NCBI GenBank assembly: GCA_023955335.1
Contig: JAGSGF010000014.1
Span: 1-64,000, forward strand
Source: Yoonia sp.
GTDB lineage: Bacteria; Pseudomonadota; Alphaproteobacteria; Rhodobacterales; Rhodobacteraceae
Reading direction: 5' to 3'
Length of the DNA: 64,000 nucleotides
The position numbers and the translations under genes are program-made. Positions within the stretch are counted from its first letter, which is position 1; the number at the start of each line of letters is the position of its first letter. Positions 1 through 64,000 of this stretch are shown here, piece by piece. Below the pieces are notes generated by a model. The model had not been told where the DNA came from. It saw only the letters and a list, made by a program, of their open reading frames with translations, and did no database searches.

Positions 1-44
1 CGCGGCCCCTGGCGCACCGTCTCCCGTATCTGGCATGCGACCCA

Positions 45-920
45 TCAGCCGTCCGGGCGGCTGACCCTGCGCGCACGAAGCAGTGTGAACAGTCCTGCGG
101 CCACAACGATGCAGGCTCCAATGGCCACGTTGGTTTCCAGCTTTTCCCCAAAGACGCTGATCCCGATAGATGTGGCGAATACCAATTGCAGATAGGCAAA
201 TGGCTGCACAGCAGAGGCCTCGGCTACTTCGTAGGTTTTGATTAAAAGAAAATGTCCCGTCACCCCTGTGATGCAAAGCGCACCCATCCAGATCCAGTCG
301 GTCCCGATCATCGGTTCCCAGAACCAAACGCCGACGCAAGTCATGCCGACGGCCCCAACAACGCCCGTCCAGAAAAATGATGTCGCCGCTTTGTCGCGCC
401 GCGCCGCATAGCGCGTGAGCAAGCCGTAGATGGCAAACAAGATAGCCGACGTCAGGGGGATAATTGCAAAGGGTGAAAATACGCCCGCGCCCGGTTGCAA
501 AATGACAAGCACGCCGACAAAGCCAATCCCGATGGCTGTCCAGCGTCGCCAACCGACGGTTTCACCCAAAATTGGCCCCGACAGTGCCGCCACTAACAGC
601 GGATAACTCGCAAAGATCGCGTGGCTTTCAACCAACCCCAGTTTCACGAATGCAAAAACCATCACGCAAATCTCGGTCGCGAGTAACAGTCCCCGCGTGA
701 TTTGCAGGATCGGTTGACTGGTGGCTGCTGCAACACGGATCGACCCTTCGGTGCGGGCGGCGATTGCGATCACAAAGGCGGCAAAGAACCAATACCGGAT
801 CATCACGATCATCAGCACGTTGTATTCAGAGGCCAGATGCCGCGAGATCCCGTCTTGGATGGCGAAAACAAACGATGTCGCACACATAAGCCAGATACCA
901 AGCCGGATGTTATTCTGCAC
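45..920 (-). CDS. DMT/EamA-family transporter
   Basis: Full-length ORF (GTG start), about 10 hydrophobic segments, EamA-like repeats. Confidence 0.85.
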   Translation of the reverse strand: MQNNIRLGIWLMCATSFVFAIQDGISRHLASEYNVLMIVMIRYWFFAAFVIAIAARTEGSIRVAAATSQPILQITRGLLLATEICVMVFAFVKLGLVESHAIFASYPLLVAALSGPILGETVGWRRWTAIGIGFVGVLVILQPGAGVFSPFAIIPLTSAILFAIYGLLTRYAARRDKAATSFFWTGVVGAVGMTCVGVWFWEPMIGTDWIWMGALCITGVTGHFLLIKTYEVAEASAVQPFAYLQLVFATSIGISVFGEKLETNVAIGACIVVAAGLFTLLRARRVSRPDG

Positions 921-1602
921 CGCGTAACCTCGCCACTGTCATATGCCACTTGCGCCCAAAGCCAGGCACGCGCTTTACGTCAAAGCCTGCGGCATCCAGT
1001 GACTTTCGCACATGTCCCGCCGCTGAATAGGTGGCTGCGGTCCCGAGGGGGCCTGTATGTTTTGCGACCTGAGCAAGCAAGGCCGGTTCCCATAGAGCAG
1101 GGTTCTTATCCGGTGAAAACCCGTCGAGATACCATGCATCTGCCGCCCCGTTCCAGTCACGCAAGGTCTGGCGTGCGTCCCCAATAATGACGTCAAGGGT
1201 TACGCCATCTGCCAATACGACCACACCCGCATCCGGGTGCCACTTGTCCAAAAGAACTTTGGCCAGATGTGACAGCTGCGGGAATGCGATCAGCGCTGCC
1301 TGCATGTCGGATTTTGCCATGGGGTAGGCCTCGAACGACGTAAATCGCAGGTGCCCTTTGGTCCCCGCTTTGATCCACGCATCCCAGGTCACCAAAAAGT
1401 TCAGGCCAGTCCCAAACCCCAGTTCGCCAATGTGAAAATCGCCGCCAAACCGGTCCGGCAGATCGTTCCCTGCAAGGAACACATACTGCGTTTCGGCAAG
1501 CCCGTCTTTCAGCGAATAATACGGGTCGTCGAACTGCTCAGACACAGGCACGCGGCCCGCGTCGGTGTCTTGCCATGTCAGGGATGCCGTCTGGTTGATC
1601 AT
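910..1602 (-). CDS. mnmD: MnmD-like tRNA (5-methylaminomethyl-2-thiouridine) methyltransferase (DUF752); start trimmed to MINQTASLTW
   Basis: Motifs GELGFGTGLNFL, DAWYLDGFSPDKNPALW, AAGHVRKSLDAAGF typical of the MnmC1/MnmD domain. Confidence 0.85.
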   Translation of the reverse strand: MINQTASLTWQDTDAGRVPVSEQFDDPYYSLKDGLAETQYVFLAGNDLPDRFGGDFHIGELGFGTGLNFLVTWDAWIKAGTKGHLRFTSFEAYPMAKSDMQAALIAFPQLSHLAKVLLDKWHPDAGVVVLADGVTLDVIIGDARQTLRDWNGAADAWYLDGFSPDKNPALWEPALLAQVAKHTGPLGTAATYSAAGHVRKSLDAAGFDVKRVPGFGRKWHMTVARLRGAE

Positions 1603-1650
1603 TGCGCGATGCCTTATGCAGGCCCCATCCATAGGGCGGAAGGAACGGAT

Positions 1651-2688
1651 ATGGCAATGGCTCATGTAACAGTGATGGGTGCAGGCGTTTTTGGCCTGTC
1701 GGTCGCCTATGCGTGTTTGCTGCGCGGGGCAAAGGTTCAAGTGATTGATCCGGCGGGCGTTGGTACTGGCGCCAGTGGCGGGATCATTGGCGCGCTTGCC
1801 CCGCATGTGCCTGAACAATGGAACGCGAAAAAGGCGTTTCAATTGGACAGTTTGTTGATGCAAGCTGCGTTCTGGGAGCAGGTTGGCGCGCAATCTGGAA
1901 TGCCTACGGGGTATGCCCGTCATGGCAGGCTTCAACCGCTGGCAGATTCTGCGGCTATCGATCTGGCCCAAACCCGTGCGCAGGGTGCACGTTCGCTTTG
2001 GCAGGGGCAGGCCACTTGGGATGTGATCCCCGCACCAACCGCTGATTGGGCGCCGCCAAGCCCAAGCGGAAAGGTCGTGTTTGATACATTGTCGGCCCTG
2101 ATCCACCCGCGTCAAGCAACGCTGGCGTTAGCGGCTGCCGTGGCATCCCTCGGCGGCCTGATTGACACCAAGGGCGTGCCGCAAGGCAAAGTTGTTTGGG
2201 CAACCGGTTGGGCAGGATTGGACGATATGACCGCACAGCACCACCGGTTGGTTGGCAGTGGCATCAAAGGGCAGGGTGCATTGTTGGATTTTGATGCCCG
2301 CGGGTTGCCACAGCTATACGCTGATACGCTGCATATCATCCCACATAACAACGGAACGGTAGCCGTTGGGGGCACGACCGAACGAGAGTTTGATGATCCC
2401 ACAGGCACAGACGCGCAACTGGAAGATATCATCGCCCGCGCCCACCGTGCCGTGCCGATTTTGGCGAATGCGCCGATCATTAAACGCTGGGCTGGTGTGC
2501 GCCCGCGCAGTCGATCACGCGCCCCGATGCTGGGAGTACACCCGTTTATCAAAGATGCATTTGTGGCGAATGGCGGGTTCAAAATCGGCTTTGGAATGGC
2601 CCCTAAAGCGGGCGAAGTCATGGCCGATCTGATTTTGGATGACCGCGACACCATACCGGATGATTTCATGCCGGACCGCAGCCTGTAG
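1651..2688 (+). CDS. FAD-dependent oxidoreductase (DAO family, MnmC2-like); start trimmed to MAMAHVTVMGAG
   Basis: GAGVFGLSVAYACLLRGAKVQVID Rossmann motif; adjacent and divergent to mnmD. Confidence 0.8.
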   Translation: MAMAHVTVMGAGVFGLSVAYACLLRGAKVQVIDPAGVGTGASGGIIGALAPHVPEQWNAKKAFQLDSLLMQAAFWEQVGAQSGMPTGYARHGRLQPLADSAAIDLAQTRAQGARSLWQGQATWDVIPAPTADWAPPSPSGKVVFDTLSALIHPRQATLALAAAVASLGGLIDTKGVPQGKVVWATGWAGLDDMTAQHHRLVGSGIKGQGALLDFDARGLPQLYADTLHIIPHNNGTVAVGGTTEREFDDPTGTDAQLEDIIARAHRAVPILANAPIIKRWAGVRPRSRSRAPMLGVHPFIKDAFVANGGFKIGFGMAPKAGEVMADLILDDRDTIPDDFMPDRSL

Positions 2689-2689
2689 C

Positions 2690-3484
2690 CTAGGTCGCCT
2701 CTGCCGCCATGCATTGGCGTCCATCAGGGCCACGAACCCATGCGCGCCCGTCTTTCCAGCATAACGTCGCAGTCTCGTGATGCATCAGCGGCGATGTCGC
2801 GCGGTACGAAAAGGCCTCAAGTTGGCCCAGCTGGCGTTGCGCCAGCCCCATCAGAAGATGCGCCAAAAGCGGGCCGTGCACGACCAAGCCGCCGTAACCT
2901 TCGACCTCGCGGGCGTAGGTTTCATCATAATGAATACGGTGCCCGTTGAACGTGAGCGCGGAATAGCGAAACAGCAGTGTGCTATCAAAGGTCACATGCT
3001 CTGCGACGCTCTCGTCGGTGCTGGCCATTGGCGGTGGCGGGGTGCTTGCGGGGGTTGGTTCACGGTACACCAGTTCTTGCCATTCGGTGAGCGCAAGTGT
3101 TTGCCGTTGCCGGATGTCATGACGCATGCGCACAAATGCGAGCGGGCCGCTGCGCCCGTCTTTGCGGGTCACGCCTTCCATGGTAGATGTTTTATCGGCG
3201 CGGATGCCGGCCAGAAGGGGACGGTGGAACACCAGTTTTCCTGCCGCCCACATGCGCCGCGCGCGTCCCATGTCGGGGATGAATTGTCCGGTCGCAGGAT
3301 GCCCGTCTTCACCGAGTACATCTGGCGTTTGCGGATCCCAAAAGTAGATATGATGCGCAAAGGGCGGCAATGCATCGCCCATCGCAATCGAAGGAGCCTT
3401 TCCCAGCGCGGCCTGAAGCGCTTGTGCTCGTGCGACATCCATCGTGTCGCTTTGCGTGTGCATACGGGGAGGCTGGTCAATCAT
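2690..3484 (-). CDS. MaoC/hot-dog-fold dehydratase (mesaconyl-/itaconyl-CoA hydratase-like, HTD2 type)
   Basis: RYSALTFNGHRIHYDETYAREVEGYGGLVVHGPLLA motif; start trimmed to MIDQPPRM. Confidence 0.7.
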   Translation of the reverse strand: MIDQPPRMHTQSDTMDVARAQALQAALGKAPSIAMGDALPPFAHHIYFWDPQTPDVLGEDGHPATGQFIPDMGRARRMWAAGKLVFHRPLLAGIRADKTSTMEGVTRKDGRSGPLAFVRMRHDIRQRQTLALTEWQELVYREPTPASTPPPPMASTDESVAEHVTFDSTLLFRYSALTFNGHRIHYDETYAREVEGYGGLVVHGPLLAHLLMGLAQRQLGQLEAFSYRATSPLMHHETATLCWKDGRAWVRGPDGRQCMAAEAT

Positions 3485-3623
3485 AGCAGGACGGTATCCG
3501 AAAAGACGGGGCGCGCAAATGCGCTGTGTTTTGCATCTTGCAAAAATACTCACTGTGCGGTTGCCAGTCGGCATGGTCTGACACATGCTGTGTCCAGATT
3601 TGGCAGACCAAGGGCAGACAGAC

Positions 3624-5273
3624 ATGCAGCGGCACGGCGGAAAAATCCTAAGCGATCATTTGCAGGCATTGGGTGTGGAACGTGTATTTTCCGTTCCCGG
3701 AGAAAGTTTTCTTGCCGCCCTTGACGGGCTTTACGACAGCGGCATCCCGAACATCGTGTGTCGCCAAGAAGGTGGCGCTGCGATGATGGCGGAGGCCTAT
3801 GGCAAAATGACGGGCAGGCCCGGTGTCTGCTTTGTCACACGCGGACCGGGGGCTACGAACGCGAGCGCGGGCGTGCATATCGCCCAGCAGGACAGCACGC
3901 CAATGGTGCTGTTTGTCGGCCAGATCGACAATCGCTTTACAGACCGTGAAACATTTCAAGAGGTCGATTACCGTGCGATGTTTGGTGGCGTCGCCAAATG
4001 GGTGGCCCAGATCGACCATACTGACCGCATTGCCGAATATGTCACCCGTGCATTTCAGGTAGCTACGTCCGGCCGTCCGGGACCGGTGGTTTTGGCTTTG
4101 CCGGAAAATATGCTGAGCGCTGTGTCTGAGGCGCCTGACCGCCCCGATTTGCCGGATATGAAGGCACCTGACCTCTCAGGTGTCGCGGCCGATATCTTGG
4201 CCGGTATAGCTGCCGCGGAACGCCCGTTGGTGATCGTCGGCGGCCCCCATTGGTCCGACAAAGCTGCTGCTGATTTGGCCGCCTTTGCTGAGGTGCAGGG
4301 GGTGCCCGTAGCGCTCGGGTTTCGCCGTCAGGATTACCTTGATAACCGCCACCGTTGTTATGCAGGTGACCTGAATGTGGGAATCAACCCGCGTCTTGCC
4401 GCGCGAATAAAGGCCGCTGATTTGTTGGTCGTCATCGGGTCCCGATTTGGGGATATCGAATCCCAAGGGTATACGAACCCTGATCCGACTGACGCGGTGC
4501 CAATGATCCACGTGCATGCGGATGCGGATGAAATTGGCACGGTGTATCCGGCACAAATGGGTGTCGTGACCGATGCGCCAGCGATGATCGCGGCCCTTGC
4601 CGCATTGCCGCCCTGCGATGCGGATTGGTCGTCATGGACCGCTGATGCGCGTGCTGACTATGATGCGTGGTTGGTTCCAGCTGTCAGCCCCGGAGAATTG
4701 AAGCAAGAGGACGTCATTGGTTGGCTGTCTGATAACCTGCCCGAGGATGCGATATTAACGAATGGTGCAGGTAATTATGCGGCGTGGCTGCATCGGTATT
4801 TTGTCTACAAACAATATGGCACCCAATTGGCCCCCACATCTGGGTCGATGGGCTATGGGTTTCCTGCTGCGATTTCCGCATCCTTGCATCACCCTGAAAA
4901 GGTTGTGGTCTGCTTAGCTGGTGACGGGTGTTTTCAGATGACCTGCAACGAGCTTTCGACCGCCGCCCAGCATGGTGCTGCGCCGATTGTTGTGGTCATG
5001 GACAATGGTCGCTACGGCACGATCCGGATGCATCAGGAAAAGACCTATCCGGGGCGCGTGTCCGGGACGGCTTTGGTGAACCCTGACTTTGCGGCTTTGG
5101 CCCGTGCATATGGAGGGCACGGCGAACACGTCACGCGGTCGCAAGACTTTGCTGACGCATTTGCGCGTGCCCGTGCGTCAGGCACATTTGCGGTCATTGC
5201 TTGCAAGGTGGATGACGAGGCGTTGTCGACGGGGGCCACATTGTCGGCTGTGCGCAAGGCGGCTGGCGGGTAA
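3624..5273 (+). CDS. Thiamine pyrophosphate-dependent enzyme, acetolactate synthase-like
   Basis: RQEGGAAMMAEAYGKMTGRPG N-terminus and ThDP motif GDGCFQMTCNELSTAAQHG..VVMDNGRYG. Confidence 0.85.
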   Translation: MQRHGGKILSDHLQALGVERVFSVPGESFLAALDGLYDSGIPNIVCRQEGGAAMMAEAYGKMTGRPGVCFVTRGPGATNASAGVHIAQQDSTPMVLFVGQIDNRFTDRETFQEVDYRAMFGGVAKWVAQIDHTDRIAEYVTRAFQVATSGRPGPVVLALPENMLSAVSEAPDRPDLPDMKAPDLSGVAADILAGIAAAERPLVIVGGPHWSDKAAADLAAFAEVQGVPVALGFRRQDYLDNRHRCYAGDLNVGINPRLAARIKAADLLVVIGSRFGDIESQGYTNPDPTDAVPMIHVHADADEIGTVYPAQMGVVTDAPAMIAALAALPPCDADWSSWTADARADYDAWLVPAVSPGELKQEDVIGWLSDNLPEDAILTNGAGNYAAWLHRYFVYKQYGTQLAPTSGSMGYGFPAAISASLHHPEKVVVCLAGDGCFQMTCNELSTAAQHGAAPIVVVMDNGRYGTIRMHQEKTYPGRVSGTALVNPDFAALARAYGGHGEHVTRSQDFADAFARARASGTFAVIACKVDDEALSTGATLSAVRKAAGG

Positions 5274-5897
5274 TTACACTGTGTCCCAACGGGTTGGTGT
5301 GTTTTCTTGCCAGTCTTTGCGGTGCAAAAGCGGCGTGTCGTCTTGGGTTTCGGCGATCCCGAGGCAAAGGTAAGCCGTGAGAGACCACGTGGCAGGTGCA
5401 TCTAATATCGCGCAGATATTGGCTGGGTTCACGATGGATACCCAGCCCATGCCGATGTTGTCAGCGCGCGCTGCCAGCCAAAGCGTATGGATCGCGGCGA
5501 CAGTCGAATAATCCAGCATTTCAGGCATCGTTTGTCGCCCCAACCCGTGCCCTGCGGCAGGCGCGTGATCGGTGAAGACGGCGAGATGTACAGGTGCGTC
5601 GTGCAGCCCTGCAAGCTTCAACTTCATATAGGTGTCGCGCTTTGCCCCGCTGTAGTTGCTGGCGGCTTTTGCGTTGGCATCCTCAAAATCAGCGATAACA
5701 GCGGCGCGTTTGTCCGGGCTTTGCACCTGCATAACCCGCCAAGGGCGCGCATTCCCGACAGAAGGCGCGAGGTCCATTGCTGCGCGCAAATGTGCCAGTC
5801 GGTCGTCTGCGATCGGGTCCGTTTTGAAATGCCGCACGTCGCGACGCCATTCAAGCACGTCTTGCAGCGCGTCACGGTGGGATTGGTCGAGCTTCAC
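5274..5897 (-). CDS. bluB: 5,6-dimethylbenzimidazole synthase BluB
   Basis: WRRDVRHFKTDPI, APSVGNARPWR, NIGMGWVSI; nitroreductase-like; cobalamin gene context; GTG start. Confidence 0.9.
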   Translation of the reverse strand: MKLDQSHRDALQDVLEWRRDVRHFKTDPIADDRLAHLRAAMDLAPSVGNARPWRVMQVQSPDKRAAVIADFEDANAKAASNYSGAKRDTYMKLKLAGLHDAPVHLAVFTDHAPAAGHGLGRQTMPEMLDYSTVAAIHTLWLAARADNIGMGWVSIVNPANICAILDAPATWSLTAYLCLGIAETQDDTPLLHRKDWQENTPTRWDTV

Positions 5898-6268
5898 GCA
5901 AGTGTCCAGTTAGCGGCTTGGCTTGGCAAAAATGCCTCGACTGCAGCAGTAGCGATCACGGCGGTGTCGCCTGTCGCCGGGTTGGCCACGTTTTGGCCGC
6001 CTTTGACAGCTTTGACTGTCGCCCGCCCACGTGGCAGCATAGAGGTCAGAGCATCGGTATCGAGCTTGTCAGGGTCTTGCACACCGACGGTCACCTGTAC
6101 GCGCATCGCGTCCGTTGGGATGTCGAGGGTTGCAAAGATTGGCAGGGTCGAATGCCGGAATGCGTCCTCAATGGCGCGGCGTGCGGCCTTTTGATAGTCC
6201 ATGCCGTGCAAGTCGTTGCCCATGCCCATCTCGATAATCATGCGCTGGTCTGTTTTAGGGTCAGTCAT
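5894..6268 (-). CDS. Lin0512 family protein (copy b)
   Basis: MIIEMGMGNDLHGMDYQKAARRAIEDAFRHSTLP; paralogous to the adjacent ORF. Confidence 0.75.
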   Translation of the reverse strand: MTDPKTDQRMIIEMGMGNDLHGMDYQKAARRAIEDAFRHSTLPIFATLDIPTDAMRVQVTVGVQDPDKLDTDALTSMLPRGRATVKAVKGGQNVANPATGDTAVIATAAVEAFLPSQAANWTLA

Positions 6269-6609
6269 GTGCGCTCCATGTCAAAGCTAACGTTGATGGC
6301 CGCGTTTGCGATCACGGTCGGGTTGCCATCGGGGCGTGGAATGTCGAGACCGCCGTGGGTAACCGTGACGTTTGGTTGCCCGTAGGGGAAGATTTCGAGC
6401 AGCTTGGACGTGTCCACCGCATCAGGGTTCTGCACCGCAATTTCCACATCGATGATCATCGCCTCTTTGGGAAACCCAAACAGTTCGGCCATGTTGATCG
6501 AATTGTGCCACAGCGCGTCTTGCAACGCGCGGTGGGCGGCTTGGGTATAGTCTTGGCGGCGCAGGCTGGTACCCATGCCAAATTCAGTCAGGACGCGGTG
6601 TTTGGGCAT
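6265..6609 (-). CDS. Lin0512 family protein (copy a)
   Basis: VLTEFGMGTSLRRQDYTQAAHRALQDALWHNSI; 4-bp ATGA overlap with copy b. Confidence 0.75.
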   Translation of the reverse strand: MPKHRVLTEFGMGTSLRRQDYTQAAHRALQDALWHNSINMAELFGFPKEAMIIDVEIAVQNPDAVDTSKLLEIFPYGQPNVTVTHGGLDIPRPDGNPTVIANAAINVSFDMERT

Positions 6610-6938
6610 TACAATATCCTAATGGTTTGTTCGATTGATGCTTGCGAAGAACGATCATTAAAGTCACCAATTGGCACACCGCAATCACTGTCATGCCGAA
6701 TTCTGATTACACCTCGCTTGCGGTCGTAACTAAATGCGTACTTCTTACCACTTAATGTGCTCAGGAAGGCGGTCGCATTTGGTCCGTCGTCTTTCGTAAC
6801 ACTTTTAAAGTGGGATCGGGCGCTACGCTCCTTCGCGACGAGTGAAACTGTTTTTCGGACATGAGGAGCATGATGCCCCGCGGCCCAATCGGCGAGCTGC
6901 GCATAGCTACCTATCTCTTGTGTTTGGGTTACTAACAT
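6609..6938 (-). CDS. Hypothetical protein between cobO and the Lin0512 pair
   Basis: ORF starting MLVTQTQEIGSYAQL; TAATG stop/start overlap with the downstream Lin0512 gene. Confidence 0.6.
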   Translation of the reverse strand: MLVTQTQEIGSYAQLADWAAGHHAPHVRKTVSLVAKERSARSHFKSVTKDDGPNATAFLSTLSGKKYAFSYDRKRGVIRIRHDSDCGVPIGDFNDRSSQASIEQTIRIL

Positions 6939-6948
6939 TTGTTTGCGC

Positions 6949-7572
6949 CTAAAACTCCACGCCAATCTGCGCCTTCACGCCGGACCGGAACGGATGCTTG
7001 ACCAGTTCCATTTCGGTTACGAGATCCGCGATTTCAATGAGGTCGACGTGTGCGTTCCGGCCTGTCAGGACCACATGGGTCATGTCGGGTTTTTGCGTGG
7101 CGAGGAATTCGACGACCTCGTTGATGTCCACGTAATCATAGCGGATCGCGATGTTGATCTCATCCAAGAGCACCATTTTGTTGCTCTCATCCAAGATCAA
7201 CTCCTTGGCCTTTGCCCATGCGGCTTGGGCCATTTCCGTGTCGCGGGATTTGTCTTGGGTTTCCCACGTGAAGCCCTCGCCCATGGTGTGAAACGCGCAT
7301 TCATCAGAGAATTTCGACAAGATCAGATCGCGTTCACCAGTGGACATGCCGCCCTTGATGAACTGGACCACTGCGCATTTCATATCGTGCGCGATGCACC
7401 GAAAGATCATGCCAAAGGCGGCGGAGGATTTGCCTTTGCCTTTGCCCGTGTGCACGATGATCAAGCCCTTCTTGTCGGTCTTGGTCGCCATAATTTTATC
7501 GCGGGCGGCTTTCTTCTTGGCCATTTTCATCGCGTGACGTTCGTCACCTGCGGTTGTGTTTTCATCGGTCAT
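6949..7572 (-). CDS. cobO: Cob(I)yrinic acid a,c-diamide adenosyltransferase
   Basis: GLIIVHTGKGKGKSSAAFGMIFR P-loop; VLLDEINIAIRYDYVD. Confidence 0.92.
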   Translation of the reverse strand: MTDENTTAGDERHAMKMAKKKAARDKIMATKTDKKGLIIVHTGKGKGKSSAAFGMIFRCIAHDMKCAVVQFIKGGMSTGERDLILSKFSDECAFHTMGEGFTWETQDKSRDTEMAQAAWAKAKELILDESNKMVLLDEINIAIRYDYVDINEVVEFLATQKPDMTHVVLTGRNAHVDLIEIADLVTEMELVKHPFRSGVKAQIGVEF

Positions 7573-7689
7573 GGTGCGGTATCCTTTGCGTTTGGTCTAA
7601 TCTGGAGGCAACGGGTCTGTCGTGCAATGCATAGTAACGCTTCATTAACCACTTTGACGCCCAATGCGGGTAATTCTTGGGAGTTTAAC

Positions 7690-8013
7690 ATGAAGAAAAT
7701 TGGCGCGATCGGCGTTTTACTATTGGCTTTGGCGGCCTGCAATACGCCGCCCTTAGGGTTTATGGGAACCGAGCCCACACGGGTAACGATTGATGACAGC
7801 GTGTTTGACGTCCGGATTAAGGATGGTCAGGCTCATGCGCTGCGCTTGAACAAAGAGTTTGCCCCGAATATTTCGTTTGTCGCAGGCCGCGCCGCCACCG
7901 CTATCACCCAAGTCAGCGGGTGCGCGATCGTATCAGGGAGTTTGGCCGGCGATCCGATATTCATCACCGCCGACCTTGATTGTGCGTCTACTGACTTGGA
8001 AACACCAACGTAA
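7690..8013 (+). CDS. Small predicted lipoprotein
   Basis: MKKIGAIGVLLLALAACN lipobox; start trimmed from the longer ORF 6943..8013. Confidence 0.65.
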   Translation: MKKIGAIGVLLLALAACNTPPLGFMGTEPTRVTIDDSVFDVRIKDGQAHALRLNKEFAPNISFVAGRAATAITQVSGCAIVSGSLAGDPIFITADLDCASTDLETPT

Positions 8014-8530
8014 TCGGGTTGTAGCCGAAATCATCTGTTTCATTGTCGCGACGGGCTTCGTTGACTGCGCCAATGATGATCGCCCCAAGGAGGCCTGTTC
8101 CAGCCGCTGATGCATTGCGTGACTGGTTTGTCAGGTTTACGGCGTTCATGGTCAGTGATTTTGTTCTTCTGTCTGGTGCGGTGCACATGACAAATAGTGC
8201 AGGGGAGTTAGGGCCATAGTCAGGCACCACAATATTCGCTGGCGTTTGGAAAGTGGCGGTGTAAAGACCGGAATCCAGTTGGCAAGTCGACCCGATGATT
8301 TCGCCAAATGACTGGTCTTTACGGGATCCATTCGTGCGCACTGCGACAGTTTCTTGTCCGCGGAAACGTGGCACTGGGTTACCTGCGGCACGGGCTGCGC
8401 CATAAACATCAATGCCGACAGCGCCGCGTGCATCCTTGGGGATTACCGCGATGGGTGGCTGCGTAATATCGGCAGTTTCACACCCTGCTAGAATTGTTGC
8501 TACCGCTGCAAGCGCCATAAATTTCTTCAT
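7988..8530 (-). CDS. Predicted lipoprotein, hypothetical
   Basis: MKKFMALAAVATILAGCETAD lipobox. Confidence 0.75.
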   Translation of the reverse strand: MKKFMALAAVATILAGCETADITQPPIAVIPKDARGAVGIDVYGAARAAGNPVPRFRGQETVAVRTNGSRKDQSFGEIIGSTCQLDSGLYTATFQTPANIVVPDYGPNSPALFVMCTAPDRRTKSLTMNAVNLTNQSRNASAAGTGLLGAIIIGAVNEARRDNETDDFGYNPITLVFPSQ

Positions 8531-8609
8531 AATTGTATCCCGTTTTGTCGCACAATATTAATGACTTAATTCCAAAGTTATTAATACTTGGATTACTTTT
8601 GCGGCAAAG

Positions 8610-9332
8610 TCACCCGCCAAGCAGCCACCGCGCGATTAAGGGTGCGATCAGGGCCGTTAGAAGCGCGTTGAGCCCCATGCCGACACCTGAAAATGCCCCT
8701 GCGGTTTCGTTGACCTGAAATGCACGTGCCGTCCCGATGCCATGACTGGCGACCCCGACCGCAAAACCGCGTGCCCGCCAGTCAGTGATCCCAAGCAGGT
8801 TCAACAGTGGTGTCGCGACGATCGCTCCTGTAATTCCGGTTGTGATGACGAAGACGGCCGTCAGGGACGGTGATCCGCCGATGGCCTCTGACACGCCAAG
8901 TGCGACGGGGGCGGTGGCTGATTTTGGGATGAGCGCCAGCAATATGTCGGTGTCCAACCCAAGTGCTGCGGCGATACCGACCGCGCTCAGCATGGCCGCG
9001 AGCGACCCCGCAACCAAGGCAGCGATCATTGGCAAAGCGGATTTTTTGATGTGGTTCAGGTTTGCGTAAAGCGGGATTGCTAAGGCTACGGTCGCAGGTC
9101 CAAGCATGAAATGCACAAACTGGGCACCCGCAAAGTATGTCCCATAGCTGGTCCCTGAAAGCTGAAGCAAAACTGCCAGGCAGGCCACAGTGATCAAGAC
9201 TGGATTGACGAATGGCTTGCGCCCTGATGCCTTAAAAAGTGCGTCGCCAACCCCGTATGCCGCAAGCGTCAGGGTGAGCCATAGCAACGGATCGGTGGAA
9301 AGGTAGGTCCAGATCTCGGCAAACTCAGTCAT
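8610..9332 (-). CDS. LrgB/CidB-family membrane protein
   Basis: SATAPVALGVSEAIGGSPSLTAVFVITTGI..RGFAVGVASHGIGTARA. Confidence 0.9.
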   Translation of the reverse strand: MTEFAEIWTYLSTDPLLWLTLTLAAYGVGDALFKASGRKPFVNPVLITVACLAVLLQLSGTSYGTYFAGAQFVHFMLGPATVALAIPLYANLNHIKKSALPMIAALVAGSLAAMLSAVGIAAALGLDTDILLALIPKSATAPVALGVSEAIGGSPSLTAVFVITTGITGAIVATPLLNLLGITDWRARGFAVGVASHGIGTARAFQVNETAGAFSGVGMGLNALLTALIAPLIARWLLGG

Positions 9333-9678
9333 GGCTGGTGGCCATCAATTTGCATAGCCCGACAAAGGTCAGCGCGCCGATCGAGATGGCCACAACCGTT
9401 GATCCAATGATCGCAACACCAAGGGCTGCACCGTCTGATCCAAATTTGTCCAAATGCCCCACCACGCCTACGCCTGCCGGAACGAACAAGAGCGAGAGGT
9501 GGCCCAACAATACAGTTGTGGTTGGCGTGATAGTTTGCGCCAATCGCGGCCACATCACGCAGCTTATAAATAACAGAGCCATGCCGATCACTGGTCCGGG
9601 CAAGGGCAGGTCCAAGCCACGCGATGTGACCTCGCCCAACAATTGAAACGCGAGGAGTGTTGCTAAGTGAATAATCAT
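9325..9678 (-). CDS. CidA/LrgA-family membrane protein
   Basis: LLGEVTSRGLDLPLPGPVIGMALLF..LFVPAGVGVVGHLD. Confidence 0.9.
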   Translation of the reverse strand: MIIHLATLLAFQLLGEVTSRGLDLPLPGPVIGMALLFISCVMWPRLAQTITPTTTVLLGHLSLLFVPAGVGVVGHLDKFGSDGAALGVAIIGSTVVAISIGALTFVGLCKLMATSHD

Positions 9679-9801
9679 AAACCCTAGCTTACGCGGGCGG
9701 GGCCGGTCTGCCCAGACTTATGGGCGACATCCGCCAATTTTCCCCGCGTTTTCTTGCATGCGTCAGTTTACTTGCACTTCATCAACACGAGGGTGCATGC
9801 C

Positions 9802-9870
9802 ATGAAGCTTTTTTCAATTAGTCTTTTGATCGGATACTTAGGTATTTCGGCTGCAGTTGTTGGTGTTTAG
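9802..9870 (+). CDS. Putative 22-aa hydrophobic micro-ORF (MKLFSISLLIGYLGISAAVVGV)
   Basis: ATG with upstream purine-rich GAGGG; hydrophobic sequence; stop overlaps the cobN stop. Confidence 0.25.
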   Translation: MKLFSISLLIGYLGISAAVVGV

Positions 9871-12800
9871 TCCAACAACCCTGCGATCCTTGCGCGTGCC
9901 GAATTTGATTTGGGCTGCCACAGGTCGCGATCGATTGCTTCTTGCAGCCGTGCGGCTATTTCCGCAAGGGCGGGTGCGTTGACGTCAGCAATGAATTCAC
10001 GGGTGTCGTCATCTGCTAAGAACGCTTCTTCAACCAAATCAAAGTGGTGGTTTTTGACGGCACCTGTCGTTGCTGCAAAGGCAAATAGATAGTCCACAGT
10101 TGCCGCAATTTCGAACGCTCCTTTGTAGCCGTGCCGTTTGACACCGTCGATCCATTTTGGGTTGACCACACGTGACCGCACAACCCGCCCAATTTCATCC
10201 TCAAGCGTCCGTATAACGGGTCTTTCTGGTCGCGAGTGGTCGTTATGATAGATCGGTCGGTCGCGTCCTTGCAAGGTGCTGATTGCCGCTGCTGCCCCAC
10301 CTTCGAATTGATAGTAGTCATCGCTGTCCAAGATATCGTGCTCGCGGTTGTCTTGGTTTTGCACGATGGCTTCAGTTTGGGTTAGCCGTTGTTCAAAAGC
10401 ATCGCGCGCAGCCCGTCCTTCGGCCTTTGCGTCATACGCATAGGACCCCCAAGTCAGGTATGCATTGGCAAGGTCGGCTTTGTCCGCCCATAGCTTTTCG
10501 TCGATCATTGCCTGCAAGCCAGCCCCGTATGCACCGGGCTTGGACCCAAAGACCCGAGCGGTGTCTTCGCCCGCTTTGGTGCGGGCTGCTGCGGGGTTGA
10601 GGTCCGCGGGTTCGTCAAGGACTTGAACCGCCCGTGCGGCGCTGTCGACCAATGCGATAAGTTGCGGAAACGCGTCGCGGAAGAAACCTGAGATGCGCAG
10701 AGTGACGTCAACGCGCGGGCGCCCAAGCACGCCTTTCGGCAGGACTTCAAACCCAGTGACCCGCCGATTTGCGCTATCCCATGTAGGCTTCACACCCATA
10801 AGTGCGAGCGCTTGAGCAATATCGTCCCCACCTGTGCGCATGTTCGCAGTACCCCATGCGGTGATCAGCATCGTGCGTGGCCAATCGCCATGGTCTTGTA
10901 GGTGCTTTTCGATCAGCAAGTTCGCGGATTTCCAGCCGAGTTTCCATGCGGTTGGCGTTGGTACTGCGCGGCTGTCAACGGAATAGAAATTGCGTCCGGT
11001 TGGCAGAACATCAAGCCGCCCGCGGGTGGGAGCGCCGGACGGCGCCGGGGCGACGAAGTGCCCTGCAAGGGCGGTGAGTAGGCCCGCCCCTTCGTCTGGG
11101 CCGCATTGCGCAACTGTTGGGATGATCCGGTCGAATATTTCGTTAAGAACGGGTTGTGACGCTCGTGTGCTGAAGCCCACATCGCCCCACCCCCCATCCC
11201 GCAACAGGTTCTGGCTGATCAGTTCCAACCGCTCAACGGTGTCCCCTTGGGTTCGCCAGATGTCGTCCGTGACAGCTTTCAGCACATCCGGCTTTTCGGT
11301 TGTCGTTTGTCCTAAATCACAATCAAGCGGGTCAAAAGAGATGTCGAGATCACTTGCAATTGCCCGCAGTAGCGATGCGTTTTGTTCTTTTCCATCCCCC
11401 CGTGGTACCCGCGCCAATGCAATCGTCAGATCACGAGCAAGATCTCCTGTTGGGGATTGCCCAAAGATATGCAGACCATCACGAATTTGGGATTCTTTGA
11501 GCTCGCACAAATAGGCGTCGAGTTTTGCAAGGTCGCCATCTGCATCCCCGTCAAATCCTGCATCTTTGCCAAAGCCCGTGACGTCGGACAGCGATAGGAT
11601 TTCTTGGCGCAAGAGTTTGATCCTGCGTGGATCAACGCCCGCTGCTTCGTAGTATTCGTCCACAAGGGCTTCGAGATCCCGCATCGGCCCATAGCTTTCG
11701 GCGCGTGTCAGCGGCGGCGTCAGGTGGTCGATGATAACTGCGGATGTGCGCCGCTTGGCTTGTGTCCCTTCGCCCGGATCGTTCACGATGAACGGATAGA
11801 TGTGCGGGGTCGCCCCGAAAACAGCCTCGGGCCAGCATGTTTCGGACAATGCCAGCGCCTTGCCGGGGAGCCATTCGAGGTTCCCGTGTTTGCCCATATG
11901 CACAATGGCGTCCGCACCCCAGTGGTGTCGCAAGTAAAAGTAAAATGCCAGATAGTTGTGCGGCGGGACGAGGTCGGGCGAGTGGTAGGTCTCAGTCGGG
12001 TCGATGTTGTATCCACGTGCCGGTTGTAGCCCGACGACGGCGTTTCCAAATTCATGGATCGAGAGTTTGAAGCCTTGCGCCGTCTCCGGCGGGAGTATTT
12101 CGGAAAAAGCGAGGAAAGGATCGTCTTCAGGTCGACCCCATCGCGTGGTAATTTGCTTCTTTGGTTCCCAAGGAAGTGCATCGAAATGTTTTTTGTAGAT
12201 ACTGAGAGGGAGCGTAACGCCGCCTTTCGTGTCCGCTCGGTCAGTCAACCAGTTAGTCGGGCCAGCCATCATTAGTTCCATGAGCGCTTGGGCGTCTGCG
12301 GGCGCTGTCGTCGTGTAACCGTTCTGTGCAAGCAGGTTGAGCGTGTGAATTGTCGCTGCAGGTGTGTCGAGGCCGACGCCGTTGGCAAGCCTTCCGTTTT
12401 TGTTGGGGTAGTTGGCGAGGATGAGTGCGACTTTGCGGTCTTTAGTGGGCGTACTTCGTAAGCGCGCCCATTTTGCGGTCAGGTCAGCCACAAAATCGAT
12501 CCGGTTGCCGTGCCCTTGGTAGGTCGCGATGGCGCATTCGGTCGCGTCGTCAAAGAAAGCTTCACCCTTGAACGACACTGCGCGCGACAGGATGCGCCCG
12601 TCGACTTCGGGTAGGGCCACGTTCATCGCGATGTCACGGGCAGAGAGCCCTTGGACGCTTTCGGCCCATGCGGAGTCTGATGCGCTGGATAGGATGACTT
12701 GGAAAATGGGGGATTTGTTTGCGGCTTCCATCGTTAGTGGGTTTTGTGGGCTGTCGTCGCCGTCATGTGGGGAGCCAACCGCAAAGGCCGTGCAGTTGAG

Positions 12801-13583
12801 GATCACGCTTGGCGGCGCGGATTGGAACAGGTGTTGCAGGGTTGCTGTGCTGAGCGGGTCTTTGAGAGAGGCCACGAAGACCGGCAGCGGGTTGAGGCCA
12901 CGGCGCGATAGGCTGCGCACCATGCGGTTAATCGGGTTCAACCCGCCGCCTTGCACGAGGGCGCGGTAGAAGATTATGGGGACGACTGGTGCGTTCGGCG
13001 TCCATCCCGTTTTGGCGGTGTCGAGGTCAGTAATCCCTGATCCGGGCCAGTAGACACCTGCCCGTAATAAAGGTGTAGCTGCTGTTGGTTTATTTGTATT
13101 CTTAAGTATTGCGCCGCAATAGGATAAGAAATTGGTGCTATTTTGCGGACCACCTTCAACGAGGTAGGACCAAAGCGCGTCGTAATCTTCGTCTGATACG
13201 GTGGACAAGCCGCGTAGCTCTGCGTCGGGTTTGTCGTCACCGGGCAGGGCTGCAAATGGAATGCCCGCAGCGTGCAGCGATGCCGCGTATTGCGTCAGGC
13301 CGTATTTCCAATAGCCCATGCCGCCCAATACGCGAGCTACGACCAGTTTGGATTTGGACGCGCAGTTGTCGATGTGCAGGTCCACAGACATCGGGTGCGT
13401 CAGGTGCATCATGTTGGCCAGCCGCAAGGTTGGCGGGGCCGCCATTTCATTGCGTGCTTCGGACAATGCAGCCAATTCCGTGTCAGCCGCCGAGATGAAA
13501 ACCACATCTGCAGGCGTTTGCCCAAGGTCGAACGGTTCGTCCCCGTCAGAGATTGCGCCGGGGGTAGCAGCTAGCAGGTGCAT
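9867..13583 (-). CDS. cobN: Cobaltochelatase subunit CobN
   Basis: LVPPHNYLAFYFYLRHHWGADAIVHMGKHGNLEWLPGK; about 1238 aa. Confidence 0.95.
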   Translation of the reverse strand: MHLLAATPGAISDGDEPFDLGQTPADVVFISAADTELAALSEARNEMAAPPTLRLANMMHLTHPMSVDLHIDNCASKSKLVVARVLGGMGYWKYGLTQYAASLHAAGIPFAALPGDDKPDAELRGLSTVSDEDYDALWSYLVEGGPQNSTNFLSYCGAILKNTNKPTAATPLLRAGVYWPGSGITDLDTAKTGWTPNAPVVPIIFYRALVQGGGLNPINRMVRSLSRRGLNPLPVFVASLKDPLSTATLQHLFQSAPPSVILNCTAFAVGSPHDGDDSPQNPLTMEAANKSPIFQVILSSASDSAWAESVQGLSARDIAMNVALPEVDGRILSRAVSFKGEAFFDDATECAIATYQGHGNRIDFVADLTAKWARLRSTPTKDRKVALILANYPNKNGRLANGVGLDTPAATIHTLNLLAQNGYTTTAPADAQALMELMMAGPTNWLTDRADTKGGVTLPLSIYKKHFDALPWEPKKQITTRWGRPEDDPFLAFSEILPPETAQGFKLSIHEFGNAVVGLQPARGYNIDPTETYHSPDLVPPHNYLAFYFYLRHHWGADAIVHMGKHGNLEWLPGKALALSETCWPEAVFGATPHIYPFIVNDPGEGTQAKRRTSAVIIDHLTPPLTRAESYGPMRDLEALVDEYYEAAGVDPRRIKLLRQEILSLSDVTGFGKDAGFDGDADGDLAKLDAYLCELKESQIRDGLHIFGQSPTGDLARDLTIALARVPRGDGKEQNASLLRAIASDLDISFDPLDCDLGQTTTEKPDVLKAVTDDIWRTQGDTVERLELISQNLLRDGGWGDVGFSTRASQPVLNEIFDRIIPTVAQCGPDEGAGLLTALAGHFVAPAPSGAPTRGRLDVLPTGRNFYSVDSRAVPTPTAWKLGWKSANLLIEKHLQDHGDWPRTMLITAWGTANMRTGGDDIAQALALMGVKPTWDSANRRVTGFEVLPKGVLGRPRVDVTLRISGFFRDAFPQLIALVDSAARAVQVLDEPADLNPAAARTKAGEDTARVFGSKPGAYGAGLQAMIDEKLWADKADLANAYLTWGSYAYDAKAEGRAARDAFEQRLTQTEAIVQNQDNREHDILDSDDYYQFEGGAAAAISTLQGRDRPIYHNDHSRPERPVIRTLEDEIGRVVRSRVVNPKWIDGVKRHGYKGAFEIAATVDYLFAFAATTGAVKNHHFDLVEEAFLADDDTREFIADVNAPALAEIAARLQEAIDRDLWQPKSNSARARIAGLLD
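12082..12114 (-). repeat. Copy of the same ~33-bp repeat embedded in frame in cobN
   Basis: Minus strand cctcgctttttccgaaatactcccgccggagac, encoding ..LAFSEILPPET.. Confidence 0.6.
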
Positions 13584-13630
13584 AAGGTTTGGCCTCGTGG
13601 TAGTGACGCCTCAAATTGAAGGAATCTGTT

Positions 13631-13798
13631 ATGGATTACAAAGCATCTGGAGCTCCGAAATTGGGCAAGAACGCACCGAAACATGTCGAGCATAATGCCG
13701 TTGGATCGAAGAAAAAGCCATTTGGCACACGTCCGAGCAAAGAAGAGCTGCTTGCCCGCATGAAGGCGGCGGCCGATGCGGCCAAGTCCGAAAGTTAA
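13631..13798 (+). CDS. Small basic hypothetical protein (55 aa)
   Basis: AAGGAA upstream of ATG; MDYKASGAPKLGKNAPKHVEHNAVGSKKKPFGTRPSKEELLARMKAAADAAKSES. Confidence 0.6.
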   Translation: MDYKASGAPKLGKNAPKHVEHNAVGSKKKPFGTRPSKEELLARMKAAADAAKSES

Positions 13799-13800
13799 GA

Positions 13801-14250
13801 TCACAGCGCCTTTTTCATGAAAATGGACGAGGGTGCGTCGATGTAGTCGCCGAATGGCCCGCAAGGGACAAATTCGTGCCGCGCGTAAAGCCGATGGGCG
13901 GCGTATAACACGTTGCCGGTTTCCAATTTCAGCATGCGTAAGAATTCGGTCTTGGCGTGGTCTTCAAGCTGCCGCAAGATCGCGTCAGCGACTCCACGCC
14001 CACGCGCATCTTCGGATACGAACATTGATTTGATCTCGCCGTAGCCGTCTTTGACCATCAGCGCGCCTGTGCCAAGGACCGTGTCCGCTTCACGAGCGGT
14101 GAAAAAGTGGATGTTGTCGGCGCACAGATCGTCGATGGACAGGTAGAAGTTATCCTCCGGCGGAAACAGGCTTTGCATCAATGCATGGCTTTGCTGAAGC
14201 AGCGCCGTTGCCTGTGGGTCGTGTGGATCTGTGCGGCCGACGATGATCAT
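13801..14250 (-). CDS. GNAT-family N-acetyltransferase
   Basis: EIKSMFVSEDARGRGVADAILRQLEDHAK acetyl-CoA motif. Confidence 0.85.
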   Translation of the reverse strand: MIIVGRTDPHDPQATALLQQSHALMQSLFPPEDNFYLSIDDLCADNIHFFTAREADTVLGTGALMVKDGYGEIKSMFVSEDARGRGVADAILRQLEDHAKTEFLRMLKLETGNVLYAAHRLYARHEFVPCGPFGDYIDAPSSIFMKKAL

Positions 14251-15317
14251 GCTTGAAGTGCTGCCGTGATTGCAGCGTGGTCGAGCCCTGCTTCGCCAAT
14301 GACAACCAGTTTGGTTTCGCGATCACCTTCAAATTGTTGGTCGAAATAACTGTCAACGCGCGGGCCCACGGCTTGTAACGTCATCCGCATTGGCTTGTCT
14401 TGGATGGCCACAAACCCCTTTAGGCGCAGGATGTTATGGGCGCGGATCACGTCGGCGACTTGGGCTTTAAATGACGGTGCATCTGTGACTTCGCCGCGTG
14501 TAACGATGAAGCTTTCAAACTCGTCGTGTCCATGCGCGTGTTCGTGCACATGGTGATCGCCATGGTCGTCGTCGTGGTCATCATCGTGGTGGTGATGGTG
14601 GACCTCGTGACGCACATCAAGGTCGTTTTCTGCGCCAATACCTTGACCGAGCAGTACATCAACGGGCAGGGCGCCCATCGTTGCTTTGAGGACTTGAACG
14701 CCATCGCGTGCATCTGATTTCAGGCGCGCAAGCAGGGCGTCAACTTCCGCGGTGTCCAGCAGGTCGGATTTGTTCACGACGATCATGTCAGCGCAGGCGA
14801 TCTGGTCCTCAAAAAGCTCGGACAGCGGCGTTTCGTGGTCGAGATTTTCGTCCTGCGCGCGTTGCGCGTCAACTGCGGCCACGTTGTGCGCGAATTGGCC
14901 GTCATGCACTGCGCGTCCATCAACGACGGTGACAACGCCGTCAACAGTGACTTTCGTTGAGATACCTGGCCAATTGAACGCGCGGATTAATGGCTGCGGC
15001 AACGCGAGGCCGGATGTTTCGATCACGATGTGGTCAGGCCGTGGGTCACGCGCGAGCAGCTGTTCCATTGTCGGGATAAAATCATCGGCCACGGTGCAAC
15101 AGATGCAGCCATTGGACAGCTCTACGATGTCGTCTTCTGTGCAGGTTTCGATCCCGCAGCCCTTAAGGATATCGCCATCAACCCCAAGATCACCAAATTC
15201 GTTGATGATCAGCGCGATCCGCTTGCCGGATGCGTTTTGCAGCATGTGCCGGATGAGTGTCGTTTTTCCGGCCCCAAGAAAGCCTGTAACGACGGTGGCG
15301 GGAATTTTAGCTGGCAT
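14247..15317 (-). CDS. cobW: CobW-family GTPase with His/Asp-rich tract
   Basis: VTGFLGAGKTTLIRHML, NGCICCTV, VVNKSDL; HHHHHDDDHDDDHGDHHVHEHAHGHDE. Confidence 0.9.
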   Translation of the reverse strand: MPAKIPATVVTGFLGAGKTTLIRHMLQNASGKRIALIINEFGDLGVDGDILKGCGIETCTEDDIVELSNGCICCTVADDFIPTMEQLLARDPRPDHIVIETSGLALPQPLIRAFNWPGISTKVTVDGVVTVVDGRAVHDGQFAHNVAAVDAQRAQDENLDHETPLSELFEDQIACADMIVVNKSDLLDTAEVDALLARLKSDARDGVQVLKATMGALPVDVLLGQGIGAENDLDVRHEVHHHHHDDDHDDDHGDHHVHEHAHGHDEFESFIVTRGEVTDAPSFKAQVADVIRAHNILRLKGFVAIQDKPMRMTLQAVGPRVDSYFDQQFEGDRETKLVVIGEAGLDHAAITAALQA

Positions 15318-15362
15318 TTTTTTGGTTTCCAATTCTGGGCGGCGTTGGCTAAGGCTTAGGCC

Positions 15363-15674
15363 ATGACAAAGCGTGTGACAATCTGTGAGACTTGCGCAGG
15401 GCCGGGAACGGCGCTGGCGGCGGAGCTGGGCAAAATAGACGGATGGGATGTCGTGATGCATCCATGTTTGTCCGTGTGTGACGCCCCCGTGGCGATAGCT
15501 GTGCAGGCAGATGGGGCGGCCACATATGTCTTTGCAGGGCTGACGGATGCGGACGCGGATGATGTCCGTGCCTTTGTCACGTTGTTTGATGACGCACCAG
15601 CAGGCTGGATCGCAGATGCCCGCCCGGCGGGACGGCTGCGGTTTTGCCTTAAGTCACGGGTACCGGCGCTATAG
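15363..15674 (+). CDS. DUF1636 family, thioredoxin-fold 2Fe-2S-like protein
   Basis: TICETCAGPG...CLSVCDAPVAIAVQ Cys pattern. Confidence 0.75.
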   Translation: MTKRVTICETCAGPGTALAAELGKIDGWDVVMHPCLSVCDAPVAIAVQADGAATYVFAGLTDADADDVRAFVTLFDDAPAGWIADARPAGRLRFCLKSRVPAL

Positions 15675-15675
15675 G

Positions 15676-16116
15676 TCATGGCACGGTGATCTCGGCCACG
15701 ATCGGTTGGCCGTCGATTGCCCAGCCTGTGTGATCATTCGCATTCAACGTGACACGCACCACTGATCCGCTGGGCGCACCGGTTAGATGCACCCAAGGGC
15801 CATAGGCCCGGAGGATTTTGATCCCGTCGACATAGATATGCGTGTGGCCAGTGCCTGCGACTGGTACGGTGTTCACCGTTTCAGGCGTAAACGTAAACCC
15901 CGCCACATCGATGAACAGGTTCTTCCCATCGCCAGTGTCGTCAGTGATGGTCAATGCAAGGCTTGGCGCGGGGCCGGTCCATTCTGTGAGCACTGAATGG
16001 TCGTGACCTGTGTCGCTATGACCCGCGTGATCATGGCCTTCCATCGGCGCGCTGATGATGACGCCAAGCCCGGTGCCAAAAACTATGCCGATCACAAAAA
16101 GGATGAGCGCGCGCAT
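15676..16116 (-). CDS. Hypothetical membrane-anchored His-rich protein downstream of cbtAB
   Basis: N-terminal TM helix followed by EGHDHAGHSDTGHDH. Confidence 0.7.
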   Translation of the reverse strand: MRALILFVIGIVFGTGLGVIISAPMEGHDHAGHSDTGHDHSVLTEWTGPAPSLALTITDDTGDGKNLFIDVAGFTFTPETVNTVPVAGTGHTHIYVDGIKILRAYGPWVHLTGAPSGSVVRVTLNANDHTGWAIDGQPIVAEITVP

Positions 16117-16119
16117 CGC

Positions 16120-16788
16120 CTAACCCTCTGCCAATTTGCTGTGCCAGACCGACCCAAGCAGCAGACCGAGTGTCACCCATACCGCCAGTGCCACGCCCAA
16201 TGTGCGAGCCGCGAATGATGCTGCCAGCTCGGGTGGTGCGACTTGGGTTAACATGTCGGGCATCGGCGCGCCGATCAAATGCGGCGCAGCGAGCAGCACA
16301 ATGGCAGCCCCCCACATGGCCCAGTTTTGACCAAACGCGATTAGCCAAAGGGCGATACCTGTGCAAGCGGCAGTGCCGTACCACCAAATTTGGCGCGCTT
16401 CGACGTCGGCACCGTTTAAGCCGGGCATGTCGGGGGCAAGTCCGAACGCAGGCGCCATGTGCATCGTGATGAACCCGGCGGCGCCCCATACGATACCCGC
16501 GCGCGGAGAAATTGGCTCGCCGCGTTCTTCGGCCCAGACCATCGCCGCAAGCAAAACAAATGCATACCCCGTATAGATCAGCGCAGAAAAGACGATGTTC
16601 AATGCTTCGCGGGTCACATCAAACGGCCCGCGTTGTACCGTCACAAAATCAAGTGCGGTGTGGGGGTCAATTTCAAACAGTTCGGCATGAAGCAAAAGCG
16701 GCTGCACGAACGCGAATTGCAACAGCGCAGCCATAAGGCCTGCGCCGAAGCCAGCGATCAACGCGCTGACGGCAATCTTTTGAAACAT
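16120..16788 (-). CDS. cbtA: CbtA-family cobalt transporter subunit
   Basis: N-terminal VSALIAGFGAGLMAALLQFAFVQPLLLHAE; downstream of cbtB and a riboswitch. Confidence 0.88.
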   Translation of the reverse strand: MFQKIAVSALIAGFGAGLMAALLQFAFVQPLLLHAELFEIDPHTALDFVTVQRGPFDVTREALNIVFSALIYTGYAFVLLAAMVWAEERGEPISPRAGIVWGAAGFITMHMAPAFGLAPDMPGLNGADVEARQIWWYGTAACTGIALWLIAFGQNWAMWGAAIVLLAAPHLIGAPMPDMLTQVAPPELAASFAARTLGVALAVWVTLGLLLGSVWHSKLAEG

Positions 16789-16791
16789 CGC

Positions 16792-16974
16792 TTAGTGGCA
16801 GGGGAAGCCGGTTGTGTGACGCACGTCATGTGCGGCGTCATGCAGTGTGGCGGCTTGCACGTGGCCTGCAACAGTGATGATTCCCAAACCAAGGATACCT
16901 GCGGCAAGAACCGACAACACCGTGGAGGAAGTCTTTGTTTGTGTAGGCGCAGTGGTTGCGATTGTCTTTGTCAT
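16792..16974 (-). CDS. cbtB: CbtB-family cobalt transporter subunit
   Basis: 60-aa single-TM protein ending HDVRHTTGFPCH. Confidence 0.85.
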   Translation of the reverse strand: MTKTIATTAPTQTKTSSTVLSVLAAGILGLGIITVAGHVQAATLHDAAHDVRHTTGFPCH

Positions 16975-17027
16975 TTTATCGTCTCCAGTTTCCCGTCACA
17001 CCCGACGGGATGGTTTCATTGCGCATG

Positions 17028-17235
17028 GCTGGTCTCCTGGCTTGCGGATCGATCATGCTTTGCGGCCTTCCCGGTTGCCCAGTGGCGTGTTCGCAAAGCA
17101 CTCTCCGCATTACAGTCGCGGGGGCGGCTGTGGTTTTTGGCCTCCCGATTTGGATCGGCCTTCCCACATTCCCATTTCATCCCCCTAAAGCTGAGCTTCG
17201 TCGGCGGGGAACCGTGCGTGTCCGTTGTGCCTGTC
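17028..17235 (-). promoter_or_regulatory. Cobalamin riboswitch upstream of cbtBA
   Basis: On the minus strand: GCCGCCCCCGCGACTGTAATGCGG ... GCCACTGGGCAACCGGGAAGGCCG ... GCAAGCCAGGAGACC. Confidence 0.93.
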
Positions 17236-17473
17236 TGGGGCACGGATCGTCAAGCCTGAAACCGACGCGCCGCGATGCTGCGCCGTCACAATTGGTGAAA
17301 TTACAGGGCTTTCGTTGGGGGTATTTGTAATCCAAACCCCGTAAACGCGCGGAAAATCGCAATATCTTGTGGATAAGTCGCAGGTTTTGTCCATATGCGG
17401 GGCGTTTTCGTTGACTCGGCCCGTTCTGCTGGGTGACAATTTTGAACCTAAGGAATCAATGGGCTGAATATCG

Positions 17474-20400
17474 GTGCGCTTTAGCAAACTACGTCTTAAT
17501 GGCTTTAAAAGCTTTGTCGATCCGACAGATTTGATTATCGCGGATGGGCTGACAGGCGTTGTCGGTCCCAATGGCTGTGGCAAATCGAACTTGCTGGAAG
17601 CCCTGCGCTGGGTCATGGGCGAAAATCGTCATAAGGCCATGCGCGGCGGATCGATGGAGGATGTCATCTTTGCCGGCACGTCGACCCGACCTGCGCGCAA
17701 CTTTGCCGAAGTCAGCCTGATCATTGATAACGCTGAACGGCTGGCCCCTGCGGCGTTTAACGACAGTGATAACCTAGAGATTACCCGCCGGATTACCCGT
17801 GATGCGGGGTCTGCTTATAAGGTGAGCTCCAAAGATGTCCGCGCCCGCGATGTGCAGATGCTGTTTGCCGATGCATCCACCGGCGCCCATTCGCCCGCGC
17901 TTGTCCGTCAGGGTCAGATTTCCGAATTGATCAACGCCAAGCCAAAGGCCCGCCGCCGGATCTTGGAAGAGGCGGCTGGCATTTCCGGCCTGTATCAGCG
18001 TCGCCACGAAGCAGAGCTAAAGCTAAAGGGTGCCGAGACCAACCTGACCCGGGTCGATGATGTGGTTGAGCAGTTGGCCGCGCAATTGGCGACACTGGCC
18101 CGTCAGGCCCGTCAAGCCGCACGTTACCGTGAGATTGGCGAAAATTTACGCCGTGCCGAGGGCATGTTGTTGTTCCGCCGTTGGTCAGAGGCCGATGCTG
18201 CGATGCTGGCCGCTGTTGCCCAATTGCGCGAACGCACGACGGCTGCGGGTGCCGCAGAGACGGCGGCGCGTCAGGCGGCCAAGGCCCGTTTGGCTGCCGA
18301 AGGTGTTCTGCCTGCACTGCGCGAGGAAGAAGCGATTTCGGCGGCTGTTTTGCAAAGGTTGCAGGTGCAACGTGATACGCTGAAGGATCAAGAAGTCCGT
18401 GCGCTTGAAACGATCGAAACGCTGCGTGCCCGCATTGATCAGCTCGCCCGCGATATGGACCGCGAAGGTGGTCTGAACAAGGACGCTGGCGAAACGATTG
18501 AGCGTCTCGAATGGGAAGCCCGCGAAATTGGCAAGGCTGGCGAAGGTCATGAAGGACGCTTGGATGAGGCTCAGGTTGCTTCGCGTGAGGCCGCTGGCGT
18601 TTTGCAGACCCGTGAGGCAGATTTATCGCAATTGACCGAAGATGTGGCACGGCTTGCGGCCCGTCACCAATCTGCGCGGCGATTGATGACAGACAACCAG
18701 ACAACATTGGCAAAATCCGAGACTGAGGCTGAAAAGGCCAAGGTGTCGATGGCGCAAGCGGATGTCGCGCTGAAAAAGGCCGAGGCGGATTTTGCGGCGG
18801 CTGGTGAGGCCGAAACGCAGGCGGTGGCCACGGCTGAAAAGGCCGATGTGACGTTGGCAGAGGCCGAAGAGGCCCGTGCGCAGACGCAGATCCGCGAAAG
18901 CGATGCGCGCGTGAAACGGTCCGAGGCAGAAGGCGAGGCGAATGCGTTGCGCGCCGAGGTTGCCGCATTGGCCCGTTTGGTGGAACGAGATACGGCGGAG
19001 GGCGGGCAAGTCTTGGACTTGTTGCGTGTTGAAAGCGGATATGAAAAGGCGCTTGGCGCGGCATTGGCTGACGATTTGCGCGCCCCTGCGATTGGGCCGG
19101 ATGCAGCGTCTGGCTGGGCGACGCTTTCTCCGTATTTGACAGCGCAGCCGCTGCCTGATGGCGTGGCCCCATTGACGAGGTTCGTGGAAGTGCCCGATGT
19201 CTTGGGCCGCCGCATGAACCAAGTGGGTCTTGTCCGGCAAGAAGAAGGCGCGCAGCTGCAGGCGGTGTTGAAACCAGGGCAAAGGCTTGTGTCACTTGAG
19301 GGCGATGTTTGGCGTTGGGATGGGTTCCGCGCCGCGTCAGAGGATGCCCCGTCTGCTGCCGCGTTGCGATTGCAGCAGCTAAACCGCTTGGTCGAATTGA
19401 AGCGCGACCTCGAAGAGGTCAATGCAACGGCGTTGGGTGCCGCCCAAGCCCACGAGACGTTGACGAGGTATCTGGCGGATTTGTCTGCGGCCGATCAAGC
19501 AGCCCGTCAGGCGCGCCGTGATGCTGACCGTTTGGTGGCTGAAGCGAACCGTGCGGCCAGCCGTGCCGAGGCGGATCGCAACTTGTCTGAAGGTAAGCTG
19601 GAAAGCTCTGGTCTGGCGGTGAAACGCCACGAGGAAGAAGCCGTCAATGCGCGCCGTGCTTTGGTCGAAGCCGAGCGGGCGGTTGCCGATTTGGGTGATC
19701 TGGGCACCGCGCGTGCGCAGGTCGAAGACATTAAGATGACAGTGGAGGCCGCACGGATCACGATGATGTCGCGCCGGTCCGCCCATGACGAGGTCCGCCG
19801 CGAGGGCGAGGCCCGTCTGCGCCGTTCGCAGGAAATTACCAAAGAAGTTTCCGGCTGGAAGCACCGGTTGGAGACCGCCAATAAGCGCAGCGCGGAATTG
19901 GCAGAGCGCAAGGATGTGTCAGAGGCGGAACTGCTTGAGGCCACGGCTGCGCCTGAAGAGATTGCAGCCAAGCGGTCCGAGCTGGCTGATGCGATTGACG
20001 AGGCGGAAGTGCGCCGCCGCGCGTCTGCGGATAAGCTGTCGTTGGCCGATACCGCGTTGCGCGATGCCGCGGATGCCGAGCGTGATGCGGAGCGTGCAGC
20101 GTCCGAGGCCCGTGAGGCGCGCGCGCGGTCCGAGGCCCGTGCAGATGCTGCCCGCGAAACTGTGGCTTACGCCGAAGAGCGGATTATGGAGGCCCAAGAG
20201 GTTACGCCTGCGCAATTGTTGGAAAGCCTTGCAACTGATCTGGAAAAGATGCCTGCGTCCGAGGTTGTCGAGGGGCAGGTCAATGCGTTGAAACGGCAGC
20301 GTGATAGCCTTGGTGCGGTCAATTTACGGGCTGAGGAAGACAGCAAAGACGTGCAGGTTGAGCATGATAATTTGGTCTCCGAGAAAGCCGATCTGGAAGC

Positions 20401-20929
20401 TGCGATTGCGGCGTTGCGTCACGGGATTGCCAGCCTGAACAAGGAAGGTCGCGAGCGGCTGTTGACGGCGTTTGAGCAGGTCAACGAGAGCTTTGGCTTG
20501 TTGTTTAGCCACCTGTTTGGCGGTGGCGAGGCAAAGTTGGTTTTGGTGGAAAGCGATGATCCGCTGGAAGCGGGCCTCGAGATTATGTGCCAGCCTCCCG
20601 GTAAGAAGTTGTCCACGTTGTCGCTGCTGTCAGGTGGCGAACAGACGTTGACTGCGCTTGCCTTGATCTTTGCGGTGTTCTTGGCGAACCCTGCGCCGAT
20701 TTGTGTGCTTGATGAGGTCGACGCCCCCTTGGATGATGCTAACGTGACGCGGTTTTGTGATCTGCTCGATGAGATGACCCGCCGTACGCAGACCCGTTTC
20801 CTGATCATCACCCACCATGCTGTCACCATGAGCCGGATGGACCGGTTGTTTGGTGTCACGATGGGTGAGCAGGGTGTGTCGCAGTTGGTGTCGGTTGATT
20901 TGAAGAAAGCCGCAGCGATGGTGGCTTGA
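17474..20929 (+). CDS. smc: Chromosome segregation protein SMC
   Basis: GTG start; FKSFVDPTDLIIADGLTGVVGPNGCGKSNLLEALRWVMGE; C-terminal LSGGEQTLTALALIFA..CVLDEVDAPLDDANV. Confidence 0.95.
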   Translation: MRFSKLRLNGFKSFVDPTDLIIADGLTGVVGPNGCGKSNLLEALRWVMGENRHKAMRGGSMEDVIFAGTSTRPARNFAEVSLIIDNAERLAPAAFNDSDNLEITRRITRDAGSAYKVSSKDVRARDVQMLFADASTGAHSPALVRQGQISELINAKPKARRRILEEAAGISGLYQRRHEAELKLKGAETNLTRVDDVVEQLAAQLATLARQARQAARYREIGENLRRAEGMLLFRRWSEADAAMLAAVAQLRERTTAAGAAETAARQAAKARLAAEGVLPALREEEAISAAVLQRLQVQRDTLKDQEVRALETIETLRARIDQLARDMDREGGLNKDAGETIERLEWEAREIGKAGEGHEGRLDEAQVASREAAGVLQTREADLSQLTEDVARLAARHQSARRLMTDNQTTLAKSETEAEKAKVSMAQADVALKKAEADFAAAGEAETQAVATAEKADVTLAEAEEARAQTQIRESDARVKRSEAEGEANALRAEVAALARLVERDTAEGGQVLDLLRVESGYEKALGAALADDLRAPAIGPDAASGWATLSPYLTAQPLPDGVAPLTRFVEVPDVLGRRMNQVGLVRQEEGAQLQAVLKPGQRLVSLEGDVWRWDGFRAASEDAPSAAALRLQQLNRLVELKRDLEEVNATALGAAQAHETLTRYLADLSAADQAARQARRDADRLVAEANRAASRAEADRNLSEGKLESSGLAVKRHEEEAVNARRALVEAERAVADLGDLGTARAQVEDIKMTVEAARITMMSRRSAHDEVRREGEARLRRSQEITKEVSGWKHRLETANKRSAELAERKDVSEAELLEATAAPEEIAAKRSELADAIDEAEVRRRASADKLSLADTALRDAADAERDAERAASEAREARARSEARADAARETVAYAEERIMEAQEVTPAQLLESLATDLEKMPASEVVEGQVNALKRQRDSLGAVNLRAEEDSKDVQVEHDNLVSEKADLEAAIAALRHGIASLNKEGRERLLTAFEQVNESFGLLFSHLFGGGEAKLVLVESDDPLEAGLEIMCQPPGKKLSTLSLLSGGEQTLTALALIFAVFLANPAPICVLDEVDAPLDDANVTRFCDLLDEMTRRTQTRFLIITHHAVTMSRMDRLFGVTMGEQGVSQLVSVDLKKAAAMVA

Positions 20930-20967
20930 CGGTGAGCCGCGCGGCTGCGCCGACGGCCATCCCGTGA

Positions 20968-21333
20968 TTAGTGTGGCAGATCGTCCGGGTGTTGATTTTT
21001 GAAATCTGGCGCGGGCAAATCGATTTGATGTGCCCGAATTGTGGATTTACCTTCGCTATAGGCTTTCATCACCCTGTGCATCCCGTCGATGATTTTGTGG
21101 TCTTCGCAAATCAGGATCGGATAACTGAGATCGGCCCGCATTGCTTGGGCCGCATGTTCCATCACACTGATGCATGTGGGTGTCATGTCGCCGTACCAAT
21201 AGGGTTCGTAAATTTCACTGACCTTGCTGAGCATCATGTCGAACGGGGTGAATTTGCGTTTGAGCAGGGGTTCCACCCGCCAGATATGCGTGTCGTCGCC
21301 AACTTTGCGAACGTGGTATTGTGGGCGTATCAT
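20968..21333 (-). CDS. ParB/sulfiredoxin-like hypothetical protein
   Basis: PILICEDHKIIDGMHRVMKAYSEGKSTIRAHQI resembles the ParB DGxHR motif; ATG overlaps the mltB-like stop. Confidence 0.55.
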   Translation of the reverse strand: MIRPQYHVRKVGDDTHIWRVEPLLKRKFTPFDMMLSKVSEIYEPYWYGDMTPTCISVMEHAAQAMRADLSYPILICEDHKIIDGMHRVMKAYSEGKSTIRAHQIDLPAPDFKNQHPDDLPH

Positions 21334-22490
21334 AACGCGCTGAGTAATGCTGTGGTTGGCCAAGCGTCTGCTGGCAACCCAAGGCGGGTTTGTTCCGCTT
21401 GGACTGCTGACCGTGTCATTGCCCCTAAGATGCCATCGATCCCACCCACATCATGTCCGCGTGCCGTCAGTTTCTTTTGCAGCGACTGCATTTGGGGGCC
21501 GGTCAACGGCGGCGTTGGGGTGCCTGCATTGTAGACGGATGCCCCGCTAAGCCGCGTCGCAAAATAGGCGGCGGTGGTCACATAGACAAAGCTTTTGTTC
21601 CACTCAAAATAGACGTCGAAATTGGGGTAGGCGAGGAACGCAGGACCGTTGCGTCCCATGGGCAGCAGGACGGCCGCGTTAAGATTGGATGCGATTGATC
21701 CGCCGCGCGCGGTGACGCCCAAAGCCGCCCAGGCCGCGCCTGATTTGCGCGTGTTTAGGCCAGTTTGCGCCCAGTCCAAATTGGCTGGCACGTTGATTTC
21801 TTGCAGCCACGGCTCGTTTGGCCGCCAGCCGAGTGACGACAACACGTTGGCCCCTGACATCAGCGCGTCGGGTGAGGATCCTTTGAGGTCCACAACCCCG
21901 TCACCGTCTCCGTCCTTGCCATTTTCGATGATATCTTTGGGGAGCATTTGGACTTGACCGATCTCGCCTGCCCAGGCGCCTGTGGTCGTGGCCGGGTCCA
22001 AGCCACCGCGCGCCGTCAGTTCAATCGCAGCAAGCAGTTGTGGCCGGAACAATTCGGGCCGGCGACAGTCGTGGGCCAGCGTCACAAGCGCGTTGCGTGT
22101 GTTGAAGTTGCCTTGCACTTGGCCAAAGTCAGTTTCGAACGCCCAGAACGCCAAAATGACCCCGCGTGGGATGCCGTATTTTGCCTCGATAGTGTCAAAT
22201 GTACGGTCAAACCTGTTGCCATAGACACGCCCGTTGTCGATCCTGTTTTGGCTGATAAGCGCCCGCGAAAAGGTGATGAAATCTTTTTGGAAGACGCCTT
22301 GGGATCGATCTGCTCTGAGCACCGCTTGGTCGATCGCAGCACCCCGTAGGGTTCGTTCTGTCGCAGATGCATCGAGCCCCATGGCGGCTGCTTCGGCTCT
22401 GATCCCGTCCAGGAACGCAGGCAGGGGTCCGCCGCAGGTTTGTGCGAATGCGGGTGTCGTTAAAAGCGAAAGGGCGAGAGCGAGGCGCAT
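21330..22490 (-). CDS. Lytic murein transglycosylase, MltB-like, with C-terminal peptidoglycan-binding domain
   Basis: Signal peptide MRLALALSLLTTPAFAQ; YGIPRGVILAFWAFETDFG; AGEIGQVQMLPKDI. Confidence 0.9.
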   Translation of the reverse strand: MRLALALSLLTTPAFAQTCGGPLPAFLDGIRAEAAAMGLDASATERTLRGAAIDQAVLRADRSQGVFQKDFITFSRALISQNRIDNGRVYGNRFDRTFDTIEAKYGIPRGVILAFWAFETDFGQVQGNFNTRNALVTLAHDCRRPELFRPQLLAAIELTARGGLDPATTTGAWAGEIGQVQMLPKDIIENGKDGDGDGVVDLKGSSPDALMSGANVLSSLGWRPNEPWLQEINVPANLDWAQTGLNTRKSGAAWAALGVTARGGSIASNLNAAVLLPMGRNGPAFLAYPNFDVYFEWNKSFVYVTTAAYFATRLSGASVYNAGTPTPPLTGPQMQSLQKKLTARGHDVGGIDGILGAMTRSAVQAEQTRLGLPADAWPTTALLSAL

Positions 22491-22533
22491 AGGTCTGTTC
22501 CTTGGGTTGTGTTCGGGTAGCCTAGCAGCGGGA

Positions 22534-23436
22534 TCAGAGGCGCACAAACCCGATCACTAGGGCTGCGCAAAGTGCTGCCACCCATGTCTGCCAAAGCACG
22601 CGCACAGCGCGGTCGACATCGCTTGGCCCAAGGTCTTGGTTGCCCAGCGGGTTCACATAGGGATCGTCGGTCAGTTGGCCATCGTACATGCGCGGGCCTG
22701 ACAGCGCAATGTTCAGATTGTGCGCCATCGCCGCCTCTGGCCAGCCTGCGTTGGGGGACCGGTGCAGGGCCGCCTCTGACCGGATTGTGACCAGCGGTGT
22801 GTGTGGGGCGAGCGCCCAGATGAGCAGCCCCGTGATCCGCGCCGGTATCCAGTTGACCACATCGTCTAGCCGCGCTGCTGCCCAACCGAATTCCAGATGA
22901 CGCGGTGTTTTATAACCGATCATGCTGTCGGCGGTGTTCGTTATTTTGTAAAACAGCAGGCCAGGCAGGCCGCCGATTGCAAACCAAAACGCAGGCGCGA
23001 TAACCCCGTCTGACAGGTTTTCTGCGGCGCTCTCAATTGCCCCGCGTGCGACGGCGCTTTGATCCATTTCGCCTGTATCACGCCCAACGACCATCGCCAC
23101 AGTCCGCCGACCATCCCCGACGGACAAGCGCAGTGCGTCACCGACGGCTTTGACATGCTGGGTAAGCGATTTTTGTGCCAAAAGGATTGCGCAGATGATC
23201 ATGTCTGCGATCCAACCGAACAGCCCGTGCAGGATGATTCCAAGGGCACATGCCCCAAGGGCGAGCACCAGCATCACGGCGACCCCTTTTGTCCGGCGGG
23301 CAGGGCCGGTGTTGAACCGTTTGTCCATCGCCCCAATCAACCGCCCCATCGCGACTGCAGGGTGCGGGGCGCGGTCCCACAGTGCCTTGGGTTCACCAAG
23401 AATGGCGTCGAGAAGCATGGCGATCACAAGGGTCAA
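22534..23436 (-). CDS. cobD: Adenosylcobinamide-phosphate synthase (CobD/CbiB)
   Basis: DAILGEPKALWDRAPHPAVAMGRLI; VGRDTGEMDQSAVARGAIESAAENLSDGVIAP. Confidence 0.95.
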   Translation of the reverse strand: MTLVIAMLLDAILGEPKALWDRAPHPAVAMGRLIGAMDKRFNTGPARRTKGVAVMLVLALGACALGIILHGLFGWIADMIICAILLAQKSLTQHVKAVGDALRLSVGDGRRTVAMVVGRDTGEMDQSAVARGAIESAAENLSDGVIAPAFWFAIGGLPGLLFYKITNTADSMIGYKTPRHLEFGWAAARLDDVVNWIPARITGLLIWALAPHTPLVTIRSEAALHRSPNAGWPEAAMAHNLNIALSGPRMYDGQLTDDPYVNPLGNQDLGPSDVDRAVRVLWQTWVAALCAALVIGFVRL

Positions 23437-24371
23437 AATGCGGTTTCCAGTTGGTCCCAGCGGTCAGGGGCGGGCAATCCGAGGCGCAACCAGTTATCCG
23501 CATACGGGAAAATCCGGCTCCAGACATGGTGCTCTGCAAGCTGCGTTTGGGCGGCTTTAGCATCGGCGACTTCATAGAGGCGGAACAGGGTTGTACCGCC
23601 GACAAGCGGTGCCCCCTTGGACGCCATGAGCGCATCAAGCCGATCGCTGTCTGCGGCGAGGCGTGCACGCGTGTCGTCCGCCCATGCGGGGTCGGCCAAG
23701 GCCTCTGCTCCGATGCACAGGGCCGGGCCTGAAACGTTCCAAGGGCCAAGCACATCGGACAGCTTTTCGATGATATCAGGATCGCCGATTGCGAAGCCAA
23801 GACGCAATCCAGCCAGCCCCCAAAACTTGCCGAAACTTTTCAAGACCACCGTGCCGGGACGTGTGGCCAGATGCATCAGAGATGCGTCGGGCATGACGTC
23901 ACAAAAACTTTCGTCGATGACCCGCAGCGGGGCTGTCAATTGATCTGCAGTCCACGTCAACCCGTCTGGATTGTTTGGGTGCACGGCGACGATGGCGTCG
24001 TGCCCGGCTTCATTCAATGTCCAGCCCGCGGCCTTAAATGCAGCGCCGTGTTCGTTATACGTCGGCCCCGGAATGGCGACTTCGCCAGCGTCAATAAGCC
24101 GTGGAAGGGCCGCAATGATCGCACTTGCGCCCGCCGCTGGCAGGATCGCCACCCCGTCTGGGACATTCCAGAAACTGCGCGCAAAACCGATCAGTCGGGC
24201 ATAGGCTGCCTTGTCGGGCAGCGCAGTCCATGCGTCGGCAGGAAGCTTGGGCGCGGGATATGGCAGGGGGTTGATTCCTGTGGACAGGTCCAACCAATTG
24301 GCACGCTTACCGCCAAATTGCGCGATGGCTGCGTCTAATCCGCCGCCGTGGTCTCTTTTACTGGCTTGCAT
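23433..24371 (-). CDS. cobC: Threonine-phosphate decarboxylase-like aminotransferase CobC
   Basis: HGGGLDAAIAQFGG..WLDLSTGINPLPYP; VLKSFGKFWGLAGLRLGFAIG. Confidence 0.92.
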   Translation of the reverse strand: MQASKRDHGGGLDAAIAQFGGKRANWLDLSTGINPLPYPAPKLPADAWTALPDKAAYARLIGFARSFWNVPDGVAILPAAGASAIIAALPRLIDAGEVAIPGPTYNEHGAAFKAAGWTLNEAGHDAIVAVHPNNPDGLTWTADQLTAPLRVIDESFCDVMPDASLMHLATRPGTVVLKSFGKFWGLAGLRLGFAIGDPDIIEKLSDVLGPWNVSGPALCIGAEALADPAWADDTRARLAADSDRLDALMASKGAPLVGGTTLFRLYEVADAKAAQTQLAEHHVWSRIFPYADNWLRLGLPAPDRWDQLETAF

Positions 24372-24748
24372 CAGACGTCTGCATCCGGAATCGGCGGGTG
24401 GCGGGTCACAAAGTGCCCTTTGATTGCCTGAGGCCATTCGCGGTAAGGGACTTGGCCCTTTTCAGATGCCGCGTGTTTGGTCGCGTAGTCAACGATGCCA
24501 GCAGCTGCGTCTTCCAGCGGTTCAAAGTTGCCGATAGTGTAGGACAGTTTGCCGTGGCTTTGGATCGCGACGTTGCAGCCTTGTTTGCAGCCCATCAGGC
24601 AGGAAACGCGCCGCGTGCGTACATCAGCCGTGCCTGCGGCTGCGGTTTCAACCAAAGCCGCCAAAACCTCTCCGTCGGTTGTGGTTTTACCGGATGTATC
24701 CCAGTCGTCGCGTTTGCAGGTGTCGCAAATTGTAATCCAAGTGGTCAT
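24371..24748 (-). CDS. DUF1636 family metal-binding protein
   Basis: TICDTCKRDDWD...VSCLMGCKQGCNVAIQ. Confidence 0.85.
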   Translation of the reverse strand: MTTWITICDTCKRDDWDTSGKTTTDGEVLAALVETAAAGTADVRTRRVSCLMGCKQGCNVAIQSHGKLSYTIGNFEPLEDAAAGIVDYATKHAASEKGQVPYREWPQAIKGHFVTRHPPIPDADV

Positions 24749-24846
24749 GTGTGGGCCTGTTATTGGGGCGTTTTAAAAGCGGATATTTGCCAGAATCGGG
24801 CTGGCTTGGGCGGGAGCCTGTCTTTTAGGTCAGGTCTGTGTAGGTG

Positions 24847-24862
24847 TTAACACTTCGTTAGG
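24847..24862. promoter_or_regulatory. Putative CtrA-like site TTAAC-N5-GTTAGG
   Basis: ttaacacttcgttagg, about 90 nt upstream of the receiver-like gene; a second TTAAC lies at 24891. Confidence 0.3.
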
Positions 24863-24944
24863 AATTAAGGCGGACAGAGTTGATATAGTGTTAACAACGC
24901 CCTCATTTCTGATGAAATATGGGCAATTATGTACCGGAGCATTT

Positions 24945-25355
24945 ATGCGCATCCTTATCGTTCAAAGCAACTACGATCTAGGTCAGGTTTGGGTCCGTCA
25001 TGTTGAACGGTTGGGCGCATGCGTGCGCCACGTGCAAACTGGCCAAGCCGCGTTAGCGTTGCTTGAAGTCGAACAGTTTGACGCCATCGTGCTTGATCTG
25101 GTGTTGTCCGAGGGCAGCGCGCTGACGGTCGCCGACTTTGCGCAGTTTAATCAACCGACTGCAAATGTGGTTTTTGTGACAGACACCACGTTCTTTTCTG
25201 ACGGATCAATCTTTACCCTATGTGCTAACGCGCGGGCATTTGTGGAAACCGCGACCCCGCCTGACGACTTGGCCGCAATTGTTCATCATTATGCGCAGGC
25301 CGCTAGCCGCGCTCATGCGGCGCTGTATAGTCAAGGGCCGGGTTCACAGGGATAA
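24945..25355 (+). CDS. Atypical response-regulator receiver-domain protein
   Basis: MRILIVQSNYDLGQVWVRHV; FDAIVLDLVLSEGSAL; no output domain. Confidence 0.7.
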   Translation: MRILIVQSNYDLGQVWVRHVERLGACVRHVQTGQAALALLEVEQFDAIVLDLVLSEGSALTVADFAQFNQPTANVVFVTDTTFFSDGSIFTLCANARAFVETATPPDDLAAIVHHYAQAASRAHAALYSQGPGSQG

Positions 25356-26277
25356 TCCGGTGCGGATTGATTGTCTCATGGCTGTAGTGATAGTGCCGCA
25401 CAATATGGGCCATGTTCACGGTTCCGGCAACGCCGTCCCGCTGGTATAGCTCGCGGGTGTAGGCCCACAGGTTCGGGTAATCCACGATCCGGTTCCGATT
25501 GCATTTAAAGTGTAGATGATAGACGGGGTCGAACCGGATAAGCGTTGTGAACAGCCGCCAATCTGCTTCTGTGATGACATCCCCGATCAAATAGCGGTTT
25601 TCGCTCAGCCGCGCCTCGAGCCAATCCAATGTGTCGAACAACGGGTGCACCGCGGCGTCATATGCAGCCTGCGTTGTCGCAAAGCCGGCCTTGTAGACCC
25701 CATTGTTAAACGTGTCGTATATCCGGTCGTTCACTGGCGCAATTTCGTCACGCAGTGCGATTGGCCAGTAGTCATCCGTGTTTCTGGTGATCCCATCAAA
25801 GGCACTGTTGAACATGCGAATGATCTCGGACGATTCGTTCGACACAATTGTTTCGCGCTCTTTGTCCCACAGGATCGGGACGGTTACGCGTCCCGTCATG
25901 GTCGGTTCAGCCCGCAAATATATATCGCGCGCAAATGGCAGCCCAAACAGGGCGTCGCCTGTTGCCCCGTGGTCGTCTGTTTCAAACGTCCATCCGTCAG
26001 ACAACATATCTGGATGCACAACCGAGATGCTGATGTGATCGGTCAGCCCTTTGATCGCCCGAAAGATCAGCGTCCGATGTGCCCACGGGCAAGCGTCAGA
26101 CACATAAAGGTGGTAACGCCCTGATTGCGCTGCAAAACCATCCGCCCCCGTTGGCCCTGCAGACCCGTCTGCAGTGATCCAATTGCGGAACTGGGCGTTG
26201 GTGCGCTTAAACGCCCCGCCTGTGGATTTCGTGTCATACCAAACGTCATGCCAAACGCCGTCTACAAGCTGACCCAT
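25303..26277 (-). CDS. Glutathionyl-hydroquinone reductase / GST-family (YqjG/Xi-class)
   Basis: LYVSDACPWAHRTLIFRAIKGL; NESSEIIRMFNSAF; ITEADWRLFTTLIRFDPVYHLHFKCN. Confidence 0.9.
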   Translation of the reverse strand: MGQLVDGVWHDVWYDTKSTGGAFKRTNAQFRNWITADGSAGPTGADGFAAQSGRYHLYVSDACPWAHRTLIFRAIKGLTDHISISVVHPDMLSDGWTFETDDHGATGDALFGLPFARDIYLRAEPTMTGRVTVPILWDKERETIVSNESSEIIRMFNSAFDGITRNTDDYWPIALRDEIAPVNDRIYDTFNNGVYKAGFATTQAAYDAAVHPLFDTLDWLEARLSENRYLIGDVITEADWRLFTTLIRFDPVYHLHFKCNRNRIVDYPNLWAYTRELYQRDGVAGTVNMAHIVRHYHYSHETINPHRIIPVNPALDYTAPHERG

Positions 26278-26571
26278 CGGGATCTCCTTTCGTTTTCTAA
26301 GTTGATCAGGAGGTAGCCTATCTTTGTGTGAACACAAACCCCTCCCTGCGCGCAAGTTTGGTGCATCCATGCACAGATGGGTCAGGTGTCGGGAAACCGC
26401 TGTCCGATGCCGTTTAACCGTTTGCAGGCGGGCCGCTGCCCTCATATACACGGCCCAACGAAGCCAAATGGCCAGACAGGTTGAAGGCGCAGGGTTGACC
26501 CAAACGGGGACCAGATGCGTCTTGTCGTTGACCTTCCCATCTTGCGTCCGCGCAGGCCGTCTGGCTGTGAT

Positions 26572-26799
26572 ATGAAAAAGGACCGCGCCATGCGTTACGT
26601 GCTGACAGTTGTGTTTGTTTTGACCGGTGGAGCTGCGGCTGCGGATCCGGGACATTTGATTGAGCTTGCAGGACACGACCATTGGGTCGGTGGTGCTGCG
26701 ATTGGTCTGGCTATTTTGGCGGGCCTTTGGGGTGTTCTAAAGGGGGGCGACGACGCAGAAGAAGAAGCCCAAGAAGAGACGGAAGAGGAAGTCGCATGA
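26572..26799 (+). CDS. Small membrane protein coupled to the CbiX-like gene (possibly DUF6732-like)
   Basis: Signal/TM segment, GHDHWVGGAAIGLAILAGLWGVL, acidic tail; ATGA overlap with the next gene. Confidence 0.6.
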   Translation: MKKDRAMRYVLTVVFVLTGGAAAADPGHLIELAGHDHWVGGAAIGLAILAGLWGVLKGGDDAEEEAQEETEEEVA

Positions 26800-28004
26800 A
26801 AACGGGTGTTATGATTTGCGGGCACGGCTCGCGGTCCCAATCTGCTGTCGATGAATTCGCGACACTGGCGCAAAAGCTGCCTGCGTATTTGCCGGACGAC
26901 TGGCTGTGCGACTATGGCTATCTGGAATTTGCGAACCCTGTGATCCGTGATGGCCTTGATAACCTGCGTGACGCGGGCTGCGACCGTATCCTAGCGGTTC
27001 CCGGTATGTTGTTTGCGGCCATGCATGCCAAAAATGATATTCCAACGGTTCTGAACACATACGCCACCCAGCACGGTGTGACCGTCAGTTATGGCCGCGA
27101 ATTGGGCGTTGATCCCAAGATGATCGCAGCCGCCGCAAGCCGTATCCAAGACGCGGTCGCTGCTGCCAATTTCAAACACGGCGACGTATCACTGCATGAC
27201 ACCTGCCTTGTTGTCATTGGCCGCGGTGCGTCTGATCCTGATGCCAATGGCAACGTCGCGAAAATCGCGCGTATGCTGCACGAAGGTATCGGCTTTGGCT
27301 GGCATGAGGTTGGCTATTCTGGCGTGACGTTCCCGCTGGTTGAGCCTTGCCTGACCCACGCAGCCAAGCTGGGCTACAAACGGATCATCGTATTTCCGTA
27401 TTTCCTATTTTCGGGTATCCTGATCGACCGCATTTACGGGTTTACCGATCAAGTTGCAGCGGAAAATACCGACATCCAATTTATCAAAGCAGGTTACTTG
27501 GGCGACCACCCCAAGGTGCTGGAAACCTTTGCAGAACGGATCATCGAACAAACGGGTAAGAACCCGCCACCAAACTGCGGCACCTGCGCCTACCGGACCC
27601 AAGTTCTGGCGATGGAAGGCGGCAAAGAGGTCACTATTCCGGCGGACATGCGCGAAAAACACCCAGCGTTTTCCGACACACCGCCGCCGACTTGCGTGCT
27701 GTGCAAATACCGGACCCAAGTCTTGGGCTTTGAGGGTGAAGTCGGTGCCGTGCAAGAATCGCACCACCACCATGTGGAAGGTCAGGGTGCATCTGCCCCC
27801 GGCTCTAACGTAGCGGACTGCGCGTTCTGCGACACGTTTTGCACAGGCGTCTGCCGGCTTGAGGCCGCGAAGGATCACCATCATCATCACGATCACGGGG
27901 AGGGCCACCATCATCACCACGACCATGATCACGCGCATCCTGTGTATCCACACGCCCAACACCCGCACGGCCCCGAAAGCGCACGCAAAACCAAGCGGTC
28001 CTGA
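26796..28004 (+). CDS. Sirohydrochlorin chelatase-like CbiX protein with Cys- and His-rich C-terminus
   Basis: MICGHGSRSQSAVDEF; CGTCAYRTQVL, CVLCKYRTQVL, CAFCDTFCTGVC; DHHHHHDHGEGHHHHHDHDHAH. Confidence 0.88.
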   Translation: MKTGVMICGHGSRSQSAVDEFATLAQKLPAYLPDDWLCDYGYLEFANPVIRDGLDNLRDAGCDRILAVPGMLFAAMHAKNDIPTVLNTYATQHGVTVSYGRELGVDPKMIAAAASRIQDAVAAANFKHGDVSLHDTCLVVIGRGASDPDANGNVAKIARMLHEGIGFGWHEVGYSGVTFPLVEPCLTHAAKLGYKRIIVFPYFLFSGILIDRIYGFTDQVAAENTDIQFIKAGYLGDHPKVLETFAERIIEQTGKNPPPNCGTCAYRTQVLAMEGGKEVTIPADMREKHPAFSDTPPPTCVLCKYRTQVLGFEGEVGAVQESHHHHVEGQGASAPGSNVADCAFCDTFCTGVCRLEAAKDHHHHHDHGEGHHHHHDHDHAHPVYPHAQHPHGPESARKTKRS

Positions 28005-28006
28005 CT

Positions 28007-28043
28007 CCTCGCTTTTTTCAAAATACTCCCGCCGGAGGCTCCG
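28007..28043 (+). repeat. Intergenic copy of a dispersed ~33-bp repeat
   Basis: cctcgcttttttcaaaatactcccgccggaggc; about 30/33 identical to the reverse complement of 12082-12114. Confidence 0.65.
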
Positions 28044-28072
28044 CCACCTGCATCATCCAGAAAGCTCACGCC

Positions 28073-28708
28073 GTGCGCACATATGAAAAAGACCCAAGCG
28101 CCATTTACGCGGCTAGCTTTGCCACCGTGCGCGCAGAGGCGCGGCTGGACCGATTTCAGGCGGACATGCATCCGCTGATCACACGGCTGATCCATGCGTG
28201 TGGCATGATCGAAGTGGCCGACCGGCTTGCTTGGTCAAAAGGTGCTTATGGCGCGGGGCACGCCGCTTTGAAGTTGGGTAAGCCGATTTTGTGTGATTGT
28301 GAAATGGTCGGTGCGGGCATTATCCGTCGGTATCTGCCAGCAGATAATGACGTGATTGTCAGCTTGAATGACCCATCTGTCCCTGACCGCGCAAAGGCGA
28401 TTGGTAATACGCGGTCCGCTGCGGCAGTCGAGCTTTGGGCCGATCATTTGGACGGCGCGGTGGTGGCGATTGGCAACGCGCCAACCGCTTTGTTTCATTT
28501 GCTTGAATTGATCGATGCAGGTGCCCCAAAACCGAGTGTGATCCTTGGATTTCCAGTCGGCTTTATCGGTGCGGCTGAAAGCAAGGCCGAATTGGCTGGC
28601 AACCCGCGCGGGTGCGATTTTGTGGCGTTGCGTGGCCGGCGCGGTGGGTCGGCAATGGCGTCCGCTGCGGTGAACGCGCTGGCTGCCGGATTGCCGGAGG
28701 ATAAATGA
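28073..28708 (+). CDS. cobH: Precorrin-8X methylmutase
   Basis: RLIHACGMIEVADRL; ILCDCEMVGAGI; GFPVGFIGAAESK; GTG start. Confidence 0.93.
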   Translation: MRTYEKDPSAIYAASFATVRAEARLDRFQADMHPLITRLIHACGMIEVADRLAWSKGAYGAGHAALKLGKPILCDCEMVGAGIIRRYLPADNDVIVSLNDPSVPDRAKAIGNTRSAAAVELWADHLDGAVVAIGNAPTALFHLLELIDAGAPKPSVILGFPVGFIGAAESKAELAGNPRGCDFVALRGRRGGSAMASAAVNALAAGLPEDK

Positions 28709-29910
28709 TGACCGCTCCGTGGCTTCATATCGTTGGGATCGGCGAAGACGGTTTGGATGGATTGATCCCAGCAACCCGCGCCGTTGTAGAAGCCGCTGAG
28801 GTCATCTTGGGTGGTGACCGTCATCATGCGCTGGTTGACGGGATCGGGGCAGAACGGATCGCATGGCCATCGCCCTTCAACGCGATGATTGAAACCATTG
28901 AGGGCATGCGCGGACGTCGTGCGGTCATTTTGGTTACGGGCGATCCGCTTTGGTTCTCGGTTGGGGCGCGCATTGGCCAGTCAATTGATCCGTCCGAAAT
29001 TGTGTATCACCCGCAGTTGTCTGCATTCCAGCTGGCCGCTGCCCGTATGGGCTGGTCATTGCCGGATGTCGAAACCCTGACCGTGCATGGCCGTCCGGTT
29101 GAGCAGATGATTGCGTTCATTCAGCCCGATGCGCGTTTGTTGGTGCTAACGACTGGGGCCGAGACACCCGCGCAGATCGCTGCATTTTTGACGGACCGCG
29201 GGTTTGGTAAATCCGCCATGACTGTGCTGGCCGCGATGGGTGGCAAGGATGAGCTTCGTTTTGATGGTTTGGCCGAAAGATGGGGTCACGAGGTGCCTGC
29301 GTTCAATACATTGGCGGTGGAGTGCATCGCGGCCCCTAATGCGGCGCTGCTACCCCGTGTGCCCGGTTTGGCGGATGCATTGTTCCAGTCTGATGGCACG
29401 ATGACCAAACAAGAGATACGTGCGGCCACGTTGGCCAAACTGATGCCAATGCGCGGTGCGCTGTTATGGGATATCGGATGCGGGTCTGGATCTGTTGCCA
29501 TCGAATGGATGCGAGCGGCTCGCTATGCGCGTGCTGTTGGGATCGAGCCTCGCGCAGACAGGCGAGCGATGGCCGGGGCCAATGCGCTCGCTCTTGGTGC
29601 GCCGAAGTTGGAATTAGTGGATGGGTCTGTCCCTGAAGCACTGGACGGTTTGGCTGCACCGGATGCAATTTTTATTGGCGGTGGTTTGAGCCGTCAGACG
29701 TTTGAGGCTGCATGGGCCGCGTTGCGTCCGCTTGGTCGGCTTGTGGCCAATGCTGTTACGTTAGAAAGCGAAGCCGTCTTGATGGAGTTGCACGCTGCTT
29801 ATGGTGGCGACCTTGTTCGTATTTCGGTGTGTCGTGCAGAGCCCGTTGGTCGGTTAACCGGCTGGCGTCCTGCGATGCCTGTCACCCAATGGAGCCTTGT
29901 AAAACGATGA
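28705..29910 (+). CDS. cobL: Precorrin-6Y C5,15-methyltransferase CobL (CbiE+CbiT)
   Basis: N-terminal CbiE and C-terminal CbiT (LWDIGCGSGSVAIEWMR). Confidence 0.93.
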   Translation: MMTAPWLHIVGIGEDGLDGLIPATRAVVEAAEVILGGDRHHALVDGIGAERIAWPSPFNAMIETIEGMRGRRAVILVTGDPLWFSVGARIGQSIDPSEIVYHPQLSAFQLAAARMGWSLPDVETLTVHGRPVEQMIAFIQPDARLLVLTTGAETPAQIAAFLTDRGFGKSAMTVLAAMGGKDELRFDGLAERWGHEVPAFNTLAVECIAAPNAALLPRVPGLADALFQSDGTMTKQEIRAATLAKLMPMRGALLWDIGCGSGSVAIEWMRAARYARAVGIEPRADRRAMAGANALALGAPKLELVDGSVPEALDGLAAPDAIFIGGGLSRQTFEAAWAALRPLGRLVANAVTLESEAVLMELHAAYGGDLVRISVCRAEPVGRLTGWRPAMPVTQWSLVKR

Positions 29911-30668
29911 CGACTGATGACGCGCGGCTCGCGCCGACGCCCCACCCGCCGATCCAAAACCCGGCTGGCCAAGGCACGTTGTACGGCGTTGGTCTTGGAC
30001 CAGGTGCTGCTGATTTGATGACGCTGCGCGCTGCCCGCTTGATCGAGAAAGCATCGGTTGTTGCATACCCCACGTTGGCTGGTGGTGATAGTTTCGCCCG
30101 GTCTATTGCGGCCGACCTGATTGCCCCAGCCTGCCGCGAGATTGTCATGGATGTACCGATGACCGTTGCGCGTGCCCCTGCGCAGGCGGCCTATGACAAG
30201 GGTGCTGCTGATATCGCGGCGGTCTTGGATGCTGGCGAGGATGTCGTTTGCTTGTGCGAAGGCGACCCGTTTTTCTATGGGTCGTTCATGTATGTGTTTG
30301 CCCGTCTGTCGGATAAGTACCAAGTCGAGGTTGTCCCCGGTGTGACGTCGATCACGGCCTGTGCGGCAAGCGCCGGAATGCCGCTTGCTGCCCGCAACGA
30401 GCGGCTGACCGTCTTACCCGGCCCGTTGCCCGAGGATGAACTGCGTGCCCGTATTGACGGTGCCGAAAGCGTTGTCATCATGAAAGTTGGTCGCCATATG
30501 GCCAAAATTCGCAGTGTGATTGACGGTTTGGGACTGACCGACCGTGCAGTATACGTCGAGCGTGCGACGCTCCCGCAAGAGGTGGTCGTGCCCTTGGCCG
30601 ATGCCCCTGAAAAAGCCCCCTATTTTTCGATGATTTTGCTCACCAAAGGAGCCGACCCATGGCTGTAG
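29907..30668 (+). CDS. cobI: Precorrin-2 C20-methyltransferase
   Basis: GTLYGVGLGPGAADLMTLRAARLI; LCEGDPFFYGSFMYVF; start trimmed to MTTDDARL. Confidence 0.93.
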   Translation: MTTDDARLAPTPHPPIQNPAGQGTLYGVGLGPGAADLMTLRAARLIEKASVVAYPTLAGGDSFARSIAADLIAPACREIVMDVPMTVARAPAQAAYDKGAADIAAVLDAGEDVVCLCEGDPFFYGSFMYVFARLSDKYQVEVVPGVTSITACAASAGMPLAARNERLTVLPGPLPEDELRARIDGAESVVIMKVGRHMAKIRSVIDGLGLTDRAVYVERATLPQEVVVPLADAPEKAPYFSMILLTKGADPWL

Positions 30669-32497
30669 CCCCCGCAGTTCTTAAGCCCGTCGTTTTGGCC
30701 TTATCCCGTTCAGGCGAACCGGTCGCCCATAAGATTGCCGCATTGCTTGGCGCACAAGTCCATGGCCGCGAGGGTCGTGTGGATACTGCTGATGCATTTT
30801 TCGCCAATGCATTGGATCACACCCGTGATCTGTTTGCCGCTGGCGTCCCGGTGATTGGTGTCTGCGCAAGCGGTATTTTGATACGCGCTGTGGCCCCTTT
30901 GTTGATGGACAAAATGGCCGAACCACCTGTTTTGTCGGTGTCAGATGACGGCGCCGTTGTTGTCCCATTGCTGGGCGGGCACCGCGGCGCCAATAAATTG
31001 GCTGCTCAGATTGCGGGTACGCTGGGCGCTATTGCCGCTGTGACGACTGCTGGCGATGTCGCCTTGGGTGTCGCACTTGATGAACCGCCAAAGGGCTGGG
31101 CGTTGGTCAACCGGTCTGATGCAAAGGGCGCTATGGCTGCGCTTCTGTCTGGCGGTGGTGCCACGGTCATTGGCGACGCGCCATGGCTTGCAGATTTACC
31201 TGCCGGTGATGCGTTGCAGATTTCAGCTACGATGGACCTTGTCGCTGATTTGGGCGAAGCGCATTTGCAGTTTGCCCCCCAACGTCTGACATTGGGCGTT
31301 GGCTGCGCGCGCAATTGCGACCCCGCGGAGCTGGCTACGTTGGTCCATGATGTCTTGCTTGCGGCTAATGTTACGCCTGCGGCGATCCATTGTGTAAATA
31401 CGATCACCCTTAAGGCGGATGAACCTGCGATTATTCAGTTGGCAGCGAGCTTGGGTGCGCCCATGCGATTGTTTGAAGCGGATGTTCTGGACGCAGAGAC
31501 GCCGCGTTTAGAAAATCCATCAGATGTAGTTTTTGCCGAAGTCGGGACGCACGGCGTATCCGAGGCGGCGGCGCTTGCTCAAGCAGGGCCAGATGCCACA
31601 TTGTTGGTTGCTAAGAAAAAGACGGCCAATGCGACCTGTGCGCTTGCGATTGCACCTGCACCGTTGGTCGAGTTGAAGGGCCGCGCTCGTGGTCGGTTGT
31701 CGGTCGTCGGTATCGGCCCCGGCCAAGCGGCTTGGCGCACGCCAGAGGTGTCGCGGTTGGTCGCCGAGGCCGAGGAACTGGTCGGCTACGGGTTGTATAT
31801 CGATTTGCTAGGCCCCTTGGCCGTTGGAAAGGATCGGTCTGATTTCCCGCTGGGCGGGGAAGAGGCCCGTTGCCGCTATGCGTTGGAGCAGGCTGGTAAG
31901 GGCAAGAACGTTGCCTTGGTTTGTTCGGGTGATGCAGGCATTTACGCGATGGGCGCGTTGGTGTTTGAATTGCTGGACCGGTCCGAGGCCGAGTTGGGCG
32001 TGTCTGACGCTGCCCGCCGCGTCGACGTTGTTTGCTCGCCCGGCGTGAGCGCCCTTCAGGGCGCCGCCGCCCGAGCCGGCGCGCCGTTGGGCCATGATTT
32101 CTGCACCATTAGCTTGTCCGATCTGTTGACACCACGCGATGATATCATCCGCCGCTTGCATGCCGCAGCCGAGGGCGATTTTGTCATCGCATTTTATAAT
32201 CCGGTGTCGAAAACCCGCCGCACGTTGCTCGCCGAGGCCCGCGATATCCTGCTGCAACACCGCCCTGCGGACACGCCTGTGATGCTTGCCAGCTCGCTCG
32301 GCCGCCCAGAGGAACACGTGCGCTATCGCCGGTTGGACCAGCTCGAGGTCGATGAGGTTGATATGCTGACCGTCGTTTTGATCGGGTCCAGTAACTCGCG
32401 CCTTGCCCAAATGGGCGAGGGCCCTCGTATGTTCACACCGCGCGGCTATGCCCGTAAAATTGATGGCGATTTGGCCAGCGCAAAGGATCAGTCATGA
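30659..32497 (+). CDS. cobJ: CbiG–precorrin-3B C17-methyltransferase (CobJ) fusion
   Basis: CbiG-type LLGGHRGANKLA and GVGCARNC...GVSEAAAL, followed by CobJ VGIGPGQAAWRTPEV..LVCSGDAGIYAMG. Confidence 0.92.
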   Translation: MAVAPAVLKPVVLALSRSGEPVAHKIAALLGAQVHGREGRVDTADAFFANALDHTRDLFAAGVPVIGVCASGILIRAVAPLLMDKMAEPPVLSVSDDGAVVVPLLGGHRGANKLAAQIAGTLGAIAAVTTAGDVALGVALDEPPKGWALVNRSDAKGAMAALLSGGGATVIGDAPWLADLPAGDALQISATMDLVADLGEAHLQFAPQRLTLGVGCARNCDPAELATLVHDVLLAANVTPAAIHCVNTITLKADEPAIIQLAASLGAPMRLFEADVLDAETPRLENPSDVVFAEVGTHGVSEAAALAQAGPDATLLVAKKKTANATCALAIAPAPLVELKGRARGRLSVVGIGPGQAAWRTPEVSRLVAEAEELVGYGLYIDLLGPLAVGKDRSDFPLGGEEARCRYALEQAGKGKNVALVCSGDAGIYAMGALVFELLDRSEAELGVSDAARRVDVVCSPGVSALQGAAARAGAPLGHDFCTISLSDLLTPRDDIIRRLHAAAEGDFVIAFYNPVSKTRRTLLAEARDILLQHRPADTPVMLASSLGRPEEHVRYRRLDQLEVDEVDMLTVVLIGSSNSRLAQMGEGPRMFTPRGYARKIDGDLASAKDQS

Positions 32498-33267
32498 CAG
32501 TCTATTTTATCGGTGCAGGTCCGGGTGATCCGGAACTTTTGACAATCAAAGCCGCCCGCGTGATCGGCGAATGTCCTGTGTGTTTATACGCGGGATCACT
32601 GGTGCCAGAGGCCGTTGTCGCCTGCGCCCCCGAAGGCGCGTTGGTTATGGACACCGCTCCAATGACGTTGGATGAAACCCATGGCCAGATCGTAGAGGCT
32701 CATGCGAAGGGCCAAAATGTGGCCCGTGTGCATTCAGGTGATCCGTCGCTATATGGCGCAATCGCCGAGCAAATTCGTCGGTTGAAGGTCGCTGGAATTG
32801 ACTACCAGATCATTCCCGGAGTGCCTGCCTATGCCGCCGCCGCTGCGGCGTTGGGGACCGAATTGACCGTTCCAGAGGTCGCGCAGTCGATCATCTTAAC
32901 ACGCATGTCGATGAAATCGACCGGCATGCCAGCGGGTGAAACGCTCGAGAATTTTGCCAAGACCGGCGCCACGTTGGCCATTCATCTTGGCATCCGTGCA
33001 ATGCGTGAGATCGAGCGGCAATTGGCCCCATATTACGGCGAAGATTGTCCGGTTGCGGTGATCTACCGCGTTGGCTGGCCAGATCAGTTGATTATTCGTG
33101 GCACGTTGATGGACGTCCGTGAAAAAGCGCGGGCCGCCAAGATTACACGCACGGCACTGATTCTGGTTGGTCCTGCTTTGGCCGAAAACCACGGATTTCC
33201 CGATAGCGCGCTTTACGACGCGGCCCGTCCGCATGTTTTGCGCCCAAAGGCTGCCGTTAATTCATAG
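32494..33267 (+). CDS. cobM: Precorrin-4 C11-methyltransferase
   Basis: MTVYFIGAGPGDPELLTIKAARVI; HSGDPSLYGAIAEQ. Confidence 0.95.
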   Translation: MTVYFIGAGPGDPELLTIKAARVIGECPVCLYAGSLVPEAVVACAPEGALVMDTAPMTLDETHGQIVEAHAKGQNVARVHSGDPSLYGAIAEQIRRLKVAGIDYQIIPGVPAYAAAAAALGTELTVPEVAQSIILTRMSMKSTGMPAGETLENFAKTGATLAIHLGIRAMREIERQLAPYYGEDCPVAVIYRVGWPDQLIIRGTLMDVREKARAAKITRTALILVGPALAENHGFPDSALYDAARPHVLRPKAAVNS

Positions 33268-33357
33268 GGATATCGCCGGTTTACGCTGCAATGCGGCGGA
33301 TTATGTCACTTGATCTTCATACTTTGCGGTCCATTGTTGGGCCAAAGGGGAAGACCG

Positions 33358-33705
33358 ATGAATGACTTTTTACCAGAGGCCGTGCGCAACGGTTTGGAAG
33401 CCGCCCGCAAAGAAGCGCTGCGCCGCAAGGACCGTTTGTGCGTGCACGACGGCGATAATGTGTACCGCGTGCGCCGTTTTTGGGACGCCGGGTTTTCGCT
33501 TGATGTTGATGTGGCAGAAAAGCTGCGCGGCCGTGTCGAAATTTTCGACGGTGCCCGCCATCTGTATCAGTGTCTGATCGTTGGATCATCGGTCGAAGGT
33601 GACGAGCGTGTTTTTGAATTCAAATGGCTGCACCCTGTAACAGATGCAGCCCCTGTCGATTTTGTGCGCCCGGACTTCGTGCCAGCGGGCCTTATCACGA
33701 CCTAA
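33358..33705 (+). CDS. Conserved-looking hypothetical protein (115 aa)
   Basis: Start trimmed to MNDFLPEAVRNGLEAARKEAL; coding-like composition. Confidence 0.6.
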   Translation: MNDFLPEAVRNGLEAARKEALRRKDRLCVHDGDNVYRVRRFWDAGFSLDVDVAEKLRGRVEIFDGARHLYQCLIVGSSVEGDERVFEFKWLHPVTDAAPVDFVRPDFVPAGLITT

Positions 33706-33706
33706 G

Positions 33707-34876
33707 CTATTGCAGGTCGCGAAAGGCAGCTTGCAGGCGCGCAACGGCGTCTTCGATCTGCGCGCGTGTTGTCCCAATGTTAAAGCGCAAGAAATTGTTC
33801 CCGCCTTGCCCGAATGTCGGCCCATGGCTGGCAGCGATTTTGGCATTTTTTTGCACGCGTTCAATCACCTCGTCCATCGACATACCTGTGCCAGAAAAAT
33901 CCACCCAAGCCAGATAGGTCGATTCTAGCACCATTGATTGCACACCAGGAATTGCGTTGACGCCAGCGTCGAATGCTTTGCGGTTATCATCCAGATGGGC
34001 GAGCAATTCATCGAGCCATGCGGCGCCTTCGGGCGAATAGGCAGCTGTTGCCATGAATAGACCAAAGCTGTTCGGCGAGATGCCCATCGCCGCCATTCGT
34101 CCACCAAACCGTGCGCGCAAATCAGGGTCTTGGATGATCACGTTTCCTACGTGGCTGCCCGCGATGTTAAACGTCTTGGTTGTGGCGGTCATCGTCACCA
34201 AGCGGTCGGTGATCCCGTCGATATTGGCCATCGGGATATGCGTGTAACCGGGCATGGTCAGATCGTGGTGGATTTCGTCGGATACCAAGATCAGCGCGTG
34301 CCGTTTTGCGAACGCGGCGACGGCTTGCAGTTCTGTTTTGGTCCAGACCCGTCCACCGGGGTTGTGGGGGGAACACAGGATAAGCATACGCTCATTGCCT
34401 GTCATCTGCGCTTCGTAGGCGTCAAAATCGAACGTGTAGTGGCCTGCGTCATTGACCAATTCGCACGACACGACTTTGCGGCCTGCGGCGTCTATCACTT
34501 TGGCAAATGCGTGATAGACGGGCGTAAACAGAACGACCCCGTCGCCTGCAGATGTATAGGCATCGATGCAAAGTGCTGTGCCATTGACCAGACCGTGCGT
34601 TGTGAAAATCCATGACGGATCAATCTGCCAGCCGTGGCGTTCGGACATCCACCACTGGATCGCGGCGCGGTAATCACCTTCGTCGCCATAATAGCCGTAA
34701 ACACCGTGATCGTGCATCGCTTTGACCGCGTCTTGCACGCATTGCGGCGGTCGAAATTCCATATCCGCGACCCACATCGCAAGGCCGTCATCGGGGGATA
34801 CGCCATAGATGGCTTCCATGCTGTCCCATTTGCTGGAATGGGTGCCACGGCGGTCGGGGGTGTTGTCAAAGCTCAT
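33707..34876 (-). CDS. MalY/PatB-family PLP-dependent aminotransferase / C-S lyase
   Basis: ILCSPHNPGGRVWTKTEL; TATTKTFNIAGSHVGN. Confidence 0.9.
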   Translation of the reverse strand: MSFDNTPDRRGTHSSKWDSMEAIYGVSPDDGLAMWVADMEFRPPQCVQDAVKAMHDHGVYGYYGDEGDYRAAIQWWMSERHGWQIDPSWIFTTHGLVNGTALCIDAYTSAGDGVVLFTPVYHAFAKVIDAAGRKVVSCELVNDAGHYTFDFDAYEAQMTGNERMLILCSPHNPGGRVWTKTELQAVAAFAKRHALILVSDEIHHDLTMPGYTHIPMANIDGITDRLVTMTATTKTFNIAGSHVGNVIIQDPDLRARFGGRMAAMGISPNSFGLFMATAAYSPEGAAWLDELLAHLDDNRKAFDAGVNAIPGVQSMVLESTYLAWVDFSGTGMSMDEVIERVQKNAKIAASHGPTFGQGGNNFLRFNIGTTRAQIEDAVARLQAAFRDLQ

Positions 34877-34951
34877 CGGGTCTCTCCGGCGTTTTAATTC
34901 AGATTATGGTGCGACTTGCACGGCGGGGATGCAAGCGCTAGATCGTGGCTT

Positions 34952-35473
34952 ATGACTATTCGCAATATCCTGATCCATCCCGATCCCCGCTTGAAAAAAG
35001 TCGTCGCCCCCGTGGTTGACGTGACTGATGACGTACGCCGTTTGGCCGATGATATGTTGGAAACAATGTATAATGCGCCGGGCATCGGCTTGGCCGCCCC
35101 GCAAGTCGCGGTGATGACACGCATGTTGGTCATGGATTGCGCCAAAGAAGAGGCCGCAACGCCAGTGCCAATGGTGTTGATCAACCCGTCCGTCATCTGG
35201 TCATCCGAGGATCGGTCCGTCTATGACGAAGGCTGTTTGTCGATCCCTGATCAATACGCCGAGGTCGAACGCCCCGCATCGGTCAAAGTCAGTTGGACTG
35301 GCTTGGACGGCAAGGTTGTCCAAGAGACGTTTGACGGGCTTTGGTCAACATGTGTGCAACACGAGATCGACCATTTGGATGGTAAGCTGTTCATTGATTA
35401 TCTTAAGCCGCTAAGGCGTCAGATGATCACCCGTAAGATGCAAAAGCTGAAGCGTGAAATGGCCCGTGACTGA
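34952..35473 (+). CDS. def: Peptide deformylase (intact)
   Basis: GIGLAAPQ, EGCLSIPD, QHEIDHLDG. Confidence 0.95.
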   Translation: MTIRNILIHPDPRLKKVVAPVVDVTDDVRRLADDMLETMYNAPGIGLAAPQVAVMTRMLVMDCAKEEAATPVPMVLINPSVIWSSEDRSVYDEGCLSIPDQYAEVERPASVKVSWTGLDGKVVQETFDGLWSTCVQHEIDHLDGKLFIDYLKPLRRQMITRKMQKLKREMARD

Positions 35474-35927
35474 TTTGCAGCTTCGCTTTGTGCCTGATCC
35501 GGTGTTGCGCGCTGTGTGCGCACCCGTGACAGTTTTTGATGCTAAGCTGGCTGCATTGGCCAAGGGCATGTTGGATGTGATGTACGCCGCACCCGGGCGC
35601 GGGTTGGCTGCGCCTCAGGTGGGCATCGCAGAGCGCATTTTCGTGATGGATGCGACTTGGAAAGAAGGCACGACGGACCCGCATGTGTTTGTGAACCCTG
35701 AAATGGTCGCGTGTTCTGACCAGGTTGCTGTGTTGTCCGAAGGCTGTCTTTCGATCCCTGATCAGACATCTCGCGTCGCGCGTCCGGCGCAAGTCACGCT
35801 GCGTTGGCACGATTTGAACGGCACGCCGCAGGCGGGCACATTCATCGGTTTTGCCGCTGCCTGTGTGCAGCACGAGCGCGACCATCTAGACGGTATTCTT
35901 TGTACCGATTACCCGGAGGCCCCATGA
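35466..35927 (+). CDS. Second peptide deformylase homolog (motifs intact, short C-terminus)
   Basis: GRGLAAPQVG, EGCLSIPD, QHERDHLDG; GTG start overlaps the def stop. Confidence 0.88.
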   Translation: MTDLQLRFVPDPVLRAVCAPVTVFDAKLAALAKGMLDVMYAAPGRGLAAPQVGIAERIFVMDATWKEGTTDPHVFVNPEMVACSDQVAVLSEGCLSIPDQTSRVARPAQVTLRWHDLNGTPQAGTFIGFAAACVQHERDHLDGILCTDYPEAP

Positions 35928-36421
35928 CACACCGCCCATTTGTGATGTACCCGCACAAAGCCCTACGCACCCCTGCCGCCCCGGTGACCGAAATTACCGA
36001 TGATATTCGTGCCATTTGGGACGAGATGATCGGCGTGATGGATGCGATGCCCGGCTATGGGTTGGCTGCACCGCAGTTGGGGATCGGGATGGCTTTGGCG
36101 GTTGTCGATGCCAGCACAAAACGTGGCCAAGCGATGCGTTTGGCCAATCCCGTGATTTTGCACAGCTCGGTTGAGCCGCGCGCGCACGAAGAAGCATCCC
36201 CAAATTTGCCCGGTGTCGGTGCCAAGATCACGCGTCCGCGCGCCGTGACTGTCCGGTTTATGAACGCCGATGGTGTCTGGGATAGGCATGAATTTGTCGG
36301 TCTTTGGGCCACGTCTGTGCAGCACCAGATCGACCATCTTGCGGGTAAAATGTATTTTGATCACCTTAGCCGGACCAAGCGCGATATGTTGATCAAGCGC
36401 GCAGCTAAACTGCGCGGCTAG
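35924..36421 (+). CDS. Third, degenerate peptide deformylase homolog
   Basis: [10 protein letters not shown] retained; EGCLS replaced by EASPN; HEXXH replaced by HQIDH. Confidence 0.88.
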
Positions 36422-36452
36422 GCCTACAGTCGACAACCAAAAAGGAAAATCC

Positions 36453-37352
36453 ATGCGGATCATTTTCATGGGAACCCCCGAGTTTTCGGTGCCCGTTTTG
36501 GATGCGCTTGTGGCTGCAGGTCACGATGTCGTCGCGGTCTACTCGCAGCCGCCTCGCCCTGCGGGTCGCGGCAAAAAAGATCGCCCAAGTCCTGTGCAGG
36601 CGCGCGCCGAAACTTTGGGATTGCCAGTTCGCCATCCGGTGTCGTTGCGCGACGCTGATGCCCAAGCTGAATTCGCAGCGTTCCAAGCCGATGTCGCAGT
36701 CGTTGTGGCCTACGGTCTAATCCTGCCGCAGATCGTGCTGGATGCCCCGCGATTGGGATGTTTGAACATCCATGCGTCGTTGCTGCCGCGCTGGCGCGGT
36801 GCCGCACCGATCCACCGCGCGATCATGGCTGGCGACGCCCGGACGGGTGTCTGCATCATGCAGATGGAGGCGGGGCTGGATACGGGGCCGGTTTTGTTGC
36901 GTGAGGCCACGGACATCGGTGCGGCCGAGACCACAGGGGCATTGCATGATCGGTTGTCACAAATGGGAGCAGGATTGATCGTGCGGGCGTTGCGGGGGCT
37001 TGGTGATTTGTCACCGCAGGTGCAGCCGGATGATGGTGTGACCTATGCCGCGAAAATCGACAAGGCAGAGGCTCGGGTTGATTGGACCTGCCCTGCGGTC
37101 GAGGTTGATCGCCAAATTCGAGGGCTATCCCCGTTTCCGGGTGCTTGGTGCATGGTTGGCGATGAGCGCGTGAAACTGCTGGCGTCACATGTTGCAGATG
37201 GATCAGGTGACGCAGGCACAGTTTTGGATGGATTCACGATTGCCTGTGCAGATGGTGCCATAGCTGTGACGCGTGTCCAACGAGCAGGCAAGACCGCGAT
37301 GGATGCGGATCAAGCCTTGCTTGGGTTGGACCTTGGCGCAAAATTAATCTAG
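36453..37352 (+). CDS. fmt: Methionyl-tRNA formyltransferase
   Basis: [41 protein letters not shown]. Confidence 0.96.
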
Positions 37353-37462
37353 CCCGCTGAGCTGCGTTTTTATCACCTCAACAGCCCACGCGGCAACGCC
37401 TGTGCCAAGGCGATTTCAATCGGATCGTCGACGCCCGAAGCAGTGTCGGTAATCAGCTTCAC
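37344..37462 (-). pseudogene. Short frameshifted ORF remnant downstream of the RNase T2 gene
   Basis: Frame 1 VKLITDTASGVDDPIEIA, then in the -1 frame [21 protein letters not shown]; neither alone forms a full ORF. Confidence 0.35.
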
Positions 37463-37466
37463 GGGG

Positions 37467-38096
37467 CTATCTCATCGGGTCAAATTGGGCGTCAGTCAGC
37501 GTGCAGTCGCGGATGACATCACGCCCACAGGTCCGGAATTCAAGATCTCGTGTCAGGCAAATGCGGGCCTCTTGGATGTAGCCCGCCTTGCAAGTCACGG
37601 TGACCCCGTCAGGGCTGAGGCCCGGGTTTTCTTTGACAAAGGCTTGTTCGATCAAAGACGCGGGCAGGGTGATTGTTTTGCTTAACTTGCGGAACACTTC
37701 GGGGCGGTTGATCCGGCTGTAGGCGTCGCGCGATAGGCCGTAGTAGTCGTCTGGGTCTAAGCCGGAACAGACGCCGTGTTTGTTCCACTGGTGCCATGCG
37801 AGCCGTGATGTGCCCATGATGTCGGCCATGTCGCTGGTTTGTCCGCGCGATGGAGGCCGTAAAGTCGTGCGACAATTGGCAGGATAGCCCCGTTCATATT
37901 GCGGCCACAGCCCGTGCAAGACCCAGCCGTTTTCCGTGGTCTCATCGCATTGAGGCGATTGCCGCGCGTCCCCTTCCAGCGCACACCAATTGGCGGACCA
38001 CGACAGGGACATGACGTAGTAGTCAAATGCGCCAGCCTTATCCTGCGCGTTAGCAGGGGCGGCGAGTAGAAGAAGGGCGGCAATCAGGCGTAACAT
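37467..38096 (-). CDS. Ribonuclease T2 family protein
   Basis: Signal peptide; WVLHGLWPQYERGYP; SRLAWHQWNKHGVCSGLDPDDYY. Confidence 0.92.
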   Translation of the reverse strand: MLRLIAALLLLAAPANAQDKAGAFDYYVMSLSWSANWCALEGDARQSPQCDETTENGWVLHGLWPQYERGYPANCRTTLRPPSRGQTSDMADIMGTSRLAWHQWNKHGVCSGLDPDDYYGLSRDAYSRINRPEVFRKLSKTITLPASLIEQAFVKENPGLSPDGVTVTCKAGYIQEARICLTRDLEFRTCGRDVIRDCTLTDAQFDPMR

Positions 38097-38229
38097 TTTG
38101 ATCTTTCCTAAACGTATTCGCCCCCTTATAAGGCTTCTAAGTTCCCCGACAATGCGAACCGGCCCAATAAGGGGTCAGCCCAAATTAAGGGCGCTGGATA
38201 GCTATGTCTGATGACAAAAGGAGACAGAA

Positions 38230-39003
38230 ATGTCGAATGTACCAATTATGGCGAAAGCCACGGCCGTCTGGCTTTGTGACAACACAACAATGACGTTCCT
38301 GCAGATTGCTGATTTCTGCGGCCTGCACGAGCTGGAAGTTCAGGGCATTGCCGATGGCGATGTGGCTACCGGCGTTAAAGGCTTTGACCCGATCGCCAAC
38401 AAACAGCTGCTCCAATCAGAAATCGACAGCGCCGAGGCTGATCCTAAGTACAAGCTTAAGCTGCTGTATAACCCTGCGTCCGCAGGCGAAGAAAAGCGTC
38501 GCGGCCCACGGTATACGCCGCTGTCCAAGCGTCAGGACCGCCCTGCATCGATCTATTGGTTGGTTAAGTTTCACCCAGAGCTGTCTGATGCTCAGGTATC
38601 CAAGCTGGTTGGCACGACCAAACCAACTATTCAGGCGATCCGCGAGCGGACCCATTGGAACATCAACAACATCGACCCGATTGATCCGGTTGCCTTGGGT
38701 CTGTGCAAACAGATAGAGCTTGATGCCGCTGTGCAAAAAGCCAATGCCAAGAAAGCCAAAGAAGGTGGCGTAATGTCCGACGATGAGCGTCGCAAGCTGG
38801 TCAGCACCGAGCAATCCCTTGACATGCCAGCCGAGCCGAAGATGCCAAGTGCGATGACGGGTCTTGAGACATTCAGCCTTGCTGATCCGCGCGACGATGA
38901 AGATGATCTGGAAACAAAGGCGGGTAATCTGGACGTGTCAGACGCTGACAGCTTCTTTAACTTGCCCGATGATGCGGACAAGGACGATGACGCCGATAAA
39001 TAA
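38230..39003 (+). CDS. trcR: DUF1013 family, cell-cycle transcriptional regulator TrcR
   Basis: MAKATAVWLCDNTTMTFLQIADFCGLHELEVQGIADGDVA; RPASIYWLVKFHPELSDAQVSKLVGTTKPTI. Confidence 0.88.
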   Translation: MSNVPIMAKATAVWLCDNTTMTFLQIADFCGLHELEVQGIADGDVATGVKGFDPIANKQLLQSEIDSAEADPKYKLKLLYNPASAGEEKRRGPRYTPLSKRQDRPASIYWLVKFHPELSDAQVSKLVGTTKPTIQAIRERTHWNINNIDPIDPVALGLCKQIELDAAVQKANAKKAKEGGVMSDDERRKLVSTEQSLDMPAEPKMPSAMTGLETFSLADPRDDEDDLETKAGNLDVSDADSFFNLPDDADKDDDADK

Positions 39004-39026
39004 GTTGTCCGATTACTAAACCGAAA

Positions 39027-39065
39027 AACGCCGCCTTGGTTGCATCCCCAAGGCGGCGTTTTTTA
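39027..39065 (+). terminator. Rho-independent terminator (likely bidirectional)
   Basis: Perfect 13-bp stem AACGCCGCCTTGG/CCAAGGCGGCGTT flanked by A- and T-runs. Confidence 0.9.
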
Positions 39066-42000
39066 TGCGGCAGATACGGTGCTTGATCCGCGGCGGAACA
39101 GCCCTTTGAGCCATGCCAATAACCGACGAATCCGGCGGCCCATCAGTTCGCCCCAGATCAGCATCGCGGGGGTCACGACCAGCGTGATGACCATAGTGAT
39201 AATCACCCCACCCGCGATCGCGCTGGACAGTTCGGTCCACCACTGCGTCGATGGCGCCCCATAGACGATTTCACGCGTGAAAAAGTTGATGTTCAACCCG
39301 ATAACCATCGGCATAAGCCCAAGCGCTGTCGTGATGGATGTCAAAAACACAGGGCGCAGACGTTGTGCGCCGCTGCGAAGCGCCGCCTCGAGCGAGGGCT
39401 TACCGGTCTTTTTAAGCTCGTTATAAGTATCAATCAGAACGATGTTGTTGTTCACAACAATCCCCGCAAGCGCAATCACACCGATCCCACCCATAACGAT
39501 CCCGAACGGGCGGCCTGTGATGATCAACCCGATCAACACCCCACCGATGGAAAAGATGATCGCGGACATGACCACGAACGCTTGGTAGAAGTTGTTGAAT
39601 TGCGTCAGCAAGATCACGAACATCAACAAAATAGCAGAGGCAAACGCTCCCCCAAGGAAGATCATCGTTTCAGCCTGATCTTCGGCCTCGCCACCGAACG
39701 ACCAAGTAACGTTGTCGGGGATATCCATGTTTTCAAGCGCAGTGCGCAAAGCCACGTTCTTTTCGTTTACGTTTATGTCGGGGCCGACATTGGACTCAAT
39801 ATTAACGACGCGTTCTTGGTCTACGCGGTTGATCGTGCCTGTGCGCGGAGCTGGTTCAAATGTCACAAAGTTGGAGATTGGAACAAGGCCCGTGTTTGTC
39901 GGAACTCGGAGACTTTGGAGGTCTTCCAGTGTTCGGTCTTGGGACGGGAAACGCACACGAATGTCGACCGACCCGTCAACATCATCGGGGCGATAATCGG
40001 CAACTGTGATCCCTTGAGTCAAAAGTTGCACCGCTTGCCCAAGTAGAGACACATCGGCACCAAAACGTGCGGCTTCTGACCGGTCAACGCGCAGGCGCCA
40101 TTCGACACCGGGCAAGGGGCGGGTGTCAGTCACATCGGTGAACCCTCCGATATCACCCATAATGCGAAGCACTTCGTTGGTGACGTCCCGCCGCGCATCA
40201 TTGTCATTGGAGTTAATCTTGACGCTAATTGGCTTGCCCGATGGTGGACCGCCCGCGGCGATTTCGACCTGAATATCAATGCCTGCGATGTCGGACATCG
40301 CGGCGCGGATATCCTCGGTAATGACCGCAGCTTTGCGGCGTGTGTCCCATTCAGTCAGCTCAAGTTGAATTGTGCCGATGATTTCGGCGTCTTCATTTTG
40401 GGCGGCGACAGACCGCGCATAGACGGACGCAATTGCGGGGTCTTCAAATAGCCGTTCTTCCACACGTCGCACAAGTGCATCGCGTTCATAGATCGAGAAA
40501 TTGTCGCGGGCACGAACTTGCACTTGCATGAAATCAGGTTCTTGATCGGGGAAGAATGTGACCCCGTTACCCAATTCGCCATATGCCTTAAACCCACCGA
40601 GCAGCATGACGAGCGCCAAGACAACAGTGACGCCGGGACGCAAGATCGACCAATTCAATACGCGAACATACATGCCTGTCAGGCCCGGCAGGTCGCGCGG
40701 GTCACCTTGTTCGGTTTCATAGAAAGTCGCTTTGTCACGCGATGACAGAGGGCGCTTTTTGCCGATGATGCCACCTGTTACGGGGATAAAAATCAGCGCC
40801 ATGAACAGCGATGCCGTCAACGTAAGGATCACGGTGATCGGCAGGAATTTCATGAATTCACCGATCATACCCGACCAGAACAACAAAGGGAAAAACACCG
40901 ACAATGTGGTCAGGGTGGATGCGATGATCGGCCATGCCATCCGCTTGGCAGCGTCCGCATACGCGGCTTTTGGTTCGGCGCCTTCTTGCAGGTTCCGGTC
41001 GGCCAGCTCAACCGTCACAATGGCCCCGTCAACAAGCATTCCAACGACCAAGATCAGTGAGAACAGCACAATGACGTTCATAGTGTAGCCCATAAACCAA
41101 AGGGCCGCGACGCCTGTCAAGAATGCGCCGGGAATGGCCAAGCCAACCAGAAGTGCGGACCGTAGCCCAAGCGCCCAAACGATCACGATCATGACCAAAA
41201 GGATCGCGGCGATTACGTTCGCTTCGAGGTCGGCAAGCATGGATTTGACCTGCTTGCTTTCGTCTTGAAGGTAGTTGATCGAAACGCTGTCAGGCCAGCT
41301 GGCTTGCGCCTTGGCGATCACCGCTTTTGCGTCGGCAACGGTGTTGATGACATTGGACCCTGACCGTTTTTTGATCTCAAGCGCTAGGGCTGGCTGGCCG
41401 TTGATACGGGCAAAGCTGGTGGGGTCTTCAAATGTACGCCGGATTGTCGCCAGATCGGCAAACGTAACGACGGTATCGCCACGCACTTTTACAGGCATTT
41501 CCATGACGTCATCGATGTTTTCAATCAAGCCAGGAACCTTAAGCACAAGACGCCCTGCGCCGCTTTCGATTGCGCCGGCGGCGATCAAACGGTTGTTCCG
41601 GCTGATCTGCCCGATGAGTTCGTCAAACGAAATATTATAGGTCTCGAACACGGTGGGATCGATAAGGATTTCTAACAACTCCGTGCGGGATCCGCCCACG
41701 TCAACCTCAAGAATACCAGACAGGGCTTCAAGGTTGTCTTGCAGGTCGGTCGCCAAATCGTTGAGCGTTCGTTCTGGAACAGGGCCCGAAAGAATTGCTG
41801 TGAGGATCGGGAAAAGGGCTGTGTTAATCTCGGTGACCGTGGGATCGCGGGCGTCATCGGGGAGGTTCGCCTTGGCGCGGTCAACGGCTTCGCGAACTTT
41901 ATCGATAGCCTCGTCCACGTCGCCGCCCGGTTCAAATTCAAGCTGCACATTTCCGAACCCTTCGCCCGCGTGGGACGTCATGGTCTTCAGGCCAGTAAGC

Positions 42001-42221
42001 GACCCAAGCTCTGCTTCCAACGGGCTGATCAAAAGACGTTCGCTGTCTTCGGGTGAAATACCGTCGATGCCGGTGGACACATAGGCAATCGGGATCGAGA
42101 TTTCCGGCGTGCTTTCCTTTGGGATGCCACTGTACGAATAAGCACCGACCATCAAAATGGCGACAAAGATCAGGAAAACCACGCGCGTGCGTGAAAATGC
42201 GGCGTCGATGATCGCGTTCAT
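39063..42221 (-). CDS. RND-family efflux permease (AcrB/HAE1-like)
   Basis: About 1052 aa; paired large periplasmic loops, TM architecture and GGFTDV/EFMKFLPIT regions. Confidence 0.94.
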   Translation of the reverse strand: MNAIIDAAFSRTRVVFLIFVAILMVGAYSYSGIPKESTPEISIPIAYVSTGIDGISPEDSERLLISPLEAELGSLTGLKTMTSHAGEGFGNVQLEFEPGGDVDEAIDKVREAVDRAKANLPDDARDPTVTEINTALFPILTAILSGPVPERTLNDLATDLQDNLEALSGILEVDVGGSRTELLEILIDPTVFETYNISFDELIGQISRNNRLIAAGAIESGAGRLVLKVPGLIENIDDVMEMPVKVRGDTVVTFADLATIRRTFEDPTSFARINGQPALALEIKKRSGSNVINTVADAKAVIAKAQASWPDSVSINYLQDESKQVKSMLADLEANVIAAILLVMIVIVWALGLRSALLVGLAIPGAFLTGVAALWFMGYTMNVIVLFSLILVVGMLVDGAIVTVELADRNLQEGAEPKAAYADAAKRMAWPIIASTLTTLSVFFPLLFWSGMIGEFMKFLPITVILTLTASLFMALIFIPVTGGIIGKKRPLSSRDKATFYETEQGDPRDLPGLTGMYVRVLNWSILRPGVTVVLALVMLLGGFKAYGELGNGVTFFPDQEPDFMQVQVRARDNFSIYERDALVRRVEERLFEDPAIASVYARSVAAQNEDAEIIGTIQLELTEWDTRRKAAVITEDIRAAMSDIAGIDIQVEIAAGGPPSGKPISVKINSNDNDARRDVTNEVLRIMGDIGGFTDVTDTRPLPGVEWRLRVDRSEAARFGADVSLLGQAVQLLTQGITVADYRPDDVDGSVDIRVRFPSQDRTLEDLQSLRVPTNTGLVPISNFVTFEPAPRTGTINRVDQERVVNIESNVGPDINVNEKNVALRTALENMDIPDNVTWSFGGEAEDQAETMIFLGGAFASAILLMFVILLTQFNNFYQAFVVMSAIIFSIGGVLIGLIITGRPFGIVMGGIGVIALAGIVVNNNIVLIDTYNELKKTGKPSLEAALRSGAQRLRPVFLTSITTALGLMPMVIGLNINFFTREIVYGAPSTQWWTELSSAIAGGVIITMVITLVVTPAMLIWGELMGRRIRRLLAWLKGLFRRGSSTVSAA

Positions 42222-43351
42222 TGAGATGCCTCCGCTGTGAGGGTCGCCTCTGACTGCGGGTCAACTGTTTGGCCGTTGTTCACATAGCCTTGGCCGATGG
42301 TAATGATGTCCACGGCGTCAGGCAGGCCGCTGACCCAGATACCGTCGGTTTGCGCGCGTTCAATCCTGACTTCGGAAAATACAACCACGTCGTCAGCATT
42401 GACCGTTTTCACACCCAGCGTGCCATCAGACCCAAGCGACAATGTTGCGGGTGACATGAAGTGCGCGACCACGTCGCCAGTTGGGATACGGATTTCGGCG
42501 CTGATGCCCGCAGGGACCTCGCCGCCTTCGTTTTCGACCGTGATTTCTGCAAGAAACGTCCGTGTCGCCTGATCAGCACTGGTGCCAACAAAGGCGACGA
42601 TGCCGTCACGTTCTTCACCGGTAATGAACGTCACCTTGGCCTCTTGACCAGACTTTATGTTGCGCAAAGATTGCTGCGGCACCTGAATTGTCACAGACAA
42701 CGGGGTGTTATCGACGATCTGGCCCACCTCTGATCCGGCTGAGACGAACTCGCCTGCGTTCAACTTCAACGCCTCAAGGCGGCCCGCAAAGGGCGCAGTA
42801 ATTTCGGAATTCGCGAGCGACTGTTCGGCATTGATCACCGCTGCTTTTGCACTGGCAAGAGCTGCACGGTTCTCGCTTAGCGTGTCGTTGGTTGCGACGC
42901 CGCGTTCTACAAGCGTTTCGGAGTTGTCAAAATCGCGTTGCGCGCGCGCCAGTTCTTCTTGGGCGCGGGCCAGATCAGCCTCGTTGCGGGTGACATCAAA
43001 ACGGGCAATCAGTTGACCTGCGCCAACGATCTCCCCTTTTTCAACCATAACTTCGGCAATCTGTCCGGTTGCTTCGGCACGAATTGAGGTCATCCGGTCT
43101 GGAATTGCTTGGCCTTCGGCGACGAAATATTGCGTGACCGTTTCTGCCCGCGATGGGGCGACGGCGACAGACATGAGCCGTGCGACGGAGCCAACGGGTG
43201 TCGCGACGACGTCATCTTTGGCGGGCAGGACAAACCCGCTCCCCATCCAAGCGCCAACCCCGATCAGAAGGAAGCCAGCGACCCATTTGGACCGCCCCGC
43301 CCCGCGTTCTGTATCAAAGCTAAGTGTGGTGCTAGCGGGTTGCTTGGCCAT
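42218..43351 (-). CDS. RND efflux periplasmic adaptor subunit (MFP)
   Basis: IRAEATGQIAEVMVEKGEIVGAGQLIARFD; NSEITAPFAGRLEALKLNAGEFVSAG. Confidence 0.93.
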   Translation of the reverse strand: MAKQPASTTLSFDTERGAGRSKWVAGFLLIGVGAWMGSGFVLPAKDDVVATPVGSVARLMSVAVAPSRAETVTQYFVAEGQAIPDRMTSIRAEATGQIAEVMVEKGEIVGAGQLIARFDVTRNEADLARAQEELARAQRDFDNSETLVERGVATNDTLSENRAALASAKAAVINAEQSLANSEITAPFAGRLEALKLNAGEFVSAGSEVGQIVDNTPLSVTIQVPQQSLRNIKSGQEAKVTFITGEERDGIVAFVGTSADQATRTFLAEITVENEGGEVPAGISAEIRIPTGDVVAHFMSPATLSLGSDGTLGVKTVNADDVVVFSEVRIERAQTDGIWVSGLPDAVDIITIGQGYVNNGQTVDPQSEATLTAEASQ

Positions 43352-43363
43352 GTGAGACTCCGC

Positions 43364-43378
43364 GCGTGAATTTCACGC
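43364..43378. promoter_or_regulatory. 15-bp inverted repeat GCGTGAA-T-TTCACGC, putative operator
   Basis: Perfect 7-bp arms 13 bp upstream of the adaptor start codon. Confidence 0.4.
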
Positions 43379-43438
43379 AAAAATTTGATATATTGCAGTT
43401 GATACGCTACATAAGAACGATTGGACCTGTTTCCAGTG

Positions 43439-44032
43439 TCAAATCGGCTTGCGCGCGTTCAATGCGGCAGTAATTGTGCCGTCATCCAGATAGTCTAGTT
43501 CTCCGCCGACGGGAACACCTTGCGCAAGTGACGTTACGATGACGCCGGGCAGTTGGTCTGCGATGTAATGTGCGGTCGTTTGGCCGTCGATGGTCGCGCC
43601 AAGCGCGAGGATAATCTCGGTAATGGATTCGGACGTGATCCGGTCAAGTAATTTGGGGATGCGAAGTTCGTCTGGACCAACAGCATCAAGTGCCGACAAT
43701 GTTCCACCAAGCACGTGATAGCGCCCTTTAAAAACGCCGGACCGTTCCATCGCCCAGAGGTCAGCGACGTCTTCGACCACGCAGATTTGACCGATGCTGC
43801 GTTTGTCAGCGGTACAGATATCGCAGACATCCGTGGTGCCGATATTACCACAATTCAGGCATTCGCGCGCGGTTGTCCCGACCCTGTGCATGGCGTCGGC
43901 CAAGGGAATAAGCACAAGGCTGCGTTTCTTGATCAGGTGTAGGACGGCGCGTCGTGCCGACCGTGGCCCAAGACCCGGCAATTTCGCGAGCAGTGCGATC
44001 AGATTATCTAAGTCTTGGGTGCCTTGCGTCAT
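43439..44032 (-). CDS. recR: Recombination mediator RecR
   Basis: [38 protein letters not shown]. Confidence 0.95.
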
Positions 44033-44033
44033 A

Positions 44034-44378
44034 TCAGAACGGCAGGTTCATGCCTGGTGGCAACCCGAGCCCTTCGGTCATCTTTTGCATTTCTTCAGCG
44101 GCCCGATCATTGGCTTTTTGCTGCGCGTCTTTGATCGCCGCAAGGATCAGGTCTTCGACGACCTCTTTGTCGTCACCGTTGAAAATGGACGGGTCGATAT
44201 CAAGCGCTTTAAGCTCGCCTTTGGCCGTTGCGGTTGCTTTCACAAGCCCCGCGCCGGACTGGCCTTCGACCATGATGTTTTGCATGTCTTCTTGCATCTG
44301 GGCCATCTTACCCTGCATGTCTTGCGCTTGTTTCATCATCTTGGCCATATCGCCAAGGCCGCTCATACCTTTGAACAT
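44034..44378 (-). CDS. YbaB/EbfC nucleoid-associated protein
   Basis: [29 protein letters not shown]. Confidence 0.93.
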
Positions 44379-44446
44379 CGGAGTCTCCTTTACGTGTTGG
44401 CCTTTAGATATGGGTGGCCGCTTGGTTTCGCAAGGGACGCGGCGGT

Positions 44447-46213
44447 TTAGGCGTCGTCGAATGGGTCCCATTCTTCGTCGACTTCAGGCAAGGCGTCGAC
44501 CATCGCGTCTTGGGCTTTGTCGGCCTCGGTTTTGATGTCGATGATCTTGGCGCGCGGGAATGCGGCGATGACGGCCTGAACCAGCGGGTGATCCTCGGCT
44601 GATTTGCGGAGCGTGTTTTCTTTGACGTCACGGGTTTGCGCAATTGTGGGTGCGCCGCCTTCGTTCACGACCGTAATTGCCCAGCGGGTCCCTGTCCAAG
44701 ATTGAAGCCGCGATCCAAGCCGTCCGACAAGGTCGGGTGCGGCGTCGCCCGTGGGGTTCACTTCGATCCGGCCGGGTTGGTAGTTGACCAGCTGCAGGCC
44801 GGTTTCGACTTCGACCAACAGCTTAACGTCGCGGTGTTGGCGGATCAGCTCAACGACATCTTCGAACCGCGCGTAATGTGCCAGCGCGTCAGTCGCAAGA
44901 GCCACGGCAGTTTGGGCGCCTGATGCAGAAGGGCCTGATGGTCCGCTATGTGTCGGGGCCTGCGCGTGGGATTGGGCCTGCGTCACCCCACCATTTGGTG
45001 CGGGTCCCCGCGAAGATGGGCCGCCGCTGGTTGGTGGCGGTGTCGCATCCTTGAGCTTTTTGACCAGTTCTTCGGGGGACGGCAGATCGGCCACATGGGT
45101 CAACCGGATCACGGCCATTTCGGCGGCCATCATGGCGTTGGGGGCCATAGCGACCTCTTCCAATGCTTTCAGCAACATTTGCCACATCCGGCTCATGACG
45201 CGCATCGGCAGGTCAGCGGCCATGGCTTGGCCACGGGTACGTTCATCTGGGCTGATGGTCGGGTCTTCGGCGGCTTCTGGTGTGATCTTAATGACGGACA
45301 CCCAATGGGTAATCTCGGCCAGATCGCGCAGCACGGCCATCGGATCGGCCCCATCGGCGTATTGCGCAGATAATTCGGTTAGTGCGCTAGCGGCTTCGCC
45401 TTTGAGGATCATGTCAAACAAGTCGAGCACGCGGCCACGATCAGCAAGCCCGAGCATGGCACGCACTTGATCGGCAGTGGTTTCGCCTGCGCCGTGACTG
45501 ATCGCTTGGTCGAGCAACGATTGCGCATCGCGCGCAGACCCTTCCGCGGCCCGTGTAATCAGCGCCAGTGCATCGTCCGAGATTTCGGCACCTTCCGCTA
45601 TCGCGATTTTCCGCAGCAGGGCGATTTGGTCTTCTGGTTCAATCCGGCGCAGATCAAACCGCTGACACCGCGACAAGACGGTCACCGGAACTTTGCGGAT
45701 TTCTGTCGTCGCAAAAAGGAATTTGACGTGCGCGGGCGGTTCTTCAAGCGTCTTCAACAGGGCGTTAAATGCACCTGTGGACAGCATGTGAACCTCATCG
45801 ATGATATAGATTTTATAGCGGGCCGAGGCGGCACGGTAATGTACACTATCAATGATTTCGCGGATGTTGGCGACGCCAGTGTTGGACGCGGCATCCATCT
45901 CGATCACATCGACATGGCGGCCTTCCATAATGGCGACACAGTGTTCGCATGTGCCACATGGTTCGGTCGTGGGCTTGCCAGTCCCGTCAGGTCCGATGCA
46001 GTTCATTCCCTTGGCAATGATCCGCGCCGTCGTTGTCTTACCTGTCCCCCGGATACCCGTCATCATGAACGCTTGGGCGATCCGGTCTGCTGCGAACGCA
46101 TTGCGCAGGGTGCGCACCATTGCGTCTTGGCCAACCAGATCAACAAAGGTCTCTGGGCGGTATTTGCGGGCAAGGACTTGATAGGCGGGGGTGTCGGTCA
46201 TGGGCGCTTTCAT
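44447..46213 (-). CDS. dnaX: DNA polymerase III subunits gamma/tau
   Basis: YQVLARKYRPETFVDLVGQDAMVRTLRNAF; GTGKTTTARIIAKGMNC. Confidence 0.95.
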   Translation of the reverse strand: MKAPMTDTPAYQVLARKYRPETFVDLVGQDAMVRTLRNAFAADRIAQAFMMTGIRGTGKTTTARIIAKGMNCIGPDGTGKPTTEPCGTCEHCVAIMEGRHVDVIEMDAASNTGVANIREIIDSVHYRAASARYKIYIIDEVHMLSTGAFNALLKTLEEPPAHVKFLFATTEIRKVPVTVLSRCQRFDLRRIEPEDQIALLRKIAIAEGAEISDDALALITRAAEGSARDAQSLLDQAISHGAGETTADQVRAMLGLADRGRVLDLFDMILKGEAASALTELSAQYADGADPMAVLRDLAEITHWVSVIKITPEAAEDPTISPDERTRGQAMAADLPMRVMSRMWQMLLKALEEVAMAPNAMMAAEMAVIRLTHVADLPSPEELVKKLKDATPPPTSGGPSSRGPAPNGGVTQAQSHAQAPTHSGPSGPSASGAQTAVALATDALAHYARFEDVVELIRQHRDVKLLVEVETGLQLVNYQPGRIEVNPTGDAAPDLVGRLGSRLQSWTGTRWAITVVNEGGAPTIAQTRDVKENTLRKSAEDHPLVQAVIAAFPRAKIIDIKTEADKAQDAMVDALPEVDEEWDPFDDA

Positions 46214-46348
46214 CTGGATTCGGGGGCCGACTGCGAGGGTACGGTGCACAAGTGGCCCCGTCCACCGTGATTACAGTGGTGGTCTTGTGTAAGGTCAATT
46301 TTATAGGTCACTGTCGGAAGATAGACCAGAACAGAGCAAAGGTCGAAA

Positions 46349-46831
46349 ATGTCGGATTTCGCGTTCTATGAAATCGCGGTTGGCAGTGGCGTGATCGCAC
46401 TGTCACCTATGCCGGGTCGCAATGGCGACTTTGGGCGCGATTTGCGTGCCATCATTGCATGGCGACCTGATCTTGTTGTCAGCTTGGTTGAACAGGCCGA
46501 GTTGGATGCGAAGGGTGCCGGTGGTTTGAGCGCTGCACTTGCGCAGGCCCGTGTGGATTGGGTTCATTTGCCAATGGTGGATTTTGGAACGCCGTCTGCC
46601 GATGATGGCCGCGATTGGGATGATGCTATTGCGAACGCGGTGAAGCGTTTGTCCGAGGGCGCGCGCATTCTGGTTCATTGTCATGGGGGCTGCGGGCGCT
46701 CTGGCATGGCCGTGTTACGGATCATGATTGCAGCTGGAGAGAATGCCGATGCTGCCTTACACCGACTGCGGACCATTCGGCCTTGTGCCATCGAGACCGA
46801 CGCACAAATGCTCTGGGCGCGAAATCCGTAG
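46349..46831 (+). CDS. Dual-specificity/tyrosine phosphatase-like protein
   Basis: CX5R motif HCHGGCGRSG. Confidence 0.85.
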   Translation: MSDFAFYEIAVGSGVIALSPMPGRNGDFGRDLRAIIAWRPDLVVSLVEQAELDAKGAGGLSAALAQARVDWVHLPMVDFGTPSADDGRDWDDAIANAVKRLSEGARILVHCHGGCGRSGMAVLRIMIAAGENADAALHRLRTIRPCAIETDAQMLWARNP

Positions 46832-46852
46832 GATGGGTTTTAACCCATCTGC

Positions 46853-47887
46853 CTAGTTTTTCTTGCGGGACTTGGCTGCTTTGACGATTTTACCAAACTT
46901 GCGACCGCGTGAATGCGCCTGCGCGATGGTTTCTGTGGCTTGGGCATCTTCGCGCACAAGCTTTTGAAATCGCTTGAGCCGTTCTGGGTCGATATCCCCT
47001 GCAGCAATGCCAGCCTGAATAGCACATCCTGGTTCGCTGATATGCTCGCAATTGCGAAACCGGCAATTGCCTTCGACCTCAGAAATTTCGGGGAATGTCG
47101 CGGCAATTCCTGCAGCAACATCGGCTACACCAAGGCCACGCATACCGGGCGTATCAATCAGCCAGCCACCTGTTGGCAGATGGTGTAACGATCGCTTTGT
47201 TGTGGTGTGCCGCCCGCGCGCGTCATCTTCGCGGATGCCTTGGGTCGCCGCATTGTCGCCTGTCAACGCATTGGCGAGCGTGGTTTTGCCCACACCCGAT
47301 GATCCGGCAAGCGCGACAGTTTGGCCGTTCCCGATCCATGGGGCCAGCACGCCTGCGACATCGCCATGCAGCGCATCAAGCGTGACAACGGATAAATTGC
47401 GGCCCAATGCTTGGGCTTGGACCTTATAGTCATCGGGGTCGTCTGTCTGATCGGCTTTCGTCAGTATAATGACTGGCGTGATCTCTGCATCATGCGCAAG
47501 CGCAAGGTACCGCTCTAATCGGGCCACGTTAAAATCTGCATTGCAGGATGTGGTGATAAACAGCGTATCAATGTTGGCCGCGATTAACTGGCGTTCGCCG
47601 TAATGGTAGTCAGACCCACGTTGCAGCGTGCTTTGGCGGTCCAAGCGGCGGATCATGCGGGCCGCATCAGGGTCGCACAGGACCCAATCGCCAACGGCAA
47701 TTTCACCCGACGACATACCTGGATCAAGCGTTAGGCTGATCGGGCCTGTTTCGGTCAGGGCTGCAATCTGGGTCCGGTGCACGGCGCTGACACGCGCTGG
47801 CGTCGCGGTCTCAATTTCGTCGGTCTCAAGCTGGGATGTATAGAACGCGGACCAGCCAAGGTCTGCTTTGGTCACTTCAGATGTCAT
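46853..47887 (-). CDS. rsgA: Ribosome small-subunit-dependent GTPase A
   Basis: Circularly permuted GTPase: TKADQTDD, GSSGVGKTTLANALTG, DTPGMRGLG; C-terminal zinc motif CRFRNCEHISEPGC. Confidence 0.93.
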   Translation of the reverse strand: MTSEVTKADLGWSAFYTSQLETDEIETATPARVSAVHRTQIAALTETGPISLTLDPGMSSGEIAVGDWVLCDPDAARMIRRLDRQSTLQRGSDYHYGERQLIAANIDTLFITTSCNADFNVARLERYLALAHDAEITPVIILTKADQTDDPDDYKVQAQALGRNLSVVTLDALHGDVAGVLAPWIGNGQTVALAGSSGVGKTTLANALTGDNAATQGIREDDARGRHTTTKRSLHHLPTGGWLIDTPGMRGLGVADVAAGIAATFPEISEVEGNCRFRNCEHISEPGCAIQAGIAAGDIDPERLKRFQKLVREDAQATETIAQAHSRGRKFGKIVKAAKSRKKN

Positions 47888-48035
47888 TATGATGCCCTCG
47901 CGTGGGGATACGTTTTGCCACCAAAAAAGCGGCCCAAAAACGGCGATCTGAGCAGGGCCAGAATTAGCGCGCGCCTGCCAGAAGGTGTGTGATTGCAGAC
48001 ATTATCAACCCTCCAGTGGCTGGGCGCGAATCAGG

Positions 48036-48131
48036 TGAGAGGCTGGACATCGACCCAAGTGGGGCTCGTTGTGGCTGCTTCCTTCCGGACCTGACCAAGT
48101 TGGCGAGGCACTCGCCCGCGCCAACCTCTCA
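48036..48131 (-). ncRNA. ffs: SRP RNA (4.5S / small bacterial type)
   Basis: Minus strand GGTCAGGTCCGGAAGGAAGCAGCC with terminal stem GAGAGGTTGG.../...CCAGCCTCTC. Confidence 0.92.
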
Positions 48132-48169
48132 ACGTTCATATAGGCCGATGTGCGATGCGGTGCAAGGGA

Positions 48170-49966
48170 TCACATCTGCAGCCGAAATTCAGCGAATCCA
48201 TCGACTTTACGACCGGTCGGAGAGGTTTTGTCTTGCCCGCTCGGCGCAGTTGCATGTGGTGCGGTCACAAACAGGGCGCTTGTGTCTGGCAACGGTGCGA
48301 AGCTCCAATTGCTATTGGGTGCTTCCCGCAATTCGCCACAATTACGCAAACTTTCGATCAGGATGTCGCGCGTACCATTCGCTGTAACGTGCAGAATGTC
48401 TTGCCGTGGGGCGGCAAAGAAACCGCCACCTCCATTTGCCCGATAGCTGTTCGTTGCAACAACGAAAGAATCGTCTGCCAAAACTGGCTTTCCATTAAGA
48501 CAAAGGTCGCTGACCCGATCTGTGTCGCGCCCGATATCGATTGAATATGTTAGTCCAAATATTACATCAAAATCATATGGCGCGACACCGACACGGAATA
48601 ACTCTTGATTTGCCATCCCGCGTTTCAATGTCTGAAACAGTCGGGCCGATTGATTGAGCCAAGCAAGGATCTGCGCCCCAGTGCGGCGAATGACATAAAG
48701 GCGGTTGGAAAACGGATAGATCGCAGCGGCGTCGCGCAGGGTTAGGGGGCCAGGTTTGATATCGATGTAGTGTCCAGGTCCGCCCCGCCCGCCGGCACGA
48801 AATGGTGCTGCGGCAGATAGAATTGGCAGGTCTTCCCACTCTGATCCCTTTGCCAGCTTTGTGGCTTGATCAAATTGAGCCTGGGCCAAAATCTGCAGAG
48901 ACAAGTTCGGCGCTACAGTCGCAAAATGACTGTTAATCGGAACTTCAGTGGCCGCAAATGGTTGCCGGATGTAGTTTAGCGTTTTGGTATGTGCGGGCAT
49001 GACGTCTTTGATCATGCGGTCTTGCAGATCCGTTGTCGCTGCATCCGGATCCGCGCGGGCAAGGTCAACGCGCGAGGCGCCGATCGTGAGGCTGCCTTCG
49101 GACCACGTTATGTCCAACGATACGACCCCAAGATGAGACCCGTAAAATCCGGCCATCACCGCCGGTTTACCATGCAGTTTGCCGATTGAGGGATCAATGT
49201 TGACGCTGGCTTGATCACGATTATTGGGGAACAGGTCATGCGTATGCCCCGTCAGGACGGCGTCGATCCCGTCAATCGCGGCCAGTGGCACTGCGGCGTT
49301 TTCCATGCCCTTGGACCAATGATCTGCACCGATACCCGCGTGGCACAGCGCAACAATGACATCCGCACCCTGCGCCTTCATGCGGGCCACCATGGTTTGC
49401 GCGGTTTGCACAATATCGGTCGCAACGATTTTGCCGTCTAAAATGGTTTTGTCCCAGCTTACAAATTGCGGTGTCACGAGCCCAAGAACGCCAAGATTTA
49501 TCGGGCGGGATACGCCATCACTGCACAGCACATCGCGTCGGATGATGGTGTAGGGCGGGTGAAATTCGCTGCCATCAGCGTAGGTTACGTTGGCGCAAAC
49601 GACATCAAAGGGTGCGGATTTTAGCGCCTTGGATAGAAATTCTAAGCCATAATTAAATTCATGATTTCCTAAACAAACGGCATCATAACATAATGTCGAC
49701 ATCGCTGCGATCATTGGGTGTGGTTCGTCATCAAGGTTGTGGGCCGCGATGTAGTCGGCCAAGGGATTTCCTTGCAAGAAGTCCCCATTGTCAAAAAGAA
49801 ACGTGCCAGTTGGATTTTCTGCCCGGATGGCTTCAATTTTCGCGGCCAGTGGGATCAATCCGTTTCCCAGTGTCGGGTGGTCAGCAAAGTAGTCGTAGCC
49901 CAACAGCTGCATGTGCAAATCTGTTGTCTCAAGGATGCGAATCGTCGCCTGCGGCTCGTTTTGCAT
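48170..49966 (-). CDS. 2',3'-cyclic-nucleotide 2'-phosphodiesterase/3'-nucleotidase (CpdB-like)
   Basis: RILETTDLHMQLLGYDY; FDNGDFLQGNPLADY; CLGNHEFNYGLEFL; VLTGHTHD. Confidence 0.93.
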   Translation of the reverse strand: MQNEPQATIRILETTDLHMQLLGYDYFADHPTLGNGLIPLAAKIEAIRAENPTGTFLFDNGDFLQGNPLADYIAAHNLDDEPHPMIAAMSTLCYDAVCLGNHEFNYGLEFLSKALKSAPFDVVCANVTYADGSEFHPPYTIIRRDVLCSDGVSRPINLGVLGLVTPQFVSWDKTILDGKIVATDIVQTAQTMVARMKAQGADVIVALCHAGIGADHWSKGMENAAVPLAAIDGIDAVLTGHTHDLFPNNRDQASVNIDPSIGKLHGKPAVMAGFYGSHLGVVSLDITWSEGSLTIGASRVDLARADPDAATTDLQDRMIKDVMPAHTKTLNYIRQPFAATEVPINSHFATVAPNLSLQILAQAQFDQATKLAKGSEWEDLPILSAAAPFRAGGRGGPGHYIDIKPGPLTLRDAAAIYPFSNRLYVIRRTGAQILAWLNQSARLFQTLKRGMANQELFRVGVAPYDFDVIFGLTYSIDIGRDTDRVSDLCLNGKPVLADDSFVVATNSYRANGGGGFFAAPRQDILHVTANGTRDILIESLRNCGELREAPNSNWSFAPLPDTSALFVTAPHATAPSGQDKTSPTGRKVDGFAEFRLQM

Positions 49967-50096
49967 TACAAATAGATCACTCTAATGAGGTGCCGATATT
50001 GGCACAAAATGCAACTTAAAGATGTTATTTCGAAATAGCCACGGCGCGGGGAACAATCGTTTGAAAAAGTTACATTAAAGTGGCATTGACGACAGA

Positions 50097-51056
50097 ATGA
50101 AAAATGCAGAAAAAGTGACATTTGGTGGTTCCGGTCTTGATCGGGCTGCGCATCTGCGCGTGCACGCAAACAAACTGTCGGAACGGCAAGACGCACGCGC
50201 GATCTTATTGTGGCGCGGCAAAATCCTGATGACTGGCGACGACCAATTGTGCCGCTTGCCACTAACCGCTGCGATTTTAGATGGCGCATCGGCAGAATTG
50301 ATCTTTTTGGGCCTTGAAGACGAGAGCCCGCTTTTCGCCGCAGATTTATCCGCGTGGGTACCTGATGGGTTTGATGCCTCCGTTGGGTTTTCGTTTTTCG
50401 ATGACACGCGACAGGAGCATCCTGCTGCACCTGATGCTGGTTTTGCAGATATTCGTGCCGTGATGACGCGCCTGTCTCCTCGCGATGCTGAACTGGCCGC
50501 GACGGCCAAAGCCGTGATGGAATGGCACCGGAGTCACCGGTTTTGCGCACGCTGTGGCGCCGAAAGCACCGCCACAATGGCGGGATGGCAGCGCGACTGT
50601 GTGGCCTGCGGATCGCATCATTTCCCACGCACAGACCCTGTTGTTATCATGCTGATAACGCATGGAAATAATGTGTTGTTGGGACGTTCTCCTCATTGGC
50701 CAGAGGGGATGTATTCGCTGCTTGCTGGCTTCGTTGAACCGGGCGAAACAATGGAAGCAGCCGTGCGCCGCGAAGTTTTCGAAGAGTCCGGCGTGCGCGT
50801 TGGTGTCGTGCGTTATTTGGCCAGCCAACCTTGGCCATTCCCTGCATCATTGATGTTTGGATGTGCGGGCGAAGCGCTGGATAGCAAAATCACAATCGAC
50901 CCGTCAGAGATCGAAGATGCGCTTTGGGTCAGCCGAGAAGACATGACACTTGTTTTTGCGGGGCAACACCCAAAGATAAATCCGACCCGAAAGGGCGCAA
51001 TCGCACATTTTTTACTGGAAAATTGGCTGGCAGACCGCTTGGATCGAGCCAAATAA
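50097..51056 (+). CDS. nudC: NAD+ diphosphatase (NudC-like Nudix)
   Basis: Zn ribbon CARCGAES..CVACGSHHFPR; Nudix box GFVEPGETMEAAVRREVFEESGV. Confidence 0.93.
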   Translation: MKNAEKVTFGGSGLDRAAHLRVHANKLSERQDARAILLWRGKILMTGDDQLCRLPLTAAILDGASAELIFLGLEDESPLFAADLSAWVPDGFDASVGFSFFDDTRQEHPAAPDAGFADIRAVMTRLSPRDAELAATAKAVMEWHRSHRFCARCGAESTATMAGWQRDCVACGSHHFPRTDPVVIMLITHGNNVLLGRSPHWPEGMYSLLAGFVEPGETMEAAVRREVFEESGVRVGVVRYLASQPWPFPASLMFGCAGEALDSKITIDPSEIEDALWVSREDMTLVFAGQHPKINPTRKGAIAHFLLENWLADRLDRAK

Positions 51057-51099
51057 TAATAACCAGCCACGCGATGCCGTGGCGATTGAAGGCACGATA

Positions 51100-51567
51100 A
51101 TGAAATTTAGTACCCGCGAAGATATTGAAGCCCCAATTGACTACGTGTTCTCGCGGATCACCGATTTTCAGGGTTTCGAACGCCAAGCCTTGCGACGTGG
51201 GGCAGATGTTCAGCGAGTTGATAATGCGGGTGTTCCTGCCGAAGGGTCGGCGTGGGATGTGGCGTTCAAATTTCGTGGCAAAGATCGCAAGTTAAATGCG
51301 ATGATCACACGCCTTGATGCGCCGACTGAGCTCCGTATTGATACGGCTGGCAACGGGATTGATGGTGTTACTTACGTCGAGTTGGTGCCTCTTTCTCGTA
51401 ATCGGACGCGAATTGCAGTGTCTTTGGAATTGGCGCCCAAAAGCCTGTCTGCACGGCTTTTGCTGCAATCACTAAAGCTTGCTAAAAATAACCTGACCCG
51501 CCGTTTTAAGATGCGTGTGACCGAATTTGCCGAAGATGTCGAAGACTCATACCGCAAACGTGCCTAG
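51100..51567 (+). CDS. SRPBCC-family protein
   Basis: FSTREDIEAPIDYVFSRITDF START-like N-terminus. Confidence 0.75.
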   Translation: MKFSTREDIEAPIDYVFSRITDFQGFERQALRRGADVQRVDNAGVPAEGSAWDVAFKFRGKDRKLNAMITRLDAPTELRIDTAGNGIDGVTYVELVPLSRNRTRIAVSLELAPKSLSARLLLQSLKLAKNNLTRRFKMRVTEFAEDVEDSYRKRA

Positions 51568-52403
51568 CGTTCGTGACGCCGTGCCGCAGCTGGATAAACA
51601 CCCATCAAGTGCAAGTGATCCGTGAAATAGGACAGTTCTTCGAGCGCGAGTTGGACGTTCCGATCATCCGGGTGCCCTTCGATTTCAGCATAAAACTGTG
51701 TCGCCCGAAAACTGCCACCGACCATATAACTTTCTAGCTTGGTCATGTTGACCCCATTGGTCGCAAATCCACCCATCGCTTTGTAAAGTGCCGCAGGAAT
51801 GTTGCGCACCCGAAAGACAAAGCTGGTCATCATGCCATGTTTGCCGCGCTTTTTGTAATCAGGCTCGCGGGCCATGACCAAAAAGCGGGTTGTGTTATTG
51901 TCTGCGTCTTCAATGTGCCGCGCAATTACGTTGAGCCCATAGATGTCAGCCGCCAATTCCGATGCAAGTGCTCCGACGGTCAAATCATCGCCTTCGGAAA
52001 CTTCACGTGCAGCGCGGGCATTGTCTGACGTGGCGCGTCCTGTGATCAGGTTTTCGCGCAGAAATCCGGCACATTGTGGTAAGATAACAGGGTGGCCATA
52101 GGCCGTCTTAATGGAGGCCAGTTGTGCACCGGGTTTTACCAAAAGGTTGACGTGCACCCGCACGAAAACCTCGTCCACGATATGTAAACCACTTTCCGGT
52201 AACAGCGAATGCACATCGGCCACGCGCCCATAAGTGGAGTTTTCGACAGCAATCATTCCCAGATCAGCATTTCCTTTGCGCACAGATTCGATGGCGTCAT
52301 CGAAAGTTTCGCAGGGCAGGGGCGAAAAATCAGGTCGCGCTTCGGCGCAAGCTTGGTGGCCGTAGGCGCCTAATTCGCCTTGAAATGCGATATTTGATGA
52401 CAT
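51564..52403 (-). CDS. pheA: Prephenate dehydratase
   Basis: IAFQGELGAYGHQACAEA; ENSTYGRVADVHSLL; ACT domain with NMTKLESYMVGG. Confidence 0.94.
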   Translation of the reverse strand: MSSNIAFQGELGAYGHQACAEARPDFSPLPCETFDDAIESVRKGNADLGMIAVENSTYGRVADVHSLLPESGLHIVDEVFVRVHVNLLVKPGAQLASIKTAYGHPVILPQCAGFLRENLITGRATSDNARAAREVSEGDDLTVGALASELAADIYGLNVIARHIEDADNNTTRFLVMAREPDYKKRGKHGMMTSFVFRVRNIPAALYKAMGGFATNGVNMTKLESYMVGGSFRATQFYAEIEGHPDDRNVQLALEELSYFTDHLHLMGVYPAAARRHER

Positions 52404-52524
52404 CTGGGGGACACTTCCTGTGTAAAGTCGAAAAAATGGGCAATTGGTCGCGGCACTATACCTTGCATAAAGAGGTGTGAAGCGGATAGATAACCGCAAA
52501 ACTGCGAACGGAATGGAACGCGAC

Positions 52525-53046
52525 ATGTTCGACACAATGACGATGACGAAAGTAATGGGCGGCGCTTGTGGTGCTTTATTGGTGTTTCTTCTCGGAGGCT
52601 GGGCCTCTGAGACGATTTATCATGGCGGCGCAGGCGGCCATGGCGACGAAGTGCAAGGCTACAAAATCGAAGTCGCTGAAGCTGAAGGCGATTCGGCTGA
52701 GCCAGAAGAAGAAATCGACTTTGCCGTTGTGATGGCATCCGCCAGCGCGTCAGACGGTGAAGGCCTGTGGCGCAACTGTCGGTCTTGCCACGCGCTTGAC
52801 GCTGGCAACAACGGGGTAGGTCCATCGCTTTACGGCGTTGTAAATCGCGCTGTTGGCGAAGAACCCGGGTTTTCTTATTCCGGCTCTTTGAAGGCTGTCG
52901 CCGACGTTTGGACACCAGAAAACCTGCAAGCGTTCTTGGAAAATCCCAAAGGCTACGCACCGGGCACCGCGATGGGCTACAACGGGATGCGCAAAGTTGA
53001 AGATCGCGCCAATCTGATTGCATACCTTGATAGCTTGGGCGGTTAA
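52525..53046 (+). CDS. Membrane-anchored c-type cytochrome
   Basis: CRSCH heme motif, N-terminal TM anchor, GTAMGYNGM distal ligand region. Confidence 0.9.
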   Translation: MFDTMTMTKVMGGACGALLVFLLGGWASETIYHGGAGGHGDEVQGYKIEVAEAEGDSAEPEEEIDFAVVMASASASDGEGLWRNCRSCHALDAGNNGVGPSLYGVVNRAVGEEPGFSYSGSLKAVADVWTPENLQAFLENPKGYAPGTAMGYNGMRKVEDRANLIAYLDSLGG

Positions 53047-53069
53047 GTCTGTCACATTTTTGAATTTTG

Positions 53070-53100
53070 GGCCGCCTCAAGCAATTGGGGCGGCCTTTTT
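53070..53100 (+). terminator. Rho-independent terminator after the cytochrome c gene
   Basis: ggccgcctc..ggggcggcc stem followed by TTTTT. Confidence 0.85.
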
Positions 53101-53234
53101 CATGCGTGTTGCCGGGGTCACCGCGTGCTGCGTTCACGCGGCGATCACGCAATCTCAACTTGAATGTTTGCCAATCTGGCCGTTAGCTTCATGTAAGTGT
53201 AACAAGACCGTGTCCGCCACCTTGGGAGAGAACC

Positions 53235-55151
53235 ATGCAATCACGTCAAAATACCCGCGTAGCTGCCAAATCCGACACTGCGTCGACACGGCTGATCCTT
53301 ACGGGGTCCGCGATTTTGTTGGGCGCTGTTGTCTGGGCAGGGCAGGCGCGATCCGATGGGCATGATCCGGTGACAGTCAGCCACGGCTATTCCAACTTTG
53401 ACGAACTGATGTATCCCGCAGATTTTCCGCATTTCAATTATGTGAACCCAGACGCCCCAAAGGGTGGTGAGATTTCGCAGTGGTCCCAAGGCACGTTCGA
53501 CAGCTTTAACATGTCCACGCGCAAGGGCACGCCTGCTGCATTGGCCACCATCGGATACGAAGCTATACTGGTGGGGACGGCTGACGATCCCTACGGCAGC
53601 TACTGCTATTTGTGCACAACAATGGAATACCCCGAAAGCCGCGATTGGGTTATCTTTAACCTGCGCGACGATGTGACGTTTTCAGATGGCACGGGGATGA
53701 CTGCCGAGGATCTCGCGTTCAGCTTTAATCTATCTCTTGAACAGGGCATCACCGAATACCGCGAAGTCTATTCCCGGTTTCTCAAAAGCGTTGAGGTTCT
53801 GGGCCCCTATAAGATCAAATTCAGCTTTACCGAAGATGCGCCGCGCCGCGACGTGGTCAATTGGGTTGGCGGGACATCGGCGTTCTCCAAAGCATGGTGG
53901 GAAGAAACCGGCACCCGACTTGATGAATCGTCCGATGCGCCGTTCTTGGCCACTGGCCCGTATCTGTTGGATAGCGTCGATATCGGCCGTCAAATCGTGT
54001 ACCGCAAAGATCCAAACTGGTGGGGCGTTGACCAACCTGCCAACATTGGCCGCAACAATTTTGAAACCATCCGCGTTGAATACTTCGCTGACAGTTCTGC
54101 TGCATTTGAAGGGTTCAAATCGGGGGCCTACACGTTCCGTGTTGAAAACAGTTCCAAACAATGGGCGACGGGGTATGAATTTCCAGCAGTGGAAAAAGGC
54201 TGGGTGAAGGTCACGGAATTGCCCGACGGATCCATTGGTTCTGCGCAGGCGTTTGTCTACAATCTTGACCGCCCCCAGTGGCAAGACCCCCGTGTCCGCG
54301 AAGCGGTCGGCCTGATGTTCAACTTTGAATGGTCAAACGAGTCGCTGTTTTACGGGCTTTATGCGCGGGTAAATTCGTTCTGGCAGAATTCTGACCTTGA
54401 AGCCAAAGGCACCCCTTCCGAGGGGGAATTGGCCATTTTGCAGCCACTGGTTGACGAAGGGTTGCTGCCCGCGTCGATGCTGACAAGTGAAGTCGCGATG
54501 GCGCCGCCATCTGCAACATCCCAGCGCCCATTGGACCGCGGGAATTTGCGTCGCGCCACTGCTTTGCTTGATGATGCAGGTTGGGCCGCAGGCGCTGACG
54601 GTATCCGGCGCAAGGACGGGCAAACGCTGGACGCTGTGTTCTTGCAGTATTCTCCGCAATTTGACCGGATCGTGAACCCGATGATCGAGAACCTGAAACG
54701 GCTTGGCGTGAATGCCGTATTGGACCGCGTTGACACGTCGCAATATATTGAACGCCGCCGGTCTGGTGATTTTGACGTGGTCAACCACACGCTGACCCAA
54801 GGGTTTGAGCCGGGTCAACAGCTGCGCCAATGGTTTGGCTCCGAGGCCGCTGATGACAGTTCGCGCAACATCATGCGCTTGCGGTCGCCCGCTGTGGACC
54901 GGATGATTGACGCCGTCGTGGCAGCCGAAGGATTGGACAACATCCAAACCGCATCAAAAGCGTTGGACCGCGTGTTGCGCGCCGAAGGGTTCTGGATCCC
55001 GCAGTGGTTCAAAGATGTGCACACGGTCGCCTATTACGACCAGTATCGGCACCCCGATGCACTGCCGCCGTTTGCATTAGGCGAGCTGGATTTCTGGTGG
55101 TATGACGCCGATGCGGCTGCGGCGTTGAAAGACGCTGGCGCGTTCCAATAG
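53235..55151 (+). CDS. yejA: Extracellular solute-binding protein, YejA-like
   Basis: [30 protein letters not shown] family 5; next to yejBEF. Confidence 0.88.
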
Positions 55152-55176
55152 ACCGTTAGCAAGGACACCCCCCAAT

Positions 55177-56250
55177 ATGGGCGCTTATATCCTGCGCAGG
55201 CTGCTGCTTGTGATCCCGACTTTGCTTGGGATCATGATCCTTAATTTCGCACTGACACAGTTTGTGCCCGGTGGCCCGATTGAGCAGATCATCGCTCAGA
55301 TGGAAGGCGGCGGTGATGTGTTCGAAGGCATTTCTGGCGGTGGCAGCGAGATCGTCGAAGGCGCGAGCGATGACTATATCGGCGCGCGTGGTTTACCCGC
55401 CGAATTTATCGCCGAACTTGAAAAGGAATTTGGCTTTGATAAGCCACCGCTTGAGCGGTTCCTGACGATGATGTGGAACTACATTCGGTTCGATTTTGGC
55501 GAAAGCTATTTCCGGTCGATTTCTGTGGTTGATCTGATCCTTGAAAAGATGCCTGTGTCGATCACGCTTGGCCTGTGGTCCACGCTGATTGCCTATATGA
55601 TCTCGATCCCGCTGGGCATCAAAAAGGCGCTGCGCGACGGATCAAAGTTTGACACATGGACATCGGGTGCGATCATCGTCGGTTACGCTATTCCGGGGTT
55701 CTTGTTCGCGATCCTGTTGATTGTGCTTTTTGCGGGCGGTTCGTTCTGGCGGTTCTTCCCGCTGCGCGGTTTGACGTCTGATAATTGGTCAGAACTGTCG
55801 ATGATCGGCAAAGTTTTAGATTACTTCTGGCATATTACGCTACCTGTTCTGGCATCCACCATTTCCGCGTTTGCGACCCTTACGCTGCTGACTAAAAACA
55901 GCTTTCTCGACGAGATCAAAAAGCAATATGTCATGACCGCCAAGGCCAAGGGATTGACTGAAAACCGTGTGCTTTACGGGCACGTGTTCCGCAATGCGAT
56001 GCTGATCGTGATCTCTGGTTTCCCCGCGCTGTTCATCGGCGTGTTTTTCGGCGGTTCGCTGATTATTGAAACGCTGTTTAGCCTTGATGGGCTTGGCCGT
56101 CTTGGGTTCGAGGCCGCCGTGGCCCGTGATTATCCGGTCGTGTTTGGCACGCTGTTTGCGTTTTCCCTGATGGGGTTGGTTATTGGGATCATCACCGATT
56201 TGACGTACGTCTTTATCGACCCCCGCATTGATTTTGAGAGGCGTGGCTGA
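55177..56250 (+). CDS. yejB: ABC transporter permease YejB
   Basis: [34 protein letters not shown]. Confidence 0.9.
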
Positions 56251-57362
56251 TGTTTAGATTGTCCCCGCTTAATCGCCGCCGCATGAGCAATTTCAAACGT
56301 AATCGCCGTGCCGTGTGGTCGTTCTGGATATTTGCAGTGTTGTTCGGCCTGTCGCTGTGTGCCGAATTCATCGCCAACGACAAGCCGATCCTTGTGTCGT
56401 ATCGCGGCGAATTGCGGATGCCGGTGATGTCGTTTTATTCGGAACAAGACTTTGGCGGGGATTTCCTGACGGAGGCCGGATATTCCGACCCCGAGGTCAA
56501 ATGCCTGATCGTCACGGGCGGGCTGGTCGACTGTTTCGACACCCCCGAAAGCCTGATCGAGGCCGTGGCTAACGATGTTGCGGTGCAAGTTGACGGCTTC
56601 AGTGCGGGTTGGATGCTGTGGCCCGTTATCCCCTATTCGTATAACACGATTGTCGATGTTGCAGGCGTGGCCCCCGCACCGCCGTCTGCCACCAATTGGT
56701 TGGGCACCGACGACACCAAGCGCGATGTCGTTGCCCGCGTGATCTATGGTTTCCGGTTGTCGATTGTGTTCGCGTTGATGGTTACCACTGGCGCGTCCCT
56801 GATCGGGATCGTCGCAGGGGCAGTGCAAGGGTACTTTGGCGGCTGGATTGATCTGGTGTTCCAGCGCTTCATCGAAATTTGGACAGGCATGCCGTCGTTG
56901 TATGTCATCATCATCGTGTTTGCGATTGTGGGGCGAAGTTTCTGGCTTTTGGTGTTCCTGACGATCTTGTTTGGTTGGCCATCCCTTGTCGGTGTTGTCC
57001 GTGCTGAATTTTTCCGTGCGCGAAATCTGGAATATGTTCGCGCGGCCAAGGCGCTGGGCGTGTCTGACCGTGTGATCATGTTCCGCCATATGTTGCCCAA
57101 TGCGATGGTGGCGACTGTCACGATGCTGCCGTTCCTGATCACAGGTGCGATCGGCGGGTTGGCGTCGCTTGATTTCTTGGGCTTCGGGTTGCCGTCGTCG
57201 GCCCCGTCATTGGGCGAGCTGACGTTACAAGCCAAACAGAACCTACAAGCCCCTTGGCTTGGGTTCACCGCCTTCTTTACCTTTGCGATCATGCTGTCGC
57301 TTTTGGTGTTTATATTTGAGGGCGTGCGCGATGCCTTTGATCCGCGAAAGACATTTTCATGA
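56250..57362 (+). CDS. yejE: ABC transporter permease YejE
   Basis: LNRRRMSNFKRNRRAVWSFWIF; NWLGTDDTKRDVVARVIYGFRLS. Confidence 0.9.
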   Translation: MFRLSPLNRRRMSNFKRNRRAVWSFWIFAVLFGLSLCAEFIANDKPILVSYRGELRMPVMSFYSEQDFGGDFLTEAGYSDPEVKCLIVTGGLVDCFDTPESLIEAVANDVAVQVDGFSAGWMLWPVIPYSYNTIVDVAGVAPAPPSATNWLGTDDTKRDVVARVIYGFRLSIVFALMVTTGASLIGIVAGAVQGYFGGWIDLVFQRFIEIWTGMPSLYVIIIVFAIVGRSFWLLVFLTILFGWPSLVGVVRAEFFRARNLEYVRAAKALGVSDRVIMFRHMLPNAMVATVTMLPFLITGAIGGLASLDFLGFGLPSSAPSLGELTLQAKQNLQAPWLGFTAFFTFAIMLSLLVFIFEGVRDAFDPRKTFS

Positions 57363-58954
57363 CTGCACTTTTGAAGGTCAAAGACCTGACCGTCGGCTTC
57401 CGCCAAGACGGCGCCATCAGCCATGCGGTGCGCGGTGTGTCGTTCGAGGTCCATAAGGGCGAAACAGTCGCCTTGGTCGGTGAATCCGGATCGGGGAAAT
57501 CGGTCACGGCGCTGTCGACGGTGCAATTGTTGGATGACAACGCCCAAGTTGGTGGCTCGATCACTTATGCTGGTCGTGAAATGGTTGGTGCGTCCGAACC
57601 TAATCTGCGGGCCGTGCGCGGCAACGACATTAGCTTTATCTTCCAAGAACCGATGACGTCGCTGAACCCACTACACACGATTGAGCGCCAGTTGACCGAA
57701 AGCATTGAACTGCATCAGGGCTTGCGTGGGCCGCAGGTGAAAACCAAGATCATCGAACTGTTGAGCCAAGTTGGCATCCGTGACGCCGAAAGCCGCCTTG
57801 GCGCGTACCCGCATCAGCTGTCTGGTGGGCAACGCCAGCGCGTGATGATCGCCATGGCGCTGTCGAATGGACCAGAGCTGTTGATCGCGGATGAACCGAC
57901 GACAGCGCTTGATGTGACCATTCAGGCGCAGATATTGGACTTGCTCGCTGATTTGAAGCGCGACGTGGGTATGTCGATGCTGTTCATCACCCATGACTTG
58001 ACGATTGTACGCAAGATTGCGGACCGCGTTTGCGTGATGAAAGACGGCGAGATTGTCGAAGCAGGCCCCACGGCGGAGATTTTTAGCAACCCGCAGCACC
58101 CCTATACCCAAATGTTGCTGTCGGCTGAATCTGCGGGCGTGCCTGCACCTGTGCCGGACGGTGCCAAGGTAATGATCGAAACTGATCAGTTGAAAATCTG
58201 GTTTCCGATCCACGCAGGTCTGTTGAAACGCACCGTTGGCTATGTGAAGGCGGTCAACAACGCGACCCTGACCGTACGGTCAGGGGAAACGCTTGGCATC
58301 GTTGGTGAATCCGGCTCTGGGAAGACCACACTGGCCTTGGCAATCATGCGCCTCATCGGGTCCGAGGGGCGGATAACGTTCGAAGGCACCGATATTCACG
58401 CATTGTCACCCAAGCAGATGCGTCCTTTGCGCGGCGATATCCAGATTGTGTTCCAGGACCCGTATGGGTCGCTGTCGCCCCGCATGACCGTCGCCGAAAT
58501 TATTGCCGAAGGGCTGGCGATCCACGGCCTTGCCCCCGGGAAAAACCGCCGTGATATGGTGGCCGAAATTATGGGTGAAGTTGGCCTTGATCCTGCATTG
58601 ATGGATCGTTACCCGCACGAGTTTTCAGGTGGCCAGCGACAGCGCATCGCGATTGCACGCGCTATGATCCTGCGGCCCAAACTGTTGGTGCTGGACGAGC
58701 CGACGTCTGCGCTGGATATGACTGTGCAGGTCCAAATCGTGGAATTGCTGCGCGATCTTCAGGTTAAATTCGGGCTCGCATATCTGTTCATCAGTCACGA
58801 CCTGAAAGTCGTCCGTGCGCTGTCCCACAAGGTGATGGTGATGAAAGAGGGGGATGTGGTCGAAGCTGGCGATGCAGCTGATATTTTCGATGCACCCCAA
58901 ACTGAATACACCAAGGCGTTGATGGCTGCGGCGTTTGAAGGCCGCAGTATCTAG
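57359..58954 (+). CDS. yejF: ABC transporter ATP-binding protein YejF (two NBDs)
   Basis: Two Walker A motifs ([16 protein letters not shown]) and two [16 protein letters not shown] signatures. Confidence 0.92.
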
Positions 58955-60390
58955 CCTTCGTTCCCGATCATGAAACATGGTGTACCGCGCGCGACAAGGC
59001 GGCGGCAGGCGAGGTCGGCTGTTTCACGGCTTAGTCCCATGAAATTCGCATCAAACCCACCAGAGCGGCCCACAACGCGGCGTACGGACCCATCAAGCGT
59101 GCTCATCTCATTGAGCGCGACCTTTAGCAGCACGCGTTCGGCTTGGTACCTTGATCCGTAGCGGCCGATGTTCACGCCCCATTGGCGGCCACCGGATGTG
59201 GAAATGCGGGTCACGATCTCAGGTTCAACGACTTGCGAGATGTCTGCGGAAGCAGGGACAAGGTTCGTTGGGCGGACTTTAGGCGTCATGTTTGCATCTG
59301 CGGTGGCAAGCGCAAGGGCGACGGCATCTTGGGCCTCGGCTGCACCTGCGCTCAGTGCTTCGGCCAAGACGGAATTGATGTCGTCGGCGTTTACGGCCAG
59401 CAGACTTTCGGGGACGCTGCGCATTTGCGGGCGCAAACTGCGGCTGACGGACCCGGATACGCGCACGGTTTTGCCGGCCCCGCCGTTGGTCGCGGCCTGA
59501 CTGTTGCCTTGCACGGTTTCAGGAAGTGCCACTGCAACCATATCGGGCCGTTTAAGCGTGGCGCGTGATGGCGCGCGGTTGAACCCAAGGTTCATCAGTT
59601 CGGTCACTTTAACATTGCGCGATGCGGTCGATGCACCGCCAAAGACGGTCGCAATGATACGTTCTTGCCCGCGCTGCGCTGATGCCACAAGGTTGAACCC
59701 GGCAGCCCGTGTGTAGCCCGTTTTGACCCCGTCGCCGCCTTCATAGCTATTCAGCCAGCGGCGGTTCGTGTGACGGACAGTTGCGATGCCTGCATCAGCC
59801 GTCCGGCGCGAGAACAGGTTATAGTATTGCGGATAATCGTAGATCACATGGCGACCAAGAATAGTCATATCGCGGGCCGTGGACATGTGTCCGTTTTGTG
59901 TCAGGCCGTTGGCGTTGCGAAATGTCGTGTTGCGCATGCCCATCGCGGCAGCAGTGCGGTTCATGCGGGTTGCAAATGCGGATTCGGACCCAGAGATCGC
60001 TTCGCCAATCGCCGTGGCCGCATCGTTGGCGGATTTGACAGCAGCCGCACGGAGCAAATAGCGCAGTTTAATCGTCTGACCTTTGCGGAGGCCCAATTTT
60101 GACGGAGGCTCTGCTGCGGCGTTGGCCGTGATCTTCACTTCGGTATCAAGTGTGATCTCACCACGCTGGATCGCTTGGAACGCGATATAAAGCGTCATCA
60201 TTTTGGTCAGCGACGCCGGATGCAGGCGCGTGTCGGCGTTGCGTGAATGGAGCACTTCACCCGTACGCGCATCCATCACCATGGCGGCATAGGGTGCCGC
60301 ATGACTTTTGGATCCCGCAAAGGATACCCCAATCAAACAGATGCACAGAAATACCCAACGAAGGGCCAATTGTCCCGGGCGATTTTTCAC
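58951..60390 (-). CDS. D-alanyl-D-alanine carboxypeptidase with C-terminal SPOR domain
   Basis: LHPASLTKMMTLYIAF (SxxK), KSANDAATAIGE (SxN), GVKTGYTRAAG (KTG); SPOR-like tail. Confidence 0.92.
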   Translation of the reverse strand: MKNRPGQLALRWVFLCICLIGVSFAGSKSHAAPYAAMVMDARTGEVLHSRNADTRLHPASLTKMMTLYIAFQAIQRGEITLDTEVKITANAAAEPPSKLGLRKGQTIKLRYLLRAAAVKSANDAATAIGEAISGSESAFATRMNRTAAAMGMRNTTFRNANGLTQNGHMSTARDMTILGRHVIYDYPQYYNLFSRRTADAGIATVRHTNRRWLNSYEGGDGVKTGYTRAAGFNLVASAQRGQERIIATVFGGASTASRNVKVTELMNLGFNRAPSRATLKRPDMVAVALPETVQGNSQAATNGGAGKTVRVSGSVSRSLRPQMRSVPESLLAVNADDINSVLAEALSAGAAEAQDAVALALATADANMTPKVRPTNLVPASADISQVVEPEIVTRISTSGGRQWGVNIGRYGSRYQAERVLLKVALNEMSTLDGSVRRVVGRSGGFDANFMGLSRETADLACRRLVARGTPCFMIGNEG

Positions 60391-60712
60391 GTCGCTTGCC
60401 TCTTATCTTTACTGCCTCTGGCCCCAGATTAATTCCGGGTGCCATTTATCGTTGTTTCCAAATCTAGCACAAAGCGGATTTTCAGAAAATACCCTAATTT
60501 CAAAGACTTTTGGTGTGGTATTCGTGTTGTTGTGGGCAAATCTAGCGGTTGGGCGGCCGAATTACCCCTAGATGGGCCAATGTGGCAGGAATGTGGCAGA
60601 AAGGTTAACGGCAAGCATGGGAACCGATTCACCCGAACCACGCGAGATTGGGGGGGTTCCATGTTGGTCTCGCTGCCCTATATATTCCATCTAATCCATA
60701 GAGGTGTTGGTG

Positions 60713-61054
60713 ATGCTTGCTGACTTTTACATGATGGCGGACAAGACGGACGACGATGACGGTGATGTCGGTGTCGTTCTTGAAACCACGCCAAAGACAA
60801 AGCGGCCCCCGCTTTATAAGGTTCTGATCCTGAACGACGATTTCACTCCGATGGAATTTGTTGTGATGGTGTTGGAACGGTTCTTTGGGATGACGAGTGC
60901 CCAATCCTATGAGCTCATGTTGATCGTTCACAAAAAAGGCGTTGCTGTGGTCGGTGTTTATAGCCATGAAATTGCCGAGACCAAAGTCGCCCAAGTCATG
61001 GATTACGCACAACGCCACCAACATCCGCTGCAATGCACGATGGAAAAAGAATAG
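60713..61054 (+). CDS. clpS: ATP-dependent Clp protease adaptor ClpS
   Basis: [42 protein letters not shown]. Confidence 0.95.
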
Positions 61055-61081
61055 CGCACACCGCTGTTCGGAAAATTACAT

Positions 61082-62065
61082 ATGTCCTTATCCCGCCTTT
61101 CAACTGCCATCACTGACGGTGCGTTGGTCTTGCCCTCCGGCAAAATCACCATCATGCGCCCTGCCGCTGATTATGACATCAGTGCGCTGCCCCGCGACGA
61201 TGTAATTATCGCCCAAGGGTTTTATCCCGATTTCGCCAGCTGGAATGAGGCGGGCTATACTGTCACCGCCAAGGCCGAGCCTGCAGACATCGCCATTGTT
61301 GTGGTGCCGCGGTCCAAGGCATTGGCGCGGTCGATGGTGGCTGCCGCCGCGTCATGGGCCAAACTGGTGATTATTGACGGGTATAAAACTGACGGTGTCG
61401 ACAGCCTGTTTAAGGAGTGTCGCAAACGCCTTGGTGACCTGCCTTCGATCCCAAAGGGCCATGGCCGTATCTTTTGGTTTGAAAGCACCGATGTATTTGC
61501 GGATTGGGCTGCCCCGCCACCTGTGCAAGGCGAGCATGGCTACTTTACAACCGCTGGCGTGTTCTCGGACGGGGCTGTGGATAAGGGATCTGCCTTGCTG
61601 GCCGGGGTCTTGCCGGAAAAGATGCCGTCGCGGATGGCTGATCTGGGCGCTGGATGGGGTTATTTGGCTGCTCCGGTTCTTGCGCGTGCTGGCGTGACAT
61701 CGCTGGATTTGATCGAGGCAGAGACCCTATCGTTGGAGTGCGCGCGTTTGAACGTGACGGACACGCGGGCCAATTTTCACTGGGCGGACGCCACGACGTT
61801 TAAGCCACGCAATGCCTATGACGGGATCGTCATGAACCCGCCATTCCATTCTGGCCGCAGTGCAGAGCCATCAATCGGGCGGGCGTTTATCACAGCGGCT
61901 GCGCGGATGCTCGCGCCCCATGGCAAGCTGTGGATGGTCGCGAACCGTCATTTGCCCTATGAACAGGCCCTGCGGGAAAGTTTCCGCAATGTTGACGAGG
62001 TTGCTGGCAACGGCGCGTTCAAAGTATTTCACGCAACCCGACCGCTAAGGCTGGAGAAAAGTTAG
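61082..62065 (+). CDS. RsmC-like class I SAM methyltransferase
   Basis: MADLGAGWGYLAAPVLAR; VMNPPFHSGR. Confidence 0.87.
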   Translation: MSLSRLSTAITDGALVLPSGKITIMRPAADYDISALPRDDVIIAQGFYPDFASWNEAGYTVTAKAEPADIAIVVVPRSKALARSMVAAAASWAKLVIIDGYKTDGVDSLFKECRKRLGDLPSIPKGHGRIFWFESTDVFADWAAPPPVQGEHGYFTTAGVFSDGAVDKGSALLAGVLPEKMPSRMADLGAGWGYLAAPVLARAGVTSLDLIEAETLSLECARLNVTDTRANFHWADATTFKPRNAYDGIVMNPPFHSGRSAEPSIGRAFITAAARMLAPHGKLWMVANRHLPYEQALRESFRNVDEVAGNGAFKVFHATRPLRLEKS

Positions 62066-62881
62066 ATGTCTTTTTCGATTGCAGGAAAAACCGCGATTGT
62101 CACTGGCGCCGCAAATGGCGTTGGCTTGGCAATCGGGCGTCACTTTATCAACCAAGGCGCGAATGTTGTCTTTGCTGACATGGACGAAGACCGTCTTATC
62201 GCCGAGATGGGCGATGACGCCGCCAAAGAGGAAAACGTGCGCATCTTTGCGGGTGATCTGCGCAAAAAACTAACGATTGCCAACCTGCTGTCTGCGACCA
62301 TTGATGCATTCGACCGCGTTGATATTTTGGTGAATGCCGCGCGACAAGTTTTGCCAACCGATAGCCTGTCAGTCGATGACACATCCGTGGAAGAGCTGTT
62401 GCAGCAAAACTTGATGGCCGGGTTGCGGCTTAGCCAGTCTGTGGCGCGCAAGATGATCAAACAAGCCAGTAACCTGTCTGCCGAGGATGCCGATGGGCCA
62501 ATTGGGTCGATTGTGAACGTCAGCTCCATCGCCGCGCGCCGGACCCATCCTGATTTGTTGGCATATTCCGTTAGCTGCGCCGCATTGGATCAGATGACCC
62601 GTTCGCTTGCTGTTGCTTGGGCGCCCAAGCGTATTCGGGTGAATGCCGTGGCATTTGGATCAGTGATGAGCGCGAGCCTTAAGGGGTCGTTGAAAGGTGA
62701 CGAAGAGATGCGCGAAACCATTATTGAGAACACACCGCTGCAACGGATCGCAAGCCCAAGCGAAGTGTCAGATGCCGTGCAGTATCTGGCATCCGACGCA
62801 GCCGGTTTTGTGACAGGCCAGATTATCACCGTGGACGGTGGCCGCACCTTGATCGATCCGGCCGCCGTATCTGCCCACTAA
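62066..62881 (+). CDS. SDR-family oxidoreductase
   Basis: AIVTGAANGVGLAIGRHF; SDAAGFVTGQIITVDGGRT; the usual YxxxK is atypical (YSVSCAALDQ). Confidence 0.87.
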   Translation: MSFSIAGKTAIVTGAANGVGLAIGRHFINQGANVVFADMDEDRLIAEMGDDAAKEENVRIFAGDLRKKLTIANLLSATIDAFDRVDILVNAARQVLPTDSLSVDDTSVEELLQQNLMAGLRLSQSVARKMIKQASNLSAEDADGPIGSIVNVSSIAARRTHPDLLAYSVSCAALDQMTRSLAVAWAPKRIRVNAVAFGSVMSASLKGSLKGDEEMRETIIENTPLQRIASPSEVSDAVQYLASDAAGFVTGQIITVDGGRTLIDPAAVSAH

Positions 62882-63265
62882 TTACTCCGGGTTGGCCGCA
62901 ATGCATTGCTGACGCACGGCCTCGGCATTGATTTGCAACTGGCGCTGCCGTTCTTCTAATGACGTTAGCTTTGCGCGTTCGGCGTTCAGGTCAATCGCAA
63001 CCGGAACCCGCACGTCGCGCACGTCGACCTTTTCACATTCTGTGCGAACGATCGTCCCGTCAGGTAGCTCGGTTTTGCATGTCGTGTTCACTTCGCGAAT
63101 TTTTTGCCGGGTCTCAATGGCGAACCCACGGGCAAGATTACCACGTGTTGTATCAATCAAAGAATTGATGACACGCAGGTCAGAGCCCGCATTTGCAAGG
63201 CAGGCCTCGCGCGGTGTCGCGCAGGCGGCAAGCAGGGGAAGAAGAGCGAGGGTGATAAGGCGCAT
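62882..63265 (-). CDS. Predicted lipoprotein, hypothetical
   Basis: MRLITLALLPLLAACATPREACLA lipobox. Confidence 0.75.
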   Translation of the reverse strand: MRLITLALLPLLAACATPREACLANAGSDLRVINSLIDTTRGNLARGFAIETRQKIREVNTTCKTELPDGTIVRTECEKVDVRDVRVPVAIDLNAERAKLTSLEERQRQLQINAEAVRQQCIAANPE

Positions 63266-63344
63266 GACGGTTGGTCCTGAGATAAAAATACCCTGACACA
63301 AAGCCCTAGACGCACATGTTATACAATATCAGTCAAAAGAAATC

Positions 63345-64000
63345 TTAGTCAGGGATGGTTTTGCCGGGATTGAGAATGTTGTGTGGATCAAGCGCGGATT
63401 TAATCGCCCGCATCGCATTGAGCGCAGTTTTGTCTTTGCGCCGCTGCATGGTTGCCAGTTTCGATATGCCCACACCGTGTTCCGCGCTGAATGATCCGCC
63501 CAAAGCTTGCACCTCGTCTTCAACAGCTTCCTTGATCGTTTGCGCAAGTTCAGGATCGTTTGAGGACGGGTAGGCCGTGTAATGAATGTTTCCGTCCCCT
63601 AAGTGGGCGACGACAAGATCGGTGGCATTTGCATCAATCGCGGACAGGCGTATTTTCATCCGGTCCAGAAAGACCGCGACATCTGGCAGTGCGACAGCGA
63701 TGTCAGTGTCAACAAAGGGTCGTTTTGCAAAGGCGATTTCAGCAGCCGCCTCGCGCCGTGCCCACATTGCGGCGCGTTGTGTTTCGTTTTGCGCCACGAC
63801 AGCATCCAGCACGGTCCCCTCTGTCAGCATATCGCCAAGCGTATCTTGCAGAAGTGACGTGATCGGAATTGACCCATCGGCCTGCGGCCGTGCGTCGCGT
63901 GGCGCGGTGGCCCCAATTTCAATCAAGATGTTGACGTCATATGCGGCGTCAAAGGGCGGCTTCGCTGTATTGCTCAGCGCCAAATGACCGTCGATATAGT
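63345..64000 (-). CDS. FAD-linked oxidase (glycolate/lactate dehydrogenase-like), C-terminal part; 5' end outside the window
   Basis: Frame stays open to the window edge (..YIDGHLALSNTAK); VVAHLGDGNIHYT; EHGVGISKLATMQRR. Confidence 0.88.
   Translation of the reverse strand, partial: YIDGHLALSNTAKPPFDAAYDVNILIEIGATAPRDARPQADGSIPITSLLQDTLGDMLTEGTVLDAVVAQNETQRAAMWARREAAAEIAFAKRPFVDTDIAVALPDVAVFLDRMKIRLSAIDANATDLVVAHLGDGNIHYTAYPSSNDPELAQTIKEAVEDEVQALGGSFSAEHGVGISKLATMQRRKDKTALNAMRAIKSALDPHNILNPGKTIPD

Follow-up and report, generated by a model that had tools for sequence, protein, structure and literature searches.

A short dispersed element of the Rhodobacteraceae that is inserted in frame in CobN and changes in concert

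Rickettsia palindromic elements are short repeats dispersed between genes and also found in frame in many proteins (PMC3733652); as a class, they are long palindromes. REP and REPIN repeats, which are associated with RAYT and fall into GTAG and CGTC superfamilies, form REP populations within genomes (PMC3733652, PMC3116915, PMC8049555), and the DNA uptake sequence of the Neisseriaceae is a dispersed site that occurs in dialects (PMC3630211). Here we set beside these systems a 33-bp element that lies in frame in the cobN gene of a Yoonia sp. genome (3.03 Mb, 83 contigs), of which a stretch of 64,000 nucleotides, hereafter called the window, was analysed; positions are those of the window unless another contig is named.

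The insertion in CobN

The window encodes a complete cobaltochelatase subunit CobN of 1238 aa on the minus strand at 9867..13583 (TIGR02257, 1588 bits). Within this gene the dispersed element, CCTCGCTTTTTCCGAAATACTCCCGCCGGAGAC, occupies 12082..12114 on the minus strand and comprises, on the same strand, the arm CCTCGCTTTTT (12104..12114), which is the lineage-specific or 'dialect' half, a variable 2-nt spacer (12101..12102), both assigned from genome profiles, and the conserved core AAATACTCCCGCCGGAG (12084..12100). The translation across the site reads ...PEDDPFLAFSEILPPETAQGFKLSIHEFGN..., in which the copy plus its joining codons contributes the peptide LAFSEILPPETAQ. A second copy of the element lies between genes on the plus strand at 28007..28039, directly 3' of the stop codon of a gene that we take to be CbiX-like and upstream of a gene that we take to be cobH-like, both names being read from the translations. 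A first-pass annotation made from sequence alone had put the match between these two copies at about 30 of 33 positions and had translated CobN around the insert; both statements held, with 3 of the 33 positions differing between the copies. Shuffles of the window gave 0 matches to the 33-mer. A scan for sigma-70 promoters and terminators around the intergenic copy revealed no excess over shuffles. Just upstream of this copy, at 27877-27965, the CbiX-like protein ends in a very His-rich C-terminal tail.

The insert in CobN amounts to about 9-14 residues in frame between DPF and GF, and about 27 of 30 CobN genes from the genus (Yoonia/Loktanella group) have an element-bearing segment bounded by DPF and GF[KA]LS, those of G025, G032 and G012 being without it. 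Recognisable copies at the same site were present in CobN of Marimonas, Pseudooceanicola, Pseudooctadecabacter, Litoreibacter and Loktanella, a Jannaschia contig contained a matching element, and CobN of Celeribacter, Limimaricola and Maritimibacter possibly holds decayed copies. In most other genera, DPF and FGN are 12 or 17 residues apart, as compared to 20-26 residues where the element is present, and the best solved CobN chain, 9uk9, shows a gap at the insert in the alignment, with about five residues in place of the element-derived segment. In a CobN tree calculated with the insert left out, G012, which has no insert, is sister to G018, which has one, and the inserts of the sisters G002 and G003 differ. 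The distribution over the genus, over other genera and relative to 9uk9 thus shows a genuine in-frame insertion in CobN, which is old and has recurred at a single site.

These results also support what had been inferred before relatives were compared. The distances in other genera agree with the view that CobN normally has no such insert after DPF, and the objection that the segment might be conserved in distant CobN proteins failed, since it is missing there. The repeat as a short in-frame peptide insertion held, while the term 'domesticated' would imply a protein function for the peptide and is hypothetical. The earlier reading needs correction in that the insertion is old, being common to most of the genus and to several other genera.

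It could be argued that the segment is an ordinary variable loop of CobN with a chance likeness to the repeat, and the length of this loop does indeed vary in all CobN. This explanation is refuted and can be all but excluded: the cobN copy is identical at 31/31 nt, from the arm to GGAG, to the copy downstream of purL in the same genome, chance matches numbered 0, permutation gave 0/20000, and the same pattern was found in four other proteins.

Dispersal of the element and its surroundings

The 17-nt core AAATACTCCCGCCGGAG occurs nine times exactly in the window's genome, and 12 copies were detected at <=1 mismatch in a 16-nt core, while the reversed pattern used as a control gave 0. In each unit an 11-nt arm and AAATACTCCCGCCGGAGGC flank a variable spacer of 2 nt, and comparison of the flanks in this genome showed that the copies have about 33 nt in common, CCTCGCTTTTTNNNAAATACTCCCGCCGGAGGC, mostly beginning a few bases past a stop codon. 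Genes that we take from their translations to be iolB, trpA, purL, betC and a CbiX-like gene are among the neighbours of the copies. The repeat is genome-wide, so the objection that the 33-mer might be restricted to the two sites in the window failed. In a GTDB sample of the family Rhodobacteraceae, matches were obtained in 115 of 150 genera, with up to 88 core-pattern copies per genome and further arms.

Some additional observations concern the distribution and arrangement of the element. Eighteen matches fell in viral contigs and three in plasmids. Inverted pairs of elements, tens of bases to about 155 apart, were seen at several places (G127, L009, G005:C11:169195/169350 and the IMG/VR contigs L383, L385 and L391), and a separate arm, (CG)TTTGATACATAAGGCC, stands upstream of the same core in several genera (G108 in two places, G003:C1:1036632 and L088). 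At twelve loci (L173 to L411), AT-rich near-perfect palindromes such as ATCAAATTTCTAGAAATTTGAT lie directly 3' of the GGAGGC end; these may be terminators or belong to another family of repeats.

Context was counted for 156 distinct copies retrieved from genomes of the genus. Called ORFs contain nine of them, though for L257 and L297 this is probably due to a wrongly assigned start codon, and the short ORF around L199 is doubtful. Besides CobN, the same element is in frame in BchB, NrdJ, PutA and GluQ-RS, as identified by NCBIfam. BchB carries it in 11 of 25 genomes in an antisense-strand reading, ASGGS..., with plain linkers in the remainder. In NrdJ it was found in five genomes (5/30 loci) and is read as NTPAGG, the copies of G064 and G016 having exactly the G064 dialect. 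GluQ-RS contains the element in the latter two genomes and not in G029, and PutA contains it in G007. Between them, the in-frame copies use all three sense and two antisense frames. Since the core is without a stop codon in all six frames, the element can survive in coding sequence provided that the frame is kept and the linker is tolerant. Dispersal, insertion as a unit and in-frame use in five proteins are thus shown.

Two further loci may be mentioned here. The PutA linkers of G016 and G029 (L503 and L505) read TS.EPKYPRRR, resembling SFCPQYSRRR of the filled G007 allele, and possibly represent a decayed copy. On contig C28 of the window's own genome (L004), a small ORF resembling a membrane protein (1468-1785, minus strand) ends in a C-terminal tail, LAFSQILPPEAPHAYTRVTL, that is encoded by an in-frame copy, in the reading frame also used by the CobN copy.

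For intergenic copies of the genus set, the gene context was '--' for 65, '++' for 47, '+-' for 25 and '-+' for 6. An RNA element of 3' ends or intercistronic regions, acting as a processing site, attenuator or terminator, could be considered, as copies in sense orientation mostly begin 0-17 nt past the stop codon, nearly all copies in the window's genome are co-directional with the upstream gene, and some copies are followed by AT-rich palindromes. However, the two orientations relative to genes are balanced when the genus set is pooled, and conserved copies lie in coding sequence in both orientations. Moreover, folding of the dialects disclosed no shared structure, with a 4-bp stem in most of them and z-scores from +1.0 to -2.3, and the covariance models of Rfam 15 gave no match up to E = 1 at the seven loci searched. 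We therefore regard an RNA element as unlikely.

Mobilisation by a RAYT transposase, as in REP-type elements, is less probable still. The size, the extragenic bias, the inverted pairs and the avoidance of divergent promoters (6 '-+' among the 147 copies outside ORFs) do resemble REP elements. On the other hand, the consensus from 17 genomes is without a GTAG or CGTC tag, no stem exceeds 4-5 bp, and the Y1 transposase was not matched in most genomes, near-closed ones included. Specifically, searches for Y1/RAYT (PF01797), in which the controls were positive, gave 0 matches in the window's genome and none in 32 of 41 genus genomes; matches were obtained in the other nine, six of them over the cut-off. 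Because Y1/RAYT matches occur in so few genomes, RAYT is not the mover on present evidence, and this explanation is already largely refuted.

Concerted change of the arms

Most copies of a genome share one or two arms. The arm of the window's genome is CTCGCTTTTT, and arms elsewhere include ATCATTTTGCC, TTCTTTCTTCC, TTCTTATTTCC, TTCTCATGTTC with ATACCTCC, and CTTCATCTTGGCC with AAACTCC. The copies form about 45 groups of orthologous sites, showing that positions are kept between species, although the groups were obtained with a tblastx heuristic that may chain some wrong members. At orthologous sites of non-sister pairs, the arm was identical at 9.28/11 positions to copies of its own genome versus 6.90/11 to its ortholog, and random copies from different genomes agreed at 6.27/11. 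Orthologs of the intergenic copy at 28007 are present in G007 and G030, each with the arm of its own genome (group L003/L162/L297), and at a site shared by G005 and G008 the arms are alike at 8/12 positions, with flanks 95-97% identical. CobN inserts likewise match their own genome at 24.5/29 positions, compared to 21.8 +/- 0.42 upon permutation (0/20000 permutations), although in about nine of 23 the insert departs from the main dialect of the genome. The copies evolve in concert, and both the conserved positions and the concerted change of the arm are shown.

Between sister species, divergence was 3.1% in the arm, 12% in the spacer and 8-12% in the flanks; the corresponding 0.2% in the core is biased, as copies were found by their core, and core conservation is partly by construction. 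Spacer identity was 0.51 within and 0.38 between genomes, as compared to 0.78 within and 0.39 between genomes for the dialect columns, which also shows that the spacer is under less constraint than arm and core. Where two copies of a genome had matching arms, their core variants were identical in 99% of pairs, against 61% where the arms differed. Since the spacer is weakly homogenised and the core tracks the arm, it appears that arm and core are recognised together as a pair, with more freedom in the spacer between them.

The explanation that we put forward, for which we consider the balance of evidence roughly level, is that a short dispersed element of the Rhodobacteraceae, non-autonomous and rewritten via a trans-acting reader, entered cobN in frame long ago and gave rise to the segment. 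Such an element would be bipartite, its arm of about 11 nt and its core of about 19 nt being separated by a 2-nt spacer, and would settle mostly just past stop codons in either orientation and occasionally in coding sequence. An unknown trans-acting factor would read the bases of arm and core at the DNA level, and upon a change of dialect in a lineage, copies at old positions, the cobN copy included, would be rewritten to the new dialect. Past or present mobility is argued from the whole-unit insertions in proteins, and recognition of arm and core from the conserved positions with rewritten arms, whereas the trans-acting reader, its action on DNA and the rewriting of copies through a step akin to conversion or homing are inferred, and the mechanism is unresolved. 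Several points speak against this explanation: no mobility gene is known, Y1/RAYT being absent from the window's genome and unmatched in most genomes of the genus; the spacer is little homogenised, which is unexpected under simple block copying; and a substantial part of the CobN inserts are off the main dialect of their genome, as given above.

Alternatively, the copies may be functional host DNA sites, like uptake or chromosome-organising sites, whose arm and core are read by a fast-evolving DNA-binding protein, each site adapting by selection without present movement. This remains possible, as positions and orientation are conserved between species, the arm of sister species is less diverged than spacer and flanks, both orientations are used about equally and the spacer is free. 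Nevertheless, whole-unit insertions in proteins require a means of insertion, there are merely 10-90 copies, and several dialects coexist in one genome with the arm linked to the core. We place conversion or homing slightly ahead of site-by-site selection after a change of reader, but this is an open question. The boldest reading would be an undescribed bipartite DNA recognition system of the Rhodobacteraceae. Its site would differ in dialect between closely related species, and a change of dialect would be written concertedly into tens of fixed chromosomal positions, so strongly that even the copies inside CobN, BchB and NrdJ follow at the cost of altered peptides; we consider this reading less likely than not.

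Comparison with described systems

Most known cases of repeats that encode protein in frame come from Rickettsia and its relatives; the shorter element described here acts likewise across the Rhodobacteraceae, a large family of bacteria that are free-living. Concerted change at orthologous sites, with enzyme linkers dragged along, provides a way to test the rewriting of short dispersed sites by a genome together with their reader. It also calls for caution, as a linker of CobN, BchB or NrdJ that is peculiar to one species may stem from a repeat and not from adaptation. Our search of the open-access literature did not retrieve the core sequence or anything relevant on such repeats in Rhodobacterales or Roseobacter, which does not prove that no such report exists.

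An analogy to Rickettsia palindromic elements had been drawn in the first-pass annotation. As mode of action the comparison is apt, because the element is inserted in frame in unrelated proteins, namely BchB, NrdJ, PutA and GluQ-RS in addition to CobN, but the 'palindromic' part is not supported, given the 4-bp stem. Unlike Rickettsia palindromic elements, the element is 33 bp long, forms no long palindrome or stable hairpin, shows concerted lineage dialects and resides in free-living Rhodobacteraceae. With REP and REPIN repeats it shares a size of 20-40 bp, extragenic location, some inverted pairs, species-specific variants and persistence within genomes, and CGTC REPs are likewise without a dedicated transposase; it differs from REP/RAYT systems by having neither a GTAG/CGTC tag nor a paired stem above 4-5 bp, and by a Y1 transposase that is unmatched in most of the genus. 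Uptake sequences resemble it in their species-specific dialects, constant core, intergenic and intragenic location, inverted pairs and, sometimes, two dialects per genome. In contrast to these, our element is present in 10-90 copies and not roughly 1500-3700, measures 33 nt and not 10-12, and is inserted as a unit, and no uptake function was tested. Since the element lacks one tested defining feature of each system (a long palindrome, a tag together with RAYT, and copy number, respectively), it can be placed in none of them. In conclusion, we consider it a new variant of in-frame dispersed repeats and an apparently undescribed family of short DNA elements.
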